Assembly (NCBI GenBank): GCA_022651005.1
Contig: JALCQD010000003.1
Location: 186,001 to 250,000, forward strand
Source: Bifidobacteriaceae bacterium
GTDB taxonomy: Bacteria > Actinomycetota > Actinomycetes > Actinomycetales > Bifidobacteriaceae
Direction: 5' to 3'
Length of the DNA stretch: 64,000 nt
Part shown: positions 1 through 64,000 of the stretch, piece after piece
How positions within the stretch are numbered: the first letter of the stretch is position 1
How the letters are laid out: each line of letters opens with the position of its first letter
Notes under the pieces: model-generated
Told to the model about the DNA's origin: nothing
The model's input: the letters and a program-made list of their open reading frames with translations, nothing else
The model's database searches: none
Position numbers and translations under genes: made by a program

Positions 1-1814
1 CTTGCAGACGTCGCAGAGCCGTCGGAACCGGCATTCATCTGAGGCGCCATCGTATGAGACTTTCCATCAAGATATTCGACCGTCCCCGAATACGTAGAAT
101 CAACATTGCTGGAATCTGAATCAATGGCCATGCCGAGATCCGCATTACGCAAAACCTTGTAGTACGTAACCGGATTAACGTAAGAGTCTCCGGTAAAAGG
201 GTAGCCTTTTTTGATTTTCTTGCCACTTGTCACGCCTGTACCAGTGGCGAGAATGGTCGGATAGCGCACATCCCCATCAGCAATCGTCAAGTCTTTATTT
301 GAATCAGCGGCATCCATTTCGTAAGTTTTCTGAGCAGCAAAATTGAGAGACCAATACACAGTAGTGTTCATCGCCATGCCATCAGGATTAAGGAAACTTG
401 CCTTTACCCACGTATTTCCCGTTCCATCAATGGGAATTGTGGCTTTTTTCGCATCCGCTTCTGCCGATGTCACTTGATGTCGCACTATTTGATGCCGGCC
501 GTCCGCCGTTTCCAAGTCAAGGGTATACGTCTGTCCTTCAACCGGGTTATCTACCCATGCTTTGCCTCCGGTTATACGCGAGCCATCAGGAGCAGCAACG
601 CTGAAGTCGAGGTCCTTTATTGTTTCTCCAGGAACGACAACATTGTATCCAAGGCTGTATGCAGAAGACATAACCTCCGTGTGCTTGGCAGTTGACGAGC
701 CAGGAACAAGGACGTTGGGAGTACCGTCGTAATAATTCACGAATAAATCAGACGTTGATGCGTCGGCGGGGTTCGGCGAACCTGGAGCACTGGCACCGCT
801 GGATACAATCTTTGCCTTGACGGGATTGGCGAGATCCAAGTTGCTCAACGTCGTTGACGTGCCAAAGTACCCCTGCACGGAAGAAGCGCCCTGGGCTTCA
901 TATGCCTCATCCCGTGCAGCAGCAGTGAATCTTCCCGAGAAAGTCGCAGAGGCTCCCGATACGGTCGGATCATACGTCAACAATTTGGTAGTGGCGTCTT
1001 GCGTCCAGCCAGTTGCGGCAGATGAATCGTCAAGCTCGAAGTCAGCGGGCATCGACAATGTTATGCGGCTGATATTAGGATTCCAATTTTCTCTCTGCAC
1101 GTTATCTGGGTATGTGACGCGTAAGGCGTTATTGACTGTGAACTTATACAGCGCATCCTTCTGGTACGTCATCGTATCCGTATAAGGCTTGTTCTCATCC
1201 GGGTTTGTGAACACTACTTGATCCCATGAGTTTCCCACCGAGTACCCGTCGGTAATGGTGAAATTAACAGCCTGGGACTCGGTTGATGAATCAGTGTGAG
1301 TCAATGTTGCATCGAGAGAATACTCACCAGCAGTGAGGAGGTTGTTGGAATCGCGAGGATTGAGCACCTCAGAGTTATCAATTACCGGCTTTATTGACAC
1401 CGCAAGATCGGCAGACACAGTTTTCCCATTCGCAACATCATCCGCAGAGACATTTTCGAAGGTATAAGTGGCAGTACCTGCCACTTCATCGAATTTCACG
1501 GTCCCATATGTGGCAAACTGACCTGCCGTGGGCCAATCTGTACTTGACCACAAGCGTGGGTCAATCTTTAAGACGAGAACATCACCCGGCTGAACGCTAT
1601 TGAACGTAAGATTAACGTCATCTGCGCTCTTATCTGAATTGTTGAGGTCGATGGTGCCGTTCGTCTGCGACATCTCCATCACTCCCGCTGCAGAAGCCGA
1701 GGAAGTCACCATGAGGGGAACAAGCATCCCAAGGACGCCGAGCATAGCAATAACGATGGTGCGAATTACTCGCGAAGAGCCCTCATAAGCATTCTGTTGA
1801 ACAATTTTTCGCAT
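1..1814 (-). CDS. Putative secreted surface protein, C-terminus outside the window (partial)
   Basis: The minus-strand frame is open from an ATG at 1814 to the window edge, about 604 codons, with no stop; the C-terminus and any sortase signal lie outside. The N-terminus has a basic stretch (MRKIVQQ), a hydrophobic core around residues 18-38 and a likely signal peptidase site after SASA. The following region is rich in Thr, Ser, Asp and Asn and looks like beta-sandwich adhesin sequence. Segments such as MPADFEL, YDPTVSGA and NPVEGQT recur in the same order in the next gene upstream (2034-8165), so the two are tandem paralogues. I infer a wall- or surface-attached protein. The ligand is unknown. 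A GAGAG-type Shine-Dalgarno is weak. Confidence 0.75.
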   Translation of the reverse strand, partial: MRKIVQQNAYEGSSRVIRTIVIAMLGVLGMLVPLMVTSSASAAGVMEMSQTNGTIDLNNSDKSADDVNLTFNSVQPGDVLVLKIDPRLWSSTDWPTAGQFATYGTVKFDEVAGTATYTFENVSADDVANGKTVSADLAVSIKPVIDNSEVLNPRDSNNLLTAGEYSLDATLTHTDSSTESQAVNFTITDGYSVGNSWDQVVFTNPDENKPYTDTMTYQKDALYKFTVNNALRVTYPDNVQRENWNPNISRITLSMPADFELDDSSAATGWTQDATTKLLTYDPTVSGASATFSGRFTAAARDEAYEAQGASSVQGYFGTSTTLSNLDLANPVKAKIVSSGASAPGSPNPADASTSDLFVNYYDGTPNVLVPGSSTAKHTEVMSSAYSLGYNVVVPGETIKDLDFSVAAPDGSRITGGKAWVDNPVEGQTYTLDLETADGRHQIVRHQVTSAEADAKKATIPIDGTGNTWVKASFLNPDGMAMNTTVYWSLNFAAQKTYEMDAADSNKDLTIADGDVRYPTILATGTGVTSGKKIKKGYPFTGDSYVNPVTYYKVLRNADLGMAIDSDSSNVDSTYSGTVEYLDGKSHTMAPQMNAGSDGSATSA

Positions 1815-1975
1815 GGCCCATTACCCCATCTCTCTGTCAACGGCTTCTGCAACTCACCGCTTGATTCCTCAACATAGCGCATCTGCCCTATTGCCCACAA
1901 AAAGAAAAAGAAATGCGGCCGCGTAATGGGCCAAAGTTAGGAAATCGTGCATGCACATACGGCCCAGTACAGAGG

Positions 1976-2007
1976 AAGGGACCGCACCTCGTAAGGCACG
2001 GTCCCTT
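1976..2007 (-). terminator. Hairpin after the large adhesin gene
   Basis: A perfect 9-bp inverted repeat (AAGGGACCG / CGGTCCCTT) begins about 27 bp downstream of the stop of the 2043-residue adhesin. No clear U-tract follows on the minus strand, so it is a terminator-like hairpin rather than a classical intrinsic terminator. It separates the two paralogous surface-protein genes. The rest of the gap to 1814 shows nothing else. Confidence 0.55.
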
Positions 2008-2033
2008 CTGATTTACTGCCTTTTACTGTGCTT

Positions 2034-5000
2034 CTACTCCTGATTGCTGCGCTTGCGCACGCCCATCAAGGAGACGCCCGCCAGCGCGGACAGCAGCAGC
2101 ACCGCCACGATGGCTTCGACGCCTGCACCAGTCTTGGCAAGAACGGCCGTGGCGTGCTTTGCCGTAGCGACCGGTACCGGGGTCTCGGAAGGCGTGGTCG
2201 GCTGAGAGGTGATCGGCAGAGTGGTGACGGTGGTCGTCGACTCCGGCGTCGCAGGAGTCGACGGGGTCTTCGCCGGAGGTGTGATGCGGGACACGAACGT
2301 CGGAACATGCGTGTTCGTGATGTCGTAGCCCTTCACCGATGCCGTGTAGCCCTTCGCCACTGAATCTTCCTTGACGGTGTAGGCAATCTTCTTGCCGGCC
2401 GCAAACTCCGGGAGATCTGTGAAGGAGTACTTCCACCCGCTCTTCGCACTCACGTCAGCGGACTTCACGACCTTGCCGTCAGCGAGCAGATCAACAGTCA
2501 CGGAGTCGGGGCGAATGGCGTCGTGATTGTCGACGTCGTTCCAGATCTTCGTGCCGTTGACCGCAACGGTGGCAGGGACGTGGGTGTTGACGATGTCGTG
2601 CGTTGCGGCATCGATCTTCGCCGTATAGCCCTTCGCGATGTCGGTTTCCTTCACGGTGTACGCGATCGCCTTTCCTGCCTTGTACACCGGAACGTCCTTG
2701 AAGGAGTACTTCCACCCGTTCTTCGCAGTCGCATTGGCAGACTTCACAACCTCGCCGTCGGCCAGCAGCGAGATCGTGACGGAATCAGGGCGGATACCGT
2801 CCTGATTGTCGCCATCGGCCCAGCTCTTCGTGCCGGCAATGGTTGTCGTGGCCGCAACGTGCGTATTGGTGAGATTCAGACCGTCGGTAGTGGCTTCATA
2901 ACCCGCCACTGCCTCCTCCTCGACCGAGTAGGTGATCTTCTCACCAGCCGCGAACTCAGGCTTGTTGCTGAACTCATACTTCCAGTCCTTGGAAGCACCC
3001 GTCGAGACGGTATCGACCTTCATGCCGTTGGCCAGCAGATCGACAGTGATGGAATCGGGGCGGACGCCGTCCTGATTGTCACCATCGGCCCAGCTCTTTG
3101 CCCCAGCCAGGTTCAGCATCGAGGGCTCGTGCGTATTGGTGAGATTGTAGCCATCTGCAGCCGCGGTGTATCCGGCCGGAGTGGATGCCTCGCTCACTGT
3201 GTACGCAATCTTGGTGCCGTTCTTGTACACGGGCATATCCGCGAAGGAATACTTCCACGCGCCGTCGGTGTCTGCCGTAACGGCAGCGGTCTTGACAACC
3301 TCGCCGTCAGCCTTCAGCTCCACATCGATGGAATCGGGGCGCAGACCGTCTTGGTCGTCGGCATCAGCCCACGTCTTGGTACCAGAGATCGTAGCGGTCT
3401 CAGGAGTATACGAATTCGTGATGTCAAAGCCCTTGACTTCAGAGACGTAATCCGCAGAAGTCAGCTCGGCACTCTGCTCTTCCTCGACGGTGTACTCGAT
3501 CGGAGTTCCATGATTCTCGTACTTCGCAAGACCAGTGAAGGAGTAATCCCACACGTTCGCATCAGAAGACTCAGCGTCAGCAGCAGTCACGATAGCCGTC
3601 TTGCCGGTATCCTTACCATCGGCAAGCAACTTCACCGTCACAGACTTCGGACGAACACCATCCTGATCACCGTTATCAACCCACGTCTTGGTACCAGAAA
3701 CCGTAGTGGTCTCAGGAGTATACGAATTCGTGATGTTCATACCATCGGTTTTTGCAGTATAACCATTGGTAACAGCGGCTTCCTCAGCAGTGTAAACGAT
3801 GTCTTTACCGGCCTTCTTCTGAGGAAGGTTTGCAAATGAATACGTCCAGTTGCCATCGGCGTCGGGTGTCACCGTCGCCTCTTTGCCGTCAACTTTGGCA
3901 CCATTAGCATAGAGGTCTACAGTGATGGACTCAGGACGCTTACCGTCCTGATCATGGTTGTCGTTCCATGTCTTGGTACCCGTTTCGGTCACAACAGCGG
4001 GAACGTGGGTATTCGTCAGGTTGAGACCAGTGGCAGTCGGCTGATAGCCATCCACAGCCTCTTCCTCAACCGTATACACGATCTTCTGCTTAACTGCGCC
4101 CGCCTTGTACTCATCGAGCTTGCCGAAGGAGTACTCCCAGTTGCCATCGGTGTTCTCCGTGACGACTCTAGAATCTACCTTCACGCCGTCGGCCAACAGA
4201 TTCACGGTGATGGACGTCGGACGAATGCCATCCTGATTACTGGCATCATCCCACGTCTTCGACCCCGTCAGCTCTACCTGAGCTGGTACGTGGGTGTTCG
4301 TCACGTCCAGGCCCTGATAGGAAACGGTATAGCCTGCAGTCTTCAGTTCGTCGCTCTGCTCCTCTTCGACGGTGTATGTGACCTCGGTTCCCTTGTTCTC
4401 ATACTTGTCTTTGCCGGCGAAGGTGTACTTCCACACATTCGCGTTTGAGGGGTCGGCATCAGCGACAGTCAGAGTTTTGGAATCAACCTTCTGGCCATCG
4501 GCAAGAAGGTTCAGTGTCACGGAGTCGGGACGAACGCCATCTTGGTTGCTCGCATCAGCCCACGTCTTAGTACCAGAGATGTCTTCTTTTGCGGTCGTGT
4601 GAGTGTTGGTGATATCGAAGCCTTTGACTTCTGATGTGTACTTCGCAGAAGTCAGCTCGTCACTCTGCTCTTCCTCGACGGTGTACTCGATCGGTGTTCC
4701 ATGATTCTCGTACTTCGCAAGACCTGTGAAGGAGTAATCCCACTTATTCGCATCAGAAGACTCAGCATCAGCAGCAGTCACGATAGCCGTCTTGCCGGTA
4801 TCCTTACCATCGGCAAGCAACTTCACCGTCACAGACTTCGGACGAACACCATCCTGATCACCGTTATCAGCCCACGTCTTGGTACCAGAAACCGTAGTGG
4901 TCTCAGGAGCATACGAATTCGTGATGTCAAAGCCCTTGACCTCAGAGGTATACTTCGCAGAAGTCAAATCAGCACTCTGCTCCTCCGCGACGGTGTACGT

Positions 5001-8000
5001 GACTTCTTTGACCTCGGTACCCGTGTTCTCGTACTTTGCAAGGCCAGTGAAGGAGTAATCCCACTTATCCGCATCAGAAGACTCAGCGTCAGCAGCAGTC
5101 ACGATAGCCGTCTTGCCGGTATCCTTGCCATCAGCAAACAACTTCACAGTGATGGAATCAGGGCGCTTACCATCCTGATCACTGCTATCAGCCCACGTCT
5201 TAGTACCAGAAACCGTAGTGGTCGCAGGAGTATACGAATTCGTGACGTTAAGATCACCACCATCGGCATAACTCTTGTTGGAATATGTATCCGTATATCC
5301 TTCGGCCGGGCTCTCTTCCTTTACCGTGTAGTTGATGATCTTGCCAGACGCATTGAGCGCTGGGACGTCATCCGAGAACGTGTACTTCCAGCCCTTTGAC
5401 GCATCCGTGGTCTGTGTGTCGACGACTTTCTTGGAACCGTCCAGCAAATCGACTGTCACGGAATCAGGACGCTTACCATCCTGATTGTTGGCGTCATCCC
5501 ATATCTTCTTGCCGGCAAGCAGATAATACATGTCGGTGACGGTGGAATTGAAAGGCGCCAGATCACCCGAAGCGGCAGTTGTCGAAATGGCGCACTGTCT
5601 ATTCAGCTCATCGGCCGCCTTGGTGTCTGTCACTGGGATGTTAGCCGTGTATTCCACGCCCTCTTCGAGTGAAGGAACAACCATGATGAAGGACTTCACC
5701 GCAGACCAGCCACCGATGCTGCTGATGTTGTCAGCCTTGACGTAACCGTCAGTCGAAATGTCACTCGCCTTGGCGGGTGTCGCCTGTGTGGCGCTGGAGT
5801 ACAGCAGGTATGCATTGCCGGAGGAAACTGCCGCGCCATTGATGTCCGTGATGGAACCAGCGCCCGTGAGTTCAAGCGAGAGGCAGTCTGTCGGAAGGTT
5901 GGTGAGCGAGGAGAGTTCCTGGCCCGCCGCGCTCGGCTGATTGCTGACGACTGTAGCCTTCAGCGTGTGATCCGCGGTCTTAGAGAGAGCGTTAGCAGCG
6001 GCCGTCCCCTCTAAGCCTTGGTTGCTGACAATAGTTGAGAAACCGGAGAGTGACTGAACGGCAGTCAGCTGTAGATTCTGCGTAGCAGTGAGAACTGCCG
6101 CAGTGTCACCGCCGGTAGCACTCGTTGTCACATCCGCGGGAATTGTGGCAAACGGCGCTTTCTCATTATAAGGATTCCAGCTCAAATCGGGATCGTTAAC
6201 AGTCGACACCCAAATAGCCGAGGTGGATGTGATGGGGACGCCGAACTTTGGGATTGTCCATAATGCTTGAACAGCACCATCCACGTCCGTCGGTATATAG
6301 GCCTTCGTGCCTGTCCAGTCGAACTTCACCACAGTCTGGCCATTGCTGGCCTTGTAGGTGGTCACGTTGGCAGGATCATCCAGCGAGCTGTCAACGGTGT
6401 AGCCCGCATAATTCACGCCCGCGGGAATCATGACGTAGATAACCGGTTCATAAATTACATGTGTTGAATCGCCTGCCGGCAGCACACCGCCCCGCTCAGG
6501 CCGGCTGGCATGCTGATCCGTATTGCCATAAGCAAACGTGATGTTATGCCCCTCACCAGAGTTGCTACGCCATGGATTCCCCGTGGTACGCATAGTCCAG
6601 TCGGAAACCTTCAGGTTATTCAAATACGTGACGGTCAGGTCACCAGAGTACGAGATATCTCCGCTTGCGGTCGTTCCGCTGACGGTCTCAGTTGCCTTCC
6701 TGGAATCGCCGTCCTCGATATCCTTACCGCCTGTGTATGTTGCAAGGGATTGATCGCTGAGAGCAACTGTTCCAGTGCTTCCGGCATCCATCTCTGAATA
6801 CGTCACTGAAATCTTCGTATAAGGATTATCTTCAGTGGTATCTGGAATGGAATACGTCGCCGTACCCGCAGTCACGTCGGCCGCCGTGATCGTATAGGTG
6901 TAAGTCTTTGAGGTTCCATCCGCGGAATCTGCGACCACTGTAATGGTCTGCCCCTCAACGGGGTTGCTCTGAGTTACCTTCGCACCCAACTGTACAGAGC
7001 CGTCTGCGGGAGAAATCGTCTGATTGGCGTTCGTTATAGTCTGATGTCCGGCAGGATTCGTCAATTCCGGAGACTGAGTGTAAGTGATGGCAGTGCCGGG
7101 ACGCAGGCGATTCGACTCCGTCGCCACCGTCACGCTATTTTCTTCCTTGGAAAGCATCGCACCAGCCACCGGCGCCGCGAGCGTCACCGAGACGGGCTTG
7201 TCAGATGGGACAGTGGTCTTGTCTCCGTTGTAATCGAAGTAGCCACTGATGCTCGAGGTATTGGCTGCCGTGTAGGTCTGACCGTTGGCCGCCGTGAACT
7301 TGCCCTTAAAGGTCGTCCCAGCTCCAGAAACTGTGGGATCGTAATAGATCGTACCGCCCACGCCATCGGGTTGTGACCACCCCGGTGAGCCGGCTGCATT
7401 CAGCTCAAAATCAGCAGGCATGTTGAGCGTAACCCACGACCTCACACGGTACCATGCCGAATTATCCGCTCCAGCGACGTCATAGATATCTGGCGCCTTG
7501 AAGGAGTACTCCATGCCAGAGGAATACGTCGAGGGAGCGTCAACGAACGCTACTCTCCACGCCGTACCGGTGCCATAGGGATCAACATCCGTGGTAAAGG
7601 TGGCGTTGGCATCGTATTTCGAGCCATTCGCCGCGCGAGTGGCCTCGACCCCGAGCGTGTACGTTCCCAGCTGCATCCATGCGGAATTATTGAGACGGGA
7701 AACGAGCCCGTCGTACTCATACGAATCTATTTTTGGGGAAAGCACCACTGAAAACTTCAATGACGTTGCGCTCTTGAAGGTAAGGGTGAGCGTCCGAGGC
7801 GTTCCGCCTACCGAAGCGGTGAAGGACGGATCGCTAATCGAACCGAAGTTATCCCCGCCAACAAAACCTGTCGGCAAAGCAACCTTCAGAACGTCACCAA
7901 TCTGTGATTGGTAGTTGATGTCAATCGTGTCTGTATCGTCGGAGTTTGATCCGCCACCGACAATCGTCGGATTGCTCTGCGTGCTCGACAGCACACTCGC

Positions 8001-8165
8001 ATCAGTCGGTGTATCGTCCGCGTGCGCCGGCAATCCTGGAGCCACGAAAAGTGCCGCCACCATCGACAACGCCATTAACAAGACAATTAATATACGTGAA
8101 TTAAATCGACTCGCCTTCGAAACTTGCGCGATATGCTGCCGCGAACCATGGCGCCCTGCACTCAT
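2034..8165 (-). CDS. Sortase-anchored Cna-B repeat surface adhesin (2043 aa)
   Basis: This is a large surface protein. It has a signal peptide (hydrophobic residues about 25-45, cleavage near PAHA at 49). An N-terminal adhesin-like region runs to about residue 880. Eleven tandem Cna-B-like domains follow, to about residue 1960, each opening with a (S/T/A)G(T/S)K(T/S)W-type motif and containing a D.RP.S motif. A Pro/Thr-rich spacer leads to the sorting signal LAKTG (residues 2009-2013), then a hydrophobic segment and a basic tail (RKRSNQE). Family knowledge: Cna-B modules form rigid stalks that present an adhesin tip, and LPxTG-like signals are substrates of sortase. No sortase gene is in the window. 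Start: ATG at 8165 behind a GAGAGGG Shine-Dalgarno. Repeats 3 and 7 are almost identical, which invites recombination. The ligand is unknown. Confidence 0.9.
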   Translation of the reverse strand: MSAGRHGSRQHIAQVSKASRFNSRILIVLLMALSMVAALFVAPGLPAHADDTPTDASVLSSTQSNPTIVGGGSNSDDTDTIDINYQSQIGDVLKVALPTGFVGGDNFGSISDPSFTASVGGTPRTLTLTFKSATSLKFSVVLSPKIDSYEYDGLVSRLNNSAWMQLGTYTLGVEATRAANGSKYDANATFTTDVDPYGTGTAWRVAFVDAPSTYSSGMEYSFKAPDIYDVAGADNSAWYRVRSWVTLNMPADFELNAAGSPGWSQPDGVGGTIYYDPTVSGAGTTFKGKFTAANGQTYTAANTSSISGYFDYNGDKTTVPSDKPVSVTLAAPVAGAMLSKEENSVTVATESNRLRPGTAITYTQSPELTNPAGHQTITNANQTISPADGSVQLGAKVTQSNPVEGQTITVVADSADGTSKTYTYTITAADVTAGTATYSIPDTTEDNPYTKISVTYSEMDAGSTGTVALSDQSLATYTGGKDIEDGDSRKATETVSGTTASGDISYSGDLTVTYLNNLKVSDWTMRTTGNPWRSNSGEGHNITFAYGNTDQHASRPERGGVLPAGDSTHVIYEPVIYVMIPAGVNYAGYTVDSSLDDPANVTTYKASNGQTVVKFDWTGTKAYIPTDVDGAVQALWTIPKFGVPITSTSAIWVSTVNDPDLSWNPYNEKAPFATIPADVTTSATGGDTAAVLTATQNLQLTAVQSLSGFSTIVSNQGLEGTAAANALSKTADHTLKATVVSNQPSAAGQELSSLTNLPTDCLSLELTGAGSITDINGAAVSSGNAYLLYSSATQATPAKASDISTDGYVKADNISSIGGWSAVKSFIMVVPSLEEGVEYTANIPVTDTKAADELNRQCAISTTAASGDLAPFNSTVTDMYYLLAGKKIWDDANNQDGKRPDSVTVDLLDGSKKVVDTQTTDASKGWKYTFSDDVPALNASGKIINYTVKEESPAEGYTDTYSNKSYADGGDLNVTNSYTPATTTVSGTKTWADSSDQDGKRPDSITVKLFADGKDTGKTAIVTAADAESSDADKWDYSFTGLAKYENTGTEVKEVTYTVAEEQSADLTSAKYTSEVKGFDITNSYAPETTTVSGTKTWADNGDQDGVRPKSVTVKLLADGKDTGKTAIVTAADAESSDANKWDYSFTGLAKYENHGTPIEYTVEEEQSDELTSAKYTSEVKGFDITNTHTTAKEDISGTKTWADASNQDGVRPDSVTLNLLADGQKVDSKTLTVADADPSNANVWKYTFAGKDKYENKGTEVTYTVEEEQSDELKTAGYTVSYQGLDVTNTHVPAQVELTGSKTWDDASNQDGIRPTSITVNLLADGVKVDSRVVTENTDGNWEYSFGKLDEYKAGAVKQKIVYTVEEEAVDGYQPTATGLNLTNTHVPAVVTETGTKTWNDNHDQDGKRPESITVDLYANGAKVDGKEATVTPDADGNWTYSFANLPQKKAGKDIVYTAEEAAVTNGYTAKTDGMNITNSYTPETTTVSGTKTWVDNGDQDGVRPKSVTVKLLADGKDTGKTAIVTAADAESSDANVWDYSFTGLAKYENHGTPIEYTVEEEQSAELTSADYVSEVKGFDITNSYTPETATISGTKTWADADDQDGLRPDSIDVELKADGEVVKTAAVTADTDGAWKYSFADMPVYKNGTKIAYTVSEASTPAGYTAAADGYNLTNTHEPSMLNLAGAKSWADGDNQDGVRPDSITVDLLANGMKVDTVSTGASKDWKYEFSNKPEFAAGEKITYSVEEEAVAGYEATTDGLNLTNTHVAATTTIAGTKSWADGDNQDGIRPDSVTISLLADGEVVKSANATAKNGWKYSFKDVPVYKAGKAIAYTVKETDIAKGYTAKIDAATHDIVNTHVPATVAVNGTKIWNDVDNHDAIRPDSVTVDLLADGKVVKSADVSAKSGWKYSFTDLPEFAAGKKIAYTVKEDSVAKGYTASVKGYDITNTHVPTFVSRITPPAKTPSTPATPESTTTVTTLPITSQPTTPSETPVPVATAKHATAVLAKTGAGVEAIVAVLLLSALAGVSLMGVRKRSNQE
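2305..5526 (-). repeat. Eleven tandem Cna-B-like coding repeats
   Basis: Eleven in-frame repeats of about 95-100 codons lie within the adhesin gene. Most are diverged, but the units near 3420-3720 and 4620-4920 are nearly identical at DNA level, for example in the stretches encoding KLLADGKDTGK and AADAESSDAN. The unit near 4920-5220 shares parts of the same sequence. This pattern points to recent duplication or gene conversion, so copy number probably varies between strains. Confidence 0.85.
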
Positions 8166-8253
8166 ACTGAACCCTCTCTGCAGCCATTTCTGGCCGTCTC
8201 TCCAATGAGTTCTCTCTCCAAAGAACCTATGTGAATATTAACACGCACATATC

Positions 8254-8284
8254 ATGTTCAGAAAAGACGTTCATTTATGAACAT
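8254..8284. promoter_or_regulatory. Inverted repeat in the divergent adhesin/kinase promoter region
   Basis: The intergenic region between the adhesin (minus) and the kinase (plus) contains ATGTTCA and TGAACAT arms 17 bp apart. Nested in it is GTTCAT-TT-ATGAAC at 8269-8282. It lies about 90-110 bp from either start codon and in AT-rich sequence, so it could be an operator for one or both genes. I do not recognise a regulator for it. Confidence 0.35.
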
Positions 8285-8378
8285 TTATTTGCTATCAGTT
8301 GTTTTATGAGTTGGAAAGATATGACAGAGGCTACTCCAATACGCCTCACTGGACGCACCTTCGCGTAAGAATAAAGGT

Positions 8379-10808
8379 ATGACTGATTCCATCTCGGCGC
8401 TCAATCTTGAAGCGGGGCAAGTTGTGGGGGGCTATACGCTCGTTTCCCGGCTCGGCGGCGGCGCGATGGGAACCGTATGGACCGTGCACGACGATGCCGG
8501 ACAAACCTTCGCCATGAAGATTCTGCGGGACTCGCTCAGCGACGATTCCGGAACCTTGGATACCGCTTCAGGAGAATTCACGGCGACCGGACGCGGAATT
8601 CCCGACGAGCAGCGCGAACAGATCACGGCCCGCGAGCGCTTGCGTCGTGAGGCGCTGGCGCTGAGCCGCGTACGTCACCCAGGCGTCGCATCGATTGTGG
8701 ATATGGAACTCGACGATGCCTTAGCCTTCATCGTCACGGAGTTGATTGACGGCGATAATCTGCGCGAGGACGTGGCGGCCAATGGCGCCTACACGGGCGA
8801 GGATTTGGAATTGCTGACGGAGAAGCTCTCGTCGGCGGTGGCTGCCGTTCACAAGGCGGGGATTATTCACCGTGATATCAAGCCCATGAACGTCATGATT
8901 TCGGCCACAGGCCCCGTTTTGGTTGATTTCGGCATCGCCATGGGCGAGGGGGAAAGTCACGTCACGCGCACTGGATTGGTGATGGGAACCCCAGGTTTCA
9001 TTGCTCCCGAGGTGATTGAGGGATCGGAATCAGACGAGGCAACCGACTGGTGGTCCGTAGCGTCAGTGCTGGCCTTCGCCGCAACCGGCAAACCTGTTTT
9101 TGGCACGAAGCCCATTATGGCGGTACTCGAGCGAGAGGCATCCGGCAACGCTGACCTTCAGGGGCTGCCACCGCGCACAGCTAAAGCTTTTACTTCTGCG
9201 TTGAGTCCTCATCGCGAGGAGCGGATTTCCATCGGTCAGCTGCTTTCTGTGGTGCGGCAGGACGCCCTGGAGAGTTCCGGCCTCGGCGCTGGAGCAATCG
9301 GCGCGACAGCGGGGCCGGGAACCGGAACCGGCGTACTGCCGAATATCCCGTTGCCGCCACGGCCCGAGGCTTCCACCGAAACCTCCGGATTCCCTGCGCT
9401 CTCCAAAAATACTGACGCGGACGGATCACAGAAGTCAGCCGACGACGCAGCGCATGGAACTGGGGTGGTGCGCCCTTTTGACGAGGACTCTACCGGCTTC
9501 GGCGGGAGCGGCGTGCCCTTGCCGCCTCCCTCGGCCTCATTGGCACCCACTGCCGGCACCCCGCAATCACGCACCAGCCTGAGATCGCAATGGACGCACA
9601 CCCCAGGTGACGAGGCCAACGCAATACCAAACTCTGCTGCAGACTCGGCGGCCCCGGACGAACTTGCCACCACCGCTTTGAGCGGCGCGGACCTTCAAGG
9701 AACACGAGCGCTTAGCACCACCAGCAATGACGTACCCGGCGGAACTCGCGTGATGCCCCAAGGTGCGGTTCCGACTACCGTGCTCGAGCAGTCGGACGGC
9801 ACACCAACCACCGCCATGACTACCGCCGTGACTCCGCCCGACACGAATACAGCTCCTGGGGATTCCTATCCAAACAGCGCTCTCAGTCAACTACGCCAAC
9901 CGCTGCCCGACGGGGCGACCGTGGCGATGCCGCCAGCCCAGCAAACTTATGATGTCAACGATTATCCGCCTCCGGAACTCTTCCCCGCGCCCGTTGTCCC
10001 GCCTCGGGAGATCATGCAGCAGCAAGTACGGGCACGGTTCGGCGGATCTGGAAAGATGCTGGCAAATCTCCTCGCTGTGCCGATCGCGCTCATGTGCGCA
10101 TGGCTTCCTGCGGGAGGAGCCATCATCGCCCTAGTAATCATCTGCCTCGCTGCCGCACGCGGATACTCGGTTCATGCCCAGCTCCAGCGCGAATCGAAAC
10201 GCGGCGGCGAGAAAAAGCGCTTCGATGGGGCCGTCAGCGTACTGAGCTCTCCGGTCCACCTTGCGCACGCCCTCATTGCGACTCTGCCGAAAGCGGTGCT
10301 GTGGGCGCTGTTGTACACGCTGGCGAATCTGCTCGCCATCACGCTGGCAAATCCCACCACGGTGACGAGCGGCATCACGCTGTTTTCGCGTACTTTCACC
10401 TTCGGTATGCTCGCTGGATCTCCACGTACGCTCAGCGGGATTGTGCTGGGGCTCTCGGCCGCTGTGGCGTGGCTTGCGAACACGGCCATAGGATCCGCTC
10501 CCTCACCCGTGGCGACAGGATTCGCTTCCGCGTGGAATTCCCTGCGACGGGGCATCGCAAAAGTAGCCGATCCAGAGGCAGGCATGACCGATGTTTCAGC
10601 AATACCCTCTGCTGCCGCTTCTTATGACACTGCCGGAAATCCTTTGGCGACGCCAGAAGGAGCGGAATCTTCTCGGCCGAGGTCGAAGAGATCTGCGATG
10701 GGCGTGACGCTCCTCATCGTGCTCATCGCCGGGGTCGTGGCGGCGGTGACGATGTTTCTTGTGGCACCAACCATCGATTGGTCACCCATCGTGACGCTAG
10801 AAGCGTGA
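8379..10808 (+). CDS. Membrane serine/threonine protein kinase (PknB-like catalytic domain)
   Basis: The catalytic domain occupies residues about 19-290. It has the glycine loop LGGGAMG, lysine K47 in AMKIL, the catalytic loop HRDIKPMN with D166, DFG at 183, and a GTPGFIAPE activation segment, so it should be active. Residues about 300-540 are a long Pro/Thr/Ala-rich linker. The C-terminal part has about four hydrophobic segments (near residues 561-590, 637-660, 684-704 and 771-797). There is no PASTA domain, so this is not the cell-wall-sensing PknB. The kinase domain would face the cytoplasm. The ATG follows AAGAAT by 6 nt, so the transcript may be leaderless; AAAGGT just upstream is a poor Shine-Dalgarno. 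Substrates are unknown. Confidence 0.9.
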   Translation: MTDSISALNLEAGQVVGGYTLVSRLGGGAMGTVWTVHDDAGQTFAMKILRDSLSDDSGTLDTASGEFTATGRGIPDEQREQITARERLRREALALSRVRHPGVASIVDMELDDALAFIVTELIDGDNLREDVAANGAYTGEDLELLTEKLSSAVAAVHKAGIIHRDIKPMNVMISATGPVLVDFGIAMGEGESHVTRTGLVMGTPGFIAPEVIEGSESDEATDWWSVASVLAFAATGKPVFGTKPIMAVLEREASGNADLQGLPPRTAKAFTSALSPHREERISIGQLLSVVRQDALESSGLGAGAIGATAGPGTGTGVLPNIPLPPRPEASTETSGFPALSKNTDADGSQKSADDAAHGTGVVRPFDEDSTGFGGSGVPLPPPSASLAPTAGTPQSRTSLRSQWTHTPGDEANAIPNSAADSAAPDELATTALSGADLQGTRALSTTSNDVPGGTRVMPQGAVPTTVLEQSDGTPTTAMTTAVTPPDTNTAPGDSYPNSALSQLRQPLPDGATVAMPPAQQTYDVNDYPPPELFPAPVVPPREIMQQQVRARFGGSGKMLANLLAVPIALMCAWLPAGGAIIALVIICLAAARGYSVHAQLQRESKRGGEKKRFDGAVSVLSSPVHLAHALIATLPKAVLWALLYTLANLLAITLANPTTVTSGITLFSRTFTFGMLAGSPRTLSGIVLGLSAAVAWLANTAIGSAPSPVATGFASAWNSLRRGIAKVADPEAGMTDVSAIPSAAASYDTAGNPLATPEGAESSRPRSKRSAMGVTLLIVLIAGVVAAVTMFLVAPTIDWSPIVTLEA

Positions 10809-10898
10809 AGAGGCTCTCCCACAAAAGCGGTAACTATGGCTAGTATTGTCAAGGATTATCTGCCGCAGTGACGGCACCACTCGAATAAGGATGAGGCA

Positions 10899-11861
10899 AT
10901 GGCAAAGAGACCCTCGAAGCAACAGCTCGAACGCGAGGCGGCAGCCCGCAGGGAGCAGCAGGCGAAGGACCGCAAGAATCAGACGATTATCGGCGTTGTT
11001 GTGGTCGTGGTCCTGGCGCTCGTGCTCGGCATAGCCGGCTTCTTCATCTGGAAGGCAAACCAGCCTGCCACAACCGCCACCGCACAAGAGGCAAAGGCCG
11101 CCGTATCAAAGGTGAGCTCCAAGCCCTCCGCGGCCGGCAGCGAATTCGGTTTCCTGCTTTCGAAGGACGGCATCAACAAGCCCATCAGTGACGTCCCCAC
11201 GGTGCAGGTCTACATGGACTTCATCTGCCCGGCGTGCGGTTCCACGGATCGTGAGCTCGCCCCCACGTGGAAGAAGCTCTTGAACGCGGGTCAAATCAAC
11301 CTCGAAATCCACCCAGATGCCTTCCTCGATGCGAGCAGCTCCGATCAGTACTCCACGCGTGCCGCGTCCGCAGTGACGTACGTGGCACAGAACGACCCAG
11401 ACCACGTGCTGGCGTTCATCACCAATCTGTACGCCGAGAAGTTCCAGCCGCAGGAAGCCTCAAACTACCGTTCTGTGTCTGACGATGCCATCGCCGAGCA
11501 GGCAGTGAAGGCTGGTGTGAGCGAAAAGGTCGCGAAGGCGGCCATCGGTGGAACATACGCGGATTGGGTCACCGCCGTGTCCAAGTACACCCCGTTGCGC
11601 AAGGCAGTGCAGCACCCCAGCGGCGACTACAAGGGCCAGATGACGACGCCGACTCTCCTCATCAACGGCCACTTCTGGGATGTGTCCGACGCCTACAGCA
11701 GCACGGGCAGTCTCAAGACGGCATTCATCAGCGCCATGGGACTCACCGCAGCGCAGGTGGGCGATGCCTCTGCAAAGCCCACCATTGGCAGCACGAAGAC
11801 GCCAGCGTTCCCGACGGTAAGTTCGAGCAGCTCGAGTTCGTCTGATTCGTCTTCCAAGTAA
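10899..11861 (+). CDS. Membrane-anchored DsbA-like thioredoxin-fold protein
   Basis: This 320-residue protein has a cytoplasmic basic N-terminus, one transmembrane segment at about residues 28-50, and an extracytoplasmic thioredoxin fold of the DsbA/DsbG type. The redox motif CPAC lies in MDFICPACG. The cis-Pro-like segment is TTPTLLING, and the C-terminus is a Ser-rich tail. Known for the family: formation or isomerisation of disulfides in exported proteins. A good Shine-Dalgarno (AAGGATGAGG) precedes the ATG. It lies 90 bp after the kinase gene and may be cotranscribed with it. A strong hairpin follows. Confidence 0.88.
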   Translation: MAKRPSKQQLEREAAARREQQAKDRKNQTIIGVVVVVVLALVLGIAGFFIWKANQPATTATAQEAKAAVSKVSSKPSAAGSEFGFLLSKDGINKPISDVPTVQVYMDFICPACGSTDRELAPTWKKLLNAGQINLEIHPDAFLDASSSDQYSTRAASAVTYVAQNDPDHVLAFITNLYAEKFQPQEASNYRSVSDDAIAEQAVKAGVSEKVAKAAIGGTYADWVTAVSKYTPLRKAVQHPSGDYKGQMTTPTLLINGHFWDVSDAYSSTGSLKTAFISAMGLTAAQVGDASAKPTIGSTKTPAFPTVSSSSSSSSDSSSK

Positions 11862-11884
11862 GAGCACCTCACCTATTAGGTGAG

Positions 11885-11928
11885 AAAGTGGGGCGCGCGA
11901 CGCGCTGAACGTCACCCGCCCCACTTTT
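11885..11928 (+). terminator. Intrinsic terminator after the DsbA-like gene
   Basis: An 11-bp perfect inverted repeat (AAAGTGGGGCG / CGCCCCACTTT) ends in TTTT on the plus strand and lies 24 bp after the stop codon. The left end of the stem also supplies A-rich sequence for the opposite strand. Confidence 0.8.
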
Positions 11929-11979
11929 CCACAAGTTTCGGTATGCTAGTAAATCGACTGCGATAATAGCGCAGCAATT

Positions 11980-12053
11980 GCCTCCTTAGCTCAGTTGGCC
12001 AGAGCATCGCTCTTGTAAAGCGAGGGTCGTCAGTTCGAATCTGACAGGAGGCT
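11980..12053 (+). tRNA. tRNA-Thr (anticodon TGT)
   Basis: The cloverleaf folds by eye. The acceptor arms are GCCTCCT / AGGAGGC and the D stem is GCTC/GAGC. The anticodon stem is TCGCT/AGCGA with loop CTTGTAA, and the T arm is GTCAG-TTCGAAT-CTGAC. The discriminator is T, and the CCA end is encoded (12054-12056). Anticodon TGT reads ACA and ACG and related Thr codons. No integrase or duplicated 3' end is visible nearby. Confidence 0.95.
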
Positions 12054-12142
12054 CCATTCCCACCCCTGCCCCTCAAAATCCACAGAAGTTTCAGCATCGT
12101 CATATCCCCAGAAATCCTCAATGAGCTGCTAATAATGGGCCT

Positions 12143-13570
12143 ATGAGAAGAACGTCCCCGCTTTCACGTGTTCTGGAAATAATTTTGTTGACGTTCGGTA
12201 CGCTTATCGTCACCGTACTGGCATCGAGCGTCGTCCTCGCACGCCTCACAGGAACCGTGTGGTGGTTAGCACTTCTCATTCCGGCCTTCATCGCCATCAA
12301 TATCGTTCCGGGCTTGCCGCGACACTTCCCCAAGCGATCAAGGACGAGGAACGCGCGCCTGAGCGTCACGCACCACGGAGTCGAGGCGCTGCGAATTTTT
12401 CTATGGTCCTCGCTCCTTGGCGCGGCACTCCACATATACTTAGCCGTTACGCTTCTGCCCGAGCAATGGACAACGTGGGCCGCAAGTCTCGCCGCATGCG
12501 TCGCAGTGGAATTCGTGGTGTTCCTGAATGGAATTGTGTCGGTATATGTGTCGAGCACACAGCTCGGCGTACGTCAGCGCGTCATTGGGATTCTTCTCGG
12601 ATGGATTCCACTCGTCAACGTCGGAGCCCTTATCTGGATCATCAGAACCACCGCCCGCGAAGTCACCACGGAGCAGAACAAGCTGCTTCTCGACGAACAA
12701 CGTCGGGATCTGAAGGTGTGCAATACTCGCTACCCTCTTCTCCTCGTGCACGGCGTCTTTTTCCGAGATACGCCGCTCCTCAACTATTGGGGCCGTATCC
12801 CCGACGAGCTCATTGCAAACGGAGCCGAAGTGTATTACGGCAACCATGAATCAGCGTCATCCGTGCAGGACGCGGCACGGGAGCTCAACGAGCGCATCAA
12901 GGACATCGTGGCCACCACGGGCTGTTCTAAGGTCAACGTCATCGCCCATTCAAAGGGCGGACTCGACGTGCGCTGGGCCGCTAGCTGCCTGGACGCCGCT
13001 CCCCTCATCGCCTCCATCACCACCATCAACACTCCCCATCGCGGATGCGGTTTTGCGGAATACCTCCTCGAGAAAATTCCCGTCTCGCAACAGGAGTCCC
13101 TGGCCTCCGCCTACAACGCCGCGGCCCTGCACGCGGGAGACGCTCACCCAGATTTTCTTGCAGCCGTCCACGATCTCACCACCTCGCGCTGCGAAGAGCT
13201 CACCCAGCGCATGGACTCAGAAGAAGCGCTCCGGCGAAACGACGGCAACAACGGCAACAACGATGGCCATATCCCGTATGACGACATTTTCTGCCAATCA
13301 GTCGGCTCCAAGCTGGTACGCGCAGCGAGCGGAAAATTCCCGCTGAACTTCACGCACCCTCTTGTGAAGTGGTTCGATGGCCCAAACGACGGCCTTGTTA
13401 GCGAGACTTCCTTTTCGTGGGGCGAGAACTACACCTTCCTCACGCCTACCAAGCATCGGGGCATCTCCCACGCCGACATGATCGACCTCGACAGGGAAAA
13501 CATCCCGGGATTCGACGTCCGCGAATTTTACGTTCGTCTCGTCTCCGGGCTTCGCGAGCGCGGGCTATAA
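12143..13570 (+). CDS. Membrane-anchored alpha/beta-hydrolase (triacylglycerol lipase-like)
   Basis: This 475-residue protein has about four or five hydrophobic segments in residues 10-180, then an alpha/beta-hydrolase domain. The domain has the oxyanion segment LLLVHGVFF and the nucleophile elbow AHSKGG with Ser about 270. After it come TINTPHRG and a C-terminal region with candidate acid and His residues (FDGPNDGLV, HRGISHAD). Known relatives are lipases and esterases of the LipA/EstA kind. I infer hydrolysis of lipid or ester substrates at the membrane; the substrate is unknown. No Shine-Dalgarno is seen, and AATAAT (12131-12136) ends 6 nt before the ATG, so the mRNA may be leaderless. Confidence 0.8.
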   Translation: MRRTSPLSRVLEIILLTFGTLIVTVLASSVVLARLTGTVWWLALLIPAFIAINIVPGLPRHFPKRSRTRNARLSVTHHGVEALRIFLWSSLLGAALHIYLAVTLLPEQWTTWAASLAACVAVEFVVFLNGIVSVYVSSTQLGVRQRVIGILLGWIPLVNVGALIWIIRTTAREVTTEQNKLLLDEQRRDLKVCNTRYPLLLVHGVFFRDTPLLNYWGRIPDELIANGAEVYYGNHESASSVQDAARELNERIKDIVATTGCSKVNVIAHSKGGLDVRWAASCLDAAPLIASITTINTPHRGCGFAEYLLEKIPVSQQESLASAYNAAALHAGDAHPDFLAAVHDLTTSRCEELTQRMDSEEALRRNDGNNGNNDGHIPYDDIFCQSVGSKLVRAASGKFPLNFTHPLVKWFDGPNDGLVSETSFSWGENYTFLTPTKHRGISHADMIDLDRENIPGFDVREFYVRLVSGLRERGL

Positions 13571-13659
13571 GGTCTATTGAGCAGTAAATCTGTGTCAATA
13601 TCGCCCGAAATCACAAAGGGTTACTGCGCGTATCACCGCTTCGCATCTATCGTTTAACT

Positions 13660-14604
13660 ATGAGTACGCACACAGAAATCACGACAACGGATCCGGAACC
13701 CGCCCGCCGCATCATTCCTCATCTTGCAAAGTGGAACACCGTGGTGACCATCGGTGACTCGGTGGATGAGGGCTTGTGGGACTCTGTTGATCCCGAATTG
13801 GACCTCACCAAACTCGAGGCGCAGCAGGAGTATGCCGACGCTCCTGTTTTCGGTTGGGCCGATCGGCTGGCGGCGCATATTTCCCGCCATCGCGCGCAGG
13901 CAACTCCCCCGCTCCCACCCGTGGACTATGCCAATATTGCGGTGCGCGGCAAACTCATCAAGTACATTGTGGAGACCGAAATCCCGCAGGCTCTTGCGCT
14001 TAAGCCTGATTTGGTCATCATGGATGGCGGCGGCAATGACATCCTGCGCCCCGGCACCAGCATTGACCAAGTGATTCACTATTTCGAATACGGCCTCACG
14101 CAGATTCGTGCCACCGGTTCCGACGTCATCATTCTCATGCCTTCTCAGCCGGGCGGCTCGCTGCTGAGTCTCACGCGCGCGAAGTCTGCCGATTACACAG
14201 CGCGCCTGCACTCGCTCGCCAACCGCTATGACTGCTACATCGTGGATCTGTGGGACTACCCGAATCTTGTGGATGCGCGTCTGTGGAGTCAGGATCGCAT
14301 TCATCCCACTCCCGAATGCCACGAGCGCATTGCTCAGATCGCATTGCTTGGCCTGGGTCTGCCCGCCGACCCCGCGTGGGCGGACGGCAGCCTGCGGCGT
14401 CGCCTCCCCGGGGCCCTTCAGCCGCTCCCCGAGCGCGTGCACGAGAACGCCGAATGGTTCAAGAGTTACGTGCTGCCGTGGGTGGACCGCCGTCTGCACG
14501 GCGTCAGCTCCGGTGATAATCGCGCGGGAAAGCGCCCCGTTCCCACACCCATGCCCGCCAGCGAGCCACACCCTGGCAGTTCTCTGCTGCATCAGGGAGA
14601 ATAG
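13660..14604 (+). CDS. SGNH/GDSL-family hydrolase
   Basis: This 314-residue soluble protein has the SGNH blocks in order: GDSVDEG (block I, Ser nucleophile), a Gly/Arg block (NIAVRGK), GGGND (block III, Asn) and DRIHPT (block V, Asp and His). The family includes esterases, lipases and carbohydrate deacetylases. No signal peptide is seen, so the enzyme is probably cytoplasmic. The substrate cannot be told. TATCGT ends 6 nt before the ATG and there is no Shine-Dalgarno, which suggests leaderless translation. The C-terminal 40 residues are Pro-rich and probably disordered. Confidence 0.85.
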   Translation: MSTHTEITTTDPEPARRIIPHLAKWNTVVTIGDSVDEGLWDSVDPELDLTKLEAQQEYADAPVFGWADRLAAHISRHRAQATPPLPPVDYANIAVRGKLIKYIVETEIPQALALKPDLVIMDGGGNDILRPGTSIDQVIHYFEYGLTQIRATGSDVIILMPSQPGGSLLSLTRAKSADYTARLHSLANRYDCYIVDLWDYPNLVDARLWSQDRIHPTPECHERIAQIALLGLGLPADPAWADGSLRRRLPGALQPLPERVHENAEWFKSYVLPWVDRRLHGVSSGDNRAGKRPVPTPMPASEPHPGSSLLHQGE

Positions 14605-14655
14605 GGGAAGATAGAGAGAAGAATGCTTGATTTTCAGCGAGACACAGGAGACGCA

Positions 14656-16293
14656 ATGATGTCAACGCCGCGCACAGCCTACCTTGCCGGCAGCGGGAGC
14701 GGAAACGGTACCGGGCCCACGGGACACGGTCGCCGCTGGACGCCGCGTCACTTCATTCGCCGCCGTCGTCTGCGCGTCATTGCGGCCGCGGTTGTCGTTT
14801 TGGCGGTGGCGCTGGCTGGCTTCTTCCTCAACGTGCGCAAGTCCGTGGCTCTCGAGGTCAACGGAAAAACACAGCACGTCACCACCTATGCCTCCAGCGT
14901 GAACGAGCTGCTCAAGGAGCAGGACGTCACCACGAAGACCCACGATCAGGTGGAGTCGACGTCGGGTGACTGGCTTGCCGACCATGCCGTGGTCACTGTG
15001 CGCGAGGCGTATCAGGTCACGCTGTCTATCGATGGCAAGCAAATTCCCTATTGGACTGTTGCCAAGTCGATGAGCCAGCTCGCCGGCTTCTTCGAGACCT
15101 CGCAAAAGGATGCCAAAAAGGTCACCGTCAATATTACGAACGTGTACAACCAGCTCACCGGTGGCCTTGTCATCGACAAAAAGGGCCCGGTGACGGTGAT
15201 TGCCGACGGCAAGAAATCCATTGCTCCCGACGGCGAGCTCACGGCCGCCTCCATCCTTGATTCCAAGGGCATCACTTTGGGCAAGGAGGACCGCGTGGGC
15301 GTGGAGAAGGACGGCTCGAAAACGATTCTGCGCGTTCAGCGTGTGACGCATGGCACCACGAAGCGCAATGTTGCCGTGGCGTACCAGAAGGTCACCGTCG
15401 AGGATCCAGACCTCGAGAAAGGCTCCACCGAGGTTCGCCAGCAGGGCAAGAACGGCGTGAAAACCGAGACACTGTCGGTGACGTATGTGGACGGCAAGGC
15501 AGAGACCGAAGTAGTCACCGGTTCCACCACAACGACCATGCCCACCGAAGAGATCATCGCCGTAGGCACCAAGCCGAAGGCAACACCGAAAGACAATTCG
15601 GATTCGAGCGATTCTTCCGACTCCTCTGATTCCAAGTCCGACTCCGATTCTGACTCGGACAGCAGCGACAGCAGTTCTGGTTCGAGCGATTCCACAAGCA
15701 AGGATTCGACGGCAGACTCGAACAGCAGCAGCACTTCGAAGAAGTCCACAGACTCAGATTCGACGGCGACGCCAAAGTCCGACACCACCACGAAGAAGAA
15801 GTCGTCCACGGACTCCAAGTCCGACTCGTCCAGCACCACCAAGAAACAAACGACAACAGCACCAAAGACCACCACGACCCCTAAAAAGACAACCACACCC
15901 AAAAAGACCACGGCTCCGAAGACGACCACCACGCCGAAGAAGTCCACCACCACATCGAGTTCCTCCTCCAGCTCGGCAGGTCATCTCACCCCATCTGAGG
16001 CGCAATCGCTGGCCAAGGGCATGATGAAGGACATCTACGGTTGGGGAACGAGCGAGTACAACTGCCTCGTCACGTTGTGGAATCACGAGTCCGGCTGGCG
16101 GTGGAACGCCGACAACCCGTACTCCGACGCCTATGGCATCCCACAGGCGCTGCCCGGGTCCAAGATGGGAGTCGGTTGGCACGATAACGCCGCCGTCCAG
16201 ATTCAATGGGGACTGAGCTACATCAAGAATCGATACGGTTACGGAACCCCTTGCAAAACCTGGACTGTATGGCAGAAGCAGGGATGGTATTAA
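14656..16293 (+). CDS. Rpf-like cell-wall hydrolase: DUF348, G5 and transglycosylase-like domains
   Basis: Modules in order: a basic N-terminus with one transmembrane/signal segment (about residues 38-58), then ubiquitin-like DUF348 repeats (ALEVNGK, VTLSIDGK, VTVIADGK). A G5 domain follows around residues 220-300, then a long Ser/Asp and Thr/Pro/Lys linker suited to crossing the wall. The C-terminal domain has WNHESGW with likely catalytic Glu 478. RpfB of mycobacteria has the same front half but a different lytic domain. I infer peptidoglycan cleavage linked to growth. The start was set at 14656 because AGGAG lies 5 nt upstream; an in-frame ATG at 14623 is possible. The rpf-rsmA-ispE order is conserved in actinobacteria. 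Confidence 0.85.
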   Translation: MMSTPRTAYLAGSGSGNGTGPTGHGRRWTPRHFIRRRRLRVIAAAVVVLAVALAGFFLNVRKSVALEVNGKTQHVTTYASSVNELLKEQDVTTKTHDQVESTSGDWLADHAVVTVREAYQVTLSIDGKQIPYWTVAKSMSQLAGFFETSQKDAKKVTVNITNVYNQLTGGLVIDKKGPVTVIADGKKSIAPDGELTAASILDSKGITLGKEDRVGVEKDGSKTILRVQRVTHGTTKRNVAVAYQKVTVEDPDLEKGSTEVRQQGKNGVKTETLSVTYVDGKAETEVVTGSTTTTMPTEEIIAVGTKPKATPKDNSDSSDSSDSSDSKSDSDSDSDSSDSSSGSSDSTSKDSTADSNSSSTSKKSTDSDSTATPKSDTTTKKKSSTDSKSDSSSTTKKQTTTAPKTTTTPKKTTTPKKTTAPKTTTTPKKSTTTSSSSSSSAGHLTPSEAQSLAKGMMKDIYGWGTSEYNCLVTLWNHESGWRWNADNPYSDAYGIPQALPGSKMGVGWHDNAAVQIQWGLSYIKNRYGYGTPCKTWTVWQKQGWY

Positions 16294-16304
16294 AGTGTCT
16301 CCTT

Positions 16305-17258
16305 GTGACTAAAACACAAGAGGCGGAAACCCACCTTCTCGGCGCCTCCGATATTCAGCGCATTGCCGCAAGCATCGGAGTCACGCCGACGAAAAAGCTC
16401 GGTCAGAATTTCATGATTGACCCGGGCACAGTGCGCCGCATTGCACGCACGGCGCACGTGGGCAGCGATTCCGCGCACACGCAGGTGGTGGAGGTAGGCC
16501 CCGGCCTGGGTTCTCTCACACTTGCGCTGCTCGAGGCGGGAGCACACGTTCACGCCGTGGAGATTGACACGACCCTTGCACAGCAGCTGCCGCTCACCGT
16601 GGAGCGGTACGCGCCCCACGCCAGCACAGAGCAACGTCTTGCAGTGATCACCAGGGACGCTCTCAAGGTCACCGCAGAGGACTTCCACGCAACGACAGGC
16701 CTCGATACTGCAGAACCCTTTGCCCTCGTCTCCAACCTTCCGTACAACGTGGCCACGCCGATTCTCCTGACGTTCCTCGAGCGCTTCGCGGGCCTCTCCA
16801 GCGCAGTGGTGCTAGTGCAGAACGAGGTGGCGGAACGCCTCACTGCAGCACCCGGGAGCAAGATCTATGGCTCGCCCAGCGTGAAGCTCGCGTGGTACGG
16901 AAAGGCGCAAAAGGCAGGAATGGTGGGCCGCAATGTGTTCTGGCCGGTTCCCAACGTCGATTCCTCTCTCGTGGAATTCACTCGTTTCACCCCCGAGCAA
17001 GCGGGAGCCTCTCGCCCTGCAGCGCTGAAGGCACTGACGTTTGAGCTCATCGACGCCGCCTTCGCCCAGCGTCGCAAGACGTTGCGAGCCGCCCTCAAAG
17101 GGCACGCGAGCGCTGAGCAGATTGCCACTGCGGGCATCGAGCCCACGCTGCGGGGAGAGAAACTCACCGTTGACGATTTTGTGGCAATTGCGCGCGAGGT
17201 CGCGAAGGCGGCTCCGACGGATGAATCCACTGACACCGTCGGCAAGGAGGAACAATGA
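16305..17258 (+). CDS. rsmA: 16S rRNA (adenine(1518)-N(6)/adenine(1519)-N(6))-dimethyltransferase
   Basis: This is the KsgA/RsmA enzyme, which dimethylates two adjacent adenines near the 3' end of 16S rRNA during small-subunit assembly. Visible motifs are KLGQNFMID near the N-terminus, the SAM loop VEVGPGLGSLT, the acidic AVEID, and the catalytic NLPYN. Length (about 318 aa) is normal. The GTG at 16305 gives an N-terminus (MTKTQ...HLLGASDI) like bifidobacterial relatives; an ATG at 16284 overlapping the rpf stop is the alternative. Its end overlaps the ispE start by 4 nt (ATGA), so translation is coupled. Confidence 0.95.
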   Translation: MTKTQEAETHLLGASDIQRIAASIGVTPTKKLGQNFMIDPGTVRRIARTAHVGSDSAHTQVVEVGPGLGSLTLALLEAGAHVHAVEIDTTLAQQLPLTVERYAPHASTEQRLAVITRDALKVTAEDFHATTGLDTAEPFALVSNLPYNVATPILLTFLERFAGLSSAVVLVQNEVAERLTAAPGSKIYGSPSVKLAWYGKAQKAGMVGRNVFWPVPNVDSSLVEFTRFTPEQAGASRPAALKALTFELIDAAFAQRRKTLRAALKGHASAEQIATAGIEPTLRGEKLTVDDFVAIAREVAKAAPTDESTDTVGKEEQ

Positions 17259-18316
17259 GCACGGAAATGCCCGATGTCCCACGCACCACGGACCGTCCGA
17301 AGGTGGTATCCGGAGCCCCGACAAGTGAGTTTCAGGCGACGGCGAGTTATCTGGAACTGCATGCCCCCGCCAAAACTAACTTTGCTCTCAACGTCGGCGA
17401 GCGCGGCACCCTTCCTCGCAGCGCGCGGGAGGGAACGGCCGGCTGCCGCCATTACATCGACACGGTGTATTGCTCCGTGGGTATTTACGATGACGTTGAT
17501 CTGACACTCAAGCGGCGGCGCAGTGGCTTCTCCCTGGATTTGGAAGGAGCGAATCTCGGCGATCTCGCCTCGGATGATGCCGATATGCGCAGTAACCTCG
17601 CCGTCAAGGCGCTTTTTGCGCTTGCCGAGCATTCCGGCAAGGCGCCCGATGTGGGCATCAGAATCTTCAAGCGCATTCCCGTGGCGGCCGGGCTTGGCAG
17701 TGGCGCGGCGGATGCGGCGGCCGTGCTCGTGGGACTCAATCGTCTGTGGCATTTGGACTATAGCCTCGATCAGCTCCGTGATATTGCGACGCCCCTCGGC
17801 CACGGCATTCCCTTCTGTCTCACTGGCGGCTTGCTTGTAGGCAGCAATTATGGCGAGGCCATCGAGCCGGTGACCGCGAGCATGGCAAAGCAGCTTGGCC
17901 CCGAGCTCAACTTCACCACCATGCTGCTGGGAACATACAACCAGGGGCTGTCGAAGGCCGCCGTGTATGCGGAATTGGACCGTCAGCGCGCGGAGGCGGC
18001 AAAGCTGGCTGAGGCGGGGAAGACTGAAGATGAGGACACTGCGGCGGCAGGACATGGTTCGCGCGATCTGCGCTTCGGACACAATGACCTCGAGCCTGCG
18101 GTCATCTCATTGTTCCCGCGCGCTGGAGCAGCGCTCGAAGACGCGGCGGCAGCAGCAGAGGGCATTACGACCTTCGTTTCGGGCTCGGGCCCCACGGTGG
18201 TGGCGTGCCTGCCCGATCCGAAGGCGATGTGGAAAGTCATAGGCGCATGGAAGGCAAGCCGCAGCGTGGACCGCATCGTGCGCGTGGAGACGCCGGCGGA
18301 GCTTGAAATCTCGTAG
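17255..18316 (+). CDS. ispE: 4-diphosphocytidyl-2-C-methyl-D-erythritol kinase
   Basis: This is the GHMP-family kinase of the MEP isoprenoid pathway, which phosphorylates CDP-methylerythritol. Motifs are APAKTNFAL near the N-terminus, the GHMP phosphate loop PVAAGLGSGAADAA, and the C-terminal FVSGSGPTVVA. At 353 aa it is longer than the usual 280-320, with about 30 extra residues before the first motif and a charged insert near residues 245-270. It overlaps rsmA by 4 nt, so it is the last gene of the rpf-rsmA-ispE run. The convergent MATE gene ends 6 bp away. Confidence 0.93.
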   Translation: MSTEMPDVPRTTDRPKVVSGAPTSEFQATASYLELHAPAKTNFALNVGERGTLPRSAREGTAGCRHYIDTVYCSVGIYDDVDLTLKRRRSGFSLDLEGANLGDLASDDADMRSNLAVKALFALAEHSGKAPDVGIRIFKRIPVAAGLGSGAADAAAVLVGLNRLWHLDYSLDQLRDIATPLGHGIPFCLTGGLLVGSNYGEAIEPVTASMAKQLGPELNFTTMLLGTYNQGLSKAAVYAELDRQRAEAAKLAEAGKTEDEDTAAAGHGSRDLRFGHNDLEPAVISLFPRAGAALEDAAAAAEGITTFVSGSGPTVVACLPDPKAMWKVIGAWKASRSVDRIVRVETPAELEIS

Positions 18317-18321
18317 ATTTC

Positions 18322-19746
18322 CTACGGTCGTGCAGTACCCTTGCCCCCGAGCATCCGGAGGAAGCCACCGCGCTTTTTCGGCATGCCGAGCTTTGCCTTG
18401 TTCTTGTCGGCGTCACGCAGCTCGCGCAGAACGCGGCCTTGCAGCGGAATCGTGATGAGCAGCGCGAGGATATCGGCCATGGGCTGGGCCATCTGCACCC
18501 CGAGGAAGCCGAAGAAGGGTGGCAGGATCAAAAGCGCGGGAACCAATCCCAGGCCCTGGCGCGCGATGCCCACCACGCTGGAGATGAAGGTCTTGCCAAT
18601 GGTCTGTTCCATCATGTTCGACATCACGATGAAGCCGGAAAGCGGCAGTGTGATGCATTGCAGTCTCAGCGCCAGAGCACCGTACTGCACCACCTGGGGG
18701 TCGTCGCGGAAAAGGCCCACCAAGTGCGGGGCGAAAATGATCTGAAGGATCGAGGACAGCACCAGCAGCACCGTGGAGGCCTGCACCACAAACCAATAGC
18801 CCTTGCGCACCCGCGAGATGAGGCCCGCGCCGAAGTTGTAGCCGCAGACGGGCTGGAAGCCCTGGCCGAAGCCGATCATGATGGTGTTGGTGAACGTGAT
18901 GATGCGCGACACAATGGCCATGGCGGCAATGGCGGCGTCTCCGTAGGGGTTTGCCGCGACGTTGAGGAACGTGACCGCCACGCTGAGCATGCCGTTGCGC
19001 AGCAGGCTTGGCAGGCCACCGCCCACGATCTCGCGCCACAGCAGCATGTCCGGCTTGTAGTTGCGAATGCTCAGGTGCACCGTGCCGGCCTTGGTGTGCA
19101 GCAGGAGCAGCAGAGCGAAGGACACGACCTGTGAGATTGCCGTGGCGAGGCCAGCGCCGAAAATCCCCATGTTAAGAACGAATATGAACACAGGCTCCAA
19201 AACGATGTTGAGAACGGCACCGGAGATGATGCCGATCATGGAGTAGGCGGCAAGGCCCTGATAGCGCATCTGTGGGTTGAGGACGAAGGTGGCGCAATAG
19301 AACGGAGCGGAGAAGAGCAGCGGCGTCATGTATTCCAGGGCCAGCGGCTCGATGGTCTTCGTAGCTCCGAAAAGCGTGACGAGCGGATGCGTGAAAATCA
19401 GTCCGAAAATGCCAATGAGCGCCCCGACCGCCAGTGCGGTGAAGAAACCGACGGCCACCAGGCGGCGTGCTCGCTCAATGTTCTTTTTCCCCAGCTCAAT
19501 CGACAGCTTATTGCCCGATCCCTGGCCGAAGAGCAATCCTGTGGCCTGGATTACCAGCATGATGGGAAAGGCGATGCCCAGCGCTCCCGAAGCGGACGTG
19601 CCAAGGCGGCCCACAAAAAAGGTGTCGGTGAGGTTGTAGATGATGCTGACGACGTTGGAGATGACGGCGGGTATTGCCATGCGAATGATCAGGCGACGCA
19701 GCGGGGAGCGCGTCATCTGAACGTATTTTTCGTCGAGGCTGGCCAT
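18322..19746 (-). CDS. MATE family efflux transporter
   Basis: This 474-residue membrane protein has twelve predicted hydrophobic segments. The MATE arrangement is clear: the opening IPAVISNVVSIIYNLTDTFF, the FGQGSGNKLSIELGKK loop, and a second half with FGQGFQPVCGYNFGAG. Known members exchange Na+ or H+ for drugs and cationic metabolites. Substrate unknown. A GGAGGAG Shine-Dalgarno lies just upstream of the start. It is convergent with ispE, ending 6 bp away, with no room for a separate terminator between them. Confidence 0.92.
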   Translation of the reverse strand: MASLDEKYVQMTRSPLRRLIIRMAIPAVISNVVSIIYNLTDTFFVGRLGTSASGALGIAFPIMLVIQATGLLFGQGSGNKLSIELGKKNIERARRLVAVGFFTALAVGALIGIFGLIFTHPLVTLFGATKTIEPLALEYMTPLLFSAPFYCATFVLNPQMRYQGLAAYSMIGIISGAVLNIVLEPVFIFVLNMGIFGAGLATAISQVVSFALLLLLHTKAGTVHLSIRNYKPDMLLWREIVGGGLPSLLRNGMLSVAVTFLNVAANPYGDAAIAAMAIVSRIITFTNTIMIGFGQGFQPVCGYNFGAGLISRVRKGYWFVVQASTVLLVLSSILQIIFAPHLVGLFRDDPQVVQYGALALRLQCITLPLSGFIVMSNMMEQTIGKTFISSVVGIARQGLGLVPALLILPPFFGFLGVQMAQPMADILALLITIPLQGRVLRELRDADKNKAKLGMPKKRGGFLRMLGGKGTARP

Positions 19747-19936
19747 GCTCCTCCTCCGTCACACACATCCCATGTGCGTACCCTGCGCGCATGCCACCCC
19801 CAAAATATCAATCCGGGGTTCTTTATTTTCGAGAATAATCAAACGGCGAGATTACGTGAAGTTTTGAGCTCATCGCCCCCGGGTCAGGGACGCGGATTAG
19901 AGTTGTGAAAGACTCACACAGGGGAGAAAGGCAGCC

Positions 19937-20554
19937 ATGACGACACCCGGATCGGTTCATTCCGAGCGCGAAGCTCGGAAGGAATTCGTACGCGACCGCC
20001 AACGCATGGTCATCACCGTCGCACTGATTTTTCTCGTCGCCTGCGTCGTGCTGTCGACACTCGTCCTGCTCGGCGTCTTCAAATCAGACAAAGAAAAAGC
20101 GGTGGCCGATGCCACCACAAACTACGGCGTCACGGTTCCCTGCGTTCAGAAAGCATCCAAAGCGCCCGCATACGGCGACATTCGCGTGCGCGTCCTCAAT
20201 GGAACGGATAAATCCGGCATCGCCCGGGCGGTGAGCAGCGCCCTGGAATATCGCGGCTTTGCCATGCAGGCAGTCGGCGATTTCACCAAGAACGACGTCG
20301 CCCGCACGGAAATCCGCTTCGGCTCAAAGGGCATCAAACAGGCCTACACCGTCTACGCCCAGTTCAACGACGCAATCCTGCGCATGGACGACCGGTCAAA
20401 CACCTCTGTGGATGTGATCGTGGGGAATACTTTCGACGATCTCAACACCATCGACGAGATCTCCATCACCAAGGGTGCCACACTCAAGTCGGTCAAGGGA
20501 TGCGTCGCCGTCTCAAAGATCGACACAAAGACGCTGCCCAAGGCCACGAAGTAA
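19937..20554 (+). CDS. LytR_C domain membrane protein
   Basis: This 205-residue protein has one transmembrane segment (about residues 30-53) and an extracytoplasmic LytR C-terminal (LytR_C) domain, recognisable from VRVLNGTDKSGIA and the pattern around VIVGNTFDDL. It lacks the catalytic LytR-CpsA-Psr domain, so it is a stand-alone LytR_C protein. The function is not known; family context suggests a cell-envelope role. A GGGAGAAAGG Shine-Dalgarno precedes the ATG. Confidence 0.82.
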   Translation: MTTPGSVHSEREARKEFVRDRQRMVITVALIFLVACVVLSTLVLLGVFKSDKEKAVADATTNYGVTVPCVQKASKAPAYGDIRVRVLNGTDKSGIARAVSSALEYRGFAMQAVGDFTKNDVARTEIRFGSKGIKQAYTVYAQFNDAILRMDDRSNTSVDVIVGNTFDDLNTIDEISITKGATLKSVKGCVAVSKIDTKTLPKATK

Positions 20555-20572
20555 AAGCAATCGCGTAACTAA

Positions 20573-21997
20573 CTACTCCTGCTGCTCGCTCTGCTCGTTC
20601 CACCACCGCGCGAGCTCGGAAACTGCCGTCTCGCGGTCTACTTCCCCGTTTTCCATGCGGTATTCCAGCATGTGCTTGTATGCCTTGCCCACGATGGGTC
20701 CGGGCGTCAGATGCAAGATCTCCATGATGTCGTCGCCCGTGAGATCGGGGCGAATGGAGTCGAGGTCTTCACGCTTCTTGAGGTCGTCGACGCGCGCCTC
20801 CATCTCGTCCATCGCCTGATCGAACATGAGCGACTTGCGCTTGTTCTGCGTGGTGGCATCGGCTCGGGTGAGACGGTTGAGGCGTGAGTACAGCTTGCCG
20901 GAATCCGCCACGTAGCGGCGCACGGCGGAGTCGGTCCACGGTTCGTCCACGTAACCGTGGAAACGCAGGTGCAATTCGATGAGCTTGCTGACGCCGTTGA
21001 CAATCTCGTGGTCGAAGCGCAGAGCCTTCAGGCGCTTCTTGGCCATTTTCGCGCCCACCACGTCGTGATGATGGAAGCTCACCTTGCCGCCCGCCTCGAA
21101 CTTGCGGGTCTTGGGCTTTCCGATGTCGTGCAGCAGGGCCGCCAGACGCAGTGTGAGATCGGGACGCGGCACGGGGCCGTCGTCGTCGGTTTCGAGGGCA
21201 ACGGCGCGATCCACCACCACGAGCGTGTGCTCGAAGACGTCCTTGTGACGGTGGTGCTCGTCAATCTCGAGCTGGAGCGCGGGGATCTCGGGCAAAACGC
21301 GCTCGGCGAGGCCGGAGTCCACCAGCGCCTCAATGCCCGCGTGTGGGTTGGCGGAGAGAAGCAGCTTGGTGAGCTCGTCACGCACGCGCTCGGCGGAAAC
21401 GATGTCGATGCGATCCACCATCTGCATCATGGCCTCAGCGGTGGAGGCCTCGATGGTGAAGCCCAGCTGTGCCACGAATCTCACGGCGCGCATCATGCGT
21501 AGGGGATCATCGTCGAAGGACTGAGTCGCGTCGACGGGGGTGCGCAGCAACTTGCGCTGCAAATCGTTGGCGCCGTCGAAGGGATCCACGAACTCGAGAT
21601 CGGGGACGCGCAGCGCCATCGCATTGATGGTGAAGTCGCGGCGGGAGAGATCTCCTTCGAGATTGTCGCCATAGTTGACTTCCGGCTTGCGCGAGTCAGG
21701 ATCGTACTTATCTGTGCGGTACGTGGTGACCTCAACGGAGATTTCCTTGCCATCCTTGGCCACGCGTTTGGCGCCCAGCGTGCCGAACTTGCGGCCCATG
21801 TCCCAGAAACCGTCACCCCACCGACGCAGAATGTGCTCGAACTGCTCAGGGCGGGCAGACGTCGTGAAATCGTAATCGTGCGAAGGGCGGTGAAGAAGGA
21901 GATCGCGAACGGGACCGCCAACGAGCGCCAGTTCGTACCCCTCTTTTTGAAATAGCTTCCCTAACTCAATTGCCTCGGGCCTGACCTCGAATGCCAC
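20573..21997 (-). CDS. pcnB: CCA tRNA nucleotidyltransferase
   Basis: This enzyme adds or repairs the 3' CCA end of tRNA. The nucleotidyltransferase head has LVGGPVRDLLL and the metal-binding HDYDFTTSA. RRDFTINAMAL follows, and an HD-type domain in the second half has HTLVVVD, LLHDIGKPKT and HHHDVVGA. This two-part form is typical of actinobacteria. The GTG at 21997 was chosen because AAAGG lies at good spacing upstream; a GTG at 22024 would add 9 residues but has no Shine-Dalgarno. It is divergent from the NUDIX gene. Confidence 0.93.
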   Translation of the reverse strand: MAFEVRPEAIELGKLFQKEGYELALVGGPVRDLLLHRPSHDYDFTTSARPEQFEHILRRWGDGFWDMGRKFGTLGAKRVAKDGKEISVEVTTYRTDKYDPDSRKPEVNYGDNLEGDLSRRDFTINAMALRVPDLEFVDPFDGANDLQRKLLRTPVDATQSFDDDPLRMMRAVRFVAQLGFTIEASTAEAMMQMVDRIDIVSAERVRDELTKLLLSANPHAGIEALVDSGLAERVLPEIPALQLEIDEHHRHKDVFEHTLVVVDRAVALETDDDGPVPRPDLTLRLAALLHDIGKPKTRKFEAGGKVSFHHHDVVGAKMAKKRLKALRFDHEIVNGVSKLIELHLRFHGYVDEPWTDSAVRRYVADSGKLYSRLNRLTRADATTQNKRKSLMFDQAMDEMEARVDDLKKREDLDSIRPDLTGDDIMEILHLTPGPIVGKAYKHMLEYRMENGEVDRETAVSELARWWNEQSEQQE

Positions 21998-22161
21998 CGG
22001 GACGCACCTTTCACTCACACGCACTCACGCAACTCATATAGCTCATAACAGCTTAGTGCACACTCACCACTGATCTCTCCCGTCCCGTCGGAGAGGGGTA
22101 AACTCGGGGAGTTTCGGGTTCTCTACCCCACTCCCACAAACATTTACGTAAAGTAGAGGGT

Positions 22162-22785
22162 ATGACTACTCCGAGGGACGTTGCGCGCATGATGCGTGAT
22201 TCCGCGAACCCCTCGCTGCCTGAAGACTCCCGAGTGCCCCCACAATCACTTCCCGAAGAGGCAGATCCTTCCACTCCAAGCCCAGCGATGATGCCGAAAA
22301 AGCGTGCCGAATCGGCCACGCCCACGAGCTTCGCCTCCCTGGAGGCGCACGAGTTGCCCGTCGCTCGCGAATATTCCGCTGGCGGGCTGATCTTCAACGA
22401 GAACGACGAAGTGGCCATCATCGCGCGCCATTCGCGATCGGGCCACCTCGAGTGGTGCCTGCCCAAGGGACACATCGAAAAGGGCGAGACTCCAGAAGAA
22501 ACAGCCGTACGAGAGGTGCATGAGGAAACAGGGATTCTAGGAGTTATCACCGGATCCATCGCCACCATCGACTATTGGTTCACGGGAGACACCAACCGCG
22601 TACATAAACTGGTGCATCACTATGTTCTGCAGCAGGTGGGCGGCGACCTCACGGTGGAAGGAGACCCCGACCACGAGGCCGAAGACGCCGCCTGGGTGAG
22701 CTTCGAACAGCTCAATTCCGTTCTCAGCTATCCCAATGAACGCCGGATTGCCTGGCTCTATTCAAGGAAGTACCGCCGCCAGTGA
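22162..22785 (+). CDS. NUDIX hydrolase
   Basis: This 207-residue protein has a NUDIX fold from about residue 70. The NUDIX box is GHIEKGETPEETAVREVHEE with its REVHEE core, and catalytic glutamates are intact. A disordered Pro-rich stretch of about 65 residues precedes it. Family members hydrolyse nucleoside diphosphate derivatives; the substrate here is unknown. Its stop overlaps the DUF6049 start by 4 nt (GTGA), so the NUDIX-DUF6049-MurJ genes form one coupled operon. TAAAGT lies 7 nt before the ATG, compatible with a leaderless mRNA. Confidence 0.9.
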   Translation: MTTPRDVARMMRDSANPSLPEDSRVPPQSLPEEADPSTPSPAMMPKKRAESATPTSFASLEAHELPVAREYSAGGLIFNENDEVAIIARHSRSGHLEWCLPKGHIEKGETPEETAVREVHEETGILGVITGSIATIDYWFTGDTNRVHKLVHHYVLQQVGGDLTVEGDPDHEAEDAAWVSFEQLNSVLSYPNERRIAWLYSRKYRRQ

Positions 22786-25073
22786 CCGCCCTCGATTCTT
22801 CCCATGCACGCCACACACGCCGGGGATTTCTTTCAGCACTCATCTCCTGCCTCGCCTTCGTGACGGCCGTAGTAGGCATCATTGCACCCGCGCACACCGC
22901 AACTGCCACAGAATCCATCTCCAGCAAGCTGTCCATCTCCCTGACATCGGCCACGTCCATTGTCACCGATAAATCCGGATACACGGCGAAATTCGTTATC
23001 ACCAATTCGAGCGATACGAACCTTGCCGAGGGCTCCCTCCTTCTGTTCACTTCCACGCGATCCTTCAGCTCGTCGCAATCGATGCAGGACTGGGCGAACG
23101 GCACCATGCACACGCCCACGCCACTGCAATTGGGCGTCGTCAATCTCCCTGCGCTCTCGCACGGAAAATCAACCACTGCCACCATCACGCTGCCGGCGGA
23201 TTCCACGCAGCTGAAATCCATCCGTTCGTGGGGTGCCAAGCCGCTCTATGCCGAATACGACTCCACCGCCGACGGGGGCACGCAGAACGGCGTCACCGTG
23301 AGCACGCAGCTCCACAGTTACCTCACGCGTTCTCATGACGGACTGAGCGAGCACGCCACTCCTCAGCTCACCATCACCACGGCACTTCCCTTCAGCTCGG
23401 CGCAACGAACGGTAAAAAAAGACGGCCTCGCGAATCTCGTCAAGGACGCGGGAGCGAGTGCAAATGTAACCGCTGCCAGCGATACTGACACCAAAGAACT
23501 CACGGAAGAGGCACAGCTGGCGCGGGAACACCCCTCTCTGCGCGTTGTGGCGGATCCCGAAAGCATCGGGACGGTTGCCGCCAGCGGAATCCTCAAGCAG
23601 TCATCGCTCGCCGGCATCATGCAGCCCTACGGTTATGACGTAACGTCGCGCTCAGCTTTTGCGGAAACACTGTGGGAGAAGGCGGGCATCGCCGATTCCG
23701 CATGGAGCGCGAGCACGGCGCATACCGTGGCGGCGAACAGCATTGCGACGGCAACAAGTACGGCGGCAGATGATGCTTCCGACAGCTCGAAATCTTCTGC
23801 TCTCACCACTGCGAAACTACCCGCCATTGCCTGGGAATCCGACTACTCGTGGGATTCGGCAAGCCTCGCGTTGGCGGCCAAGCAGGGCTACTCCACCGTC
23901 GTGGCGGAGAGCGCGGAAAGATCCGCTCAGTCGAACGTCATCTCGGGACGCAAGACGGTGACAACACCGAACGGCACCGTGACCGTTCTCGTGGCAGAAC
24001 AGACGCTGTCGAGCCTCGCGCAAGGCAAGGCGACCAGTGATACTGCGAGCGCGGAGGGCACTGCGGGAGGACGTCTCGCCCGTTTCGTGGCCCAGACCGC
24101 TCTCTTCCAAATGCAGCGACCATACGTGTCACGCACCTTGCTCGTGAGCTTCGGGGACAATCCGAACATCACCAGCGCGTCCGCCATCCTCTCCGCACTC
24201 GAGGATTCAGATTGGGTAGCGCAAGGCACCATGAAAGATCTCGAAAGCGACACGGTGGCGTCCACTGACGACGCGGCTTCCTCCGATTCGCTGACACCGG
24301 ACGTCTCTGCGGACGAGGCGGACTTTACGCTCACCACGCGCACGCCCACAACAACGCAGAAGGACACTTCTCGCACCATTCTCACCGACCTCGCTTCCAC
24401 AACAACGACCATCAATCGCCTCACTTCCTCGGTTCTGCGCGCATCAGATGTGGAGGAGAACAAAGAGTCGGACGAGAACACGGATCCGCAGGCCCTCTCC
24501 CGGCAGAATGCCAAGAAGGATGCCAGCGATCAGGTCACCGCTCTGCAATGGCTCGCCAAACTGAGGAGCGCCCATCAGGACCTGGGCCTCATGGCCTTCA
24601 GCGCCACCCAAAGCGTCCGCACCGCTATGAAGAGCGCCGACGCCACACTCAACACCACTATTCTTGGCGCGGTACGCGTGATCCCTCCCACCCAGATCAA
24701 CGTCTTCAGCGAGTCCGCGGCAACGCCCGCAACCATCAAGAATGCATTGCCCTTCCCCATTTCTATTGCGGTGGATGCAACCACAGATTCCAACGCCATC
24801 TCCATCACTAAGTCCAAGAACGTTGACGTCAATGCAGGTTCTGAGGCCCAAGCCACCTTTACGATTCATGTGGTAGGAACTGGGTCGGCCACGGCCACGT
24901 TCGCTCCCACAGACCGCAAGGGTCGCACTTTCGGCACCTCTCCGAGTACCGTCATCTACAGTCAGCTCACCATCAATGACATGAGCGGCAATATTCTTAT
25001 TATTCTCGCCTTGCTCTTGGGTGCCGTCGGCATCTACCGGCAGGCAACTCGACGGAAGGACCCCGATCAGTGA
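22782..25073 (+). CDS. DUF6049 family exported membrane protein
   Basis: This 763-residue protein has an N-terminal export signal with a twin-arginine-like motif (TRRGFLS) and a hydrophobic core to about residue 45. A large extracytoplasmic region with beta-rich and Ser/Thr/Ala-rich parts follows. Near the C-terminus there is one transmembrane segment (IILALLLGAVGIY) and a basic tail. The position between NUDIX and MurJ is conserved in actinobacteria, where this family is called DUF6049. Function is unknown; the context suggests a partner of MurJ in cell-wall assembly. GTG start, overlapping neighbours by 4 nt on both sides. Confidence 0.8.
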   Translation: MTALDSSHARHTRRGFLSALISCLAFVTAVVGIIAPAHTATATESISSKLSISLTSATSIVTDKSGYTAKFVITNSSDTNLAEGSLLLFTSTRSFSSSQSMQDWANGTMHTPTPLQLGVVNLPALSHGKSTTATITLPADSTQLKSIRSWGAKPLYAEYDSTADGGTQNGVTVSTQLHSYLTRSHDGLSEHATPQLTITTALPFSSAQRTVKKDGLANLVKDAGASANVTAASDTDTKELTEEAQLAREHPSLRVVADPESIGTVAASGILKQSSLAGIMQPYGYDVTSRSAFAETLWEKAGIADSAWSASTAHTVAANSIATATSTAADDASDSSKSSALTTAKLPAIAWESDYSWDSASLALAAKQGYSTVVAESAERSAQSNVISGRKTVTTPNGTVTVLVAEQTLSSLAQGKATSDTASAEGTAGGRLARFVAQTALFQMQRPYVSRTLLVSFGDNPNITSASAILSALEDSDWVAQGTMKDLESDTVASTDDAASSDSLTPDVSADEADFTLTTRTPTTTQKDTSRTILTDLASTTTTINRLTSSVLRASDVEENKESDENTDPQALSRQNAKKDASDQVTALQWLAKLRSAHQDLGLMAFSATQSVRTAMKSADATLNTTILGAVRVIPPTQINVFSESAATPATIKNALPFPISIAVDATTDSNAISITKSKNVDVNAGSEAQATFTIHVVGTGSATATFAPTDRKGRTFGTSPSTVIYSQLTINDMSGNILIILALLLGAVGIYRQATRRKDPDQ

Positions 25074-28000
25074 GCAGTGTCGGTCGCAATTCGCTGATTA
25101 TGGCGTCGGGAACGCTCGCTTCCCGCCTCACCGGCCAGGTTCGCACCATCCTTTTGGCGGGTGCCCTGGGCGTCACCGGTATTGCGGCAGACGCGTACCA
25201 GGTGGGATCTCAGATTCCTCAGGTGGTCTTCAATCTTCTGGCTGGCGGCCTGCTTAACGCCATCCTCGTGCCGCAGATCGTCAAGGCATTCAAGCAGCAC
25301 GACTATTCAAGTCGCATCAACAAGTTGCTCACGCTGTCGTTTATCATCCTGCTGGCTGTGACATTCATGCTCATGATTGCCACGCCCATACTGGTCAATA
25401 TCTACGTTGATTCGGGGTGGACTCCAGCGCAGAAGGCTCTGGCCAACGCCTTCACCATGTGGTGTATGCCGCAGGTGTTCTTTTATGGTCTCTATACGGT
25501 GCTGGGGCAGGTGCTTGCCGCCAAAGACCGCTTCGGCGCGTATGCGTGGAGTTCTGTGGCCGCAAATATCGTCAGCTGCGCGGGATTTGGCGCGTTCATC
25601 TTGTTCTTCGGCAACGCGCAGCGCCAGCCGCTGAACTTCTGGACTCCCGACAAGATTGCCCTGAGCGCCGGAACCTGGACGCTCGGTGTGGCCGTGCAGG
25701 CGCTGATTCTGCTGGTGCCGCTGATAAAACTCGGTATCAACCTGCATCCTGAATTCGGCTTCCGCGGCATCGGTCTGCGCTCCATGGGCCAGGTAGCCAT
25801 CTGGACCCTGGGAGCGGTGATTCTCGATCAGCTGCTGGGCATCGCCAACACACGCATCACCACGGGCGCTCCCGTCGCCACTGGCGACCGCTTGGGAACG
25901 GCCGGCTCGCAGGCGTATATGCAGGCATACTCTATTTGGATTCTGCCGTACTCCCTTATTACGGTGTCTCTGGCGACCGCGATTTTCCCACGGCTCTCCC
26001 GCGCTATCGCGGAACACAACGTGGATCGCGCCCGTGACGAACTCAGCGGCTCGTTGCGTACCAGCGGCGTCATCATGGCATTCTTCAGCGCCGCTTTCAT
26101 TGCAATCCCGATTCCAATCATCCGCGCTCTGCTACCGTCCGTGGGTGTTCATGACGCCAGTTCGATGGCCATAGCCCTGTTGGGTCTCTCAGCAGGACTC
26201 GTACCGTCATCGGTCACATTGCTGCTACGACGGGCGTTCTACGCTTTTGAGGACGGCCGCAGCCCCTTCCTCTTTGCGCTCATACAAAATTCCGTGCAGC
26301 TCGTAGTGCTCCTCACGAGCGTTCACTTCGTTGACGCTCACTACTGGGTGGGGCTCGTCGGCATCTCACTGCTCGTGAGCAATACTCTCCTCATGCCCAT
26401 CGCCTACATGCTCATCCGTCGACGCATGGGTGGGCGCATCGACGGCCACCGCATTGCACGCCTGTACGCAAAAACTGCCATAGCGGCAGTTGTCACCACG
26501 TTCGTGGGGCTTTTCCTCAGCCCCCTATGCCAACGTCTCGTGGGGGCGAGCCTCACCGGAGAGAACCCCCACATGAGCTGGGTGCAATCCGTGGTCATCA
26601 GCGCCATCGTTGGCTTGGTGATGCTCGGTGTGTACGCCGCGGCACTGTACCTCCTGAAAGTGAGTGAATTCACCGACTTCCTTGAGGGAATCATGCGACG
26701 ATTCACGCACAGAGGCAACGGCGGACCCGGCAACAGCGGCAAGACAGAAACAGCGGCGCAAACTCTCGAAAGCGACGCGACGTCACCGTCAGAACCCTCA
26801 ACGACACCTCAGCAGCAACCAGTCCGCAGAAAGCCTCGTATCGCTTCCAGTGCGTCAACTACACTTGCAGACGGGACAAAAAATGGGAGCGTGCGTCATA
26901 TGATTCCTGCGATTGGTGACACCATCAATAACCGGTACACCCTGATTGCACTGTACCGTTCGGAACCAGGCCTATCTGCTTGGCTTGCCAACGATCACAC
27001 TCTTGTTCGCGACTGCCAGCTCTTCATCATCTCCGACTCCACAAAGTTGGCAAAAGTCAACGCCATTGCTTCCTCCCTTGCACTGAGCAAGGATTCCCAC
27101 TTCACGCATGTTCTCCATCTGCAGAAGCAGTCTGGTGTTTCCATCATCGTCACCGAGACCGACGCGGGCGTGAGTCTGCATGAAGTCCTCTCCTCGTCCG
27201 AGCATACGTCGATGGGCATCGAGGCCATGCGCACCATTGCAGGAACCGTTGCGGAGGCGGCTAACAGCCTGCATAAGGTATCGCTGAATCACCAAGCCAT
27301 CAGCACGCACACTATTCGTCTCACGTCGTCCGCCATCACACTTGCGGATGCACCGGTGTCCCCGCTTCTCACCACCCCCATTAAGGCCAGTACCTTCGGG
27401 GATTCCGAGGAGATGCTGAGCGTGCGCCAGATCGCGGCAGTGCTCTTTGAGATGATCACCGGGACCGCTTTCGCCCCCAACGCGGACGCCGAGCTCACGC
27501 GCACCACCTTCGAGGAGCATCGCAACGAAATACCGGCAGAATTCGTCAGCATTTGCACCCGCGCACTCGGCATCGTGCAGCCAGACGGATCCACACCCGT
27601 TCCCGTATTTACTCTGGACGAACTCCTCGCATTGCTTGGAACCTGGACGAAGCCCTCAGATCTTAAGAAGGGCGAGCTCAAGCTACCCGCCCAGCAGTCC
27701 GGAGCGTCCATCGAGTCGGTCACATTAGCTCCCGTGGACCCCAGGAACATTGTGGATGTTCCTGATTCTCTCGTCTCCGCTGACGCCGTAGAAGAAATCC
27801 CCAATGCGGGCGAACAGCAATCCTTGTGGAGCCGTAACCAACTCCTCTTTGACGGAGCCGACGCCGTAGAAGAAATTAACTCCGACTCCCCCAATTTCCT
27901 TTCCGCCTTCGAAAGCTCCTTCCACAACTCCGTGGATGAAATGGGCAAAGACGATGGCAGCCTCACCGGCGACTTCCTCGGAGTCTCCCAACCGACGCAG

Positions 28001-29383
28001 GCGCTCCGAGTCACACATCCCACTACACAGCTCAGCGGAACAGCGCAGGCAGACACGGGAGAGACCCCGAGGATCGTGCCCCGGCCATCTGCAGCTAGCG
28101 AAGCTGCTCGCAGTTCGGTTAATGCCACTGATGCCACTACTGCTGCTGGCACCTCCACATCATCCGTACCCGCAGCAGAGTCCGCACCTACAGTGCCCAC
28201 AAGCGGCGCTGCCCCCCTCCCCTCTGAGTCAGAGGTTGAGGCCGCCGCAGAGCATGCAGGTTCTCCCTCACCACGAACGGCACAGTCGTCAGGCGCCTCA
28301 TCTCTCGCGGCACAGCCGCAGCCGGAACACACGGCAGCCGCTGCTCGAACGGGACGCTCCGTGCGCAATCGTCTCGACTCTGCCAACCCCACCGCAAATA
28401 CAGAGCTGCAACAATCCGAGAAGCTAGCGGCTCTCGCCATGCGCAAGGAAGGCAGCTTCGACGCCGACGAACTCGAGAATCCAGATTTCGTGGACGAGAA
28501 TGTCGGAGAAGTCACCAGCATCCTCCAGCCGCTGTCTTCTGGCATCCAGGCCAGCATCGGTGGCGCCAGTGACGTCGGCAATAAAAACGAAGGCAGCACT
28601 CAAGCTGCCGAGCAGCCTCCCCACACGCCTGCCACGCGCACTCGGACAAAGAGCAAGAGCCGCGCAACGGACGGTGCTGGTTCGGGAGCAACATCGCGCC
28701 GCAGCATGGGCCGCAACGTGGCGCTCGTCGTAGCAGCCATCGTCATGGTAGTGGCACTGGTATGGGCAATATTCCATCTCGGTATCACGCCACTCACCAC
28801 GGCACGCTCCGGGGAAAGCTCCTCGTGGAGCATCGACGCCAATACCACGCCTGCCCCCAACGGCAAGACGCAGACAAGCACCTCGTCTGGCACTGACTCC
28901 TCGTCCTCATCGTCGGACACGTCGAAGTCTTCGGGCTCCACCGATAAAAAGTCCACCACAACGGACAAGAAGGCCGCCGGCTCCACCGATGTCGTAACGA
29001 CGGCGGACAAGAACGCCAAGAAAGTCCCCGATCCTGCGGTGACACCGGTGACGAATACCGTTGCCTACCCGCTGTCGGCGGTCAATGTGGTGCGCAGCTC
29101 TACCATCTCGGGCGTTGGCGTGCATGTCCATCTCACACAGGCGCAGAACGTCCAGCGCATCCGCATCATTTCGCGGACGGGTGGCGGCAAGGCAGCTATT
29201 TATGCGAACGCCACTGCGACTGATCCCAACCATGGATCCGCTCTTGCAGAGTTCACGTTCAAGGACAACCAGCAGGTCACGCAGGTCGATCTGCCCCAAC
29301 CTGTGAACACGCAGGATGTGGTGATCTGGGTGTCTCAGCAACCCACCTCGGGCTTCTACTACCAAGCAGTAAAGGTGTACTAG
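25070..29383 (+). CDS. murJ: MurJ lipid II flippase fused to a pseudokinase and C-terminal sensor-like domain
   Basis: Residues 1 to about 540 are the MurJ/MviN flippase (about 14 hydrophobic segments, opening SLIMASGTLASRLTGQVRT). It moves lipid II across the membrane for peptidoglycan synthesis. Residues about 600-850 look like a Ser/Thr kinase fold (GDTINNRYTLIALY opening) but lack the HRD and DFG motifs, so it is a pseudokinase. A long disordered linker follows, then a transmembrane segment near residue 1215, and an extracytoplasmic beta-rich domain of about 130 residues at the end. The same architecture is known in M. tuberculosis MviN, whose pseudokinase domain binds FhaA when phosphorylated. 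GTG start, overlapping DUF6049 by 4 nt. Confidence 0.9.
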   Translation: MSSVGRNSLIMASGTLASRLTGQVRTILLAGALGVTGIAADAYQVGSQIPQVVFNLLAGGLLNAILVPQIVKAFKQHDYSSRINKLLTLSFIILLAVTFMLMIATPILVNIYVDSGWTPAQKALANAFTMWCMPQVFFYGLYTVLGQVLAAKDRFGAYAWSSVAANIVSCAGFGAFILFFGNAQRQPLNFWTPDKIALSAGTWTLGVAVQALILLVPLIKLGINLHPEFGFRGIGLRSMGQVAIWTLGAVILDQLLGIANTRITTGAPVATGDRLGTAGSQAYMQAYSIWILPYSLITVSLATAIFPRLSRAIAEHNVDRARDELSGSLRTSGVIMAFFSAAFIAIPIPIIRALLPSVGVHDASSMAIALLGLSAGLVPSSVTLLLRRAFYAFEDGRSPFLFALIQNSVQLVVLLTSVHFVDAHYWVGLVGISLLVSNTLLMPIAYMLIRRRMGGRIDGHRIARLYAKTAIAAVVTTFVGLFLSPLCQRLVGASLTGENPHMSWVQSVVISAIVGLVMLGVYAAALYLLKVSEFTDFLEGIMRRFTHRGNGGPGNSGKTETAAQTLESDATSPSEPSTTPQQQPVRRKPRIASSASTTLADGTKNGSVRHMIPAIGDTINNRYTLIALYRSEPGLSAWLANDHTLVRDCQLFIISDSTKLAKVNAIASSLALSKDSHFTHVLHLQKQSGVSIIVTETDAGVSLHEVLSSSEHTSMGIEAMRTIAGTVAEAANSLHKVSLNHQAISTHTIRLTSSAITLADAPVSPLLTTPIKASTFGDSEEMLSVRQIAAVLFEMITGTAFAPNADAELTRTTFEEHRNEIPAEFVSICTRALGIVQPDGSTPVPVFTLDELLALLGTWTKPSDLKKGELKLPAQQSGASIESVTLAPVDPRNIVDVPDSLVSADAVEEIPNAGEQQSLWSRNQLLFDGADAVEEINSDSPNFLSAFESSFHNSVDEMGKDDGSLTGDFLGVSQPTQALRVTHPTTQLSGTAQADTGETPRIVPRPSAASEAARSSVNATDATTAAGTSTSSVPAAESAPTVPTSGAAPLPSESEVEAAAEHAGSPSPRTAQSSGASSLAAQPQPEHTAAAARTGRSVRNRLDSANPTANTELQQSEKLAALAMRKEGSFDADELENPDFVDENVGEVTSILQPLSSGIQASIGGASDVGNKNEGSTQAAEQPPHTPATRTRTKSKSRATDGAGSGATSRRSMGRNVALVVAAIVMVVALVWAIFHLGITPLTTARSGESSSWSIDANTTPAPNGKTQTSTSSGTDSSSSSSDTSKSSGSTDKKSTTTDKKAAGSTDVVTTADKNAKKVPDPAVTPVTNTVAYPLSAVNVVRSSTISGVGVHVHLTQAQNVQRIRIISRTGGGKAAIYANATATDPNHGSALAEFTFKDNQQVTQVDLPQPVNTQDVVIWVSQQPTSGFYYQAVKVY

Positions 29384-29468
29384 ACGTGAGGTGCGCCGCA
29401 CTCGGAATGAATGCTGGGTCAATACCGGGCACGGCAAATTGAATATTTATCGAAATTTTTCGGGTAGT

Positions 29469-29494
29469 TACCCTTTCGCAATTGCGGAAAGGTA
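29469..29494. promoter_or_regulatory. Long hairpin in the leader before the aminotransferase gene
   Basis: A 26-bp inverted repeat centred on GCAATTGC pairs along its whole length with one mismatch and one G-T pair. It lies 86 bp after the MurJ stop and 114 bp before the aminotransferase start. It could end the MurJ transcript (no U-tract follows) or be an operator in the aminotransferase promoter. I cannot decide which. Confidence 0.4.
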
Positions 29495-29607
29495 GAGTCA
29501 AGCCCAAGCTGGCGAACAATCGCAGAGGCAAAGTTACAAAGGCAAGGTCACCGGAACGGAGATTGCATCTGATGACGCAATCCGCTCGTAGTATTCAGGA
29601 GGTAGGA

Positions 29608-31005
29608 ATGGCAGATTCGCACACCACATCATCGGAAAACGTGAGTGCAGCCTCCAACGCCGACACTGCCGCACCAATCGTACCTGCGAGCATCGCTTCA
29701 CCCACCACGTCCAAGGTCATCAGCAACGACCCATGGTTCGGCATGTACGCAGACCGCGCCGAGGTAATGCGCGCCTCCGAAATCCGTGCGCTCTTCGCCG
29801 TGGCCTCCCGTCCCGAAGTCGTCTCGCTCGCGGGCGGCATGCCCTATCTCGAAAAAATGCCCTTTGACGACCTCAGTGAGCTTCTCGCAAAAATGCTGCG
29901 CGACAAGGGCGACATCGCATGGCAATACGGTTCCGCTCAAGGCGACGACCACCTGCGTGAACTCGTGCTGCAAATCACTGAGCTTGAGGGCATCACCGAC
30001 GCCCAGCCCGACGACGTCGTCATTACCAACGGCTCCCAATCCGGCCTTGATCTCATCACGCGCATCATGTGCAACCCCGGTGACGTGGTGTTGGCCGAGG
30101 CGCCGAATTACGTGGGTGCACTCGGAGTATTCCAGAGCTTCCAAGTGGATGTGGAAAACGTGCCGCTCGACGCGGACGGCCTCATCCCAGAAGCCTTTGA
30201 GCAGGCCATCATCGAGCAGAAGAAACTCGGCAAGAAGGTCAAGTTCCTCTACACTGTTCCCAACTTCCACAACCCCGCGGGCGTCACCATGAGTGTGGAA
30301 CGCCGCCCTCAGATCATCGACATCGCCAAGCGTCATCACGTGCTCATCGTTGAAGACAACCCGTACGGCCTGCTCGGCTTCAACGGGCAAACCTACCCGG
30401 CGCTGCGCTCCATGGATGCCGATCAGGTGGTGTACCTCTCCAGCTTCTCCAAGATCATCGCTCCCGGCATGCGCGTGGCGTGGATGATTGCGCCGCCCGC
30501 CATTCGCCATAAGCTGGTTCTGGCCAACGAATCCGCCATTCTGTGCCCCTCGAATATGAGCCAGATGACCATCTCCACGTATCTGGACAACTTTGACTGG
30601 AAAAAGCAGATCAACGAGTATCGCGGCATGTATCGCGAGCGCTGCAACACCATGGACGCGGCCTTGCGCGAATACCTTCCTTACTGCGAGTGGAACAAGC
30701 CCAAGGGCGGCTTCTACATCTGGCTCAAGATTCCGGATGGCCTGGATGCCCGTGCCATGCTGCCGCGCGCCATCACCGCACGTGTGGCCTACGTGTCTGG
30801 CACTGCGTTCTACACCAACGGCGAGGGGACGCATCACATGCGGCTGTCGTTCTGCTATCCCACGCCCGAGCGTATCCATGAGGGCATTAGGAGGCTCGCT
30901 GGTGTTATGGACGAGGAGAAGGCAACAACTGAACTCTTCGGCACCACAGGGCGCCCTGATCCCGATCCCAGGGATGTTGAGCATCCCGGGCCCGCAGTGA
31001 ACTGA
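29608..31005 (+). CDS. PLP-dependent class I/II aminotransferase
   Basis: This 465-residue fold-type I PLP enzyme has YGSAQGDDHLRELV, the substrate-loop TNGSQSGLDLI, PNFHNPAGVTMS, the Asp-binding VEDNPYGLL, and the PLP lysine in SSFSKIIAPGMRVAW. The pattern fits the 2-aminoadipate / LysN-like and multi-substrate aminotransferases of the MocR catalytic type, without a DNA-binding domain. The exact amino donor and acceptor cannot be told. The start at 29608 is set by a perfect AGGAGG 4 nt upstream; a longer in-frame reading from 29482 has weaker signals. Confidence 0.9.
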   Translation: MADSHTTSSENVSAASNADTAAPIVPASIASPTTSKVISNDPWFGMYADRAEVMRASEIRALFAVASRPEVVSLAGGMPYLEKMPFDDLSELLAKMLRDKGDIAWQYGSAQGDDHLRELVLQITELEGITDAQPDDVVITNGSQSGLDLITRIMCNPGDVVLAEAPNYVGALGVFQSFQVDVENVPLDADGLIPEAFEQAIIEQKKLGKKVKFLYTVPNFHNPAGVTMSVERRPQIIDIAKRHHVLIVEDNPYGLLGFNGQTYPALRSMDADQVVYLSSFSKIIAPGMRVAWMIAPPAIRHKLVLANESAILCPSNMSQMTISTYLDNFDWKKQINEYRGMYRERCNTMDAALREYLPYCEWNKPKGGFYIWLKIPDGLDARAMLPRAITARVAYVSGTAFYTNGEGTHHMRLSFCYPTPERIHEGIRRLAGVMDEEKATTELFGTTGRPDPDPRDVEHPGPAVN

Positions 31006-31059
31006 GAAAATAGAGTCATATCGATCTTTCGATCTTTGTTTGTACGAAGGGAGTCGGCG

Positions 31060-32058
31060 ATGAGCGCGACGAATGCACACGACGCCAAGGTTGTGGTTCT
31101 GTGCGGGGGTCTGAGCCACGAGCGGGACATCTCGATAGCTTCTGGCCGTCGAGTGGCCGGCTACCTCGAGGATGCCGGCTGGCACGCCACCACACATGAC
31201 ATGGATGGCAGCTTGCTGGATTACCTGCACGATCCCGAGACGCGACCGGACGTAGTGTGGCCGCTGCTGCATGGCGCGAACGGTGAGGACGGTTCGATTC
31301 GTGACATTCTCGAGTTGGCGGACCTTCCGTACATCGGAACGCGTCCCGTTCCCTCTCGCACAGCGTGGAACAAGCCGATCGCAAAGTCTCTCGTAGCGCA
31401 TGCAGGGCTGTCCACACCGCGCTCTGTGACGCTTCCCGAGTCAATGTTCATAGAGTTGGGCGCGCGCCGCGCCATGGAGTTGCTGGTGGACTCTCTAGGA
31501 CTGCCGCTGTTTGTGAAGCCAACGATGGGCGGCTCGGCACTCGGATGCTCTCTGGTGACGAAGGCCTCGGATTTGCCGCAGGCGATGGTGACGTGCTTTG
31601 CGTATGGCCAGGTAGCACTCATCGAAAAGGCCGTGATTGGTACCGAGGTCTCGGTGTCGATTATCGACGCTGGAAACGGCACGGGAAACGTGCGCGACGC
31701 GGAACCGCTTATTCTTCCGCCGATTGAGATCGAAAGCGCCGGAATTTACGATTACGAGGCGCGTTACACTCCTGGTCCCACCAAGTTCTATGTTCCCGCT
31801 CGTCTGGATTCTGCGGTTTTGGCCACGGTGCAGGATGCGGCGTTGACGGCACATCGTGCGCTTGGTCTGGAGGACATTTCGCGCACCGACTTTATCGTCG
31901 ACGCCGAGGGCGTTCCCCAGTTCCTCGAAGTCAACGTGGCACCCGGTATGACCGAGTCGTCCCTGTTGCCGCAAGCAGCTGTGGCCGACGGGCATCACCT
32001 GCCGGATCTGTATTCGTCCTTGGTTGAGAAGGCTCTGGCGCGCGGTATTCGGCGATAA
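31060..32058 (+). CDS. ddl: D-alanine--D-alanine ligase
   Basis: This ATP-grasp enzyme joins two D-alanines for the peptidoglycan stem peptide. Motifs are LCGGLSHERDIS (substrate loop), HGANGEDGSI, the ATP-grasp KPTMGGSALGCS, and the C-terminal FLEVNVAPGMTESSL with metal-binding residues. At 333 aa it has the usual length. The start at 31060 has GAAGGGAG 6 nt upstream; a start 8 codons earlier has none. It lies 54 bp after the aminotransferase and the two may share an mRNA. The region downstream to the antitoxin gene (convergent) shows no strong hairpin. Confidence 0.88.
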   Translation: MSATNAHDAKVVVLCGGLSHERDISIASGRRVAGYLEDAGWHATTHDMDGSLLDYLHDPETRPDVVWPLLHGANGEDGSIRDILELADLPYIGTRPVPSRTAWNKPIAKSLVAHAGLSTPRSVTLPESMFIELGARRAMELLVDSLGLPLFVKPTMGGSALGCSLVTKASDLPQAMVTCFAYGQVALIEKAVIGTEVSVSIIDAGNGTGNVRDAEPLILPPIEIESAGIYDYEARYTPGPTKFYVPARLDSAVLATVQDAALTAHRALGLEDISRTDFIVDAEGVPQFLEVNVAPGMTESSLLPQAAVADGHHLPDLYSSLVEKALARGIRR

Positions 32059-32124
32059 AGGGTACCCCTGTAAATAGGCACCGTAATCACTCACCGTTCG
32101 ACGAGGCATCTACGCCCTGAAAAC

Positions 32125-32445
32125 TTATTCCTTAGAATCATCAGAATCATCATCGCTGCCCACTACATCCGGACTCTCAAGTCCTGCTCTGAAAACTTCA
32201 CGCACGAAATTGGGAAATGGCGTACCGCTCTCACGTGCGCGCTTTTTTGCTTGTCGTACGTCACTCGCTGGCAACCGAACCGATACGGATACCATTGGTT
32301 CGTCGTAAACTCTCGGACGGCCAAACTGCTTGCGCGTGATGAGTGGCCCCGGAGTTCCATGATAAATTCCGTGTTCTGCATCATCAGCCCACTTATCAAG
32401 CATCTCATCAGTGATGACGACGCCATTCTCCCCTATATGATCCAT
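32125..32445 (-). CDS. Putative antitoxin with C-terminal ribbon-helix-helix-type domain
   Basis: This 106-residue acidic protein has a C-terminal half (VSVSVRLPASDVRQAKKRARE..PNFVREVFRAGL) that looks like a ribbon-helix-helix DNA-binding and dimerisation domain. The N-terminal half would contact the toxin. Its gene is second, overlapping the toxin gene by 38 nt, so the two are translationally coupled. The order toxin first, antitoxin second resembles BrnT-BrnA. The start at 32445 is an ATG after GGGAAGG; a TTG 9 codons upstream is possible. Confidence 0.72.
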   Translation of the reverse strand: MDHIGENGVVITDEMLDKWADDAEHGIYHGTPGPLITRKQFGRPRVYDEPMVSVSVRLPASDVRQAKKRARESGTPFPNFVREVFRAGLESPDVVGSDDDSDDSKE

Positions 32446-32752
32446 GGCCTTCCCTTCCCAATAGATAAGCAATTTCCCTGTAATCCAATCTCATCTCTTC
32501 CTCGAAACCTCGTGTGCATGCCATGGCGTGAAACACGAGATAGTACTTTTCTCCGGTCTCCTCGTCTAGGTCCAAGACAGCTATCATTTCAAGTACTCGC
32601 GCCGAAATATCAAAGCCAATTGCCGTGTACTGTGTTGGGTTCTTCCAAAATCTAGGCCGTAAATGTCTATAATGCAGCCACGCATACTCCACATCCGCCT
32701 TCGTTATTTCTGGGTGACGCCGCGGCACCCTGTCAGCTACTTCTACACGCAC
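32408..32752 (-). CDS. Putative type II toxin (BrnT/RelE-like small protein)
   Basis: This 114-residue protein starts at a GTG behind GGGAGGTG. The opening (VEVADRVPRRHPEITKADVEY) and the central strands (AIGFDISARVLEMIAVLDLD, KYYLVFHAMA) resemble a small toxin family paired with CopG/BrnA-like antitoxins in actinobacteria. The strand pattern is loosely that of BrnT. I infer an RNase toxin, but I see no proven active site. Together with the following antitoxin gene it forms a compact two-gene module that is lone in this otherwise housekeeping stretch. Confidence 0.6.
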   Translation of the reverse strand: MRVEVADRVPRRHPEITKADVEYAWLHYRHLRPRFWKNPTQYTAIGFDISARVLEMIAVLDLDEETGEKYYLVFHAMACTRGFEEEMRLDYREIAYLLGREGHGSYRGEWRRHH

Positions 32753-32966
32753 CTAGCACCTCCCGTAGGGGATGCCTACTTTCGTATGCAAAAGTAAAGA
32801 CATCCTAGAATTCTGTGCTCTCATTATGAATTTCACCCCGCTGAAACGCCACTGCTAACTGCACTTGTGGATAACTCACGCTGGGCCTGAACACCGCTCG
32901 CCACGCGTACGTCCGCCGCTGACGGAAATGCTCGCTTTTGACACGTGATTTCGCTATTTTTGAGGT

Positions 32967-33923
32967 ATGTCAGAAACTGAATCAACGAATTATCATGACG
33001 TCATCATTGTCGGCTCGGGTCCCGCGGGCTACACTGCGGGCGTCTATTTGGGCCGTTCCGAATATAATCCCTTCATGCTCACCGGCGCCCTCACCCCTGG
33101 CGGGCAGCTGGTGAATACCACCACAGTCGAGAACTTCCCGGGATTCCCCGACGGCGTTCTTGGCCCCGACCTCATGGATAAGATGCGCGATCAGGCCGAG
33201 AAATTCGGCACTATCCTTGAGTACGACGACGTTGTGAGCACGGACCTTTCCGGCGACATCAAAACAGTCACCACTGACGGCGGCGAAACGTATTCCGCCA
33301 AGGCCGTTATCCTCACCACCGGCTCCGAATACCGCAAGCTCGGCATTCCCGGCGAAGAAAAATTTGGCGGCCACGGTGTCTCCTACTGCGCCACGTGCGA
33401 CGGCTTCTTCTTCAAGGACAAGAAGATCGTGGTGGTTGGCGGCGGCGACTCGGCCATGGAAGAGGCGACGTTCCTCTCTCGGTACGGCTCGTCGGTGACG
33501 CTGATTCACCGTCGTGAGGAGTTCCGCGCCTCCAAGATCCTCGTGGACCGTGTCAAGGCAAATCCGAAAATCAATCTGATGCTGAATTCAGTGGTCACCG
33601 AGATCAAGGGCGACGATAAGAACGGCGTCACAAGCCTTGCGCTGAAGAATACCGTAGACGGAACCGAGAGCACACTCGATGCGGACGGCGTCTTCATCGC
33701 CATCGGCTACACGCCCCGCACGGACTTCCTGAAGGGTCAGGTCGGCCTCGACCCTGACGGCTACATCCTCACAGAGGGTGCCTCCACCAAGACGAGTCTT
33801 CCCGGTGTCTTCGCCGCAGGCGACGTCACCGACCGTACCTACCGTCAAGCGATTTCGGCCGCAGGCATGGGCTGCCGCGCCGCCATCGACGCGCAGAATT
33901 ACCTCACCGAGCACGAGGACTAG
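32967..33923 (+). CDS. trxB: Thioredoxin-disulfide reductase
   Basis: This flavoenzyme reduces thioredoxin with NADPH. FAD-binding motif GSGPAGYTAGVYLGR, redox motif CATCDG, NADPH-binding VVGGGDSAMEEA, and the C-terminal FAAGDVTDR block are all intact. At 318 aa it has the usual length. TATTTT ends 6 nt before the ATG and no good Shine-Dalgarno is present, so the mRNA may be leaderless. In many actinobacteria trxB sits close to murJ and the par genes, which agrees with this neighbourhood. Confidence 0.96.
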   Translation: MSETESTNYHDVIIVGSGPAGYTAGVYLGRSEYNPFMLTGALTPGGQLVNTTTVENFPGFPDGVLGPDLMDKMRDQAEKFGTILEYDDVVSTDLSGDIKTVTTDGGETYSAKAVILTTGSEYRKLGIPGEEKFGGHGVSYCATCDGFFFKDKKIVVVGGGDSAMEEATFLSRYGSSVTLIHRREEFRASKILVDRVKANPKINLMLNSVVTEIKGDDKNGVTSLALKNTVDGTESTLDADGVFIAIGYTPRTDFLKGQVGLDPDGYILTEGASTKTSLPGVFAAGDVTDRTYRQAISAAGMGCRAAIDAQNYLTEHED

Positions 33924-33950
33924 TTCCAGTTCCGGCGCACTCTGATAAGG

Positions 33951-33982
33951 ATTCAATAATTCAGTAATTCAATAATTCAGTT
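33951..33982. repeat. Short tandem repeat after trxB (four 8-bp units)
   Basis: Two 16-bp units (ATTCAATAATTCAGTA and its near-copy ending in TT), or four copies of an ATTCARTA-like octamer, follow the trxB stop by about 28 bp. It is AT-rich in a GC-rich setting. A role is not evident; it may be slippage debris. Confidence 0.6.
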
Positions 33983-33991
33983 ATTTGGTCG

Positions 33992-34032
33992 GGAGAGACG
34001 AGAGGCTCGTCACACGGGCACCTCGCCTCTCC
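33992..34032 (+). terminator. Possible terminator after trxB
   Basis: GGAGAG at 33992 pairs with CTCTCC at 34027. An internal hairpin GACGAG-AGG-CTCGTC sits at 33997-34011. There is no clear U-tract. It separates trxB from the DUF1801 gene. Confidence 0.4.
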
Positions 34033-34064
34033 TGTATCTGCACCAGTTTCTCTAGGAGATTCGC

Positions 34065-34457
34065 ATGAGCGTCATCACCGATTACATCGCGCAGCAGCCC
34101 GAGAAGCCCGAGGCCGTGCGAGCTCATCTGACGCAGATGTATCACCTCATCAAGGGACTTCTCCCCGACGCCTACGAACGTTTGAGCTACTCAATGCCCG
34201 CTTTTAGCACCACCCCACAGGGTACAAATATCGTCTATTTCGCAGCGGCCAAGAAACATTTGGGCTTCTACCCCACAGCCAGCGGCGTGGTACATTTCAC
34301 CACCGAACTCGATGCGGCCGGAATCTCATGGTCGAAAGGCGCCATTCAATTCCCCTGGGATCACGCATTACCCATCGACCTCATCACAGACATCGTGAAA
34401 TTCAGGCGCTCAGAGGTAGAAACCGGTCCACGAAAGGATACAGAAAATGAAGAATGA
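34065..34457 (+). CDS. DUF1801 domain protein (YdhG-like)
   Basis: This 130-residue soluble protein resembles the DUF1801/YdhG family, with the YERLSYSMPAF segment and the LGFYPTASGV strand region. Some members have been called iron chaperones, but function is not settled. A TAGGAG Shine-Dalgarno precedes the start. Its end overlaps the next gene by 11 nt, so the pair is coupled. Confidence 0.75.
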   Translation: MSVITDYIAQQPEKPEAVRAHLTQMYHLIKGLLPDAYERLSYSMPAFSTTPQGTNIVYFAAAKKHLGFYPTASGVVHFTTELDAAGISWSKGAIQFPWDHALPIDLITDIVKFRRSEVETGPRKDTENEE

Positions 34458-34791
34458 CCAGCTTTTCCAGTTTTCTTTTACCTCCATCTATCCTCTCTAC
34501 ACTGCAAAAGTGGAGCGTAAGGGTCGCACATCCGCAGACGTTGACGCCGCAATCACCTGGCTCACGGGCTACTCAGCCGAGGACCTGCACGCCATGGCGC
34601 CCACCGTGACACTTGAACAATTCTTCGCCCAAGCCCCCGCATATAACCCGAACGCCAAGCTCATTCGAGGAGTGGTCTGCGGAGTGCGCGTCGAAGATAT
34701 TGACAATCCGCTGCTTCAGAAGATTCGCTTCATGGATAAGCTCATCGACGAGCTTGCCAAAGGTAAGGCCCTCGAAAAAATCCTGCGGTAA
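34447..34791 (+). CDS. DUF2200 family protein
   Basis: This 114-residue soluble protein matches the DUF2200 family by its opening (FQFSFTSIYPLYTAKVERKGR), ITWLTGY and the end KIRFMDKLIDELAKGK. These uncharacterised proteins occur widely, often alone. No function is known. It overlaps the DUF1801 gene by 11 nt and may be translated with it. Confidence 0.8.
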   Translation: MKNDQLFQFSFTSIYPLYTAKVERKGRTSADVDAAITWLTGYSAEDLHAMAPTVTLEQFFAQAPAYNPNAKLIRGVVCGVRVEDIDNPLLQKIRFMDKLIDELAKGKALEKILR

Positions 34792-34829
34792 AGATCCATG
34801 TGCGCAACGCCGTAGCCTCATGAAAAGCG

Positions 34830-35702
34830 CTAAATCAGCCCGTATTTCACCTTCAGCCGCTCAAGCTTTTCCAGAAAAGGCTTTGCAAGGACGAAGAGGA
34901 AAAGGACTGTTGACAGCGCATGCACCAAATCCATGGGCGCTCCGGAAATATAGATGGCGGCAAGTGTTGTGGCGTTGATCTCGGAGGAGTACATCAGCAA
35001 TGACGCTGGATTCATGATGAGACCGTAAATGAAAAATATGCTGAGAAATCCATACACGCAGAGCCATCCGCGTTTGGCAGGCAGTACGTGAGTCCGATGC
35101 AATACTCCCGCTACGAATCCCACCAGGCCGAAGGCGATCATCTGCCACGCGGTCCACGGTCCTTGGCCAAAGAAAACGTTCGATACCAGCGCTGTTAAGG
35201 CTCCCACGATGAAGCCGGTCTCCTGCCCCAACGAAATACCACTGATGATGACAATGGCCGCCACCGGCTTGAATTGCGGAAGCATGAAGAACACGCTTCG
35301 CCCGGCCACTGCGAGCGCAATCAGAGTCGCGATCACCACAAGCTCGCGGGGATTGGGCCGCCGTGTATCGAAGAGAAACATGAACAGCGCAACGACGCAG
35401 GCAATCACAACGAGGCTGATTGCCAGAGCGTTGCGCGGTCCTAGCGCCATCTCACCGTATATGACGATTGGGAAGAGAAGTATGATGAGACCCGCCTCAG
35501 CGAGTGTCTGCCAGTGCCACCGGCCGCCGCGCCGAGACACCGGCGCACACCACACGAGCGGCGTCTGCAAAAAGGCGGAGGCTGTCAACTCGGTACGGAT
35601 TCGATCCGCAGGTTCCTCAGCCGTCTTTGCGGTGGTCTCCACAAGGGGTTCTGCGGGGGCACTCTCATATAACGACGTCACGAATTTGCGCGCGTCAGAC
35701 AT
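34830..35702 (-). CDS. ECF transporter S component, probably for a corrinoid
   Basis: This 290-residue membrane protein has about 80 N-terminal cytoplasmic residues, then six or more hydrophobic segments. The run GRSVFFMLPQFKPVAAIV, FFGQGPWTAWQM and NPASLLM is characteristic of an S component of the ECF_trnsprt type found with transcobalamin-like partners. S components bind the vitamin and give specificity to the shared EcfA/EcfT module. Ligand identity as cobalamin is inference from partners. The gene is last in the operon, overlapping the ATPase gene by 25 nt. Good GAGGTG Shine-Dalgarno. Confidence 0.82.
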   Translation of the reverse strand: MSDARKFVTSLYESAPAEPLVETTAKTAEEPADRIRTELTASAFLQTPLVWCAPVSRRGGRWHWQTLAEAGLIILLFPIVIYGEMALGPRNALAISLVVIACVVALFMFLFDTRRPNPRELVVIATLIALAVAGRSVFFMLPQFKPVAAIVIISGISLGQETGFIVGALTALVSNVFFGQGPWTAWQMIAFGLVGFVAGVLHRTHVLPAKRGWLCVYGFLSIFFIYGLIMNPASLLMYSSEINATTLAAIYISGAPMDLVHALSTVLFLFVLAKPFLEKLERLKVKYGLI

Positions 35703-37402
35703 GCGATCACCTCATCTTTTGTGATGGCGTCGGGGTAACGATCCCGCGCGATGCGGCTTGCACTCGTCGTATAGAAGTTGTTCGTCGAGAAGAAGGGATG
35801 CACCCTGTCTACGCTCACAACGTCACCGTTGAAGAACATGCCCGCTCTGTCTGCCGCACGAGCCGCAAACTCCACATCGTGCGTCACAAACACCGTGGTG
35901 ACTTTCTGCCTCTGCAATTCGTGGAAGATGTCGATCACCCGCTGTTTGGCTACTTCATCCATTCCCTTTGTGGGCTCGTCCAGCAAAAGAATTCGAGGAC
36001 GAAGCAGCAGAACCTTCAAGAGGGCCGCAAGTTGCTGCTCTCCACCGCTGAGATCGTATGGATGTCTCTCAAGCACGTGCATGAGTCCCAATGCTTCTGC
36101 ACCACGCTCGATGGATTCCTGGAGGCGGAGTTCATCGCGATCATCTTTGCGGCGCCTCCGTTTCGCCACGTCTTTCAAATCAGCGGCCACTGTTTTCTGT
36201 ACGAAAAGCGTCTGTGGATCCTGAGGAAGAACCCCCAGGAAGTTACGGTATAGCTCCCTAGGAGCGATGCGCTCAATGCGCGTGCCGCCAAGTTCGATAC
36301 GGCCGCGATAGGGGCTGTTAACCCCGCTCAGAAGCGACACCAGGGTGCTTTTCCCGCTGCCATTAGCCCCGACGAGCGCAAAAATCTCACCCTCGTGAAC
36401 ATGAAGATTCAGCCCCTTCACAAGGTCGGGAGAATTCTTGTCATATCTGAACCACACATCGCGTGCAGAGAGGGTAACGGGGGTCTCAGGGACCGTGACG
36501 CCTTCCCCTTTCGACGTCGTGCTCTGAGTCACACTCGTCGCCGTTCCGGCTGCAGTCTCCGCCACCGCTCCATCACCCCCGACGCTCTTCAGCCACCGCT
36601 TCCCCTCGCCCACGGTCAGCGGAATACGTGAGGCGGCACTGTGAGATTCCCAGTACAGCTGGGCAGCCACCGGCATGGCGGACGCGAGGCTCGGATTGTG
36701 TTTCAAAATGTCAGGAATGATATCCCTCGGAGCACCGGCCGCAGAAATCTTGCCTCCGGTGAGCACCACCATGGCGCTGGCGAAGGGCAGAATCTTCTGG
36801 ACCTCGTGTTCAGCGGCAAGGATCGTGACACCCAACTCGTAGTTGAGCCGATGAAGCATCTGGATGAAGTTGTCCGCGGAAATGGGGTCAAGTTGCGCTG
36901 TGGGTTCGTCAAGGATGAGGAGCTCTGGGTTGAGCACCATGACGCTGGCGAGATTCAGAATCTGCCGTTGGCCACCCGACAGCTCACTGACGTCCTTATC
37001 GAACCACTCTTCGATGCCAAAATACGTGGCAATCTCCGCCACCTTGCGGCGGATAACATCGTCGCCGAGCCCCTGATTTTCCAATCCGAAGGCAAGCTCG
37101 TGCCACACCTTATCTGTCACAATCTGGCTCTCCGGACGTTGCATCACAAAACCGATGCGGCTGGCCACAGCATCAGATGTTTCACGTGAAACATTTTTTC
37201 CTCGCCATAAAATCTCCCCTGTGCGGTCGCCATGTGCCGCGAGAACGGGGTGCAGTTGCTGAAGCAACGTTGTCTTACCTGACCCGTTGGGCCCCAGAAG
37301 GACGGTAAAACTCCCCTCCTCAATCGTCAGCGACACATTGCGCAAAATCTGCTGTGACCCCGGGAAAGCAAACGAAAAATCACGCATGGAAATCAACGCC
37401 AT
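35678..37402 (-). CDS. ECF transporter ATPase, two ABC domains in one chain
   Basis: Two ATP-binding cassettes are fused. The first (residues about 1-225) has LGPNGSGKTT, SELSGGQRQ and LILDEPTAQLD. The second (about 305-555) has VGANGSGKST, DLSGGEQQ and LLLDEPTKGMD. The fusion replaces the usual EcfA-EcfA' pair. It drives vitamin uptake with EcfT and the S component. It overlaps the T gene by 10 nt and the S gene by 25 nt. A perfect parS sits in the coding sequence at 37178-37193 and encodes VSRET, so this codon stretch is under dual constraint. Confidence 0.9.
   Translation of the reverse strand: MALISMRDFSFAFPGSQQILRNVSLTIEEGSFTVLLGPNGSGKTTLLQQLHPVLAAHGDRTGEILWRGKNVSRETSDAVASRIGFVMQRPESQIVTDKVWHELAFGLENQGLGDDVIRRKVAEIATYFGIEEWFDKDVSELSGGQRQILNLASVMVLNPELLILDEPTAQLDPISADNFIQMLHRLNYELGVTILAAEHEVQKILPFASAMVVLTGGKISAAGAPRDIIPDILKHNPSLASAMPVAAQLYWESHSAASRIPLTVGEGKRWLKSVGGDGAVAETAAGTATSVTQSTTSKGEGVTVPETPVTLSARDVWFRYDKNSPDLVKGLNLHVHEGEIFALVGANGSGKSTLVSLLSGVNSPYRGRIELGGTRIERIAPRELYRNFLGVLPQDPQTLFVQKTVAADLKDVAKRRRRKDDRDELRLQESIERGAEALGLMHVLERHPYDLSGGEQQLAALLKVLLLRPRILLLDEPTKGMDEVAKQRVIDIFHELQRQKVTTVFVTHDVEFAARAADRAGMFFNGDVVSVDRVHPFFSTNNFYTTSASRIARDRYPDAITKDEVIACLTRANS
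37178..37193. other. parS site inside the ECF ATPase gene
   Basis: A perfect 16-bp parS (TGTTTCACGTGAAACA), the ParB binding sequence conserved among bacteria, lies in frame inside the ECF ATPase coding region, about 11 kb from dnaA. It translates as VSRET. This is the most distant of the five parS sites in the window. Confidence 0.92.
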
Positions 37403-38421
37403 TGTGGCACCTTCTCCTTCTGCTTCTCTGCCGACACATCGTCGCTACCCAACACAACGCTCCACCGCGTCTGCCGTCGCGTGCCCGGACCCAAGCGCAA
37501 TGCCCTCTCATACCGTTTCCACAAATACACATCGAAAAGCCGCACCGCCACGGGAACATTGGCGAGCAAAAGGAACGCAACCGCCCCCAACCACGTCCAC
37601 ACACCGCTCGGTGCAGCGTGAATTCCACTGATCACAATCGTCGGATCATACTGGGCAGCAAGCCCCCCATTCGCCGTAGCCACAATGGTGATGCCCGCCA
37701 AGGACGCAATCACCACCAGCAACAGCACATTCCTTGTATCCCAGCGATGGGGAGAATACGAACTCCTATGACGCCTTCCGTAACCGCGCGCCCGCATGGA
37801 ATCGCTCACGTGAATCGCGTTCTCCATGGACCACGTAAAGAGCGAACTCGTCACAGTGAGCGCAATGCGAATCTTCTCCCACCATCGCGCGCTGCGCATG
37901 TCATGCCCAAGGTAACGCTGAGACACCGTCGTGTCATGAAACTGGCGCAGAAACAGCGGAATAAACCGAAAACTCATCGACAAAATCAGCGAGGCCGTGG
38001 GGAATACTCGCCCCACCGCATAGACGAACTTATCCCTGGTCAACACCACGTTCAACGACACGAACCACGCCGTCGCCACTGCCAGGGTTATAGCGAGCGC
38101 CACGCCATACACGATGGCCTCCAGCGTGATGGAATTCCCGTTGCTCAGGGTAAAAAGCAGCGTGACGCCGTTGTGGTTGAACGTGGGGTTGAGAATCGCG
38201 ACGACGATGATTCCGGGGACAATGAACACACCAAGAAGTCTTGCCATATGCCGCCACCCACGCACGAACGCACCATAGAGGATGGCCGACACGAGCGATA
38301 TACCAAGGACGAAAGGGTGCAGGCAGAACATGGAGATGCCGAGCACGGCCGCATAGAACGCAAAATTTACCGCAGGATGGGCAACGCTGAAAGAGTCACG
38401 AGAGCGTGCCATCCACCTCAC
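37393..38421 (-). CDS. ECF transporter transmembrane component (EcfT-like)
   Basis: This 342-residue protein has about five or six hydrophobic segments. Its coupling motifs include SFRFIPLFLRQF and the DSMRARGYGRR stretch, close to the A-R-G coupling motifs that bind the ATPases. It links the S component to the ATPases. It overlaps the ATPase gene by 10 nt. The C-terminal 60 residues are basic and probably cytoplasmic. Confidence 0.88.
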   Translation of the reverse strand: MRWMARSRDSFSVAHPAVNFAFYAAVLGISMFCLHPFVLGISLVSAILYGAFVRGWRHMARLLGVFIVPGIIVVAILNPTFNHNGVTLLFTLSNGNSITLEAIVYGVALAITLAVATAWFVSLNVVLTRDKFVYAVGRVFPTASLILSMSFRFIPLFLRQFHDTTVSQRYLGHDMRSARWWEKIRIALTVTSSLFTWSMENAIHVSDSMRARGYGRRHRSSYSPHRWDTRNVLLLVVIASLAGITIVATANGGLAAQYDPTIVISGIHAAPSGVWTWLGAVAFLLLANVPVAVRLFDVYLWKRYERALRLGPGTRRQTRWSVVLGSDDVSAEKQKEKVPQWR

Positions 38422-38472
38422 CCATCTTCCTACTGTTCTTTTGGAATCCAGCCTTACACGCTACCGGTTCAC

Positions 38473-39789
38473 TCAGTTACCGGACCAGCCGCCGCCAACA
38501 TCCGCACCTAACTCGCGCGTATACCGCCATTGGATCACGGAGCCGTCGCGGAGCGAGGAATAGCTTGAGGACCCGTAATTGGGGAACCACCCGTCGACGC
38601 TGTACATCCAGCCGGAAGCTGATCCTCCGTCGAACTCATAGAGTTGGTGGATTCCGGTGACGTAGTACGCGTTATACAACGGCGTCCAGCGCGACTCCAT
38701 CTGAATGTGGTGGCTCCTCGTCACCGCCACGAGCGCGTCATACGCCGTCTGCCCCTTCTTGAGCGTGATGCGCGTGGGTGAGAGAATCCATCCGCCAACG
38801 GGCACGTAGGCGCGTTTGCTGGCCTTCACGTCGCTCATGTGCGATACCAAAGTTTTCGCGTCAATGGATACCGTGACAGAGATTGAGTTGCTGTCCGCCT
38901 TTTTCGCGGAGCCAGTACCTGATGATTGCGAACCTCGGGAGGCCGCTGCTCCGGAGCTATCACTGCCAGCAGCGGAACTACCGTTATTCGCGGCGGATGA
39001 GGTTCCGTTAGCATTGCCGTTTGGGCTCTGTGCAGTGCTGGAGCCAGCCTCGTCCTTTGCAGAATCTGTGCCACTGTCGCCGCCTGTGCTCGCTCCGGTT
39101 CCCGCGCCGCCGTCTGCATCGCCGTCCGTGTCGCCGCTCGTAGCCGAGGAAGCGCCATCATTCGACCCAGAGTTCCTCGCGTCTGAGGAGAGGCCGGCTT
39201 TATTGAGACCCGCGATGAAGTACAGCACCTTATGCGTCACCGTCACAGTGCCAGTAAGCGTCGTTTTCTTGCCAGCAGTAACGATAGAGGGATGGGCGCT
39301 AGATATTTGCTTCAATGAGCCCTTCTGCTCGGTTGCCACCACTACGCGATTCGCTGCCCATTTTTGTGGAACCGTAATCTTCAGCTTCGGGCTTCCCGCA
39401 AGCTCAAAATTCGCTATTTTTGCGGAGATGGCATAGGGAGCCTTGTTGGCGACCTTTTTGACGGACGACACCTCTGATCCGCTCGTTGCAAAAGTGACCT
39501 TGAGATGTTGATCAGTCGGATTTTTTACCTGGGCGGCATCGTACAGCCACGAATACGTAATATCGCCGTCACGGCCAGTAAAGGCGTACGTTCCGGTTTT
39601 ACCATCCAGTGTCTTCAACTGGTCTTTTGTAATGATGCCACTTGCAGGCAACTGCGTCATCTTTTCCAGAGGTTCCGCCGCAGATGCCTGTGCGCCGCAG
39701 CCTGCCATTGTGACGGCAGTCGTCACGGCCAGCACTCCGGCCACTATTACCGAGGTAACGCGACGGAGAAATGCGTACTTACTGTCCAT
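38473..39789 (-). CDS. DUF4430 lipoprotein (transcobalamin C-terminal-like domain)
   Basis: A lipoprotein signal is seen: hydrophobic core followed by VTMAGC, with the lipid-accepting Cys about residue 30. The middle is a long Ser/Gly/Ala/Asp-rich disordered stretch. The last 140 residues match the DUF4430 domain, with ITLKKGQTAYDAL, GIHQLYEFDGGSASGWMY and GWFPNYG. In animals this domain is the small C-terminal domain of intrinsic factor and transcobalamin. It should sit on the outer face of the membrane. Start: ATG at 39789 after the overlapping upstream stop, with AGAGGG at reasonable spacing; GTG at 39795 is the alternative. Confidence 0.85.
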   Translation of the reverse strand: MDSKYAFLRRVTSVIVAGVLAVTTAVTMAGCGAQASAAEPLEKMTQLPASGIITKDQLKTLDGKTGTYAFTGRDGDITYSWLYDAAQVKNPTDQHLKVTFATSGSEVSSVKKVANKAPYAISAKIANFELAGSPKLKITVPQKWAANRVVVATEQKGSLKQISSAHPSIVTAGKKTTLTGTVTVTHKVLYFIAGLNKAGLSSDARNSGSNDGASSATSGDTDGDADGGAGTGASTGGDSGTDSAKDEAGSSTAQSPNGNANGTSSAANNGSSAAGSDSSGAAASRGSQSSGTGSAKKADSNSISVTVSIDAKTLVSHMSDVKASKRAYVPVGGWILSPTRITLKKGQTAYDALVAVTRSHHIQMESRWTPLYNAYYVTGIHQLYEFDGGSASGWMYSVDGWFPNYGSSSYSSLRDGSVIQWRYTRELGADVGGGWSGN

Positions 39790-39791
39790 GA

Positions 39792-41753
39792 TCACTCGCC
39801 CTCTGTTTCACGGGAACGTGCCGAATGCGCAGCAGCGGAGGAGCGGCGTCCCCATACGATACCGCCTCCAACTCCCCCGACGAGAAGGAGGGCCGCCGCA
39901 ACAGCAATGGCTGCGATGGTGGGGGCTCCCGAGATAGCCTCCCCGGGAGCACTTGCTGATGTCAACGCCGCTGCTGCTTTTTTGGGCGAAGGCGACTCAT
40001 ATTCACCAGCGCTGAAACTCCATCCGTCAGGATCGGAAGTCTTCTTGGCGGAATCGTCAGATGATGAGGCTGCTTTCTGATCCCCAAATGCGGTAGATCC
40101 GCCTGCCGAACTCGACACAGATACAACTGCGCGTTGCACTATGCGGTACGTCGCTGGCTCGGACACAACCGAGGAGATAGGTGGCGACGCGGCATGACGC
40201 GAAGAAGTTTTTGTACTGGCGTGGGTGGATCGGGTACTCCCTGCGTTCTGCTCCGAAGAGGTTCCCTCGGCAGATTCCTCAGCAGATTCCCTAGCAGATT
40301 CCTCGGTCGACTTCACTGACGCGGCACCGGACGAGGACGGCTCAGCGATCCCTGACATTCCCTCGGAACCCGCAATGGCAGTATTCGTCACTGCCGAAGA
40401 TACAGCCCGCGTATAGCCGCTATTTTCCTTGACAACGAGATCGAAACCACTATTGATGCCCGTAGCGGGGGTCACTGAAGCAGGAGTCGCTGTGCCGTCA
40501 GTTGCGGACCCCGCGGTTCCCGGGGCGGACGTAGTGGAGCCTGACTGCTGCTGAGAGCCTGACGCGGCGCTACCGTCCTTACTGGCCTGCTGTTCCGCCC
40601 TGGCAGCTGCCTCATCCGCAGCCTTCTGAGCGGCAGCTGCCCATACTGCCTCTTGCGCCTTCTTGACCCCGGCATCTCCCAGAGTCACGTCGCTCATGTT
40701 GTACAGGCTCTTTCGTCCAGTCATCTGACGCTGATAGGCGATTGTCGCGTAATAGCATTGTTCAGTCGCCATGCCGTTGGCATCTTTCTGACCGGCAAGA
40801 TACTTATAACCACTGCCGGCCACGTGGTAAGACAACATATTTTCGATCACACTGTGACCGTTCTTCACAAACCGCGGGTCAGTTGGAGACACGTTGAGAG
40901 CCGCCATGGCCGTGACGACCTGAGCCTGTGAATTCGAATTGGGATCGCCCTCGCCACCGAACCCAAGGCTTCTGTACTCTCCGTTGGACCCTTGCCGAGC
41001 ACTCAGCATAGTGAGAGCTTTGTCAATCGCCGCGGAAACTTTTGCGTTCACGTCATAAGCGCTTCCCTTGAAGGGAGCAAGCGCCTGAAGCGCCATGGAG
41101 GTAATATCAACGTCCCCCTTCGTGCCATAAAGCGCCCAGCCGCCGTCGGGAGTGTTTTTGCTCAGCAAGTAATCGATGAGCCCGGGGATGGTGGTGGCAG
41201 CAGAACCGTCAGAAGGAGTGAGGAAGGTGTAGCTTGGGTTCGCCTCAACTGCGAGGAGTGCGAAGATGACACCATTAATGCCCTGGTAAGAGACGTTGTC
41301 CCGCGTCGAGAGGTAATCGAAAAGGTTATATCCAGCGATTGATGTGGCGTCATACCCCATTGCGGTGAGGGCGAGAATGATGCGTTCATAGTCCGTTGAC
41401 ACCTGGCGTCCAGGTGTAGAACCGTCATTGGCCTTCAACGAGGCCACCGCCTCATTTTTGTATTGCGTAAAGAGAGGGCTCTCACCGGAAGTGACGTCCC
41501 GCGCCAAGGAAAGGAGCATCCACTCACTGCTTGTTCCATAAAGGGGAGTATTTGACGTTGCATAGTTCGTGAACTGATTGAGAACATACGAGCGGGTATC
41601 CCTGACCGCGGATTCCACGGTGGACTGTTCGAGATAACTTTGCCCGGCCGCCTGCGCTGGCGTGGTACCCACCATGCTCAGAGAGAGCACCATCACCACA
41701 GCCGACATACATGCGATAAGTGCATTCGCACTCCATGACCTGACGCGCTTCAT
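39792..41753 (-). CDS. Transcobalamin/intrinsic-factor-like alpha-alpha barrel surface protein
   Basis: This 653-residue protein starts with a signal peptide (cleavage near AQA). Residues about 30-340 are helix-rich and match the prenyltransferase/squalene-cyclase-like alpha6-alpha6 barrel that is the large domain of intrinsic factor and transcobalamin. Repeated motifs include PDGGWALYG, DVDITSMALQALAPF and NSNSQAQVVTAMAALN. A Ser/Ala-rich linker of about 230 residues and a C-terminal transmembrane segment with a basic end (GRRSS) anchor it. I infer that it captures a corrinoid and passes it to the DUF4430 lipoprotein and the ECF transporter. Start at 41753 is supported by AAGGGGAA 7 nt upstream; the longer reading to 41798 has no Shine-Dalgarno. 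Confidence 0.82.
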   Translation of the reverse strand: MKRVRSWSANALIACMSAVVMVLSLSMVGTTPAQAAGQSYLEQSTVESAVRDTRSYVLNQFTNYATSNTPLYGTSSEWMLLSLARDVTSGESPLFTQYKNEAVASLKANDGSTPGRQVSTDYERIILALTAMGYDATSIAGYNLFDYLSTRDNVSYQGINGVIFALLAVEANPSYTFLTPSDGSAATTIPGLIDYLLSKNTPDGGWALYGTKGDVDITSMALQALAPFKGSAYDVNAKVSAAIDKALTMLSARQGSNGEYRSLGFGGEGDPNSNSQAQVVTAMAALNVSPTDPRFVKNGHSVIENMLSYHVAGSGYKYLAGQKDANGMATEQCYYATIAYQRQMTGRKSLYNMSDVTLGDAGVKKAQEAVWAAAAQKAADEAAARAEQQASKDGSAASGSQQQSGSTTSAPGTAGSATDGTATPASVTPATGINSGFDLVVKENSGYTRAVSSAVTNTAIAGSEGMSGIAEPSSSGAASVKSTEESARESAEESAEGTSSEQNAGSTRSTHASTKTSSRHAASPPISSVVSEPATYRIVQRAVVSVSSSAGGSTAFGDQKAASSSDDSAKKTSDPDGWSFSAGEYESPSPKKAAAALTSASAPGEAISGAPTIAAIAVAAALLLVGGVGGGIVWGRRSSAAAHSARSRETEGE

Positions 41754-41808
41754 ACGTTCCCCTTGCTTTACCCTGATCTCACACAATGCACTACGCACTT
41801 ACCAAGAA

Positions 41809-41856
41809 ACACTAAATATAGTGCTCTACGTACCCAACAGACACCATAGGTAGTGT
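41809..41856 (-). promoter_or_regulatory. Two NrdR-box-like operators upstream of the ECF operon
   Basis: Box 1 (41809-41824) is ACACTAAATATAGTGC and box 2 (41841-41856) is ACACCATAGGTAGTGT. Both fit the published NrdR box consensus (ACACWATATATWGTGT, recalled from the literature), box 1 closely and box 2 with about three mismatches in the middle and ends. They are 32 bp apart, three helical turns, the usual tandem spacing for NrdR. Box 1 lies 56 bp before the start and overlaps the TATATT -10-like sequence on the minus strand, so binding should repress. Confidence 0.7.
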
Positions 41857-41942
41857 ATTGGAACAGGGTGCGACGCGCCAGCAGAAACGCCGAGGTCCGA
41901 TATATCTTCTCCCTAGAAAATAGAAGAGCTCGAAGAACAAGA

Positions 41943-41984
41943 GAGGAGGGGTTGATGTTTCACGTGAAACATCAACCCCTCCTC
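41943..41984. other. parS in a 42-bp perfect palindrome after parB
   Basis: The parS core (41956-41971) is extended on both sides to a 42-bp perfect palindrome whose outer arms are GAGGAGGGGTTGA and its complement. It starts 27 bp after the parB stop, so the RNA could fold into a long hairpin and end the par operon; a short pyrimidine-rich stretch follows on the minus strand. It therefore looks like a combined parS and terminator. Confidence 0.85.
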
Positions 41985-42011
41985 AACAGGAAGCAAATCT
42001 AGTGAACTGAC

Positions 42012-43241
42012 TCAGACCCACCCGTTCGCTTTGGGCTCCTGCAAGCCATTCCCCACGAGCAAATCAGTGATGCGCTGGAGGTCTTCGGAGGAGGCGAATG
42101 TAATCTCAATCCGCCCTTTCTTCTCACTTCCGCGGATACTCACCTTGGTATCGAATTTGTCTCCGAGTCTTTGAGGCAGCGACGAGCCGGACCAATAATT
42201 CTTGGACGTTCTTTTCGCGCTCTTCTTATCAGAATGTGAATTCTTCTGCAGCGCCACGATTTCTTCCGTAGAACGCACAGAAAGACCCTCAGCTACGATT
42301 CGAGCCGCAAGACTCATCATCTGCTCTTCGGAATCAAGACTCAAGAGAGCACGCGCATGTCCTGCGGACAGAACACCCGACGCAACTCGTTTCTGAACAC
42401 TACCGGGCAACTGGAGAAGACGAAGCGTGTTCGCGATTTGAGGGCGAGACTTCGACACGGACTTGGAGAGCTGAGCCTGCGTGAGACCGAATTCCTCGAT
42501 CATTTGCTCGTAGGCAGCGGCTTCTTCCAAAGGATTCAGCTGCACGCGATGAAGATTCTCGAGGAGCGCATCACGCAGCATATTGGAATCGTCCGTTGTT
42601 CTCACAATCGCAGGGATTGTCTCTTTGCCGGCGAGACCACTTGCGCGCAAACGACGCTCCCCCATGATGAGCTCATACTTGGCGTCCGCCGAATCTGTAT
42701 TTCCACCATCGGTACGTTCGCGAACGACGATGGGCTGGAGAACTCCTACCTCTTTGATCGAATCTGAGAGTTCTTTTAGTTCATCTTCGTCAAATACGCT
42801 CCTTGGTTGGTGCGCATTTGCCTCAATGTCATCAAGGTTCAACTCTGCGAGGTAGGCTCCCTTAACGTCTTCCAAGACCTGCGCCTCGGATTTTACGGGC
42901 GTAGTTTTGCTACCATCGCGCGCATCAGACTTCATTGTTTCACGTGAAACATCTGATTCGTTCTGAGCAACGCCCCCATCACCCGCACGAGTATTGGAGA
43001 AGAACATGTCACTCGGGTGCGCAATCGCTCCCCAATCCGGAATCGGAGACCGAGAATCCTTCGCGGTAGAAGTCCTTTTTGAACTTTTTGCGTTGTCAAC
43101 CTTCTCAGTCTTCGATGCGGTCTTTTGCTCTTGAGCAGTTTCCGCCGGAGACTTTTCCGCAGCAGGAGCAGCCGGGGATTTCTCCTCTGGAATCGTTGGG
43201 AACAGGGCTCCCAGCCCCTTACCAAGTCGCGACTTTGCCAT
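42012..43241 (-). CDS. parB: Chromosome-partitioning protein ParB
   Basis: This 409-residue protein binds parS and spreads using CTP. The N-terminal ParA-contacting basic segment (MAKSRLGKGLGALF) is followed by a long disordered linker of about 100 residues. The ParB nuclease-like domain has the motif GERRLRA, and a helix-turn-helix region with LTQAQLSKSVSKSRPQIANTL follows. The C-terminal dimerisation domain ends in GWV. The gene carries an internal parS. It is expressed with parA. Confidence 0.96.
   Translation of the reverse strand: MAKSRLGKGLGALFPTIPEEKSPAAPAAEKSPAETAQEQKTASKTEKVDNAKSSKRTSTAKDSRSPIPDWGAIAHPSDMFFSNTRAGDGGVAQNESDVSRETMKSDARDGSKTTPVKSEAQVLEDVKGAYLAELNLDDIEANAHQPRSVFDEDELKELSDSIKEVGVLQPIVVRERTDGGNTDSADAKYELIMGERRLRASGLAGKETIPAIVRTTDDSNMLRDALLENLHRVQLNPLEEAAAYEQMIEEFGLTQAQLSKSVSKSRPQIANTLRLLQLPGSVQKRVASGVLSAGHARALLSLDSEEQMMSLAARIVAEGLSVRSTEEIVALQKNSHSDKKSAKRTSKNYWSGSSLPQRLGDKFDTKVSIRGSEKKGRIEITFASSEDLQRITDLLVGNGLQEPKANGWV
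42936..42951. other. parS site inside parB
   Basis: A perfect 16-bp parS sits in frame inside parB and encodes VSRET. ParB could bind within its own gene and perhaps damp its expression. Confidence 0.92.
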
Positions 43242-43305
43242 CTTCTACTCCATCATCTTGCATTGGATCATCACAAATATTCATCACTAACCACAGTACT
43301 TCTCA

Positions 43306-44271
43306 CTACTTTTCATGTACGGGAGCGCCTCGTTGAGCTATCTCCAGTGCCACTTCCCTATACGCAATGGCACCTGCTGATTTAGGGTCATACGCGATAA
43401 TGGACTGCGCAAAACTTGGAGCCTCCGAGATTCTCACGGCGCGCGGAATCGTGGCCTTCAGCAGCACCTGTGGATAATGCCGTTGAACCTCCTCGTACAC
43501 TTCCTTGCTGAGCATGGTACGACGGTCATACATGGTGACAAGCATCATGGAGATGTCGAGGTCCGGATTGAAGCTCGACTGCACGAGTTGAATCGTCTTC
43601 AGCAACTGCCCCAGACCTTCAAGCGCATAGTATTCGGCTTGAATGGGAATGAGTACCTCTCGAGCAACTCTCAGCGAATTGAGCACAAGCAATCCGAGGC
43701 TCGGCGCACAATCGATGAAAATGTAATCGTATTTTTTTGAGGTAGCAGCAATATATGAATCTACGGCCTCTTTCAACAGTTCAGTACGGTTGTCCAAGGT
43801 TGCGATTTCAAGTTCCGCTCCGCTGAGGTCTATCGTCGACGGAACCACATCAAGACTGTCGAAGTCCGGGCACGTCTTAACGACATCTTCTATTGTGTTG
43901 CGTCCTTCGATGACATCATAGATAGAAGGTGTACCACTAGGATGTTGGATCCCCAAGGCGGTTGACGCATTCCCCTGTGGATCCATGTCCAAAACGAGCA
44001 CGCGCATGCCTGCCTCCGCGAAGGCGGATGCAAGATTCACAGTGGTCGTTGTCTTGCCAACGCCACCCTTTTGATTAGCAACTGCAACGATACGAGTCCT
44101 CGGAGGTCGAGGGAAATCTGCGTTAGATACCTTCTGCAGACGATTCGATTCGTCTAGGAGGTCCGCACCAAGCGAGCTCTGTGAATCACCGAAGATACGA
44201 CGAAGCACATCGTTCGTCGATTCGATCCCTCCGGAAGATGAGTCCGATGTTTCACGTGAAACACTAGTCAC
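43306..44271 (-). CDS. parA: Chromosome-partitioning ATPase ParA (Soj)
   Basis: This 321-residue ATPase drives origin segregation together with ParB. The deviant Walker A is KGGVGKTTTTVNLA, and the segments MDPQGNASTALG and DYIFIDCAPSLG are present. A short N-terminal extension of about 45 residues precedes the core and contains the parS-encoded VSRET. GTG start behind GGAGG. Start and parS overlap, so ParB could read its own operon promoter region. Confidence 0.96.
   Translation of the reverse strand: MTSVSRETSDSSSGGIESTNDVLRRIFGDSQSSLGADLLDESNRLQKVSNADFPRPPRTRIVAVANQKGGVGKTTTTVNLASAFAEAGMRVLVLDMDPQGNASTALGIQHPSGTPSIYDVIEGRNTIEDVVKTCPDFDSLDVVPSTIDLSGAELEIATLDNRTELLKEAVDSYIAATSKKYDYIFIDCAPSLGLLVLNSLRVAREVLIPIQAEYYALEGLGQLLKTIQLVQSSFNPDLDISMMLVTMYDRRTMLSKEVYEEVQRHYPQVLLKATIPRAVRISEAPSFAQSIIAYDPKSAGAIAYREVALEIAQRGAPVHEK
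44248..44263. other. parS site at the start of parA
   Basis: A perfect 16-bp parS lies at codons 4-9 of parA and encodes VSRET. Being so close to the start, ParB binding here could regulate parA-parB as well as serve segregation. Confidence 0.92.
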
Positions 44272-44346
44272 GAGTGAACCTCCATTATTCGTTCGTCACT
44301 CCAGTCTCTAGAGCAACATGGACAACGGCACGCTGAAGAGAAAATA

Positions 44347-44367
44347 ATATCAACACATCGTTGATAT
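44347..44367. promoter_or_regulatory. Inverted repeat upstream of parA
   Basis: A perfect inverted repeat ATATCAAC-N5-GTTGATAT lies about 76 bp before the parA start, in an AT-rich gap between rsmG and parA. It could be an operator or a weak terminator of rsmG. The regulator is unknown. Confidence 0.35.
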
Positions 44368-44466
44368 ATGTATCTTCTCTCAAACGTTCTCAGAGGAAAT
44401 CACATGAATGTTATTTCATAAAAAAACGGCTCGTTCATCTGAGGGCTTTCTGGAGAACCAGATATA

Positions 44467-45216
44467 TCATCGTTTGACGATTGTCACCACGTGCGTCTCT
44501 TCGAGGTTTCCTCCGACTGGTGCCTCATGAACCTCTGGATGCACTCCCCCGGCCTTCCGGATTTCCTTCGCTGCCTTGTCGAGCTCTGCCTGCGCAGATC
44601 TTCCCTTGAGAGCCACGAATGTTCCATGATTCTTCAGCAGGGGAAGAACCCACCGCGACAACTTCGTCATCGGTGCAACAGCTCTGCATGTCACGATATC
44701 GAAAAACTGCTTTCCCTTAAGGTCCTCTGCCCGGGCACGCTCAATGTGGACATTCCCCAGCTCGAGATCCTCAACCACCTCATCCAGCCATTCCACCCTG
44801 CGTTCCATGGGTTCAATGAGCGTGAATCTCAACTGCGGAAGCATCGCCGCAAGAACAATACCTGGGAAACCAGCTCCGCTACCGATGTCAGCGACCGTCG
44901 CATTCCCACTTGCCGCCTTCACGATGAAGGGCTCCAGGGCTGCAGAGTTGAGGATATGCCGCTCCCACAGACGCGGAAGCTCACGCGGGCCCACGAGTCC
45001 TCGAATCTCCCCTTCTTGCTGCAACTTCGTGTGGAACGTGATCATCTGAGGCAGAGCCGGCCCCAAGATCTCCTCCAGCAAAGAGGATCCCTCGAGTTCG
45101 TCGTCTACACCAATACCAGTAGAAACCACCGAAGCCCCGTCACTTACTGAATCCTCTGCCACACCTGAAACCCGCTCGTCACCATGAGAGATTGTGTCTT
45201 CGCCCTCACTCGTCAT
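44467..45216 (-). CDS. rsmG: 16S rRNA (guanine(527)-N(7))-methyltransferase
   Basis: This SAM-dependent enzyme methylates G527 of 16S rRNA. The SAM site [23 protein letters not shown] and [11 protein letters not shown] are recognisable. The start at 45216 (ATGACGAGTGA) overlaps the stop of the khpB/jag gene by 11 nt, so translation is coupled; a longer frame to 45270 would overlap by 65 nt and is not preferred. The N-terminal 45 residues are an acidic extension. Confidence 0.95.
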
Positions 45217-45832
45217 CGTTGTCAAGCTCGTTATCGTCCTCGAATTCAACCGTTTCGTCGACGGCTTCATCGGTCACAACGTCGGCATTATCGATGTCAT
45301 TCTCTTCTACTTCATCATCTTCGAAATCGGAAGCCTTTTCCTTGGCCTTGAGATACACCGTCACGTAACGATGCGGCTCTTCACCATGAGAACGGGACTT
45401 CAGCCCCTCTTCGCGCACCACGTCATGAACGATCTTGCGCTCGAAGGAATTCATCGGCTTCAAATCAACCGGTCCACCATTTTCACGGCATTCCTCAACG
45501 GCATCCAATGCAATCTTATGCAAGCCCTCGCGCTTGTGCTTGAGGTAACCGTCCACGTCGAGAATGAGGTGCGAACGCTCCCCCGTCTTCTCCTGAACCG
45601 CGAGCCGGGTCAGCCTCTGCAGCGCCTCGACCACATCGCCATTCTTGCCTGTGAGGTTCTTGATGTCAGAATTGTCATCCGCCACAATCTGCACTACCGC
45701 ACGACCATTGCGAACACCCATCTCGATGTCGCCTTCGTAATCCACGATGTCAAGAAGGCCCTCGAGATAATCCGCCGCGATGTCAGCCTCGTCGTTCAGC
45801 TGCTCAACCGTTGGCTCATCATGCTCTGCCAT
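45206..45832 (-). CDS. khpB: RNA-binding protein KhpB/Jag (KH and R3H domains)
   Basis: This 208-residue acidic-tailed protein has a KH domain in the middle (around [20 protein letters not shown]) followed by an R3H domain ([20 protein letters not shown]). The N-terminal Jag-N domain is missing or very short; the first 25 residues are acidic. Known role: RNA binding linked to cell-envelope homeostasis, next to yidC in most Gram-positives. The C-terminal 40 residues are highly acidic. Confidence 0.9.
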
Positions 45833-45912
45833 GTCCGCTCCTGTTCATTGGTCTGCCCGCGCCGGCGTCACTGCCAGCCGTTGCATCTCATACCTAGTGT
45901 ATTCGTGTATTC

Positions 45913-46902
45913 TCACTTCTTCTTGCGTTTTTTGCGCTGGGGCTGTGCACGCTGATAAGAACCGTGCTCGGCGCGCTTTTCTGCGTCTTTCTGCGCCTTT
46001 GCCAGCGCCTCTTCCTCAAGAGAGGGAAGGCCTTCACGCTTGCGACGAGCTTCTTCCTTCTTGTGGTCGCGCACTTCCTTCTGCTCTGCAGCAGGGGAGC
46101 CCGGGGTCGGGAAGCGATAGACCTGCCAGAACGACTGACCAAGGGTCCACAGATTGTTGGTGAGCCAGTAGAGCAGCACGCCAAAGGGCATCACAGCGCC
46201 CGAGAAGATGTACATGACCGGGAACACGTATGCCATCATCTGCTGCATGCGGTACTGCGAACCCTCCATGGAGGCACGCGGAATGTTGTGCCGCACGTTG
46301 TGGAACTGCATGTAGAACATGGTCAAGCACATGAGCGCCACGAAGATGCCCACCGTGACGCGCGCGCCACCCTGTGCCGTGGCGAAAACCTCACCCAGCT
46401 TCACGTTGATGAAAACTGTCTGCTCAATGTCGTGCGCAACGCTCTTAGTGAAGGCGCCAATGGGTTCGGTCTTACCCGACGCGATGGTGCTGAGCATTCG
46501 TAGCACGTTGAACAGAGCCATGAAAACAGGGGCCTGAATCACGGAGGGCAGGCAGGAACCCATGGGATTCGCGTGATTCTCCTGGTAGAGCTTCATGGTC
46601 TCACGCTGCATCGCCTCGCGTGACGGAGGATCGGTCTTGCCCTTGTACTTGCGCTGAATCTTCTGCAATTCCGGCTGAATCGCCTGCATATGGCGCATTG
46701 AATGCATCTGCCGCATGAAGAGCGGGAAGATGCAGGCGCGCACGAAGAAGGTGAGGAAGATGATGCTCAAGCACCATGCGAAGCCCGGGCCATCCTGCAT
46801 ACCGAGGAACACAAAGATCTTGTGGAAGATGTACATCACCCACGAAATCAGCCACTCCAGCGGGTACAGCAAGGAGTAGAAGAAGTTCATGATGTTGGTC
46901 AT
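45913..46902 (-). CDS. yidC: Membrane protein insertase YidC/Oxa1
   Basis: This 329-residue YidC of the Gram-positive form lacks the large periplasmic domain. Five hydrophobic segments and the conserved core LPSVIQAPVFMALFNVLR are seen. The C-terminus is strongly basic (RKKRKKK), which is typical for ribosome contact. The start at 46902 overlaps the last A of the yidD stop (TAATG), so it is coupled to yidD. Confidence 0.95.
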   Translation of the reverse strand: MTNIMNFFYSLLYPLEWLISWVMYIFHKIFVFLGMQDGPGFAWCLSIIFLTFFVRACIFPLFMRQMHSMRHMQAIQPELQKIQRKYKGKTDPPSREAMQRETMKLYQENHANPMGSCLPSVIQAPVFMALFNVLRMLSTIASGKTEPIGAFTKSVAHDIEQTVFINVKLGEVFATAQGGARVTVGIFVALMCLTMFYMQFHNVRHNIPRASMEGSQYRMQQMMAYVFPVMYIFSGAVMPFGVLLYWLTNNLWTLGQSFWQVYRFPTPGSPAAEQKEVRDHKKEEARRKREGLPSLEEEALAKAQKDAEKRAEHGSYQRAQPQRKKRKKK

Positions 46903-47198
46903 TATCGGGCGAGCTCCTGATGTGAGATGTGGGCTTCGTTGGCTTTCGACCAAGCGAAGCGGTAAAAAAGCGAGAACTTCTGGGGGACGTCGTCGACTCC
47001 GCCGTCAACCCACGGCTGGCACCGGAGGAGGCGCAAAAGTCCGAGGGCTCCCCCGCGAATGATGCCGAAGCGTTCAATTGCTGTTGCCGCGTAATGAGAG
47101 CACGTGGGATAGTACTTGCAACGTGCAGGGAAAAGCGGGGATATTCTCCGCTGATACCAACGGATAGCACGTACAGAAACCGGAGAGGATGCCGTCAT
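46902..47198 (-). CDS. yidD: Membrane protein insertion efficiency factor YidD
   Basis: This 98-residue small protein has the family core [20 protein letters not shown] followed by [11 protein letters not shown], with the three Cys residues as usual. It helps membrane insertion together with YidC. It overlaps rnpA by 4 nt and yidC by 1 nt. It belongs to the conserved rpmH-rnpA-yidD-yidC run. Confidence 0.95.
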
Positions 47199-47647
47199 CG
47201 TGTAGCTTCCTGCCGCTCGGCAGCGGCCGCACGATCCGCGATTTTCATAAAAAGTTTGTGTACCTGTGCGTCAAGATCCGAAAAATCTGCAGCAGAAGCC
47301 CGCGGACGGGCCCGCAAAACAACGTCTGAGCCTGCAGGAAGGTACGCTTCATAGCGTCGTGCCAGTACTCTGAAACGGCGCTTCACTTTGTTTCTCGTCA
47401 CTGCATTGCCGACAGCTTTCGACACTGCGAGCCCCAATCGGGAAATGTCACCGAAATCGGGTGCTGTTGCTGACGTCTCTGTTGATGTCAGCAACGCACT
47501 CGACTCGGTCACGACGTGCGTCTTGGGCCGAAGATAGCGGGTCCTTTGGTGGGGCAAGGCATAGTGGGCCACAATGTCCGCACTTGTCACCCTGTTTCGT
47601 AGTCGCAGAACGCCCACGAATTCAGAATGATTTTTCAGCCGTTCCAC
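47195..47647 (-). CDS. rnpA: Ribonuclease P protein component
   Basis: This 150-residue basic protein supports the RNase P RNA in cutting tRNA 5' leaders. The signature [17 protein letters not shown] is intact. A GTG start at 47647 gives an N-terminus ([15 protein letters not shown]) that fits the family; the longer frame to 47845 runs antisense-like through rpmH and is rejected. It ends overlapping yidD by 4 nt. Confidence 0.94.
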
Positions 47648-47664
47648 CTGGTACTTCTGATGGC

Positions 47665-47799
47665 TCAGGCAGCCAGAGACTTGCGGCCCTTGGCACGGCG
47701 ACGGTTGATGGTGGCGCGGCCTGCGCGCGTGCGCATGCGAAGGCGGAAACCGTGCTTCATGTGGCGACGGCGGTTGTTCGGCTGGAATGTTCTCTTCAT
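47665..47799 (-). CDS. rpmH: 50S ribosomal protein L34
   Basis: A 44-residue protein reading [20 protein letters not shown] at its start and ending in KGRKSLAA, a clear L34. It lies 17 bp upstream of rnpA and is the first gene of the minus-strand run that leads away from oriC. Confidence 0.97.
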
Positions 47800-47903
47800 A
47801 TTCACGTGCTCCCGTATTTGGCCATGGCGATCCATGGCTCCTCATGAGTCAAGCCCTCCTAACCTACACACTTCCGGGCCCGTAGTCAAAAGGGAGGAGT
47901 CAA

Positions 47904-48033
47904 ATATCCACAAAATCGCACTATTACGGGATCTTGCGGATCGTTCTGATAATAAATGACATCCATGTTATTCACAAAACCACATCTTTGTTATTCACAA
48001 TTGAGTGTTTCCAACCCCCGAGCCTGTGGATAA
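47904..48033. promoter_or_regulatory. DnaA boxes upstream of dnaA (oriC part 1)
   Basis: The gap between rpmH and dnaA holds DnaA-box-like nonamers: ATATCCACA at 47904, TTATTCACA at 47968 and 47991, and the reverse box TGTGGATAA at 48025. They lie about 64-190 bp before the dnaA start and should permit DnaA autoregulation, and together with the downstream cluster form a two-part origin. The sequence around them is AT-rich compared with the genes. Confidence 0.75.
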
Positions 48034-48096
48034 CTTGTCTTTACCGCTGTATAGAAATGAATGCATTCTTTATGTACGTTTCAGTAGAGGAGAGAA

Positions 48097-49815
48097 ATGG
48101 CCGCTGATATGCCAAACTCTGGGTCTCAAGCACAGGCTCTGTGGGATTCCGCCTACACGCTTATGACGCAAAACCCGGGGCTCAGCGTTCGCGACCGAAG
48201 CATTATCAAGGACATCTCCCCTTCCATGGTTTTTGATTCCATGATCATTTTGGTTGCGTCAAATGACTACACGCGTGTCGCCATTGAGAATCAATTTGAG
48301 GAACAGGTACAGTCCGCGCTGTCACAGGCCGCCGGCAAGTCCATGAGCTTTGTCATCAAAATTGATGCCAACAAAGATGCTGCGGCACCCTCTGGAAACG
48401 CTGCTCCAACAACTCGGCCAACAGCACAGCAGGCACCAGCCACACAGGCAGCACCACCCGCCACCACACCACCGTCCGCACAGCCTTCTCCGGCGCAAGG
48501 TAGTGCACCTGCAGCCGCTGCCACAGCACAACCGCCCGCGACACCAGCTGCTACATCTCATGTCGTTGCGCCTCATGCAGCACCTCCCGTGACTCCAACA
48601 CCTCACGCAACGCAAGACGTTCTGCAGGGCTTTGGCTCCATCGGCGATGACGACCTGCTGGCTCATACAGACATCAAGAGTGGTCGTCAGCCGTCGGCGA
48701 CGCCCTCCCAGAACGGGGCCACCCCTGCTTCACCGCAACAGGCGGAAATCCCCTTCCATCGCGACGAAAAATCGCGCCTCAACAAGGACGCTACTTTCGA
48801 CAACTTCGTTCCCGGTGAATCAAATCGCTTCGCACGAGCCGCCGCGTTTGCAGTGTCTGAGGCCCCAGGAAATTCCTACAATCCTCTGTTCATTTACGGC
48901 GGATCTGGTCTGGGAAAAACCCATCTTCTCAACGCCATCGGCAACTATGCCCTCAATCTGTACCCCGATCTCACCGTGCGCTACGTCAACTCTGAGGAAT
49001 TCACGAACGAATTCATCGAGGCAGTGAAGGAGGGCGCCGGAAATGACGGCGAGGTCGCCGAATTTAATCGGCGATACAGGGAGGTCGATCTCCTCCTCAT
49101 TGACGATATTCAGTTCCTCGGCGGTAAAACCGGAACGATGGAAACGTTCTTCCACACGTTCAACGCGCTTTATAACGCCAACAAACAGATTGTGGTGGCT
49201 TCCGATGTGGCGCCAAAGCTGCTGCAGGGCTTCGAGCAAAGGCTTATTTCGCGCTTCGAAATGGGCCTCACCGTGGACGTGCAACCGCCGAACCAGGAGA
49301 CTCGTATTGCAATTCTTCGCATGAAGGCCTCCACGTCCAAACTGAAGATGGAAGTGCCGATGGAGGTTCTCGACCTCATCGCGCAACAGGTTACGGACAA
49401 TATCAGAGAGCTTGAGGGGGCTTTGACGCGCGTCGTGGCCATGGCAAGTCTCAACAAGCAGCCTGTCACCACCGCCTTGGCAGAACAGACGCTGCAGGAT
49501 TACTTCGTGTCTGACGTCCAGGTGACGCCGACAGACATTATTTCCCAAACGGCGGGCTATTTTCAGCTCACTTTTGATGACCTCGTGTCGTCTCGCCGTT
49601 CAAAGAACATTGCATTGGCGCGGCAAGTTGCCATGTATATCTGCCGGGAGATGACGGGTTTGTCTCTTACCTCAATCGGGGAAATCTTTGGTGGTCGAGA
49701 CCATACAACCGTTATTCACGCCTATCAGAAAATCTCCTCCGAGATGTCGGAAAAACGAGAGGTTTACAACTACGTCAACGAGCTCACATCAAAGCTCAAG
49801 CAGCACATGGAGTGA
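48097..49815 (+). CDS. dnaA: Chromosomal replication initiator DnaA
   Basis: This 572-residue AAA+ protein opens oriC. The N-terminal domain (about 1-90) is followed by a Pro/Ala/Thr-rich linker (about 100-230) that is long for the family. Then come the AAA+ domain with GGSGLGKTH and LLIDDIQFL, and the C-terminal DNA-binding domain with the signature GGRDHTTVIHAY. The gene is the first of the plus-strand origin run. Confidence 0.97.
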   Translation: MAADMPNSGSQAQALWDSAYTLMTQNPGLSVRDRSIIKDISPSMVFDSMIILVASNDYTRVAIENQFEEQVQSALSQAAGKSMSFVIKIDANKDAAAPSGNAAPTTRPTAQQAPATQAAPPATTPPSAQPSPAQGSAPAAAATAQPPATPAATSHVVAPHAAPPVTPTPHATQDVLQGFGSIGDDDLLAHTDIKSGRQPSATPSQNGATPASPQQAEIPFHRDEKSRLNKDATFDNFVPGESNRFARAAAFAVSEAPGNSYNPLFIYGGSGLGKTHLLNAIGNYALNLYPDLTVRYVNSEEFTNEFIEAVKEGAGNDGEVAEFNRRYREVDLLLIDDIQFLGGKTGTMETFFHTFNALYNANKQIVVASDVAPKLLQGFEQRLISRFEMGLTVDVQPPNQETRIAILRMKASTSKLKMEVPMEVLDLIAQQVTDNIRELEGALTRVVAMASLNKQPVTTALAEQTLQDYFVSDVQVTPTDIISQTAGYFQLTFDDLVSSRRSKNIALARQVAMYICREMTGLSLTSIGEIFGGRDHTTVIHAYQKISSEMSEKREVYNYVNELTSKLKQHME

Positions 49816-49929
49816 GCCGTGAGGGGTGCTCTGCACTCATCACACGTGATAACGCGCTAAGGGGAGAGGCTCTGATTATTCAGACCTCTCTCTCTTTTGT
49901 ATTTTGCGTACTTTAATCTGCGAAAATCT

Positions 49930-50250
49930 CACTGTGTACTTAACGCATATCGACTGTTTTAAAGAGGAAATCTTGTTGTAGGTCCGTGTTTTAGAAAAAT
50001 ATTTTTTTAAAAGTTATCCACATTGTTTTCCACAGGTATGGCGCTGGGCGGTGTATAAGTCCGATTTTCCTGTGGACTGAGTGTTGAATCATTGTGCGCG
50101 ACACGCCTCAGCTTGTGGATAAGGTCCATGCCCTTGGTGCCTTTGTGGACAACCGACTAAGTTATCCACAAATCTTCTGCAAGTTATCCACAATTGTGAT
50201 TTCACCCAAACCAGTGTCATTTCTTGTGTTCACCAAGTTATCCACAAATC
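49930..50250. other. oriC: Replication origin oriC, downstream part
   Basis: The 562-bp gap between dnaA and dnaN contains a T/A-rich stretch at about 49990-50012 (a likely unwinding element) followed by DnaA boxes. TTATCCACA is at 50014, 50162, 50184 and 50238 on the plus strand and TGTGGATAA at 50114; TGTGGACAA at 50144 is a variant. No protein-coding frame of note is seen here. Beyond the boxes (50250-50377) is a plain promoter-like stretch for dnaN. Confidence 0.9.
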
Positions 50251-50377
50251 CACAACGCCTATGATGACGATTAACTAGCACACTCACTTTATTCAGTCGT
50301 CACCTTCTTTAGCTGAAGAGAATACTGCAACTTCAGGTGCACCGGCTAAACTTGAGAACACCTGAAACGGAGGATCC

Positions 50378-51502
50378 ATGAAAGTAGAGATCAATTCGGC
50401 ATCATTTGCCGATGCAGTGGCTTGGGCAACGCGCATTATCCCCAGTCGTCCTGCAACGCCAGTTCTTTCCGGCATCAAACTCCACGCTGCCGATGGCTCG
50501 CTCCAACTTTCCGCATTCGACTACGAAGTGTCTGCTCGTCACCACATTGAAGCAGGAGTTGACGAAGAGGGAACCATCGTGGTCCTCGGCAAGCTTCTCG
50601 CAGACATCGCTAAATCTCTTCCTGCCGAAACGACGTACCTCAGCACTGAGGGAAGCCGTCTCAGCATCAAATCTGGTAAGTCGTCGTTCAACCTGCAGCT
50701 CATGCCCGAAAGCGAATATCCTGATTTGCCACAAATCCCCGCGAAGATGGGCTCCGTCGATGGCAAAACTTTCATTGACGCGGTCAATCAGGCCTCCGTC
50801 GCTGTTGCACGTGACGAAAATCGCCCTGTTTTGACAGGTGTCAAAGTCTCCTTCGAGGGAGAAAAAGTCGTTCTCACCTCTACTGACCGTTTCCGTCTTT
50901 CGCGGGCCACTTTCAATTGGTCTCCTTCAGACCCTGAGCTCGATACAACTGCGCTTATTCGTGGCTCCATTTTGCGAGATGTGTCTCGTTCCATTGACAC
51001 CGCACAAAATGTTGTTGTCGGTTTCGATCCTCAGGCGCGTAATCTTATGAGCTTCGACAATTCGGGACGCATTTCAACAGCACAACTCATCGACGGCGAG
51101 TTCCCTACAGTGGATCGTCTTTTTGCCGATGACTATCCCATCCATGTCGTCATCGATCGCCAGGAACTCATCGACGCACTTCGCCGTGTATCTCTCGTTG
51201 CAGAACGAAACGCTCCGATTCGTATGGAATTCTCGCAGGAAGAGGTCAAACTTTCAGCTGGAACGGCAGATGAGTCGCAGGCTTCTGAATCCATTGCTGT
51301 TGACCTCGATGGCGAGCCCATCACAGTTGCCTTCAACCCCTCATATTTGCTTGACGGCCTGAGCGCTATCAGCGAACCCTACGTGCGGATCAAGATGACG
51401 ACTGCCGTGAAGGCCGTGGAATTCAACGGGCAACAGGAAAAGGACGACGAAGAATCGTTGGCGTATCGCTACCTTTTGGTGCCAATGCGCTTCACGAACT
51501 GA
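50378..51502 (+). CDS. dnaN: DNA polymerase III sliding clamp (beta subunit)
   Basis: This 374-residue protein forms the dimeric ring that keeps the polymerase on DNA. Length and the C-terminal segment ending LVPMRFTN match the family. A GGAGG Shine-Dalgarno stands before the ATG. The recF gene starts 9 bp downstream, so the two are one transcript. Confidence 0.97.
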   Translation: MKVEINSASFADAVAWATRIIPSRPATPVLSGIKLHAADGSLQLSAFDYEVSARHHIEAGVDEEGTIVVLGKLLADIAKSLPAETTYLSTEGSRLSIKSGKSSFNLQLMPESEYPDLPQIPAKMGSVDGKTFIDAVNQASVAVARDENRPVLTGVKVSFEGEKVVLTSTDRFRLSRATFNWSPSDPELDTTALIRGSILRDVSRSIDTAQNVVVGFDPQARNLMSFDNSGRISTAQLIDGEFPTVDRLFADDYPIHVVIDRQELIDALRRVSLVAERNAPIRMEFSQEEVKLSAGTADESQASESIAVDLDGEPITVAFNPSYLLDGLSAISEPYVRIKMTTAVKAVEFNGQQEKDDEESLAYRYLLVPMRFTN

Positions 51503-51511
51503 TTTCACCTT

Positions 51512-52933
51512 ATGGTCTTTCGCATTTCGAGACTTGCTCTGGATCATTTCCGGTCGTGGAATCACGTGGTGCTTGATTTCGCGCCGGGAATGAACGTATT
51601 GGTGGGGAAAAATGGCATCGGCAAAACGAACCTTATCGAAGCCATCGAATTTCTGTCGAGCGGAGCAAGCCATCGCGCGAGTGCCTCTAAATATCTGATT
51701 CAGAGGGGCGAGAAAAGGGCAACAATTCGGGCGAATGTGGAGCATGGTACTGCCACAAATGCTGCAAACGTTGGCATTCTTGACGGTGCGGAATCTCCCG
51801 AATTAAGTGAAACGTTTCGACATAACGACGCTGACGGCAACCCGCCCACTACGGTTATTACCGCGGCCTCGATAGGCGTCATAGGTGACAGCACATCAGA
51901 GATCGCCAATGAGAACTCTTCTGAGAGAACTCTCGAAGTGACCATCCCCCAACGAGGAGCAATCCGTTCTCGAGTGGACTCTGGCCCATCTCGCTACTTT
52001 CGCGACATAGCGGGCCAGGTGAAGGTTGTTGTCTTCAGCCCTCGGGATCAGCAATTGGTATCTGGAGACCCTGCGCAACGACGTGGCTTCCTAGATACGG
52101 CGGCCACTCTGATGTTTCCGAACTATTACGCCCTCTTGCAGCGGTTTCGCCAGATTGCAAAGCAACGGACGGCGGTGCTGAAGCATTTAGCTGACGCACA
52201 GTTTGGTTCCGCGGGTCAAAGGGGTGGATTGGCAGCTCCTCAAGGGCAAGGTTTTGATGAGTTTGGGCAACCCGTCATGGATGAGCGTTCCATGGCCTTG
52301 ACCGAATTGGAAGTATGGACGTCTCAGTTCATTGACGTGGGCGTGGAAATTTCGCGTCGCCGTCGAGATGTGGTGGAACGTCTGAGTGACACGGTGACTC
52401 GCTTGTATGGTGAGTTGTCGGATGGCAACGGCGTTGGAGGAATAGCTTACGAACCCTCCTTCGACGAGATTCTCGGTGAAGGGGATTCTCAGGAGATCAA
52501 GCAGAATATTGCCCAACATTTTCAACGGATTTACCCGGGGGAGGTGGCGCGGGGAAGCAACCTCATCGGTCCTCACAGGGATGACTTGTTGGTCACTCTC
52601 GATGGCGAGCCCGCACGCGAATTCGCTTCAAACGGTGAATTGTGGACTTTGGGTCTGGCGCTGAAGATGGCGCAGTTCGATTATTTGGCACAGAGTGACA
52701 CTCCCATCCTTGTGCTTGATGATGTTTTTGCGCAGCTTGACGAGTCCCGGAGGCGTCAGATTTTGGATTTTGCAGCGCATCAGCAGCAGGTTTTCATCAC
52801 CGTGGCGGCACATAGTGATATTCCGTCGGCGGGGGAGATGTCCATTATCGATGTTGAAGCCGTTGCTGGGCGGATGCAGGAAGATTCTCCTGAGGCACTG
52901 ATGGCAGATTTTATGCGTGGGAAGACTGCGTGA
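51512..52933 (+). CDS. recF: DNA repair ATPase RecF, with an inserted segment
   Basis: RecF loads RecA at gaps. Walker A GKNGIGKTN is near residue 35, the signature region follows, and DDVFAQLD (Walker B) is near the C-terminus. At 473 aa it is longer than the usual 360-400. A low-complexity insert lies around residues 75-145, and another between about 230 and 260. The core motifs are intact, so it should be functional. Confidence 0.94.
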   Translation: MVFRISRLALDHFRSWNHVVLDFAPGMNVLVGKNGIGKTNLIEAIEFLSSGASHRASASKYLIQRGEKRATIRANVEHGTATNAANVGILDGAESPELSETFRHNDADGNPPTTVITAASIGVIGDSTSEIANENSSERTLEVTIPQRGAIRSRVDSGPSRYFRDIAGQVKVVVFSPRDQQLVSGDPAQRRGFLDTAATLMFPNYYALLQRFRQIAKQRTAVLKHLADAQFGSAGQRGGLAAPQGQGFDEFGQPVMDERSMALTELEVWTSQFIDVGVEISRRRRDVVERLSDTVTRLYGELSDGNGVGGIAYEPSFDEILGEGDSQEIKQNIAQHFQRIYPGEVARGSNLIGPHRDDLLVTLDGEPAREFASNGELWTLGLALKMAQFDYLAQSDTPILVLDDVFAQLDESRRRQILDFAAHQQQVFITVAAHSDIPSAGEMSIIDVEAVAGRMQEDSPEALMADFMRGKTA

Positions 52934-52936
52934 GTC

Positions 52937-53455
52937 GTGGCACCGAAATTGTTTTCCAACGTTCCTCCTGTCGTTGCGCTTGGGCTTGACCAAAGGGTGT
53001 TACCGCAGATGGTGGCACGGCGATATATTCGCCGCTTTATTTCTCGCTCAACACGTGAGGAGAAGGCCGAAAGCGCATGGAATAATTTCGGCAAGCCGGG
53101 GCGTGATCCCAGCGCCGCTAAATCGGTTTTTGCGCAATTGGCACGTCAGAACGACTGGGTCCCACATCTTAAAACCGCTGATTTAGCGACGCATTGGAGC
53201 GATATCGTGGGGGAGTCCATCGCTCGTCATACGCGCATCGTCTCCTTTGAAAATGGCGAATTGACGATTCGTGCCACCTCTACCGTATGGTCCACTCAGC
53301 TCACCTACATGGTTCCGAGACTCAAAAAAGTGATCTCCGAACGGCTTGCTCCGATGGAAGTCACCACAATCACGGTGAAGGGGCCCAATTCATACACGTT
53401 CAAGCGAGGAAAATATTCTGTTCCGGGTCGCGGTCCTCGGGATACCTGGGGTTGA
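52937..53455 (+). CDS. DUF721 family protein (DciA-like)
   Basis: This 172-residue protein begins at a GTG 4 bp after recF. The C-terminal half (DIVGESIARHTRIVSFENGELTIRA) is the DUF721 domain. In other bacteria DciA loads the replicative helicase, and here it lies in its usual place between recF and gyrB. It carries a long basic N-terminal extension. Confidence 0.85.
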   Translation: MAPKLFSNVPPVVALGLDQRVLPQMVARRYIRRFISRSTREEKAESAWNNFGKPGRDPSAAKSVFAQLARQNDWVPHLKTADLATHWSDIVGESIARHTRIVSFENGELTIRATSTVWSTQLTYMVPRLKKVISERLAPMEVTTITVKGPNSYTFKRGKYSVPGRGPRDTWG

Positions 53456-53725
53456 ATTTGTGGCCGCATCTTCGAAAATTCGTCGTTGAGCGAGCACGTT
53501 TTTGACCCCTATGCAACTGCTTCACGAGAGCTTTACGCTAGCTTCAAAATATGCCCCTTTAAGCCGCGAAAAGTCCCCCTTTCCTAGTATCCTTATACCT
53601 ATATAAGAAATAGCTTGTTGACGGTGCGATTAATTTGCTTCTAGAGGCATTTCTCGGCTGGTGCGTTTGCCAATTCATCAGAGATGTGTGAGGGAAGCTG
53701 TCGCTCCTGGAAAGGAAAGGCTCGA

Positions 53726-55846
53726 GTGGCCCAGAACAACGACGAGTCGATGACCCCCGAAAATGAAGGAGTCAATCAGCCTGTTGATCAATCTGCAGAC
53801 GATCTCATCAACCAGGATGATCTGGCAGATGGCGAACTCAATTCAACAATGTCCCCAGGGCATTACAACGCCTCAGACCTGAAGGTTCTTGAGGGACTTG
53901 AGGCTGTCCGCATCAGGCCGGGCATGTACATCGGTTCAACGGGTCCGCGCGGCCTGCACCACTTGGTGTACGAAATCGTCGATAACTCCGTGGACGAGGC
54001 CCTTGCCGGGTACGCCAGCCATATTGAGGTCACCATTCTTGACGATGGTGGCATTCGTGTGGTGGACGATGGGCGAGGAATTCCCGTGGACGAGGTCCCC
54101 GGAGAGGGCAAGTCCGGCGTCGAGGTCGTAATGACGAAGCTGCACGCCGGCGGCAAGTTTGGCGGCGGCGGTTATGCAGTCTCTGGCGGCCTGCACGGTG
54201 TGGGCATTTCCGTTGTCAACGCGTTGTCAACGCGCGTCGATATTGAGGTGCACAGTCACGGATACGTCTGGACCCAGACGTTCAAGGATCAGCAGGCAGT
54301 TGCTCCTCTGAAGAAGGGTGCAGCTCTGGAAGATCCGGAAGAGACGGGGACATCTGTTACTTTCTGGGCGGATCCTGCAATCTTTGAGACCACGGATTAC
54401 GACTACGAGACGCTGCGCACGCGCTTCCAGCAGACGGCCTTCCTCAATAAGGGCCTGCGTATTTCTCTGACGGATTTGCGCAACCCCACTGATCAGGAAG
54501 ACGAAATCGCCTCCGACGGCGACGATGTGGTGTCCGAACTCGCCAACTCAGTTACCTACAAATACGACGATGGCATCAAGGACTACGTGCAGCACTTGGT
54601 GACCACCAAGCACGCCACTCCCGTCGTCGACGAGATCATTGACTTCGCGGCAGAAGACGTGAAGATTGGAATCTCTGCGGAAATCGCGCTCCAATGGACA
54701 ACGTCGTATTCGGAAACCGTGCGTACGTTCGCCAACACCATCACCACCACAGAGGGCGGAACCCACGAAGAGGGCTTCCGTGCTGCGCTTACGGGCCTTA
54801 TCAATCGCTATGCGCGGGACAAGGGAATCCTTAAAGACAAGGACGATAATCTCTCCGGCGACGATGTGCGCGAGGGCCTCGTGGCAGTTGTGTCTGTGAA
54901 GCTCACGAATCCTCAGTTTGAGGGTCAGACGAAGACGAAGCTCGGCAATTCCGAGGCGAAGACCTTCGTTCAGCGTGTGATGACGGACAAGCTCGGTGAC
55001 TGGTTCGACGCCCATCCGAACGACGCAAAATCCATCATCCAGAAGGGCATGGAGGCGTCTCGTGCGCGTCTCGCCGCCAAGAAGGCGCGCGAAACCACAC
55101 GCCGCAAGTCCATCTTCGAGAGTGCCGGCATGCCCGACAAGCTCAAGGACTGCCAGTCCAACGATCCCGCAGAGTGCGAACTCTTCATCGTGGAGGGCGA
55201 CTCCGCAGGTGGCTCCGCCATCCAGGGACGCAACCCCGAGATTCAGGCGATTCTGCCACTGCGTGGCAAGATTCTCAACACGGAACGCGCTTCGTTCGAC
55301 CGCATGATGAAATCGGATACCATCGAATCCCTCATCACTGCTATCGGTGCAGGGTATGGCGAAGAGTTCGACATCACCAAGGCGCGGTACCACAAGATCG
55401 TCATCATGGCTGATGCTGATGTCGACGGTGCTCACATTGCAACCCTGATTTTGACGCTGTTCTTCCGCTATATGCGTCCCATGATCACCGCTGGATACGT
55501 GTATGTGGCCATGCCTCCGCTCTACCGTCTCAAGTGGACCAAGGGCGAGCAGGATTACGTCTACACCGATGCCGAGCGCGACAAGGCACTGGCCGCGGGC
55601 AAGGCCGCTGGCCGCCAGCTGCCGAAGGGCGAGGGCATTCAGCGCTACAAGGGTCTGGGAGAGATGACGTATCAGGAGCTGTGGGAAACCACCATGGATC
55701 CGGATCATCGCATCGTCAAGCAGATCCACATCGAGGATGCTGCCGCAGCAGACGACACCTTCTCCATGCTGATGGGTGACGAGGTTGAGCCTCGACGCCT
55801 CTTCATCCAGCGCAACGCCAACGATGCAAGATTCATTGACGCCTGA
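53726..55846 (+). CDS. gyrB: DNA gyrase subunit B
   Basis: This 706-residue ATPase subunit has the GHKL motifs IVDNSVDEALAG and DDGRGIPV, and the TOPRIM site EGDSAGG. The GTG at 53726 is preferred because AAAGGAAAGG stands before it; the frame extends to 53684 with poorer signals. An N-terminal acidic extension of about 50 residues precedes the core. The 270-bp gap before it shows no other gene. Confidence 0.97.
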   Translation: MAQNNDESMTPENEGVNQPVDQSADDLINQDDLADGELNSTMSPGHYNASDLKVLEGLEAVRIRPGMYIGSTGPRGLHHLVYEIVDNSVDEALAGYASHIEVTILDDGGIRVVDDGRGIPVDEVPGEGKSGVEVVMTKLHAGGKFGGGGYAVSGGLHGVGISVVNALSTRVDIEVHSHGYVWTQTFKDQQAVAPLKKGAALEDPEETGTSVTFWADPAIFETTDYDYETLRTRFQQTAFLNKGLRISLTDLRNPTDQEDEIASDGDDVVSELANSVTYKYDDGIKDYVQHLVTTKHATPVVDEIIDFAAEDVKIGISAEIALQWTTSYSETVRTFANTITTTEGGTHEEGFRAALTGLINRYARDKGILKDKDDNLSGDDVREGLVAVVSVKLTNPQFEGQTKTKLGNSEAKTFVQRVMTDKLGDWFDAHPNDAKSIIQKGMEASRARLAAKKARETTRRKSIFESAGMPDKLKDCQSNDPAECELFIVEGDSAGGSAIQGRNPEIQAILPLRGKILNTERASFDRMMKSDTIESLITAIGAGYGEEFDITKARYHKIVIMADADVDGAHIATLILTLFFRYMRPMITAGYVYVAMPPLYRLKWTKGEQDYVYTDAERDKALAAGKAAGRQLPKGEGIQRYKGLGEMTYQELWETTMDPDHRIVKQIHIEDAAAADDTFSMLMGDEVEPRRLFIQRNANDARFIDA

Positions 55847-55854
55847 GACAGAGA

Positions 55855-55870
55855 TGTTTCACGTGAAACA
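55855..55870. other. parS site between gyrB and gyrA
   Basis: A perfect parS in the 69-bp gap between gyrB and gyrA, about 7.8 kb clockwise of dnaA. It is the only parS in this window found on the dnaN side of the origin. It lies 45 bp before the gyrA GTG start. Confidence 0.92.
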
Positions 55871-55915
55871 TCCCGGCAACGACATGACACCTTGTAAATC
55901 AGTGAAGGAATGACA

Positions 55916-58645
55916 GTGGCAGACGATAACGACACTACTAATTACGTCTCTGGTGACGACAATCCAGAGAACAGGCTGCAGGCGTCTCTCAGGCCTTCTG
56001 AGGGATTGCTGCCGGGAACGCGTGTTCAGCCGACAGACTTGCAGACAGAGATGCGCGAGTCTTATTTGGCTTATGCAATTTCGGTCATTGTGGAGCGCGC
56101 GCTTCCCGATATCCGCGATGGCATGAAGCCGGTGCATCGTCGCGTTGTGTACGCGATGTATGACGGCGGCTACCGTCCCGACCGCGGCTACAACAAGTGC
56201 TCCCGCGTAGTGGGCGACGTCATGGGTAAATATCACCCCCACGGCGACTCCGCCATCTACGACACCCTGGTGCGCATGGCGCAACCGTGGTCGATGCGCT
56301 ACATGCTCGTAGACGGTCAGGGCAACTTCGGTTCCCCGGGCAACGATCCCGCCGCCGCAATGCGTTACACGGAGTGCCGCATGGCGCCGCTCGCCATGGA
56401 AATGGTGCGAGACATCGAGAAGGACACCGTCGATTTCATTCCGAATTATGACGGCAAGACGCAGGAGCCCACGGTGCTGCCGTCGCGCTTCCCGAATCTG
56501 CTGGTCAATGGTTCTTCGGGCATCGCTGTCGGCATGGCAACGAACATTCCTCCGCACAACATGCGCGAGGTCGCTGACGGTGTGCATTGGGCGCTCGATC
56601 ATCCGGATGCCCCGCGCGAAGAGCTTCTCGAGAATCTCATCCGCATCATCAAGGGACCTGATTTCCCTACTGGTGCAACAATTCTCGGACACAAGGCCAT
56701 CGAGCAGGCCTATCGTACGGGCCGTGGCCTCATCACGATGCGCGCCGTTGTGAACACGGAGGAAATCCGCGGTCGCATGTGCCTCGTGGTTACCGAACTG
56801 CCCTATCAGGTCAATCCCGATAAGCTCGTCACCTCCATTCGCGAGGCCGTACGAGACGGCAAGATCACCGGAATCGCCGATATGCGCGACGAGACCTCTG
56901 GCCGCACCGGTCAGCGCCTCGTGTTGGTACTCAAGCGTGACGCCGTCCCGAAGGTTGTTCTCAACAATCTGTACAAGCACTCTCAGCTGCAGCTGACGTT
57001 CGGTGCCAACATGCTCGCACTGGTCGATGGCGTGCCGCGTACGCTGTCACTCGACGCGTTCATCCGTCATTGGGTGCGCCACCAGCTCGACGTGGTGCGT
57101 CGCCGCACTGCGTACCTCAAGCGCGAGGCTGAAGAGCGAGACCACATTCTGCAGGGCTATCTCAAGGCTCTCGACATGATCGAAGAGGTTATTGCCCTCA
57201 TCCGTGGCTCTCGTGACGTCGATACTGCGCGTACCGGCCTCATGGAGCTTCTCGATGTCGACCAGGTGCAGGCGGACGCGATTCTCGCCATGCAGCTGCG
57301 TCGTCTCGCCGCTCTTGAGCGCGAGAAGATTGTGGACGAGCACAACGAGTTGATGAAGAAGATCGCCGACTATGACGATATTCTTGCCAGCCCCGAGCGC
57401 CAGCGCACCATTGTGGGCGACGAGCTCGACGAAATCGTAGATAAGTATGGCGATGAGCGCCGTACGAAGATCTTGCCGTTCTCCGGAGATATGGCGGACG
57501 AGGATCTCATTGCAGAGCGCAACGTCGTCGTCACCGTGACGCACGCCGGCTTCATCAAGCGCACGCTGGCCGATGACTACCGCGCACAACACCGCGGTGG
57601 CAAGGGCATCAAGGGCGCCTCCCTGCGCGAGGACGATGTGGTGGATCACTTCCTCACCACGTCCACGCACAACTGGCTGCTGTTCTTCACGAACAAGGGC
57701 CGCGTCTACCGCATCAAGGGCTATGAGCTTCCGGAGGGATCCCGCGACGCCAAGGGACAGCACGTGGCAAACCTGCTGCAGTTCCAGCCCGACGAGTCGA
57801 TTCAGCAGGTGCTGTCCATCCCTGACTACAGCGCGGCCGAGTACTTAGTACTTGCTACACGTTCCGGCAGGGTGAAGAAGACGAAGCTCGCTGAATATGA
57901 TTCCACGCGTCAGGGTGGTCTCATTGCGGTGCGCTTGAACGAGGTTGGGTCGGACGATACCGACGCGGACGTCGTTGAGGTCGCGGATGGCGAAAACGGC
58001 AGCGATGTTGTGGCCGCTAATACCGACGAACTCGTAGGTGCCGCATTGTGCAACGCCGGCGACGACATCATCCTGGTGTCACATCACGGCATGAGCGTCA
58101 AGTTCTCCGCCAACGATGAGCAGCTGCGCCCGATGGGCCGTCAGACCGCCGGTGTGCAGGGCATGAAGTTCCGCGAGGGCGATTCGTTGCTCTCCATGGA
58201 CGTGATTCCTGCCGATTCCGACAAAGACCTGCTCGTGGTGACGAACGAGGGCTTCGCCAAGCGTACTGCGCTCAGTGAGTACCGCCTGCAGTCGCGTAAC
58301 GGCTTCGGCGTGAAGGCCATCAACCTCGTTGAAGGCCGCGGCTCGCTTGTGGGCGCGCTCGTGACCAGCGAAGATGACCAGATCATGGCCATCATGAAGT
58401 CCGGCAAGGTGATCCGCTCCAATGTGAATGAGATCAACCGCACTGGCCGCACCACGCAGGGTGTCACGCTCGCCAAGCCAGACAAGGGCGACGAGATTCT
58501 CTCCATCACGCTCAATGAAGATATTGACGAAGATGACGAGAACGCAGAAGGCGCTGAGGACACTGAGGGTGCCGTTGTTGCCAGCGATGGTGCAGATGCC
58601 ACTGAGAATGGTGCAGTGACGGAAGACCAGGAGTCGCAAGAATAG
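55916..58645 (+). CDS. gyrA: DNA gyrase subunit A
   Basis: This 909-residue subunit cuts and rejoins DNA through the active-site Tyr in MRYTECRM. The quinolone-determining region reads [10 protein letters not shown], with the usual Ser and Asp, so no common resistance change is seen. The C-terminal beta-propeller domain and a long acidic tail rich in Glu, Asp and Ala follow. The GTG at 55916 has AAGGA 7 nt upstream; an ATG 6 nt earlier lies almost on top of that site. Confidence 0.97.
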
Positions 58646-58664
58646 TCTCGCGGGATCTTAATAT

Positions 58665-58702
58665 GGGGGCTTGTTTCACTTTATCCTGTGAAACAAGCCC
58701 CC
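58665..58702 (+). terminator. Strong hairpin after gyrA
   Basis: A perfect 15-bp stem, left arm GGGGGCTTGTTTCAC and right arm its complement, with an 8-nt loop. It lies 19 bp after the gyrA stop. No U-tract follows, but the stem is very stable. The arms contain TGTTTCAC, but the spacing shows it is not parS. Confidence 0.75.
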
Positions 58703-58881
58703 ACTCATATTGAGAATGAGTAAATAAAGAAACAACATGTTGATATTTTTTATGAGAAGAGTAATCTCCAAATAAGGCAACGAAGCCTTATAACTTGGAG
58801 CCTGCTAAGGCCTCAGTTGATCCCATTACTTGTAATTAGGAGCAAACTTCGTCAGATTTCTTACCCACTATCACGGAACTA

Positions 58882-59169
58882 TTGAGTTTGTTCGTCATCT
58901 TCATTGGGGGAGTTGTACTTAACACTGTATTGAAAATCTCCCAACGAAGTATTTTGGTACAAGCCGTGGATGGTGTGCAATTCCTGGCAGCGTCGTTCCT
59001 CTCCACTCTGGCAGTTTATGGTTCATACGAGATGGTTAAAGCTGTTATTAATCCTGATGTGGCAGATTTCTATGCTTCTTGGAAATATCTTCCGACAGGG
59101 ATTAATGGCGTTGTTCTTCTGGTCGTCTGTGCCTTTCTGGTCGGTTTACTGATTCGGAGGAAGAACTGA
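58882..59169 (+). CDS. Unknown small membrane protein
   Basis: This 95-residue ORF starts at TTG and has three hydrophobic segments (about residues 2-18, 28-46 and 71-90) and a basic end (RRKN). I do not recognise the family. It lies alone in an AT-richer patch between gyrA and the epimerase, bounded by two long hairpins (58665-58702 and 59175-59215). The TTG start lacks a clear Shine-Dalgarno (TTAGGAG lies about 40 bp upstream). It may be a degraded or mobile remnant, or a small membrane-effector gene. Confidence 0.5.
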   Translation: MSLFVIFIGGVVLNTVLKISQRSILVQAVDGVQFLAASFLSTLAVYGSYEMVKAVINPDVADFYASWKYLPTGINGVVLLVVCAFLVGLLIRRKN

Positions 59170-59174
59170 AGAAC

Positions 59175-59215
59175 TTGGTGGTGGGATCATTGATCGTAAA
59201 AGATCCCACCACCAA
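59175..59215. terminator. Bidirectional hairpin between the small membrane ORF and the antitoxin remnant
   Basis: A perfect 14-bp stem, TTGGTGGTGGGATC and its complement, lies 6 bp after the stop of the unknown membrane ORF and 22 bp from the stop of the opposite antitoxin remnant. It could end transcription from both sides. Confidence 0.7.
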
Positions 59216-59236
59216 CGTCAAAATCTTACCGACGAG

Positions 59237-59365
59237 TTAGTGCGCCGGCGTGATGATCATCTTGAGGTCAAGAGCCTTTAGAATCTTGGAAAACGTTGAA
59301 AGTGTGGGATTTCCGTCTTTGCCAAGCGCTCGGTAGAGGGCTCCGGGAAGATCCGAAGCCCTCAT
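59237..59365 (-). pseudogene. Truncated HigA-like addiction-module antitoxin
   Basis: A 42-residue ORF reads DLPGALYRALGKDGNPTLST and then FSKILKALDLKMIITPA, which is the C-terminal helix-turn-helix half of HigA-2-type antidote proteins. A full family member has about 100 residues. An in-frame stop directly precedes the ATG, so the N-terminal half and any toxin gene are gone. This is a remnant of a mobile toxin-antitoxin module next to the epimerase gene. Confidence 0.65.
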
Positions 59366-59384
59366 TTATTACTCCGCTGGCTGC

Positions 59385-60665
59385 TTACCTCGCTCGCTTC
59401 ACTGCGGTCGCAATCGACATCGCAGGATCGTTAAACGGAATTAGCGTGGACTGGAAGGCGTGATAGAGATCCGATTTTCCGGGCCACACCGTTCCGATGA
59501 CGTGGTTGGTAGCGTCGAGCTGATGGAACCAGGATCCGTTGACATGGTCTACGAGATGCTCGTCCATGAACTTGGTGAATGCGGCGTACCAGTCCGCATA
59601 CTCCTGCTTGCCCGTTATCTTGAACAGTGTGGAAGAGGTGTTGATAGCCTCCGCGATGGTCCAATGCATGCGATCGTGGACAACGGGATTGCCCTTCCAA
59701 TCCGTGGTGTACACGATGCCGGGCTGCCCATCCACGTTCCATCCGTCAGCAACGGCGCGGTTGAAGAGCTCCTGCGCGGCGTCAATATAGGGCTTTGCTT
59801 CTGCGGATTCTGCGCCGTATGTCGACAGAGCCCACTGAGCGATTAGGCGTGCCCACTCGATGCCGTGCCCCGGAGTAGCTCCGTACGGCTTGAACTGGTC
59901 GTCCTTGTTGTCGGCGTTGTACTCGAAATCTGGTACCCAATCCTGTGAAAAGTGTTCTGGGATGCGCCAACCGTTGCTCTTGGACCACTCGACCACGTTG
60001 TGTACGATGCGTCCCGCGCGCTTGCGATATTGTTCGTCGCCGGTAGCGTCCGCGATGGCGAGGAAGGCCTCAGTGGAATGCATATTGGCGTTGATGCCGC
60101 GGTAGGTGTCCTTCTGAGTCATCTCGGTGTTCCACGTGTCAACGGCCATGCCGGCGGCATCGTCCCAGAAGAACTTGTCGTATGTGGCAATGGCCTTCTC
60201 AAGAAGTTCCTCGGCACCCGGACGGCCAATAACATAGGCGGAGCTCGCTGCGAGCATCACAAAAGCGTGTTGGTAGCAGATCTTGTTGGGTTCTGGGCCG
60301 TTGAGATTGATGGAGGAGTACCAGCCGCCGTGGTCATCATCATGAAGTCGCCCATTGAGACCGGCGAGCATGGTGTCCACGATTTCGGTAGATCCTGGGA
60401 ATCCCAGCATGGCACCAATGGAATAGACGTGAGACATACGGCAACTAATCCAGGTATGAACGCCCTCGCTGACGTCAATGCGTCCGAAGTCGTCCAGCCA
60501 ACCGGCACCTCCCCATGGTGCCGCAACCCCGCGGCCGAAAGTGAGAAGGTTGTACGTCTGATCTGCCATGAAGAGACGATTCGCCTGGGTCCCAAGTTGA
60601 TACTTCTTGATGGATCCGAGCTGGGCGGGTGTGCGGTTGTCCTCATCGGAGGATGGTGATGACAT
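59385..60665 (-). CDS. AGE family epimerase/isomerase
   Basis: This 426-residue protein has the alpha6-alpha6 barrel style of N-acylglucosamine 2-epimerase and mannose/sulfoquinovose isomerases (YihS-like). Candidate catalytic His are in YQHAFVMLA, TPGHGIEWARL and DRMHWTIAEA. The sugar substrate cannot be told. It is unusual here, between gyrA and DUF3566, and carries its own operator-like repeat. Start at 60665 is set by GAAGGGAAG. Confidence 0.88.
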   Translation of the reverse strand: MSSPSSDEDNRTPAQLGSIKKYQLGTQANRLFMADQTYNLLTFGRGVAAPWGGAGWLDDFGRIDVSEGVHTWISCRMSHVYSIGAMLGFPGSTEIVDTMLAGLNGRLHDDDHGGWYSSINLNGPEPNKICYQHAFVMLAASSAYVIGRPGAEELLEKAIATYDKFFWDDAAGMAVDTWNTEMTQKDTYRGINANMHSTEAFLAIADATGDEQYRKRAGRIVHNVVEWSKSNGWRIPEHFSQDWVPDFEYNADNKDDQFKPYGATPGHGIEWARLIAQWALSTYGAESAEAKPYIDAAQELFNRAVADGWNVDGQPGIVYTTDWKGNPVVHDRMHWTIAEAINTSSTLFKITGKQEYADWYAAFTKFMDEHLVDHVNGSWFHQLDATNHVIGTVWPGKSDLYHAFQSTLIPFNDPAMSIATAVKRAR

Positions 60666-60687
60666 AAAAGCTTCCCTTCTTTGGGTT

Positions 60688-60709
60688 ATTAAATGATTTA
60701 ACATTTAAT
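60688..60709 (-). promoter_or_regulatory. Operator-like inverted repeat before the epimerase gene
   Basis: ATTAAATG and CATTTAAT are perfect 8-bp arms separated by 6 bp, ending 22 bp from the epimerase start. The sequence is highly AT-rich and is placed where a repressor would block transcription. The regulator is unknown (a ROK/NagC-like or other sugar regulator would fit). Confidence 0.5.
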
Positions 60710-60881
60710 GCGATGATACCGCTCTCGGTGGTCTTGCGTATGAGGGATGAGAGGTATCTGGCTCCTTGAGATTGTTAATAAGTTCCTAAAATATGACAAG
60801 TTATGCACATTGTTGATAACCTGTGGATATATTGTCTGTATAAAAGGTCTGAGAGGGCCATATCAAGGAGCGCGTGGTGAC

Positions 60882-61097
60882 ATGGCGAAAACTTTGATCA
60901 GCGTCAGAACCGACGCGGAACTCAAGGAGCGCTCCCAGAAACTGTTCGCGGACTTGGGGCTTGATCTCTCCACGGCCGTGAACATGTTTCTGCGCCAGTC
61001 ATTGGTGGACAACGGCATTCCTTTTCGCGTGAGCAAAGAGCGTCAGCCGGGTGTCCATCTCGATGTGAATTCGGGCACCCCTACGGCGCAGAGATAG
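60882..61097 (+). CDS. Orphan RelB/DinJ-family antitoxin
   Basis: This 71-residue protein begins AKTLISVRTDAELKERSQKL and contains LGLDLSTAVNMFLRQSL, which is the ribbon-helix-helix pattern of RelB/DinJ antitoxins. No RelE/YafQ toxin follows; the next gene is DUF3566. The start is at the ATG after an AAGGAG; longer frames are unsupported. Either a toxin was lost or the gene acts as a lone regulator. Confidence 0.8.
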   Translation: MAKTLISVRTDAELKERSQKLFADLGLDLSTAVNMFLRQSLVDNGIPFRVSKERQPGVHLDVNSGTPTAQR

Positions 61098-61192
61098 TGT
61101 GCAGGATGCCCGCAACGACGCGGATGGTCTGCAAATACTGATAATGTCACTTCCAGCAAAGCTATGAATCTGAGGCATTTCAAGGAGAGCAC

Positions 61193-61804
61193 ATGGCTGA
61201 CCAGATCAACAATGGATCCAATCTCATCGACCCGGCGAACGCTGCGCCCAATGCGGCCTCTGCGGAGACAGGTACTCCAGGCGCTGCTCGCTCCTCGGCC
61301 GATGGCGTGAACGTCCGATCGAAGTTGCCGTCGCTCGACGCACGCGTTCGGGTGAACTCGTCCTCAAACGCTTCCATGGAGGAGCCAAATGGCTCCAAGG
61401 GTCGTCGTCAGTCAGCGGCTGCGCCCTCCGTCGCCGTTCCCAAGGCCCGCCGCATGAAGCTGTCCCTCACCAAGGTAGATCCATGGAGCGTTGCCAAGGT
61501 GAGCTTCCTGCTCTCCATTGCCTTCGGTATCATCCAGATCATTGCCGTCTCCATCCTGTGGTGGCTGCTGTCGGCTGTGGGCCTTTTTGACAAGCTCAAC
61601 ACCGTGATTTCTTCGACGGGCCTCAGCTCAAGCGGAGTGGATGTGAACTCATTCCTCGGCTTCGGCCAGGTCATCAGCTGGGTCACTATCTTCGCGGTGT
61701 TCGAAGTGCTGCTCATCGTCATTTTGGCAACCGTGAGCGCCTTCCTTTACAACGTGGTGAGCTCATTGGTCGGCGGCGTGCACCTCACGCTCGGCGACGA
61801 CTGA
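61193..61804 (+). CDS. DUF3566 family membrane protein
   Basis: This 203-residue protein has an N-terminal disordered half and two transmembrane segments in the C-terminal half (about residues 105-130 and 160-190). DUF3566 proteins follow gyrA in most actinobacteria. Function is not known. An AAGGAGAG Shine-Dalgarno precedes the ATG. Here it is separated from gyrA by about 2.5 kb of accessory genes. Confidence 0.88.
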   Translation: MADQINNGSNLIDPANAAPNAASAETGTPGAARSSADGVNVRSKLPSLDARVRVNSSSNASMEEPNGSKGRRQSAAAPSVAVPKARRMKLSLTKVDPWSVAKVSFLLSIAFGIIQIIAVSILWWLLSAVGLFDKLNTVISSTGLSSSGVDVNSFLGFGQVISWVTIFAVFEVLLIVILATVSAFLYNVVSSLVGGVHLTLGDD

Positions 61805-61926
61805 GAAACAACGGAACCACTCCTCGGGATACCGAAACTCCATACGGAGTCATGTGTGAGAGTGCCGGCAGAGTTGCGGCGCGAGATCCATAGAACAAAA
61901 CCGTGACAGCAGAGATAGCAAGAAGA

Positions 61927-61942
61927 TAAGTAAGTAAGTAAG
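61927..61942. repeat. TAAG tetranucleotide repeat upstream of the VanZ-RDD gene
   Basis: Four direct copies of TAAG lie 15 bp before the VanZ-RDD ATG, where the ribosome binding site should be. Simple repeats of this kind can change length during replication and so alter expression; at only four units slippage would be rare. Confidence 0.55.
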
Positions 61943-61956
61943 AGAAGCAACGGACA

Positions 61957-62973
61957 ATGACCTTTATCAGCTCTTTCAGCAAGCCATTCATGATGTCGGT
62001 GCTCTTCGGCATCGTCGCCTCGGTGGTACTGACGCTGCCGATCCTCGCCGTGCTGTATCACCGTCGCAATCGTCTGCAAATCGGCACCATTCTCAGCGTA
62101 TATCTCTCCATCCTCTACGTTTTCGCACTCGCGTTCTTCACCCTGTATCCGCTGCCGTCCAACCCCGCACAGTACTGCGCCACGCATCATGTGTATCCTC
62201 AGCTCAATTGGCTCGGCTTCATCGACGACCTGCGCAGCGCTGGCAAGCGAGCCGTTCTGCAGATCGGCCTCAACGTTCTTTTCTTCGTGCCGCTCGGCTT
62301 CATTCTCAAGCGTCTGTTCCGCTGGCGCTGGTACGCCATCATCCCCATGGGCTTTGCCGTCTCGCTCCTTATTGAGACTTCGCAGGGCACGGGTCTCTTC
62401 GGCCTGTTCCCCTGCGCCTACCGCGTCTTCGACGTGGACGATCTTCTCTCCAATACGTCGGGTGCTGTGATCGGCCTGTGGCTCGCGTCGATGTGGAATC
62501 GTGTGGACCCGCCAGAGGAGGCAAACACCGAAACGGTGACGCGCCCCGGCCTCATCCGCAGGTTCGTTGCCTTCGTGGTGGATTATGTCCTCATCGTCGC
62601 TGCGAGCTTCCTTGTGTCGATTCCCCTGGCACTTCTTGTTGGTTCGACCACGGTGAATCAGACTATGGCAAATATCGTCACGTTCGTCATGTTCATCGTC
62701 GCAGAGGGCGTGATTCCGTGGTTCTCTCGCGGGCAGACGCTGGCCGGCCGCTTCGTGCACATGACGTGCGAAACGAAATATCGTGAACGGGGCCCGCGTG
62801 CGCTGTTCTACGTCATTCGCTTGGTGGTGTTGTACTGCGCGGTCTTCCTGCAGCACAACGGCTGGAATCTCATTCTCGTTCTGGTGCTGCTGGTGTTCTG
62901 GCTCATCAAGCGCTGCATGCCGTACGATCTGGTTCCAGGCGAGGAGTGGAGCCAGGAGGCCCCGCAGCAATAG
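61957..62973 (+). CDS. VanZ-like and RDD domain fusion membrane protein
   Basis: This 338-residue membrane protein joins a VanZ-like domain (about residues 30-180, four segments, including VLFFVPLGFILKRLF) and an RDD domain (about residues 205-330, opening RRFVAFVVDYVLI with the family Arg-Asp pattern). VanZ-like proteins can raise glycopeptide resistance; RDD proteins are poorly known membrane proteins, some linked with ion exchange. I cannot assign a function. It is the gene downstream of the TAAG repeat. Confidence 0.85.
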   Translation: MTFISSFSKPFMMSVLFGIVASVVLTLPILAVLYHRRNRLQIGTILSVYLSILYVFALAFFTLYPLPSNPAQYCATHHVYPQLNWLGFIDDLRSAGKRAVLQIGLNVLFFVPLGFILKRLFRWRWYAIIPMGFAVSLLIETSQGTGLFGLFPCAYRVFDVDDLLSNTSGAVIGLWLASMWNRVDPPEEANTETVTRPGLIRRFVAFVVDYVLIVAASFLVSIPLALLVGSTTVNQTMANIVTFVMFIVAEGVIPWFSRGQTLAGRFVHMTCETKYRERGPRALFYVIRLVVLYCAVFLQHNGWNLILVLVLLVFWLIKRCMPYDLVPGEEWSQEAPQQ

Positions 62974-63020
62974 GGGAGAGGGCCTAGTCCCGTTCGTCAA
63001 GTCTGTAAATCTGCATCCGC

Positions 63021-64000
63021 CTACTGATCCATCAGCAGTTTCTTCGTGAATTTCTTGATGGCGCGGCGTTGCTTGGACAGGCTCGATTTCGTGGAATGCG
63101 TTTTTGCCGTGTGGTAGGCGGAGGCAGCATCGGTCTTGGCGACCCGCACGCTGGCGTGAGAGTGCTTTTTCTTCCCGTAGTAACGCTGTGAATGCGGCTT
63201 GTGATTGCCGGCAGCGAGACTCTTCTTGGCGAGTTTTTCCTTTTCTCGCTTGGCGGCACGCTGATCGACCGAATCGGGGTCGAGCTTGAGTCCGAAGATG
63301 AGGCTCTGGCGCATGGACTCGTAATCGAGGTTGGAGAAGAAGGCGAGGGACTGTCTGAGCATGTACCCCTTGAGTGCCGGGTAATGAGTCAGGATGTAGT
63401 CCTCGCGGTCTTCCACGGCCTTAGACCAATCCGAGATGAGGCTCGGGGTGACCTGACCCATGGCAGATCCGGAGCGCAGCCTGTAGTGGTACAGGGTTTG
63501 CGGCAGTCGCACGATTTTCTTGGCGTCTCCCAGAATGGTGCAGATGCGAGACAGGTCCTCGATCTTCCGTCCCACGGGGAAGGTGAGGTTTTGCGCGCGG
63601 TAGATGGCCGTTTTCGCCATGAAGGCCCACAGGTAGCCGGCGATGTCGCCATGGAGCTGCTGCTTGATGGCCTCTGTGGCGGTGAGAACCTGCACCTGAT
63701 CGTATAGATTGTGGTCGTATTGGGAGTTTAGCGGCTTGCCCAAGAGACTGATGGCGTCGAACTTGAACATCACGATGTCAGCGTCGAAATTCCGCATGGC
63801 GGTGACGCACCATTCGATGAGATTGAGCTCGATGCGGTCGTCGGGGTCGAAGAAGTAGAGGAAATCCCCGTTTGCCGCGGCAACCCCTGTGTTGCGTGCA
63901 GCCGAGATGCCGCCATTTTCCTGACGAATCACGCGCAGACGATCATCGTTCTCGCTGAAGCGCCGGTAAATGGCGGGGGTGGAGTCGGTGGAACCGTCGT
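63021..64000 (-). CDS. Glycosyltransferase family 2 (partial, N-terminus outside)
   Basis: The frame is open past the window end; the start lies outside. DDGSTDST at the edge, GGISAARNTG and the DPDDRIE motif are the family 2 nucleotide-sugar and metal-binding signatures. Then an acceptor-binding region follows, and the last 90 residues are very basic (Lys, Arg, His), unusual for the family and perhaps for membrane contact. It probably works in exopolysaccharide or wall glycan synthesis. The sugar cannot be told. Confidence 0.85.
   Translation of the reverse strand, partial: DGSTDSTPAIYRRFSENDDRLRVIRQENGGISAARNTGVAAANGDFLYFFDPDDRIELNLIEWCVTAMRNFDADIVMFKFDAISLLGKPLNSQYDHNLYDQVQVLTATEAIKQQLHGDIAGYLWAFMAKTAIYRAQNLTFPVGRKIEDLSRICTILGDAKKIVRLPQTLYHYRLRSGSAMGQVTPSLISDWSKAVEDREDYILTHYPALKGYMLRQSLAFFSNLDYESMRQSLIFGLKLDPDSVDQRAAKREKEKLAKKSLAAGNHKPHSQRYYGKKKHSHASVRVAKTDAASAYHTAKTHSTKSSLSKQRRAIKKFTKKLLMDQ

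What the first reader, a model, noticed from the sequence alone, without database searches (positions are those of the whole stretch)
32125..32752. Compact toxin-antitoxin pair of an unfamiliar family
Seen: toxin-first order, 38-nt overlap, ribbon-helix-helix-type antitoxin, and a toxin opening VEVADRVPRRHPEIT that I only loosely match to BrnT. Inference: a type II module lone among housekeeping genes.
Basis: partly seen in the sequence, partly recalled or inferred. Interest (0 to 1): 0.5.

Follow-up and report, generated by a model that had tools for sequence, protein, structure and literature searches.

The report
RelS-like toxin with ribbon-helix-helix antitoxin
Two overlapping small genes form a likely bacterial toxin-antitoxin pair whose poison resembles an RNA-cutting toxin described in 2026, probably held in check by a different kind of DNA-binding antidote; it is a new branch of a known type of system.

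Summary
In detail: on the minus strand a 114-aa gene (32408-32752) overlaps a 106-aa gene (32125-32445) by 38 nt. No Pfam, NCBIfam, PADLOC or PHROGs model reaches its cut-off for the first protein, but relatives occur in 53 of 189 genomes of its own family at E <= 0.01. Of 100 distinct toxin frames, 90 are followed by a relative of the second gene, one is fused to one and five are followed by an HTH gene. A family profile finds the solved toxin RelS (9SDC, E 7.5e-7), a 2026 RNase that cuts 16S rRNA in the anti-Shine-Dalgarno region. The predicted fold matches BrnT and RelE. RelS K9-H10 and H64 appear as R12-H13 and H75 (His in 98 of 98 frames with a residue there). The antitoxin joins a ribbon-helix-helix to an acidic N-terminal helix whose DxWxD matches RelI residues that cover the RelS active site. 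Two sister species lack the pair at this site. Best reading: a type II module with a RelS/BrnT-like RNase toxin and RHH antitoxin. Toxicity and target are untested.

The parts
32408..32752 (-). toxin gene, GTG start, 114 aa; RelS/BrnT-like RNase fold predicted; R12-H13, R52, E55, H75 are the conserved candidate active-site residues
32125..32445 (-). antitoxin gene, ATG start, 106 aa; N-terminal acidic helix (TDEMLDKWADDAE) and C-terminal ribbon-helix-helix, acidic tail
32408..32445 (-). 38-nt overlap of the two reading frames
32759..32764 (-). Shine-Dalgarno-like GGGAGG before the toxin start
   Evidence: read from the sequence
32452..32456 (-). Shine-Dalgarno-like AAGGG before the antitoxin start, inside the toxin gene
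   Evidence: read from the sequence
32770..32806 (.). candidate operator: interrupted dyad GGATG..TACTTT - AAAGTA..CATCC just upstream of the toxin
   Evidence: seen by eye; not supported by statistics: the best simple dyad was reached by 231 of 300 shuffles and the repeat finder did not list it
32059..32909 (.). stretch between the D-Ala-D-Ala ligase gene and trxB; the toxin and antitoxin in it are absent at this site from two sister species

Best explanation
A bicistronic type II toxin-antitoxin module. The first gene encodes a small RNase of the RelE/BrnT fold, nearest among solved proteins by sequence to RelS, with R12-H13 and H75 in the active site. When free it would stop translation by cutting RNA, perhaps 16S rRNA near its 3' end as RelS does. 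The overlapping second gene encodes an antitoxin that dimerises and binds operator DNA through its C-terminal ribbon-helix-helix, and lays its N-terminal acidic helix (about T12-E24, with D17, W19, D21) across the basic/histidine active site, as RelI does to RelS. Loss of the antitoxin would free the toxin. Shown here: the gene pair, its conservation, homology to RelS, predicted fold, conserved residues. Inferred: toxicity, neutralisation, RNA target, dimerisation, autoregulation.
For: Toxin-first pair kept across Actinomycetota: 105 of 115 toxin ORFs have a downstream antitoxin-profile hit against 87 of 5397 other ORFs in the same loci; of 100 distinct toxin frames 90 have such a partner, 1 is fused to one and 5 have an HTH partner. 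Toxin profiles to RelS 9sdc_C: E 7.5e-7 and 4.6e-6. AlphaFold2 pLDDT 81-96 by blocks over residues 1-80; matches 7vd7_A Z 8.6, BrnT 3u97 Z 7.3, RelE1 Z 6.4. Position 75 is His in 98 of 98 frames with a residue there. RHH: 29 of 34 chosen partners match RHH_1 at E <= 1; Arc repressor probability 0.99. The HTH partner in L057 matches RelI at E 1.3e-6, over its DEWLD; RelI D8 and D12 bind RelS K9, H10, H64, R69 (PMC13284704, section 23 part 1). Toxin and antitoxin absent from the same site in 2 of 2 sister species.
Against: No activity data. The single window sequences find neither RelS, RelI nor any other PDB chain; the link needs the family profile. RelS R69 is not conserved: T80 faces it, R81 is one place off. 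The toxin's end is of low confidence (residues 102-114). Foldseek E-values are weak (best 0.012, with unrelated chains between), and Z of 7-8 can arise by chance (note). 9SDC is not among the fold matches, so RelS was matched by sequence only. The DxWxD match is short: position 19 is Trp in 10 of 34 and position 21 acidic in 14 of 34 chosen partners. No significant operator dyad or promoter.
Confidence: 0.8

Rival explanations
1. A BrnTA module proper: an RNase of the BrnT family (PF04365) with a BrnA-type RHH antitoxin.
For: Same gene order and size and an RHH partner; fold match to BrnT 3u97 Z 7.3; one of 47 relatives touches PF04365 at E 0.03; a B. longum subsp. infantis protein is annotated as BrnT family toxin (PMC8477406, passage; not compared with the window).
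Against: No PF04365 match for the window toxin at E up to 10; hhalign against 12 BrnT sequences gives probability 9.6, though in the expected register; the tree sets the 12 BrnT rows apart from this family plus RelS with full support; no PF04365 match at E <= 1e-5 in the genome.
Confidence: 0.12
2. A decayed or domesticated module: toxin inactive, antitoxin kept as a small regulator.
For: One lone copy; lower GC than most of the surroundings, as for a recent insertion (weak); RelS R69 not conserved.
Against: Both frames intact with SD-like sites; candidate catalytic residues R12, H13, R52, E55, H75 all present.
Confidence: 0.12
3. Same module and fold, but the target is not the 16S 3' end: for example mRNA on the ribosome as for RelE, or free RNA as for BrnT. 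(A rival about the target only, so it overlaps the best explanation.)
For: Fold-mates have different targets (PMC13284704, passages and discussion).
Against: The closest solved relative by sequence is RelS.
Confidence: 0.5

Closest known systems
RelS-RelI (Rv2663-Rv2664, PDB 9SDC; PMC13284704)
   Same: Toxin homologous by profile (E 7.5e-7), toxin-first order, active-site residues K9-H10 and H64 kept as R12-H13 and H75, antitoxin with an N-terminal DxWxD stretch.
   Different: RelI is a ClpC2-like HTH protein; the window antitoxin is RHH. Window toxin is longer (114 against 78 aa). RelS R69 not conserved.
BrnT-BrnA of Brucella abortus (PF04365 / PF14384; PDB 3U97)
   Same: Fold (Z 7.3), toxin-first order, RHH at the antitoxin C-terminus (PMC11980606, passage), a basic-His pair K16-H17.
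   Different: No significant sequence match; separate branch with full support. BrnT lacks the C-terminal helix that RelS has; the window model has helices 81-86 and 91-100.
RelBE (RelE1 9G12, RelE2 3G5O, E. coli RelE)
   Same: RelE-like fold, Z 5.4-6.4.
   Different: No PDB sequence match to any RelE; gene order and RelB-type antitoxin differ (recalled).

Membership tests
Type II toxin-antitoxin module | adjacent small genes, conserved together across species | tested here: met
   105 of 115 toxin ORFs against 87 of 5397 control ORFs
Type II toxin-antitoxin module | toxicity neutralised by the partner protein | not testable with these tools
   needs expression
RelS toxin family | sequence homology to RelS | tested here: met
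   profile A1 to 9sdc_C E 7.5e-7, A4 4.6e-6; in the tree RelS joins this family and BrnT stands outside. The single window sequence alone did not match
RelS toxin family | K9-H10 and H64 equivalents | tested here: met
   R12-H13 and H75 in an alignment with intermediates. The HMMER alignment sets the first pair one place off
RelS toxin family | R69 equivalent | tested here: not met
   T80 at the aligned place, R81 next to it. The paper calls R69A a slight reduction in one place and R69 indispensable in another
RelS toxin family | cleavage of 16S rRNA between C1520 and U1521 | not testable with these tools
   needs RNA mapping
RelI antitoxin family | ClpC2-like HTH protein | tested here: not met
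   window antitoxin is RHH
BrnT (PF04365) | match over the Pfam cut-off | tested here: not met
   no match at E up to 10
BrnT (PF04365) | BrnT fold | tested here: met
   3u97 Z 7.3, rmsd 2.4 over 72 residues; fold shared with RelE, so not decisive
Ribbon-helix-helix antitoxins | RHH domain | tested here: met
   29 of 34 chosen partners match RHH_1 at E <= 1; Arc repressor probability 0.99, rmsd 1.4 over 40 columns; the window sequence alone is below the cut-offs

The most novel reading that the evidence does not exclude
A large actinobacterial clade of RelS-type toxins carries a conserved acidic neutralising helix that has been joined to different scaffolds (RHH, RelI-type HTH, and a short form without RHH), so that the antitoxin's plug and its DNA-binding half evolve separately; RelS-RelI would be one swap within it, and cutting the anti-Shine-Dalgarno end of 16S rRNA would be the shared activity.
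Probability: 0.28. Interest if true: 0.6.

Novelty: new variant of a known kind. Interest (0 to 1): 0.42.

Why it matters
The RelS toxin, described in 2026 in mycobacteria, has many relatives in gut bifidobacteria and Coriobacteriia that are paired mostly with RHH antitoxins; the window toxin has no Pfam or NCBIfam name. That would give harmless members in which to ask whether cutting the anti-Shine-Dalgarno end of 16S rRNA is general, and how one toxin clade changes its antitoxin scaffold.

Tried and rejected
Strict BrnT membership: rejected on Pfam, profile and tree. Prophage cargo: the single window protein found nothing in viral contigs; a 7-row alignment found 4 loci with one and the same toxin; of 9 ORFs of L062 given to PHROGs (the pair included) one matched, a MazF-like protein, so no phage structural gene was seen there; no match in the phage collection and one weak plasmid match, in Collinsella, E 0.02. 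Operator dyad: not above shuffles (none listed at that place). Promoter and terminator scan on 32000-33000: counts near the shuffled mean and no minus-strand site. A 16S 3'-end pattern was not found in the draft genome; inconclusive, the rRNA may be missing from it. Pfam PF18993 'Rv0078B-related antitoxin' touched 6 of 47 toxins, best E 0.0099: weak and not pursued. RelS does not appear among the fold matches, whose library ends in April 2026; whether 9SDC is in it I could not see. A paper search for 7VD7 found none, so that molecule is named only by its PDB title. The HTH partners reach no Pfam cut-off (4 of the 5). Literature: searches 'BrnT'+'Bifidobacterium', 'toxin-antitoxin'+'Bifidobacterium'+'ribbon-helix-helix', 'RelS-RelI' and BrnTA terms listed no paper whose title or abstract start concerns RHH-paired RelS relatives; one search showed 20 of 33 papers. 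Passages were read in PMC7354421, PMC8477406 and PMC11980606. Subscription papers were not searched, nor the supplements of PMC13284704.

Full report
Observation. SD-like sites precede both (by eye). The flanking genes are a D-Ala-D-Ala ligase and thioredoxin reductase. The genome, 2.16 Mb in 6 contigs, has one copy.

Is it real and conserved? The window toxin alone has no match in Pfam, PADLOC or PHROGs at E up to 10 and only one far below cut-off in NCBIfam (RecX, E 0.13), and none in the PDB. Yet homologues at E <= 0.01 lie in 53 of 189 genomes of its own taxonomic family, own genome included, in 4 of 16 genera; a profile finds them at E <= 0.001 in 38 of 396 genomes sampled over the phylum; and a scan of species genomes brought 50 loci out of 81 candidate stretches, in Bifidobacterium, Olsenella, Thermophilibacter, Slackia, Eggerthella, Gordonibacter, Collinsella, Actinomyces and Arcanobacterium among others. 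Over 114 loci I counted 100 distinct toxin frames (identical cores merged; two are pieces of one broken gene, L028). 90 have a downstream hit to the antitoxin profile at E <= 0.1: 80 over N-terminus and RHH, 9 over the N-terminal part only, 1 over the RHH only. The other ten: L023 is a toxin-antitoxin fusion in one frame; L052, L053, L054, L057 and L059 have instead an HTH gene, and these five are related to each other; L026 has a 75-aa ORF that by eye resembles the N-terminal part; L044 is a short frame without a partner; L045 has no recognisable partner; L060 has an RHH-like 47-aa ORF below my length cut. Control: 105 of 115 toxin ORFs against 87 of 5397 other ORFs of 60 aa or more have such a hit downstream. 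The control includes overlapping frames, and the antitoxin profile was built from partners of these toxins, so it shows linkage, not independent discovery.

What is the toxin? A profile of 25 relatives finds 9sdc_C, the RelS toxin, at E 7.5e-7; a profile of 47 rows gives 4.6e-6. RelS was described in 2026 (PMC13284704; abstract, sections 21, 22 and 26, first parts of 23 and 27, and passages read): an RNase T1/BrnT-like toxin that cuts 16S rRNA between C1520 and U1521, whose toxicity is severely reduced by K9A, H10A and H64A. The AlphaFold2 model of the window toxin (47 rows: the window's plus 46 of the 51 distinct frames, five short ones left out) has mean pLDDT 81, blocks of 81-96 over residues 1-80, and pTM 0.70, with the order strand, two helices, four strands, two helices. 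Its best solved matches by VIA-align are 7vd7_A (Salmonella toxin-antitoxin complex, Z 8.6), BrnT 3u97 (Z 7.3), RelE1 9g12 (6.4), RelE2 3g5o (6.3) and, with some unrelated chains between, further RelE, YoeB and HigB toxins. Foldseek's E-values are weak (0.012 for 7vd7, 0.05 for BrnT, with unrelated chains between), its probabilities 1.00 and 0.99.

Active site. In the 47-row alignment G46, R52, H75 and A76 are invariant and R12, H13, A24, W25, R34, D48, G51, E55 and E86 nearly so (the window itself has Ala at 51). Over the 100 frames position 75 is His in 98 with 2 gaps, position 55 Glu in 95, position 52 Arg in 91. In that alignment position 13 is His in 68, because frames with KHG or RHG in place of RHP are set one column off. 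An alignment of 21 chosen frames with RelS lines K9-H10 up with R12-H13 and H64 with H75; the HMMER alignment is one place off at the first pair. RelS R69 is not conserved. Some relatives (L018, L020, L021, L024) have KRP and so lack the first His.

What is the antitoxin? 29 of 34 chosen partners match RHH_1 at E <= 1 (33 of the 54 partners plus the window's, chosen to leave out near-copies and most forms without an RHH, so the share is biased upwards). The model (mean pLDDT 79, pTM 0.44) has a helix at 13-24, a loose linker and helices 60-73 and 77-90; Foldseek finds Arc repressor (probability 0.99, rmsd 1.4 over 40 columns, E 0.41) and VapB, TacA and FitA antitoxins. The N-terminal stretch TDEMLDKWADDAE is in the part shared with partners that lack an RHH. 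Position 17 is acidic in 32 of 34. In RelI, D8 and D12 of helix 1 bind RelS K9, H10, H64 and R69; the L057 HTH partner matches RelI at E 1.3e-6, and the alignment shows D-E-W-L-D at RelI 8-12, the same D-x-W-x-D as D17-W19-D21 of the window antitoxin. The motif is short, position 19 is Trp in only 10 of 34 and position 21 acidic in 14 of 34, so common descent of the helix is a suggestion, not a result.

Tree. In a tree of 105 rows (92 of the 100 frames, 8 with cores under 60 residues dropped; RelS; 12 of 25 BrnT loci, the others missed by my pattern) the BrnT rows stand apart with full support, and RelS falls in a group of 16 (90/86) with both RHH- and HTH-paired toxins, next to RHH-paired L047 (88/89, below the starred level). 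The window toxin groups with L002 and L003 (96/91). Only 87 columns were used, the bootstrap had not quite settled, many forks are open, and the root is the midpoint. The RelI-type label needs 2 changes on this tree, with one origin not ruled out. This fits antitoxin exchange within one toxin clade but does not prove it.

Site. In the two sister species of the genus held here, the ligase and trxB genes are 157 and 129 bp apart with no toxin or antitoxin hit; in the window the gap is 912 bp. Of 30 trxB loci fetched, 11 showed the ligase within the flank, and the pair was found only in the window's own. GC is 0.49-0.52 in the three 300-base blocks from 32000; of the 20 other blocks between 29000 and 35899 two are as low (0.510, 0.503), the rest 0.537-0.627, so the dip is suggestive only. 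One sister (G163, 76% complete) has its own pair of this superfamily elsewhere. So the module was gained here or lost in the sisters.

Mechanism. Most likely: free toxin cuts RNA and stops translation; the antitoxin covers the active site with its N-terminal helix and represses the operon through the RHH. My odds: type II module about 0.93; RelS/BrnT-like RNase with RHH antitoxin about 0.8; 16S anti-Shine-Dalgarno target about 0.35. Nothing was tested for activity.

Noticed in passing
L023 1471-2082: Toxin and RHH antitoxin read through in one frame as a 203-aa fusion, beside the two-gene form in close relative L014.
   Followed up: partly
L005, L015, L016, L017, L022, L097, L105: Partners match the antitoxin profile only over the N-terminal part and end in another stretch, for example PITPEVRAAIDRAVAYWDAKDAE; L005 and L015 have two such genes in tandem.
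   Followed up: partly
L018, L020, L021, L024: Toxin subfamily with KRPWL in place of RHPEI, so without the first active-site His, yet with an intact RHH partner.
   Followed up: no
L142, ligase-trxB gap of G163: By eye, a perfect inverted repeat of at least 27 bp with a short loop lies in the gap where the window has the toxin-antitoxin pair.
   Followed up: no
L172, about 1208-1740: Sister genome G163 has another toxin-antitoxin pair of the same superfamily at a different place.
   Followed up: partly
window 32125-32160: The window antitoxin ends in an acidic tail (SDDDSDDSKE) that its nearest relatives L002 and L003 do not have.
   Followed up: no
alignment A4, PF18993: Pfam's 'Rv0078B-related antitoxin' touches 6 of 47 toxins weakly (best E 0.0099); the label may need a second look.
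   Followed up: no

Follow-up and report, generated by a model that had tools for sequence, protein, structure and literature searches.

Can a Gram-positive cell capture vitamin B12 at its surface with a two-gene counterpart of the animal B12 carriers and hand it directly to an importer? This question is raised by five minus-strand genes in a 64,000-nt stretch of a Bifidobacteriaceae genome (assembly GCA_022651005.1, contig JALCQD010000003.1, forward strand, 186,001 to 250,000), called here the window; all coordinates given below are window-based. The genes occupy positions 34830-41753 and encode a toroid protein, a DUF4430 lipoprotein, EcfT, a fused double EcfA and an S component, with the following features:

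39792..41753, minus strand: alpha/alpha toroid surface protein, 653 aa from the ATG at 41753 (sequence; orthologues in L033 and L034)
40623..41645, minus strand: toroid (alpha/alpha barrel) domain as modelled (AlphaFold2, Foldseek, squalene-cyclase profile matches)
39855..39920, minus strand: predicted C-terminal membrane anchor of the toroid protein (by eye from the sequence)
38473..39795, minus strand: DUF4430 lipoprotein, 440 aa (Pfam, sequence)
38518..38754, minus strand: DUF4430 / transcobalamin-like SLBB domain (PF14478, 6.7e-12, 46.1 bits, cut-off 23.8)
37393..38421, minus strand: EcfT transmembrane subunit, 342 aa (PF02361, CbiQ/EcfT, 8.5e-9)
35678..37402, minus strand: EcfA-EcfA' fused double ATPase, 574 aa (two ABC_tran stretches, 2.6e-60; TIGR04520)
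34830..35702, minus strand: CbrT-like S component, 290 aa (PF07155, 6.5e-9; PDB 6fnp)

The original prediction had described five consecutive minus-strand genes with short overlaps and one 51-bp gap, and this layout was confirmed. As calculated from the coordinates, the toroid and DUF4430 genes overlap by 4 bp (39792-39795), a 51 bp gap separates the DUF4430 and EcfT genes, and the EcfT/EcfA and EcfA/S junctions overlap by 10 bp and 25 bp, respectively, all of which is consistent with a single operon. The gene identities assigned earlier also stand, by Pfam for the DUF4430 protein, EcfT, the double ATPase and the S component, and by model and homologues for the toroid protein. Two further members of the genus (L033 and L034, which match the public MAGs Bifidobacteriaceae bacterium UW_DM_BIF2_1 and UW_DM_BIF4_1) have identical gene content and order. 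The same five-gene order was also seen in one MAG of the Ruminococcaceae, in MAGs of the Clostridiales and in Lacticaseibacillus pantheris, and, inside the phylum itself, in several genomes from a different class. As the five genes recur in the same order in other genomes, the operon is not a chance arrangement. Of the 21 toroid loci covered by at least 10 kb of sequence, 16 also contain an S component (p ~3e-25 under a crude null model with 2 S-like genes in every 2.5 Mb). The operon is real and conserved.

EcfT, two ATPase domains and an S component are encoded together here, which is the arrangement of a group I ECF transporter with a dedicated module. The fused EcfA scored 321.8 bits against TIGR04520, over the cut-off. 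For the S component, the only significant match in the PDB was CbrT of Lactobacillus delbrueckii (6fnp, 6.9e-11, residues 119-288), which has been proven to transport cobalamin and cobinamide (PMC5997447). The two proteins differ in length (290 aa in the window vs. 182 aa in 6fnp), with about 118 extra N-terminal residues and further hydrophobic segments in the window protein. Unlike ECF-CbrT, the window system has its own ECF module in the operon and two additional extracellular proteins. An N-terminal extension is also present on the S components of homologues with the toroid operon.

Both the ECF-CbrT host and the genome studied here carry an adenosylcobalamin (AdoCbl)-dependent reductase and an adenosyltransferase, PduO in L. 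delbrueckii (PMC5997447). In the window's genome we found an AdoCbl-dependent ribonucleoside-triphosphate reductase (RTPR; TIGR02505, 750 bits; 1l1l, E=0) and, approximately 240 bp downstream of it, a cobalamin adenosyltransferase, on the same contig as the operon and at another locus. Genome-wide statements refer to single-family searches of a 95.6% complete assembly. In these, a class III reductase was present, while searches for a class I reductase, MetH and mutase-type B12 enzymes (PF02310) and CobS gave no match. Apart from the class III enzyme, which is anaerobic, the sole reductase found in the host organism requires B12. Two adjacent, siderophore importer-like FecCD permease genes in the genome leave open a second corrinoid route, and this counts against our reading of the operon.

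Across 37 genomes of the family, adenosyltransferase and RTPR occur together in nine, every one of which also encodes the S component; in a tenth S-bearing genome, 76% complete, the S component was the only one of the three. Thus the S component is accompanied by adenosyltransferase or RTPR in 9 of 10 S-bearing genomes vs. 0 of 27 lacking it (Fisher 8e-8), with G030, whose S match is weaker and partial and which carries a class I-like reductase, left out of the S count. RTPR, S component and adenosyltransferase lie inside about 6 kb in seven family genomes, matching the nrdJ-cbrS-cbrT-pduO cluster of L. delbrueckii (PMC5997447). Class I-like reductases are encoded in many genomes of the family, and nine others carry the AdoCbl-dependent RTPR instead. 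Two nearly complete, RTPR-bearing genomes (G012, G014) are also without a class III reductase, which would make their DNA synthesis B12-dependent.

Ahead of the window's own operon, no cobalamin riboswitch was detected even at lax thresholds, a point that also counts against our reading. Outside the family, operons of the toroid/DUF4430/ECF type are preceded by cobalamin/AdoCbl riboswitches, located 89-503 bp ahead of the first operon gene in eight loci (L091, L092, L093, L098, L100, L101, L112, L116); the distance is 29 bp in L102, and in L104 the riboswitch lies 1006 bp from the DUF4430 gene that follows it. The L112 operon is followed downstream by CobT, and the L102 operon is flanked by a divergent adenosyltransferase. 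Four independent lines, namely the CbrT match, the RTPR/adenosyltransferase co-occurrence in the family, the relatives' riboswitches and the CobT/adenosyltransferase neighbours, point to a corrinoid as the probable substrate, in support of what had been proposed from the window sequence.

Other gene arrangements were seen at such riboswitches. In L098 (1948-4494) and L101 (15379-17988) the first gene after the riboswitch encodes a product of approximately 850-870 aa, carrying PQQ/beta-propeller repeats in L098. In L095 (8450-10544) and L097 (8389-10478) a toroid gene lies directly at a cobalamin riboswitch, with no S component or DUF4430 detected; in L095 the next gene codes for about 260 aa and has no Pfam match.

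The toroid protein is read from the ATG at 41753, after AAGGGGAACGT, in agreement with the end coordinate given originally; a reading from an upstream GTG gives 668 aa. As read from the sequence, the protein comprises a signal peptide, the toroid domain, a long Ser/Ala-rich stalk and a C-terminal membrane anchor, the last placed by eye at approximately residues 627-648 of the 668-aa reading, with basic residues after the membrane helix. The AlphaFold2 model of the domain (pLDDT 85.6, pTM 0.87) is an alpha/alpha toroid, so that the predicted structure, together with Foldseek, bears out the barrel fold proposed for this protein. Foldseek ranked protein prenyltransferases and terpene cyclases ahead of transcobalamin (2bb6, TM 0.50; 2v3n, TM 0.54, the best transcobalamin value), bovine transcobalamin being among the PDB fold matches. 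Because enzymes top the list and the fold is common to many enzymes, the toroid fold alone does not single out transcobalamin. By sequence, the window protein alone matched no Pfam family above cut-off. Homologues were found in L106, L108 and L110-L116, and in profile comparisons toroid homologues match squalene-cyclase/prenyltransferase toroid families; the toroid profile gave no match to PF01122 or to the PDB transcobalamins, its resemblance being to squalene cyclases and prenyltransferases. Of the comparison with transcobalamin, the shared fold was retained, but a detectable sequence match of the toroid was not found.

The second surface protein has a lipobox, MAGC, whose cysteine is residue 33. 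This lipobox and the signal peptide and C-terminal anchor of the toroid protein suggest that both are exposed at the cell surface, as had been predicted. The DUF4430 family is the one to which the C-terminal domain of transcobalamin belongs (PMC4350170; PMC1796856). Neither the proteins taken singly nor alignments of the toroid and DUF4430 proteins reached transcobalamin in PDB sequence searches; the link therefore rests on the Pfam DUF4430 assignment, the literature and the fold. In transcobalamin, one B12 molecule is sandwiched by the toroid and SLBB domains, both of which contact the cobalamin (PMC1796856). Cleaved intrinsic factor (IF30 + IF20) retains tight cobalamin binding (PMC6257451), and a carrier encoded by two genes is therefore physically plausible.

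Separate toroid and DUF4430 genes are a common arrangement among the relatives found, and L112 carries two DUF4430 genes. In L111, L113 and L115, both domains are part of a single protein, with both domain orders occurring. The L115 product (4462-6681) is secreted and has the toroid followed by DUF4430 (PF14478, 2.9e-11), which is the domain order of transcobalamin; in the model of this fused protein the DUF4430 part has a pLDDT of about 30. Beyond DUF4430 this protein has SLH-like anchor repeats (by eye), its gene lies 118 bp downstream of a cobalamin riboswitch, and no ECF genes were detected around it within a 15 kb stretch. The toroid can also be joined to the transporter: S component and toroid form one open reading frame in L102 (9199-11043), L104 (9158-11053), L088 (1459-3024) and L089 (1126-3021), and the gene order in L098 and L101 is DUF4430-EcfT-EcfA-S-toroid. 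The S-toroid fusions argue for direct hand-over, and both kinds of fusion support, at the level of sequence, joint working of the domains.

Taken with the data on the substrate, we consider it highly probable that the operon serves capture and import of a corrinoid (vitamin B12) by the pair of surface proteins and the ECF transporter. In the mechanism proposed, the membrane-anchored toroid protein and the DUF4430 lipoprotein would sit on the outer face of the membrane and jointly clasp one corrinoid, like the alpha and beta domains of transcobalamin and intrinsic factor. The corrinoid released by the pair would enter the CbrT-type S component, with uptake powered by EcfT and the fused double ATPase; inside the cell, the adenosyltransferase would produce adenosylcobalamin for RTPR. 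We infer the joint binding by the two window proteins and the hand-over to the S component, and equally the supply of RTPR by the operon. As a rule, ECF transporters are described as operating without extracellular substrate-binding proteins. We lean slightly towards the idea that the locus encodes an ECF importer with dedicated binding proteins of this kind, in which a two-piece transcobalamin-like clasp docks on the N-terminally extended CbrT-type S component.

A corrinoid could also be imported without the surface proteins sharing one ligand: only one of them would be a binder, and the other would tether it to the wall, dock it on the S component or bind another corrinoid form. The solitary riboswitch-controlled toroid genes of L095 and L097, in which no DUF4430 or S component was detected, fit such a division of labour, as do the paired DUF4430 genes of L112 and the operons with a second paralogous SLBB protein noted by Burroughs et al. 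(PMC1796856). We nevertheless regard it as a possible but rather unlikely arrangement, given that the two domains are kept together in most operons and fused in L111, L113 and L115, and that both transcobalamin domains contact the cobalamin (PMC1796856).

Two further rival readings concern the ligand of the transporter and the nature of the toroid protein. It is very unlikely that the transporter carries riboflavin, folate, heme or cobalt. In Pfam and NCBIfam, the S component matches riboflavin and folate families, and a heme ECF transporter is known from Staphylococcus lugdunensis (PMC7299338); however, CbrT is the only significant PDB match, and adenosyltransferase and RTPR co-occur with the S component family-wide, with cobalamin riboswitches on the relatives' operons. 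A riboflavin or folate specificity drawn from Pfam/NCBIfam was dropped, these being weak superfamily matches (folT, 26.8 bits, cut-off 60). Least probable in our view is that the toroid protein is a cell-surface enzyme, terpene cyclase- or prenyltransferase-like, which is in the operon by chance. Squalene-hopene cyclase and prenyltransferases are indeed its top sequence and fold matches, but the toroid is secreted and anchored, is tied to cobalamin riboswitches and B12 transporters across phyla, and is fused to DUF4430 and to S components in relatives. Capture of a corrinoid by the surface pair remains the preferred reading.

The concept itself goes back to earlier work. For Gram-positive bacteria, Burroughs et al. 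(2007, Biol Direct 2:4, PMC1796856) described a transcobalamin-like SLBB clade, noting alpha/alpha toroids fused at either end, the presence of signal peptides and of wall anchors, and operons that also encode a CbiO-like ATPase and CbiQ-like proteins. They predicted B12 scavenging and proposed that the toroid-SLBB combination had passed from Gram-positive bacteria to animals. The window operon is a member of the kind predicted there, having a DUF4430/SLBB surface protein, a toroid, EcfA (CbiO-like) and EcfT (CbiQ-like) in a single operon. It differs in that toroid and SLBB are on two genes and that the CbrT-type S component, riboswitches ahead of related operons and a cofactor-using enzyme are identified. 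The bacterial two-gene counterpart of the animal carrier proposed for this locus therefore holds as to the separate toroid and DUF4430 genes, but its novelty was overstated, as B12 scavenging had been predicted in 2007 (PMC1796856). New here are the CbrT-type S component, the S-toroid fusions, the support from riboswitches and RTPR, the two-gene form in the genus and the apparent lateral acquisition. Open-licence PubMed Central papers yielded no experimental study testing the surface pair.

Like the animal proteins transcobalamin, intrinsic factor and haptocorrin, the window pair combines an alpha/alpha toroid with a small DUF4430 domain (PMC4350170, PMC6257451). In contrast to them, it consists of two separate anchored proteins, the toroid has no detectable sequence match to the animal proteins, and the pair would feed a membrane transporter, whereas the animal carriers serve an endocytic receptor. 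BtuG and BtuH of Bacteroidetes (PMC8941943) are likewise additional B12-binding surface proteins alongside a transporter, but their setting is that of Bacteroidetes transport loci; a BtuH homologue lies near an ECF-like transporter in Eubacterium siraeum (PMC8941943). The B12 transport systems of many gut genomes have been described as an open problem (PMC6593275), and the mechanism proposed here, if true, would explain B12 capture at the cell surface of Gram-positive bacteria. As a small bacterial counterpart of the animal B12 carriers, the operon lends itself to testing, its halves lying on separate genes beside the transporter they would feed, and it makes the 2007 proposal that intrinsic factor and transcobalamin derive from Gram-positive surface proteins directly testable.

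In the family, only the window's genus yielded matches for toroid and DUF4430. A tree built from 25 S components places the genus with L. pantheris and Clostridia (100/99), apart from other Bifidobacteriaceae S components, and the toroid shares 51% identity with the L. pantheris protein vs. 43-44% within the genus. From these sequence comparisons, it appears that the native transporter adjoining RTPR/adenosyltransferase was lost and the five-gene operon was gained from Bacillota, the direction of transfer being inferred and the sampling of donors thin. In the L. pantheris locus (L106, 9833-15690), the toroid, DUF4430 and EcfA genes are each broken into consecutive open reading frames, reflecting frameshifts due to gene decay or to errors in the assembly.

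Between parB and the operon lies one further feature:

41943..41984, minus strand: terminator-like hairpin of 19 pairs, containing a parS palindrome

Five perfect parS palindromes (TGTTTCACGTGAAACA) were located near parA/parB, at positions 37178, 41956, 42936, 44248 and 55855 of the window, one of them within the fused EcfA gene and one within the hairpin just upstream of the operon. L033 and L034 contain four matches each to the inner 14 bp of the palindrome. At 32125-32752 of the window, two small overlapping minus-strand genes resemble a toxin-antitoxin pair of the BrnT/BrnA type.
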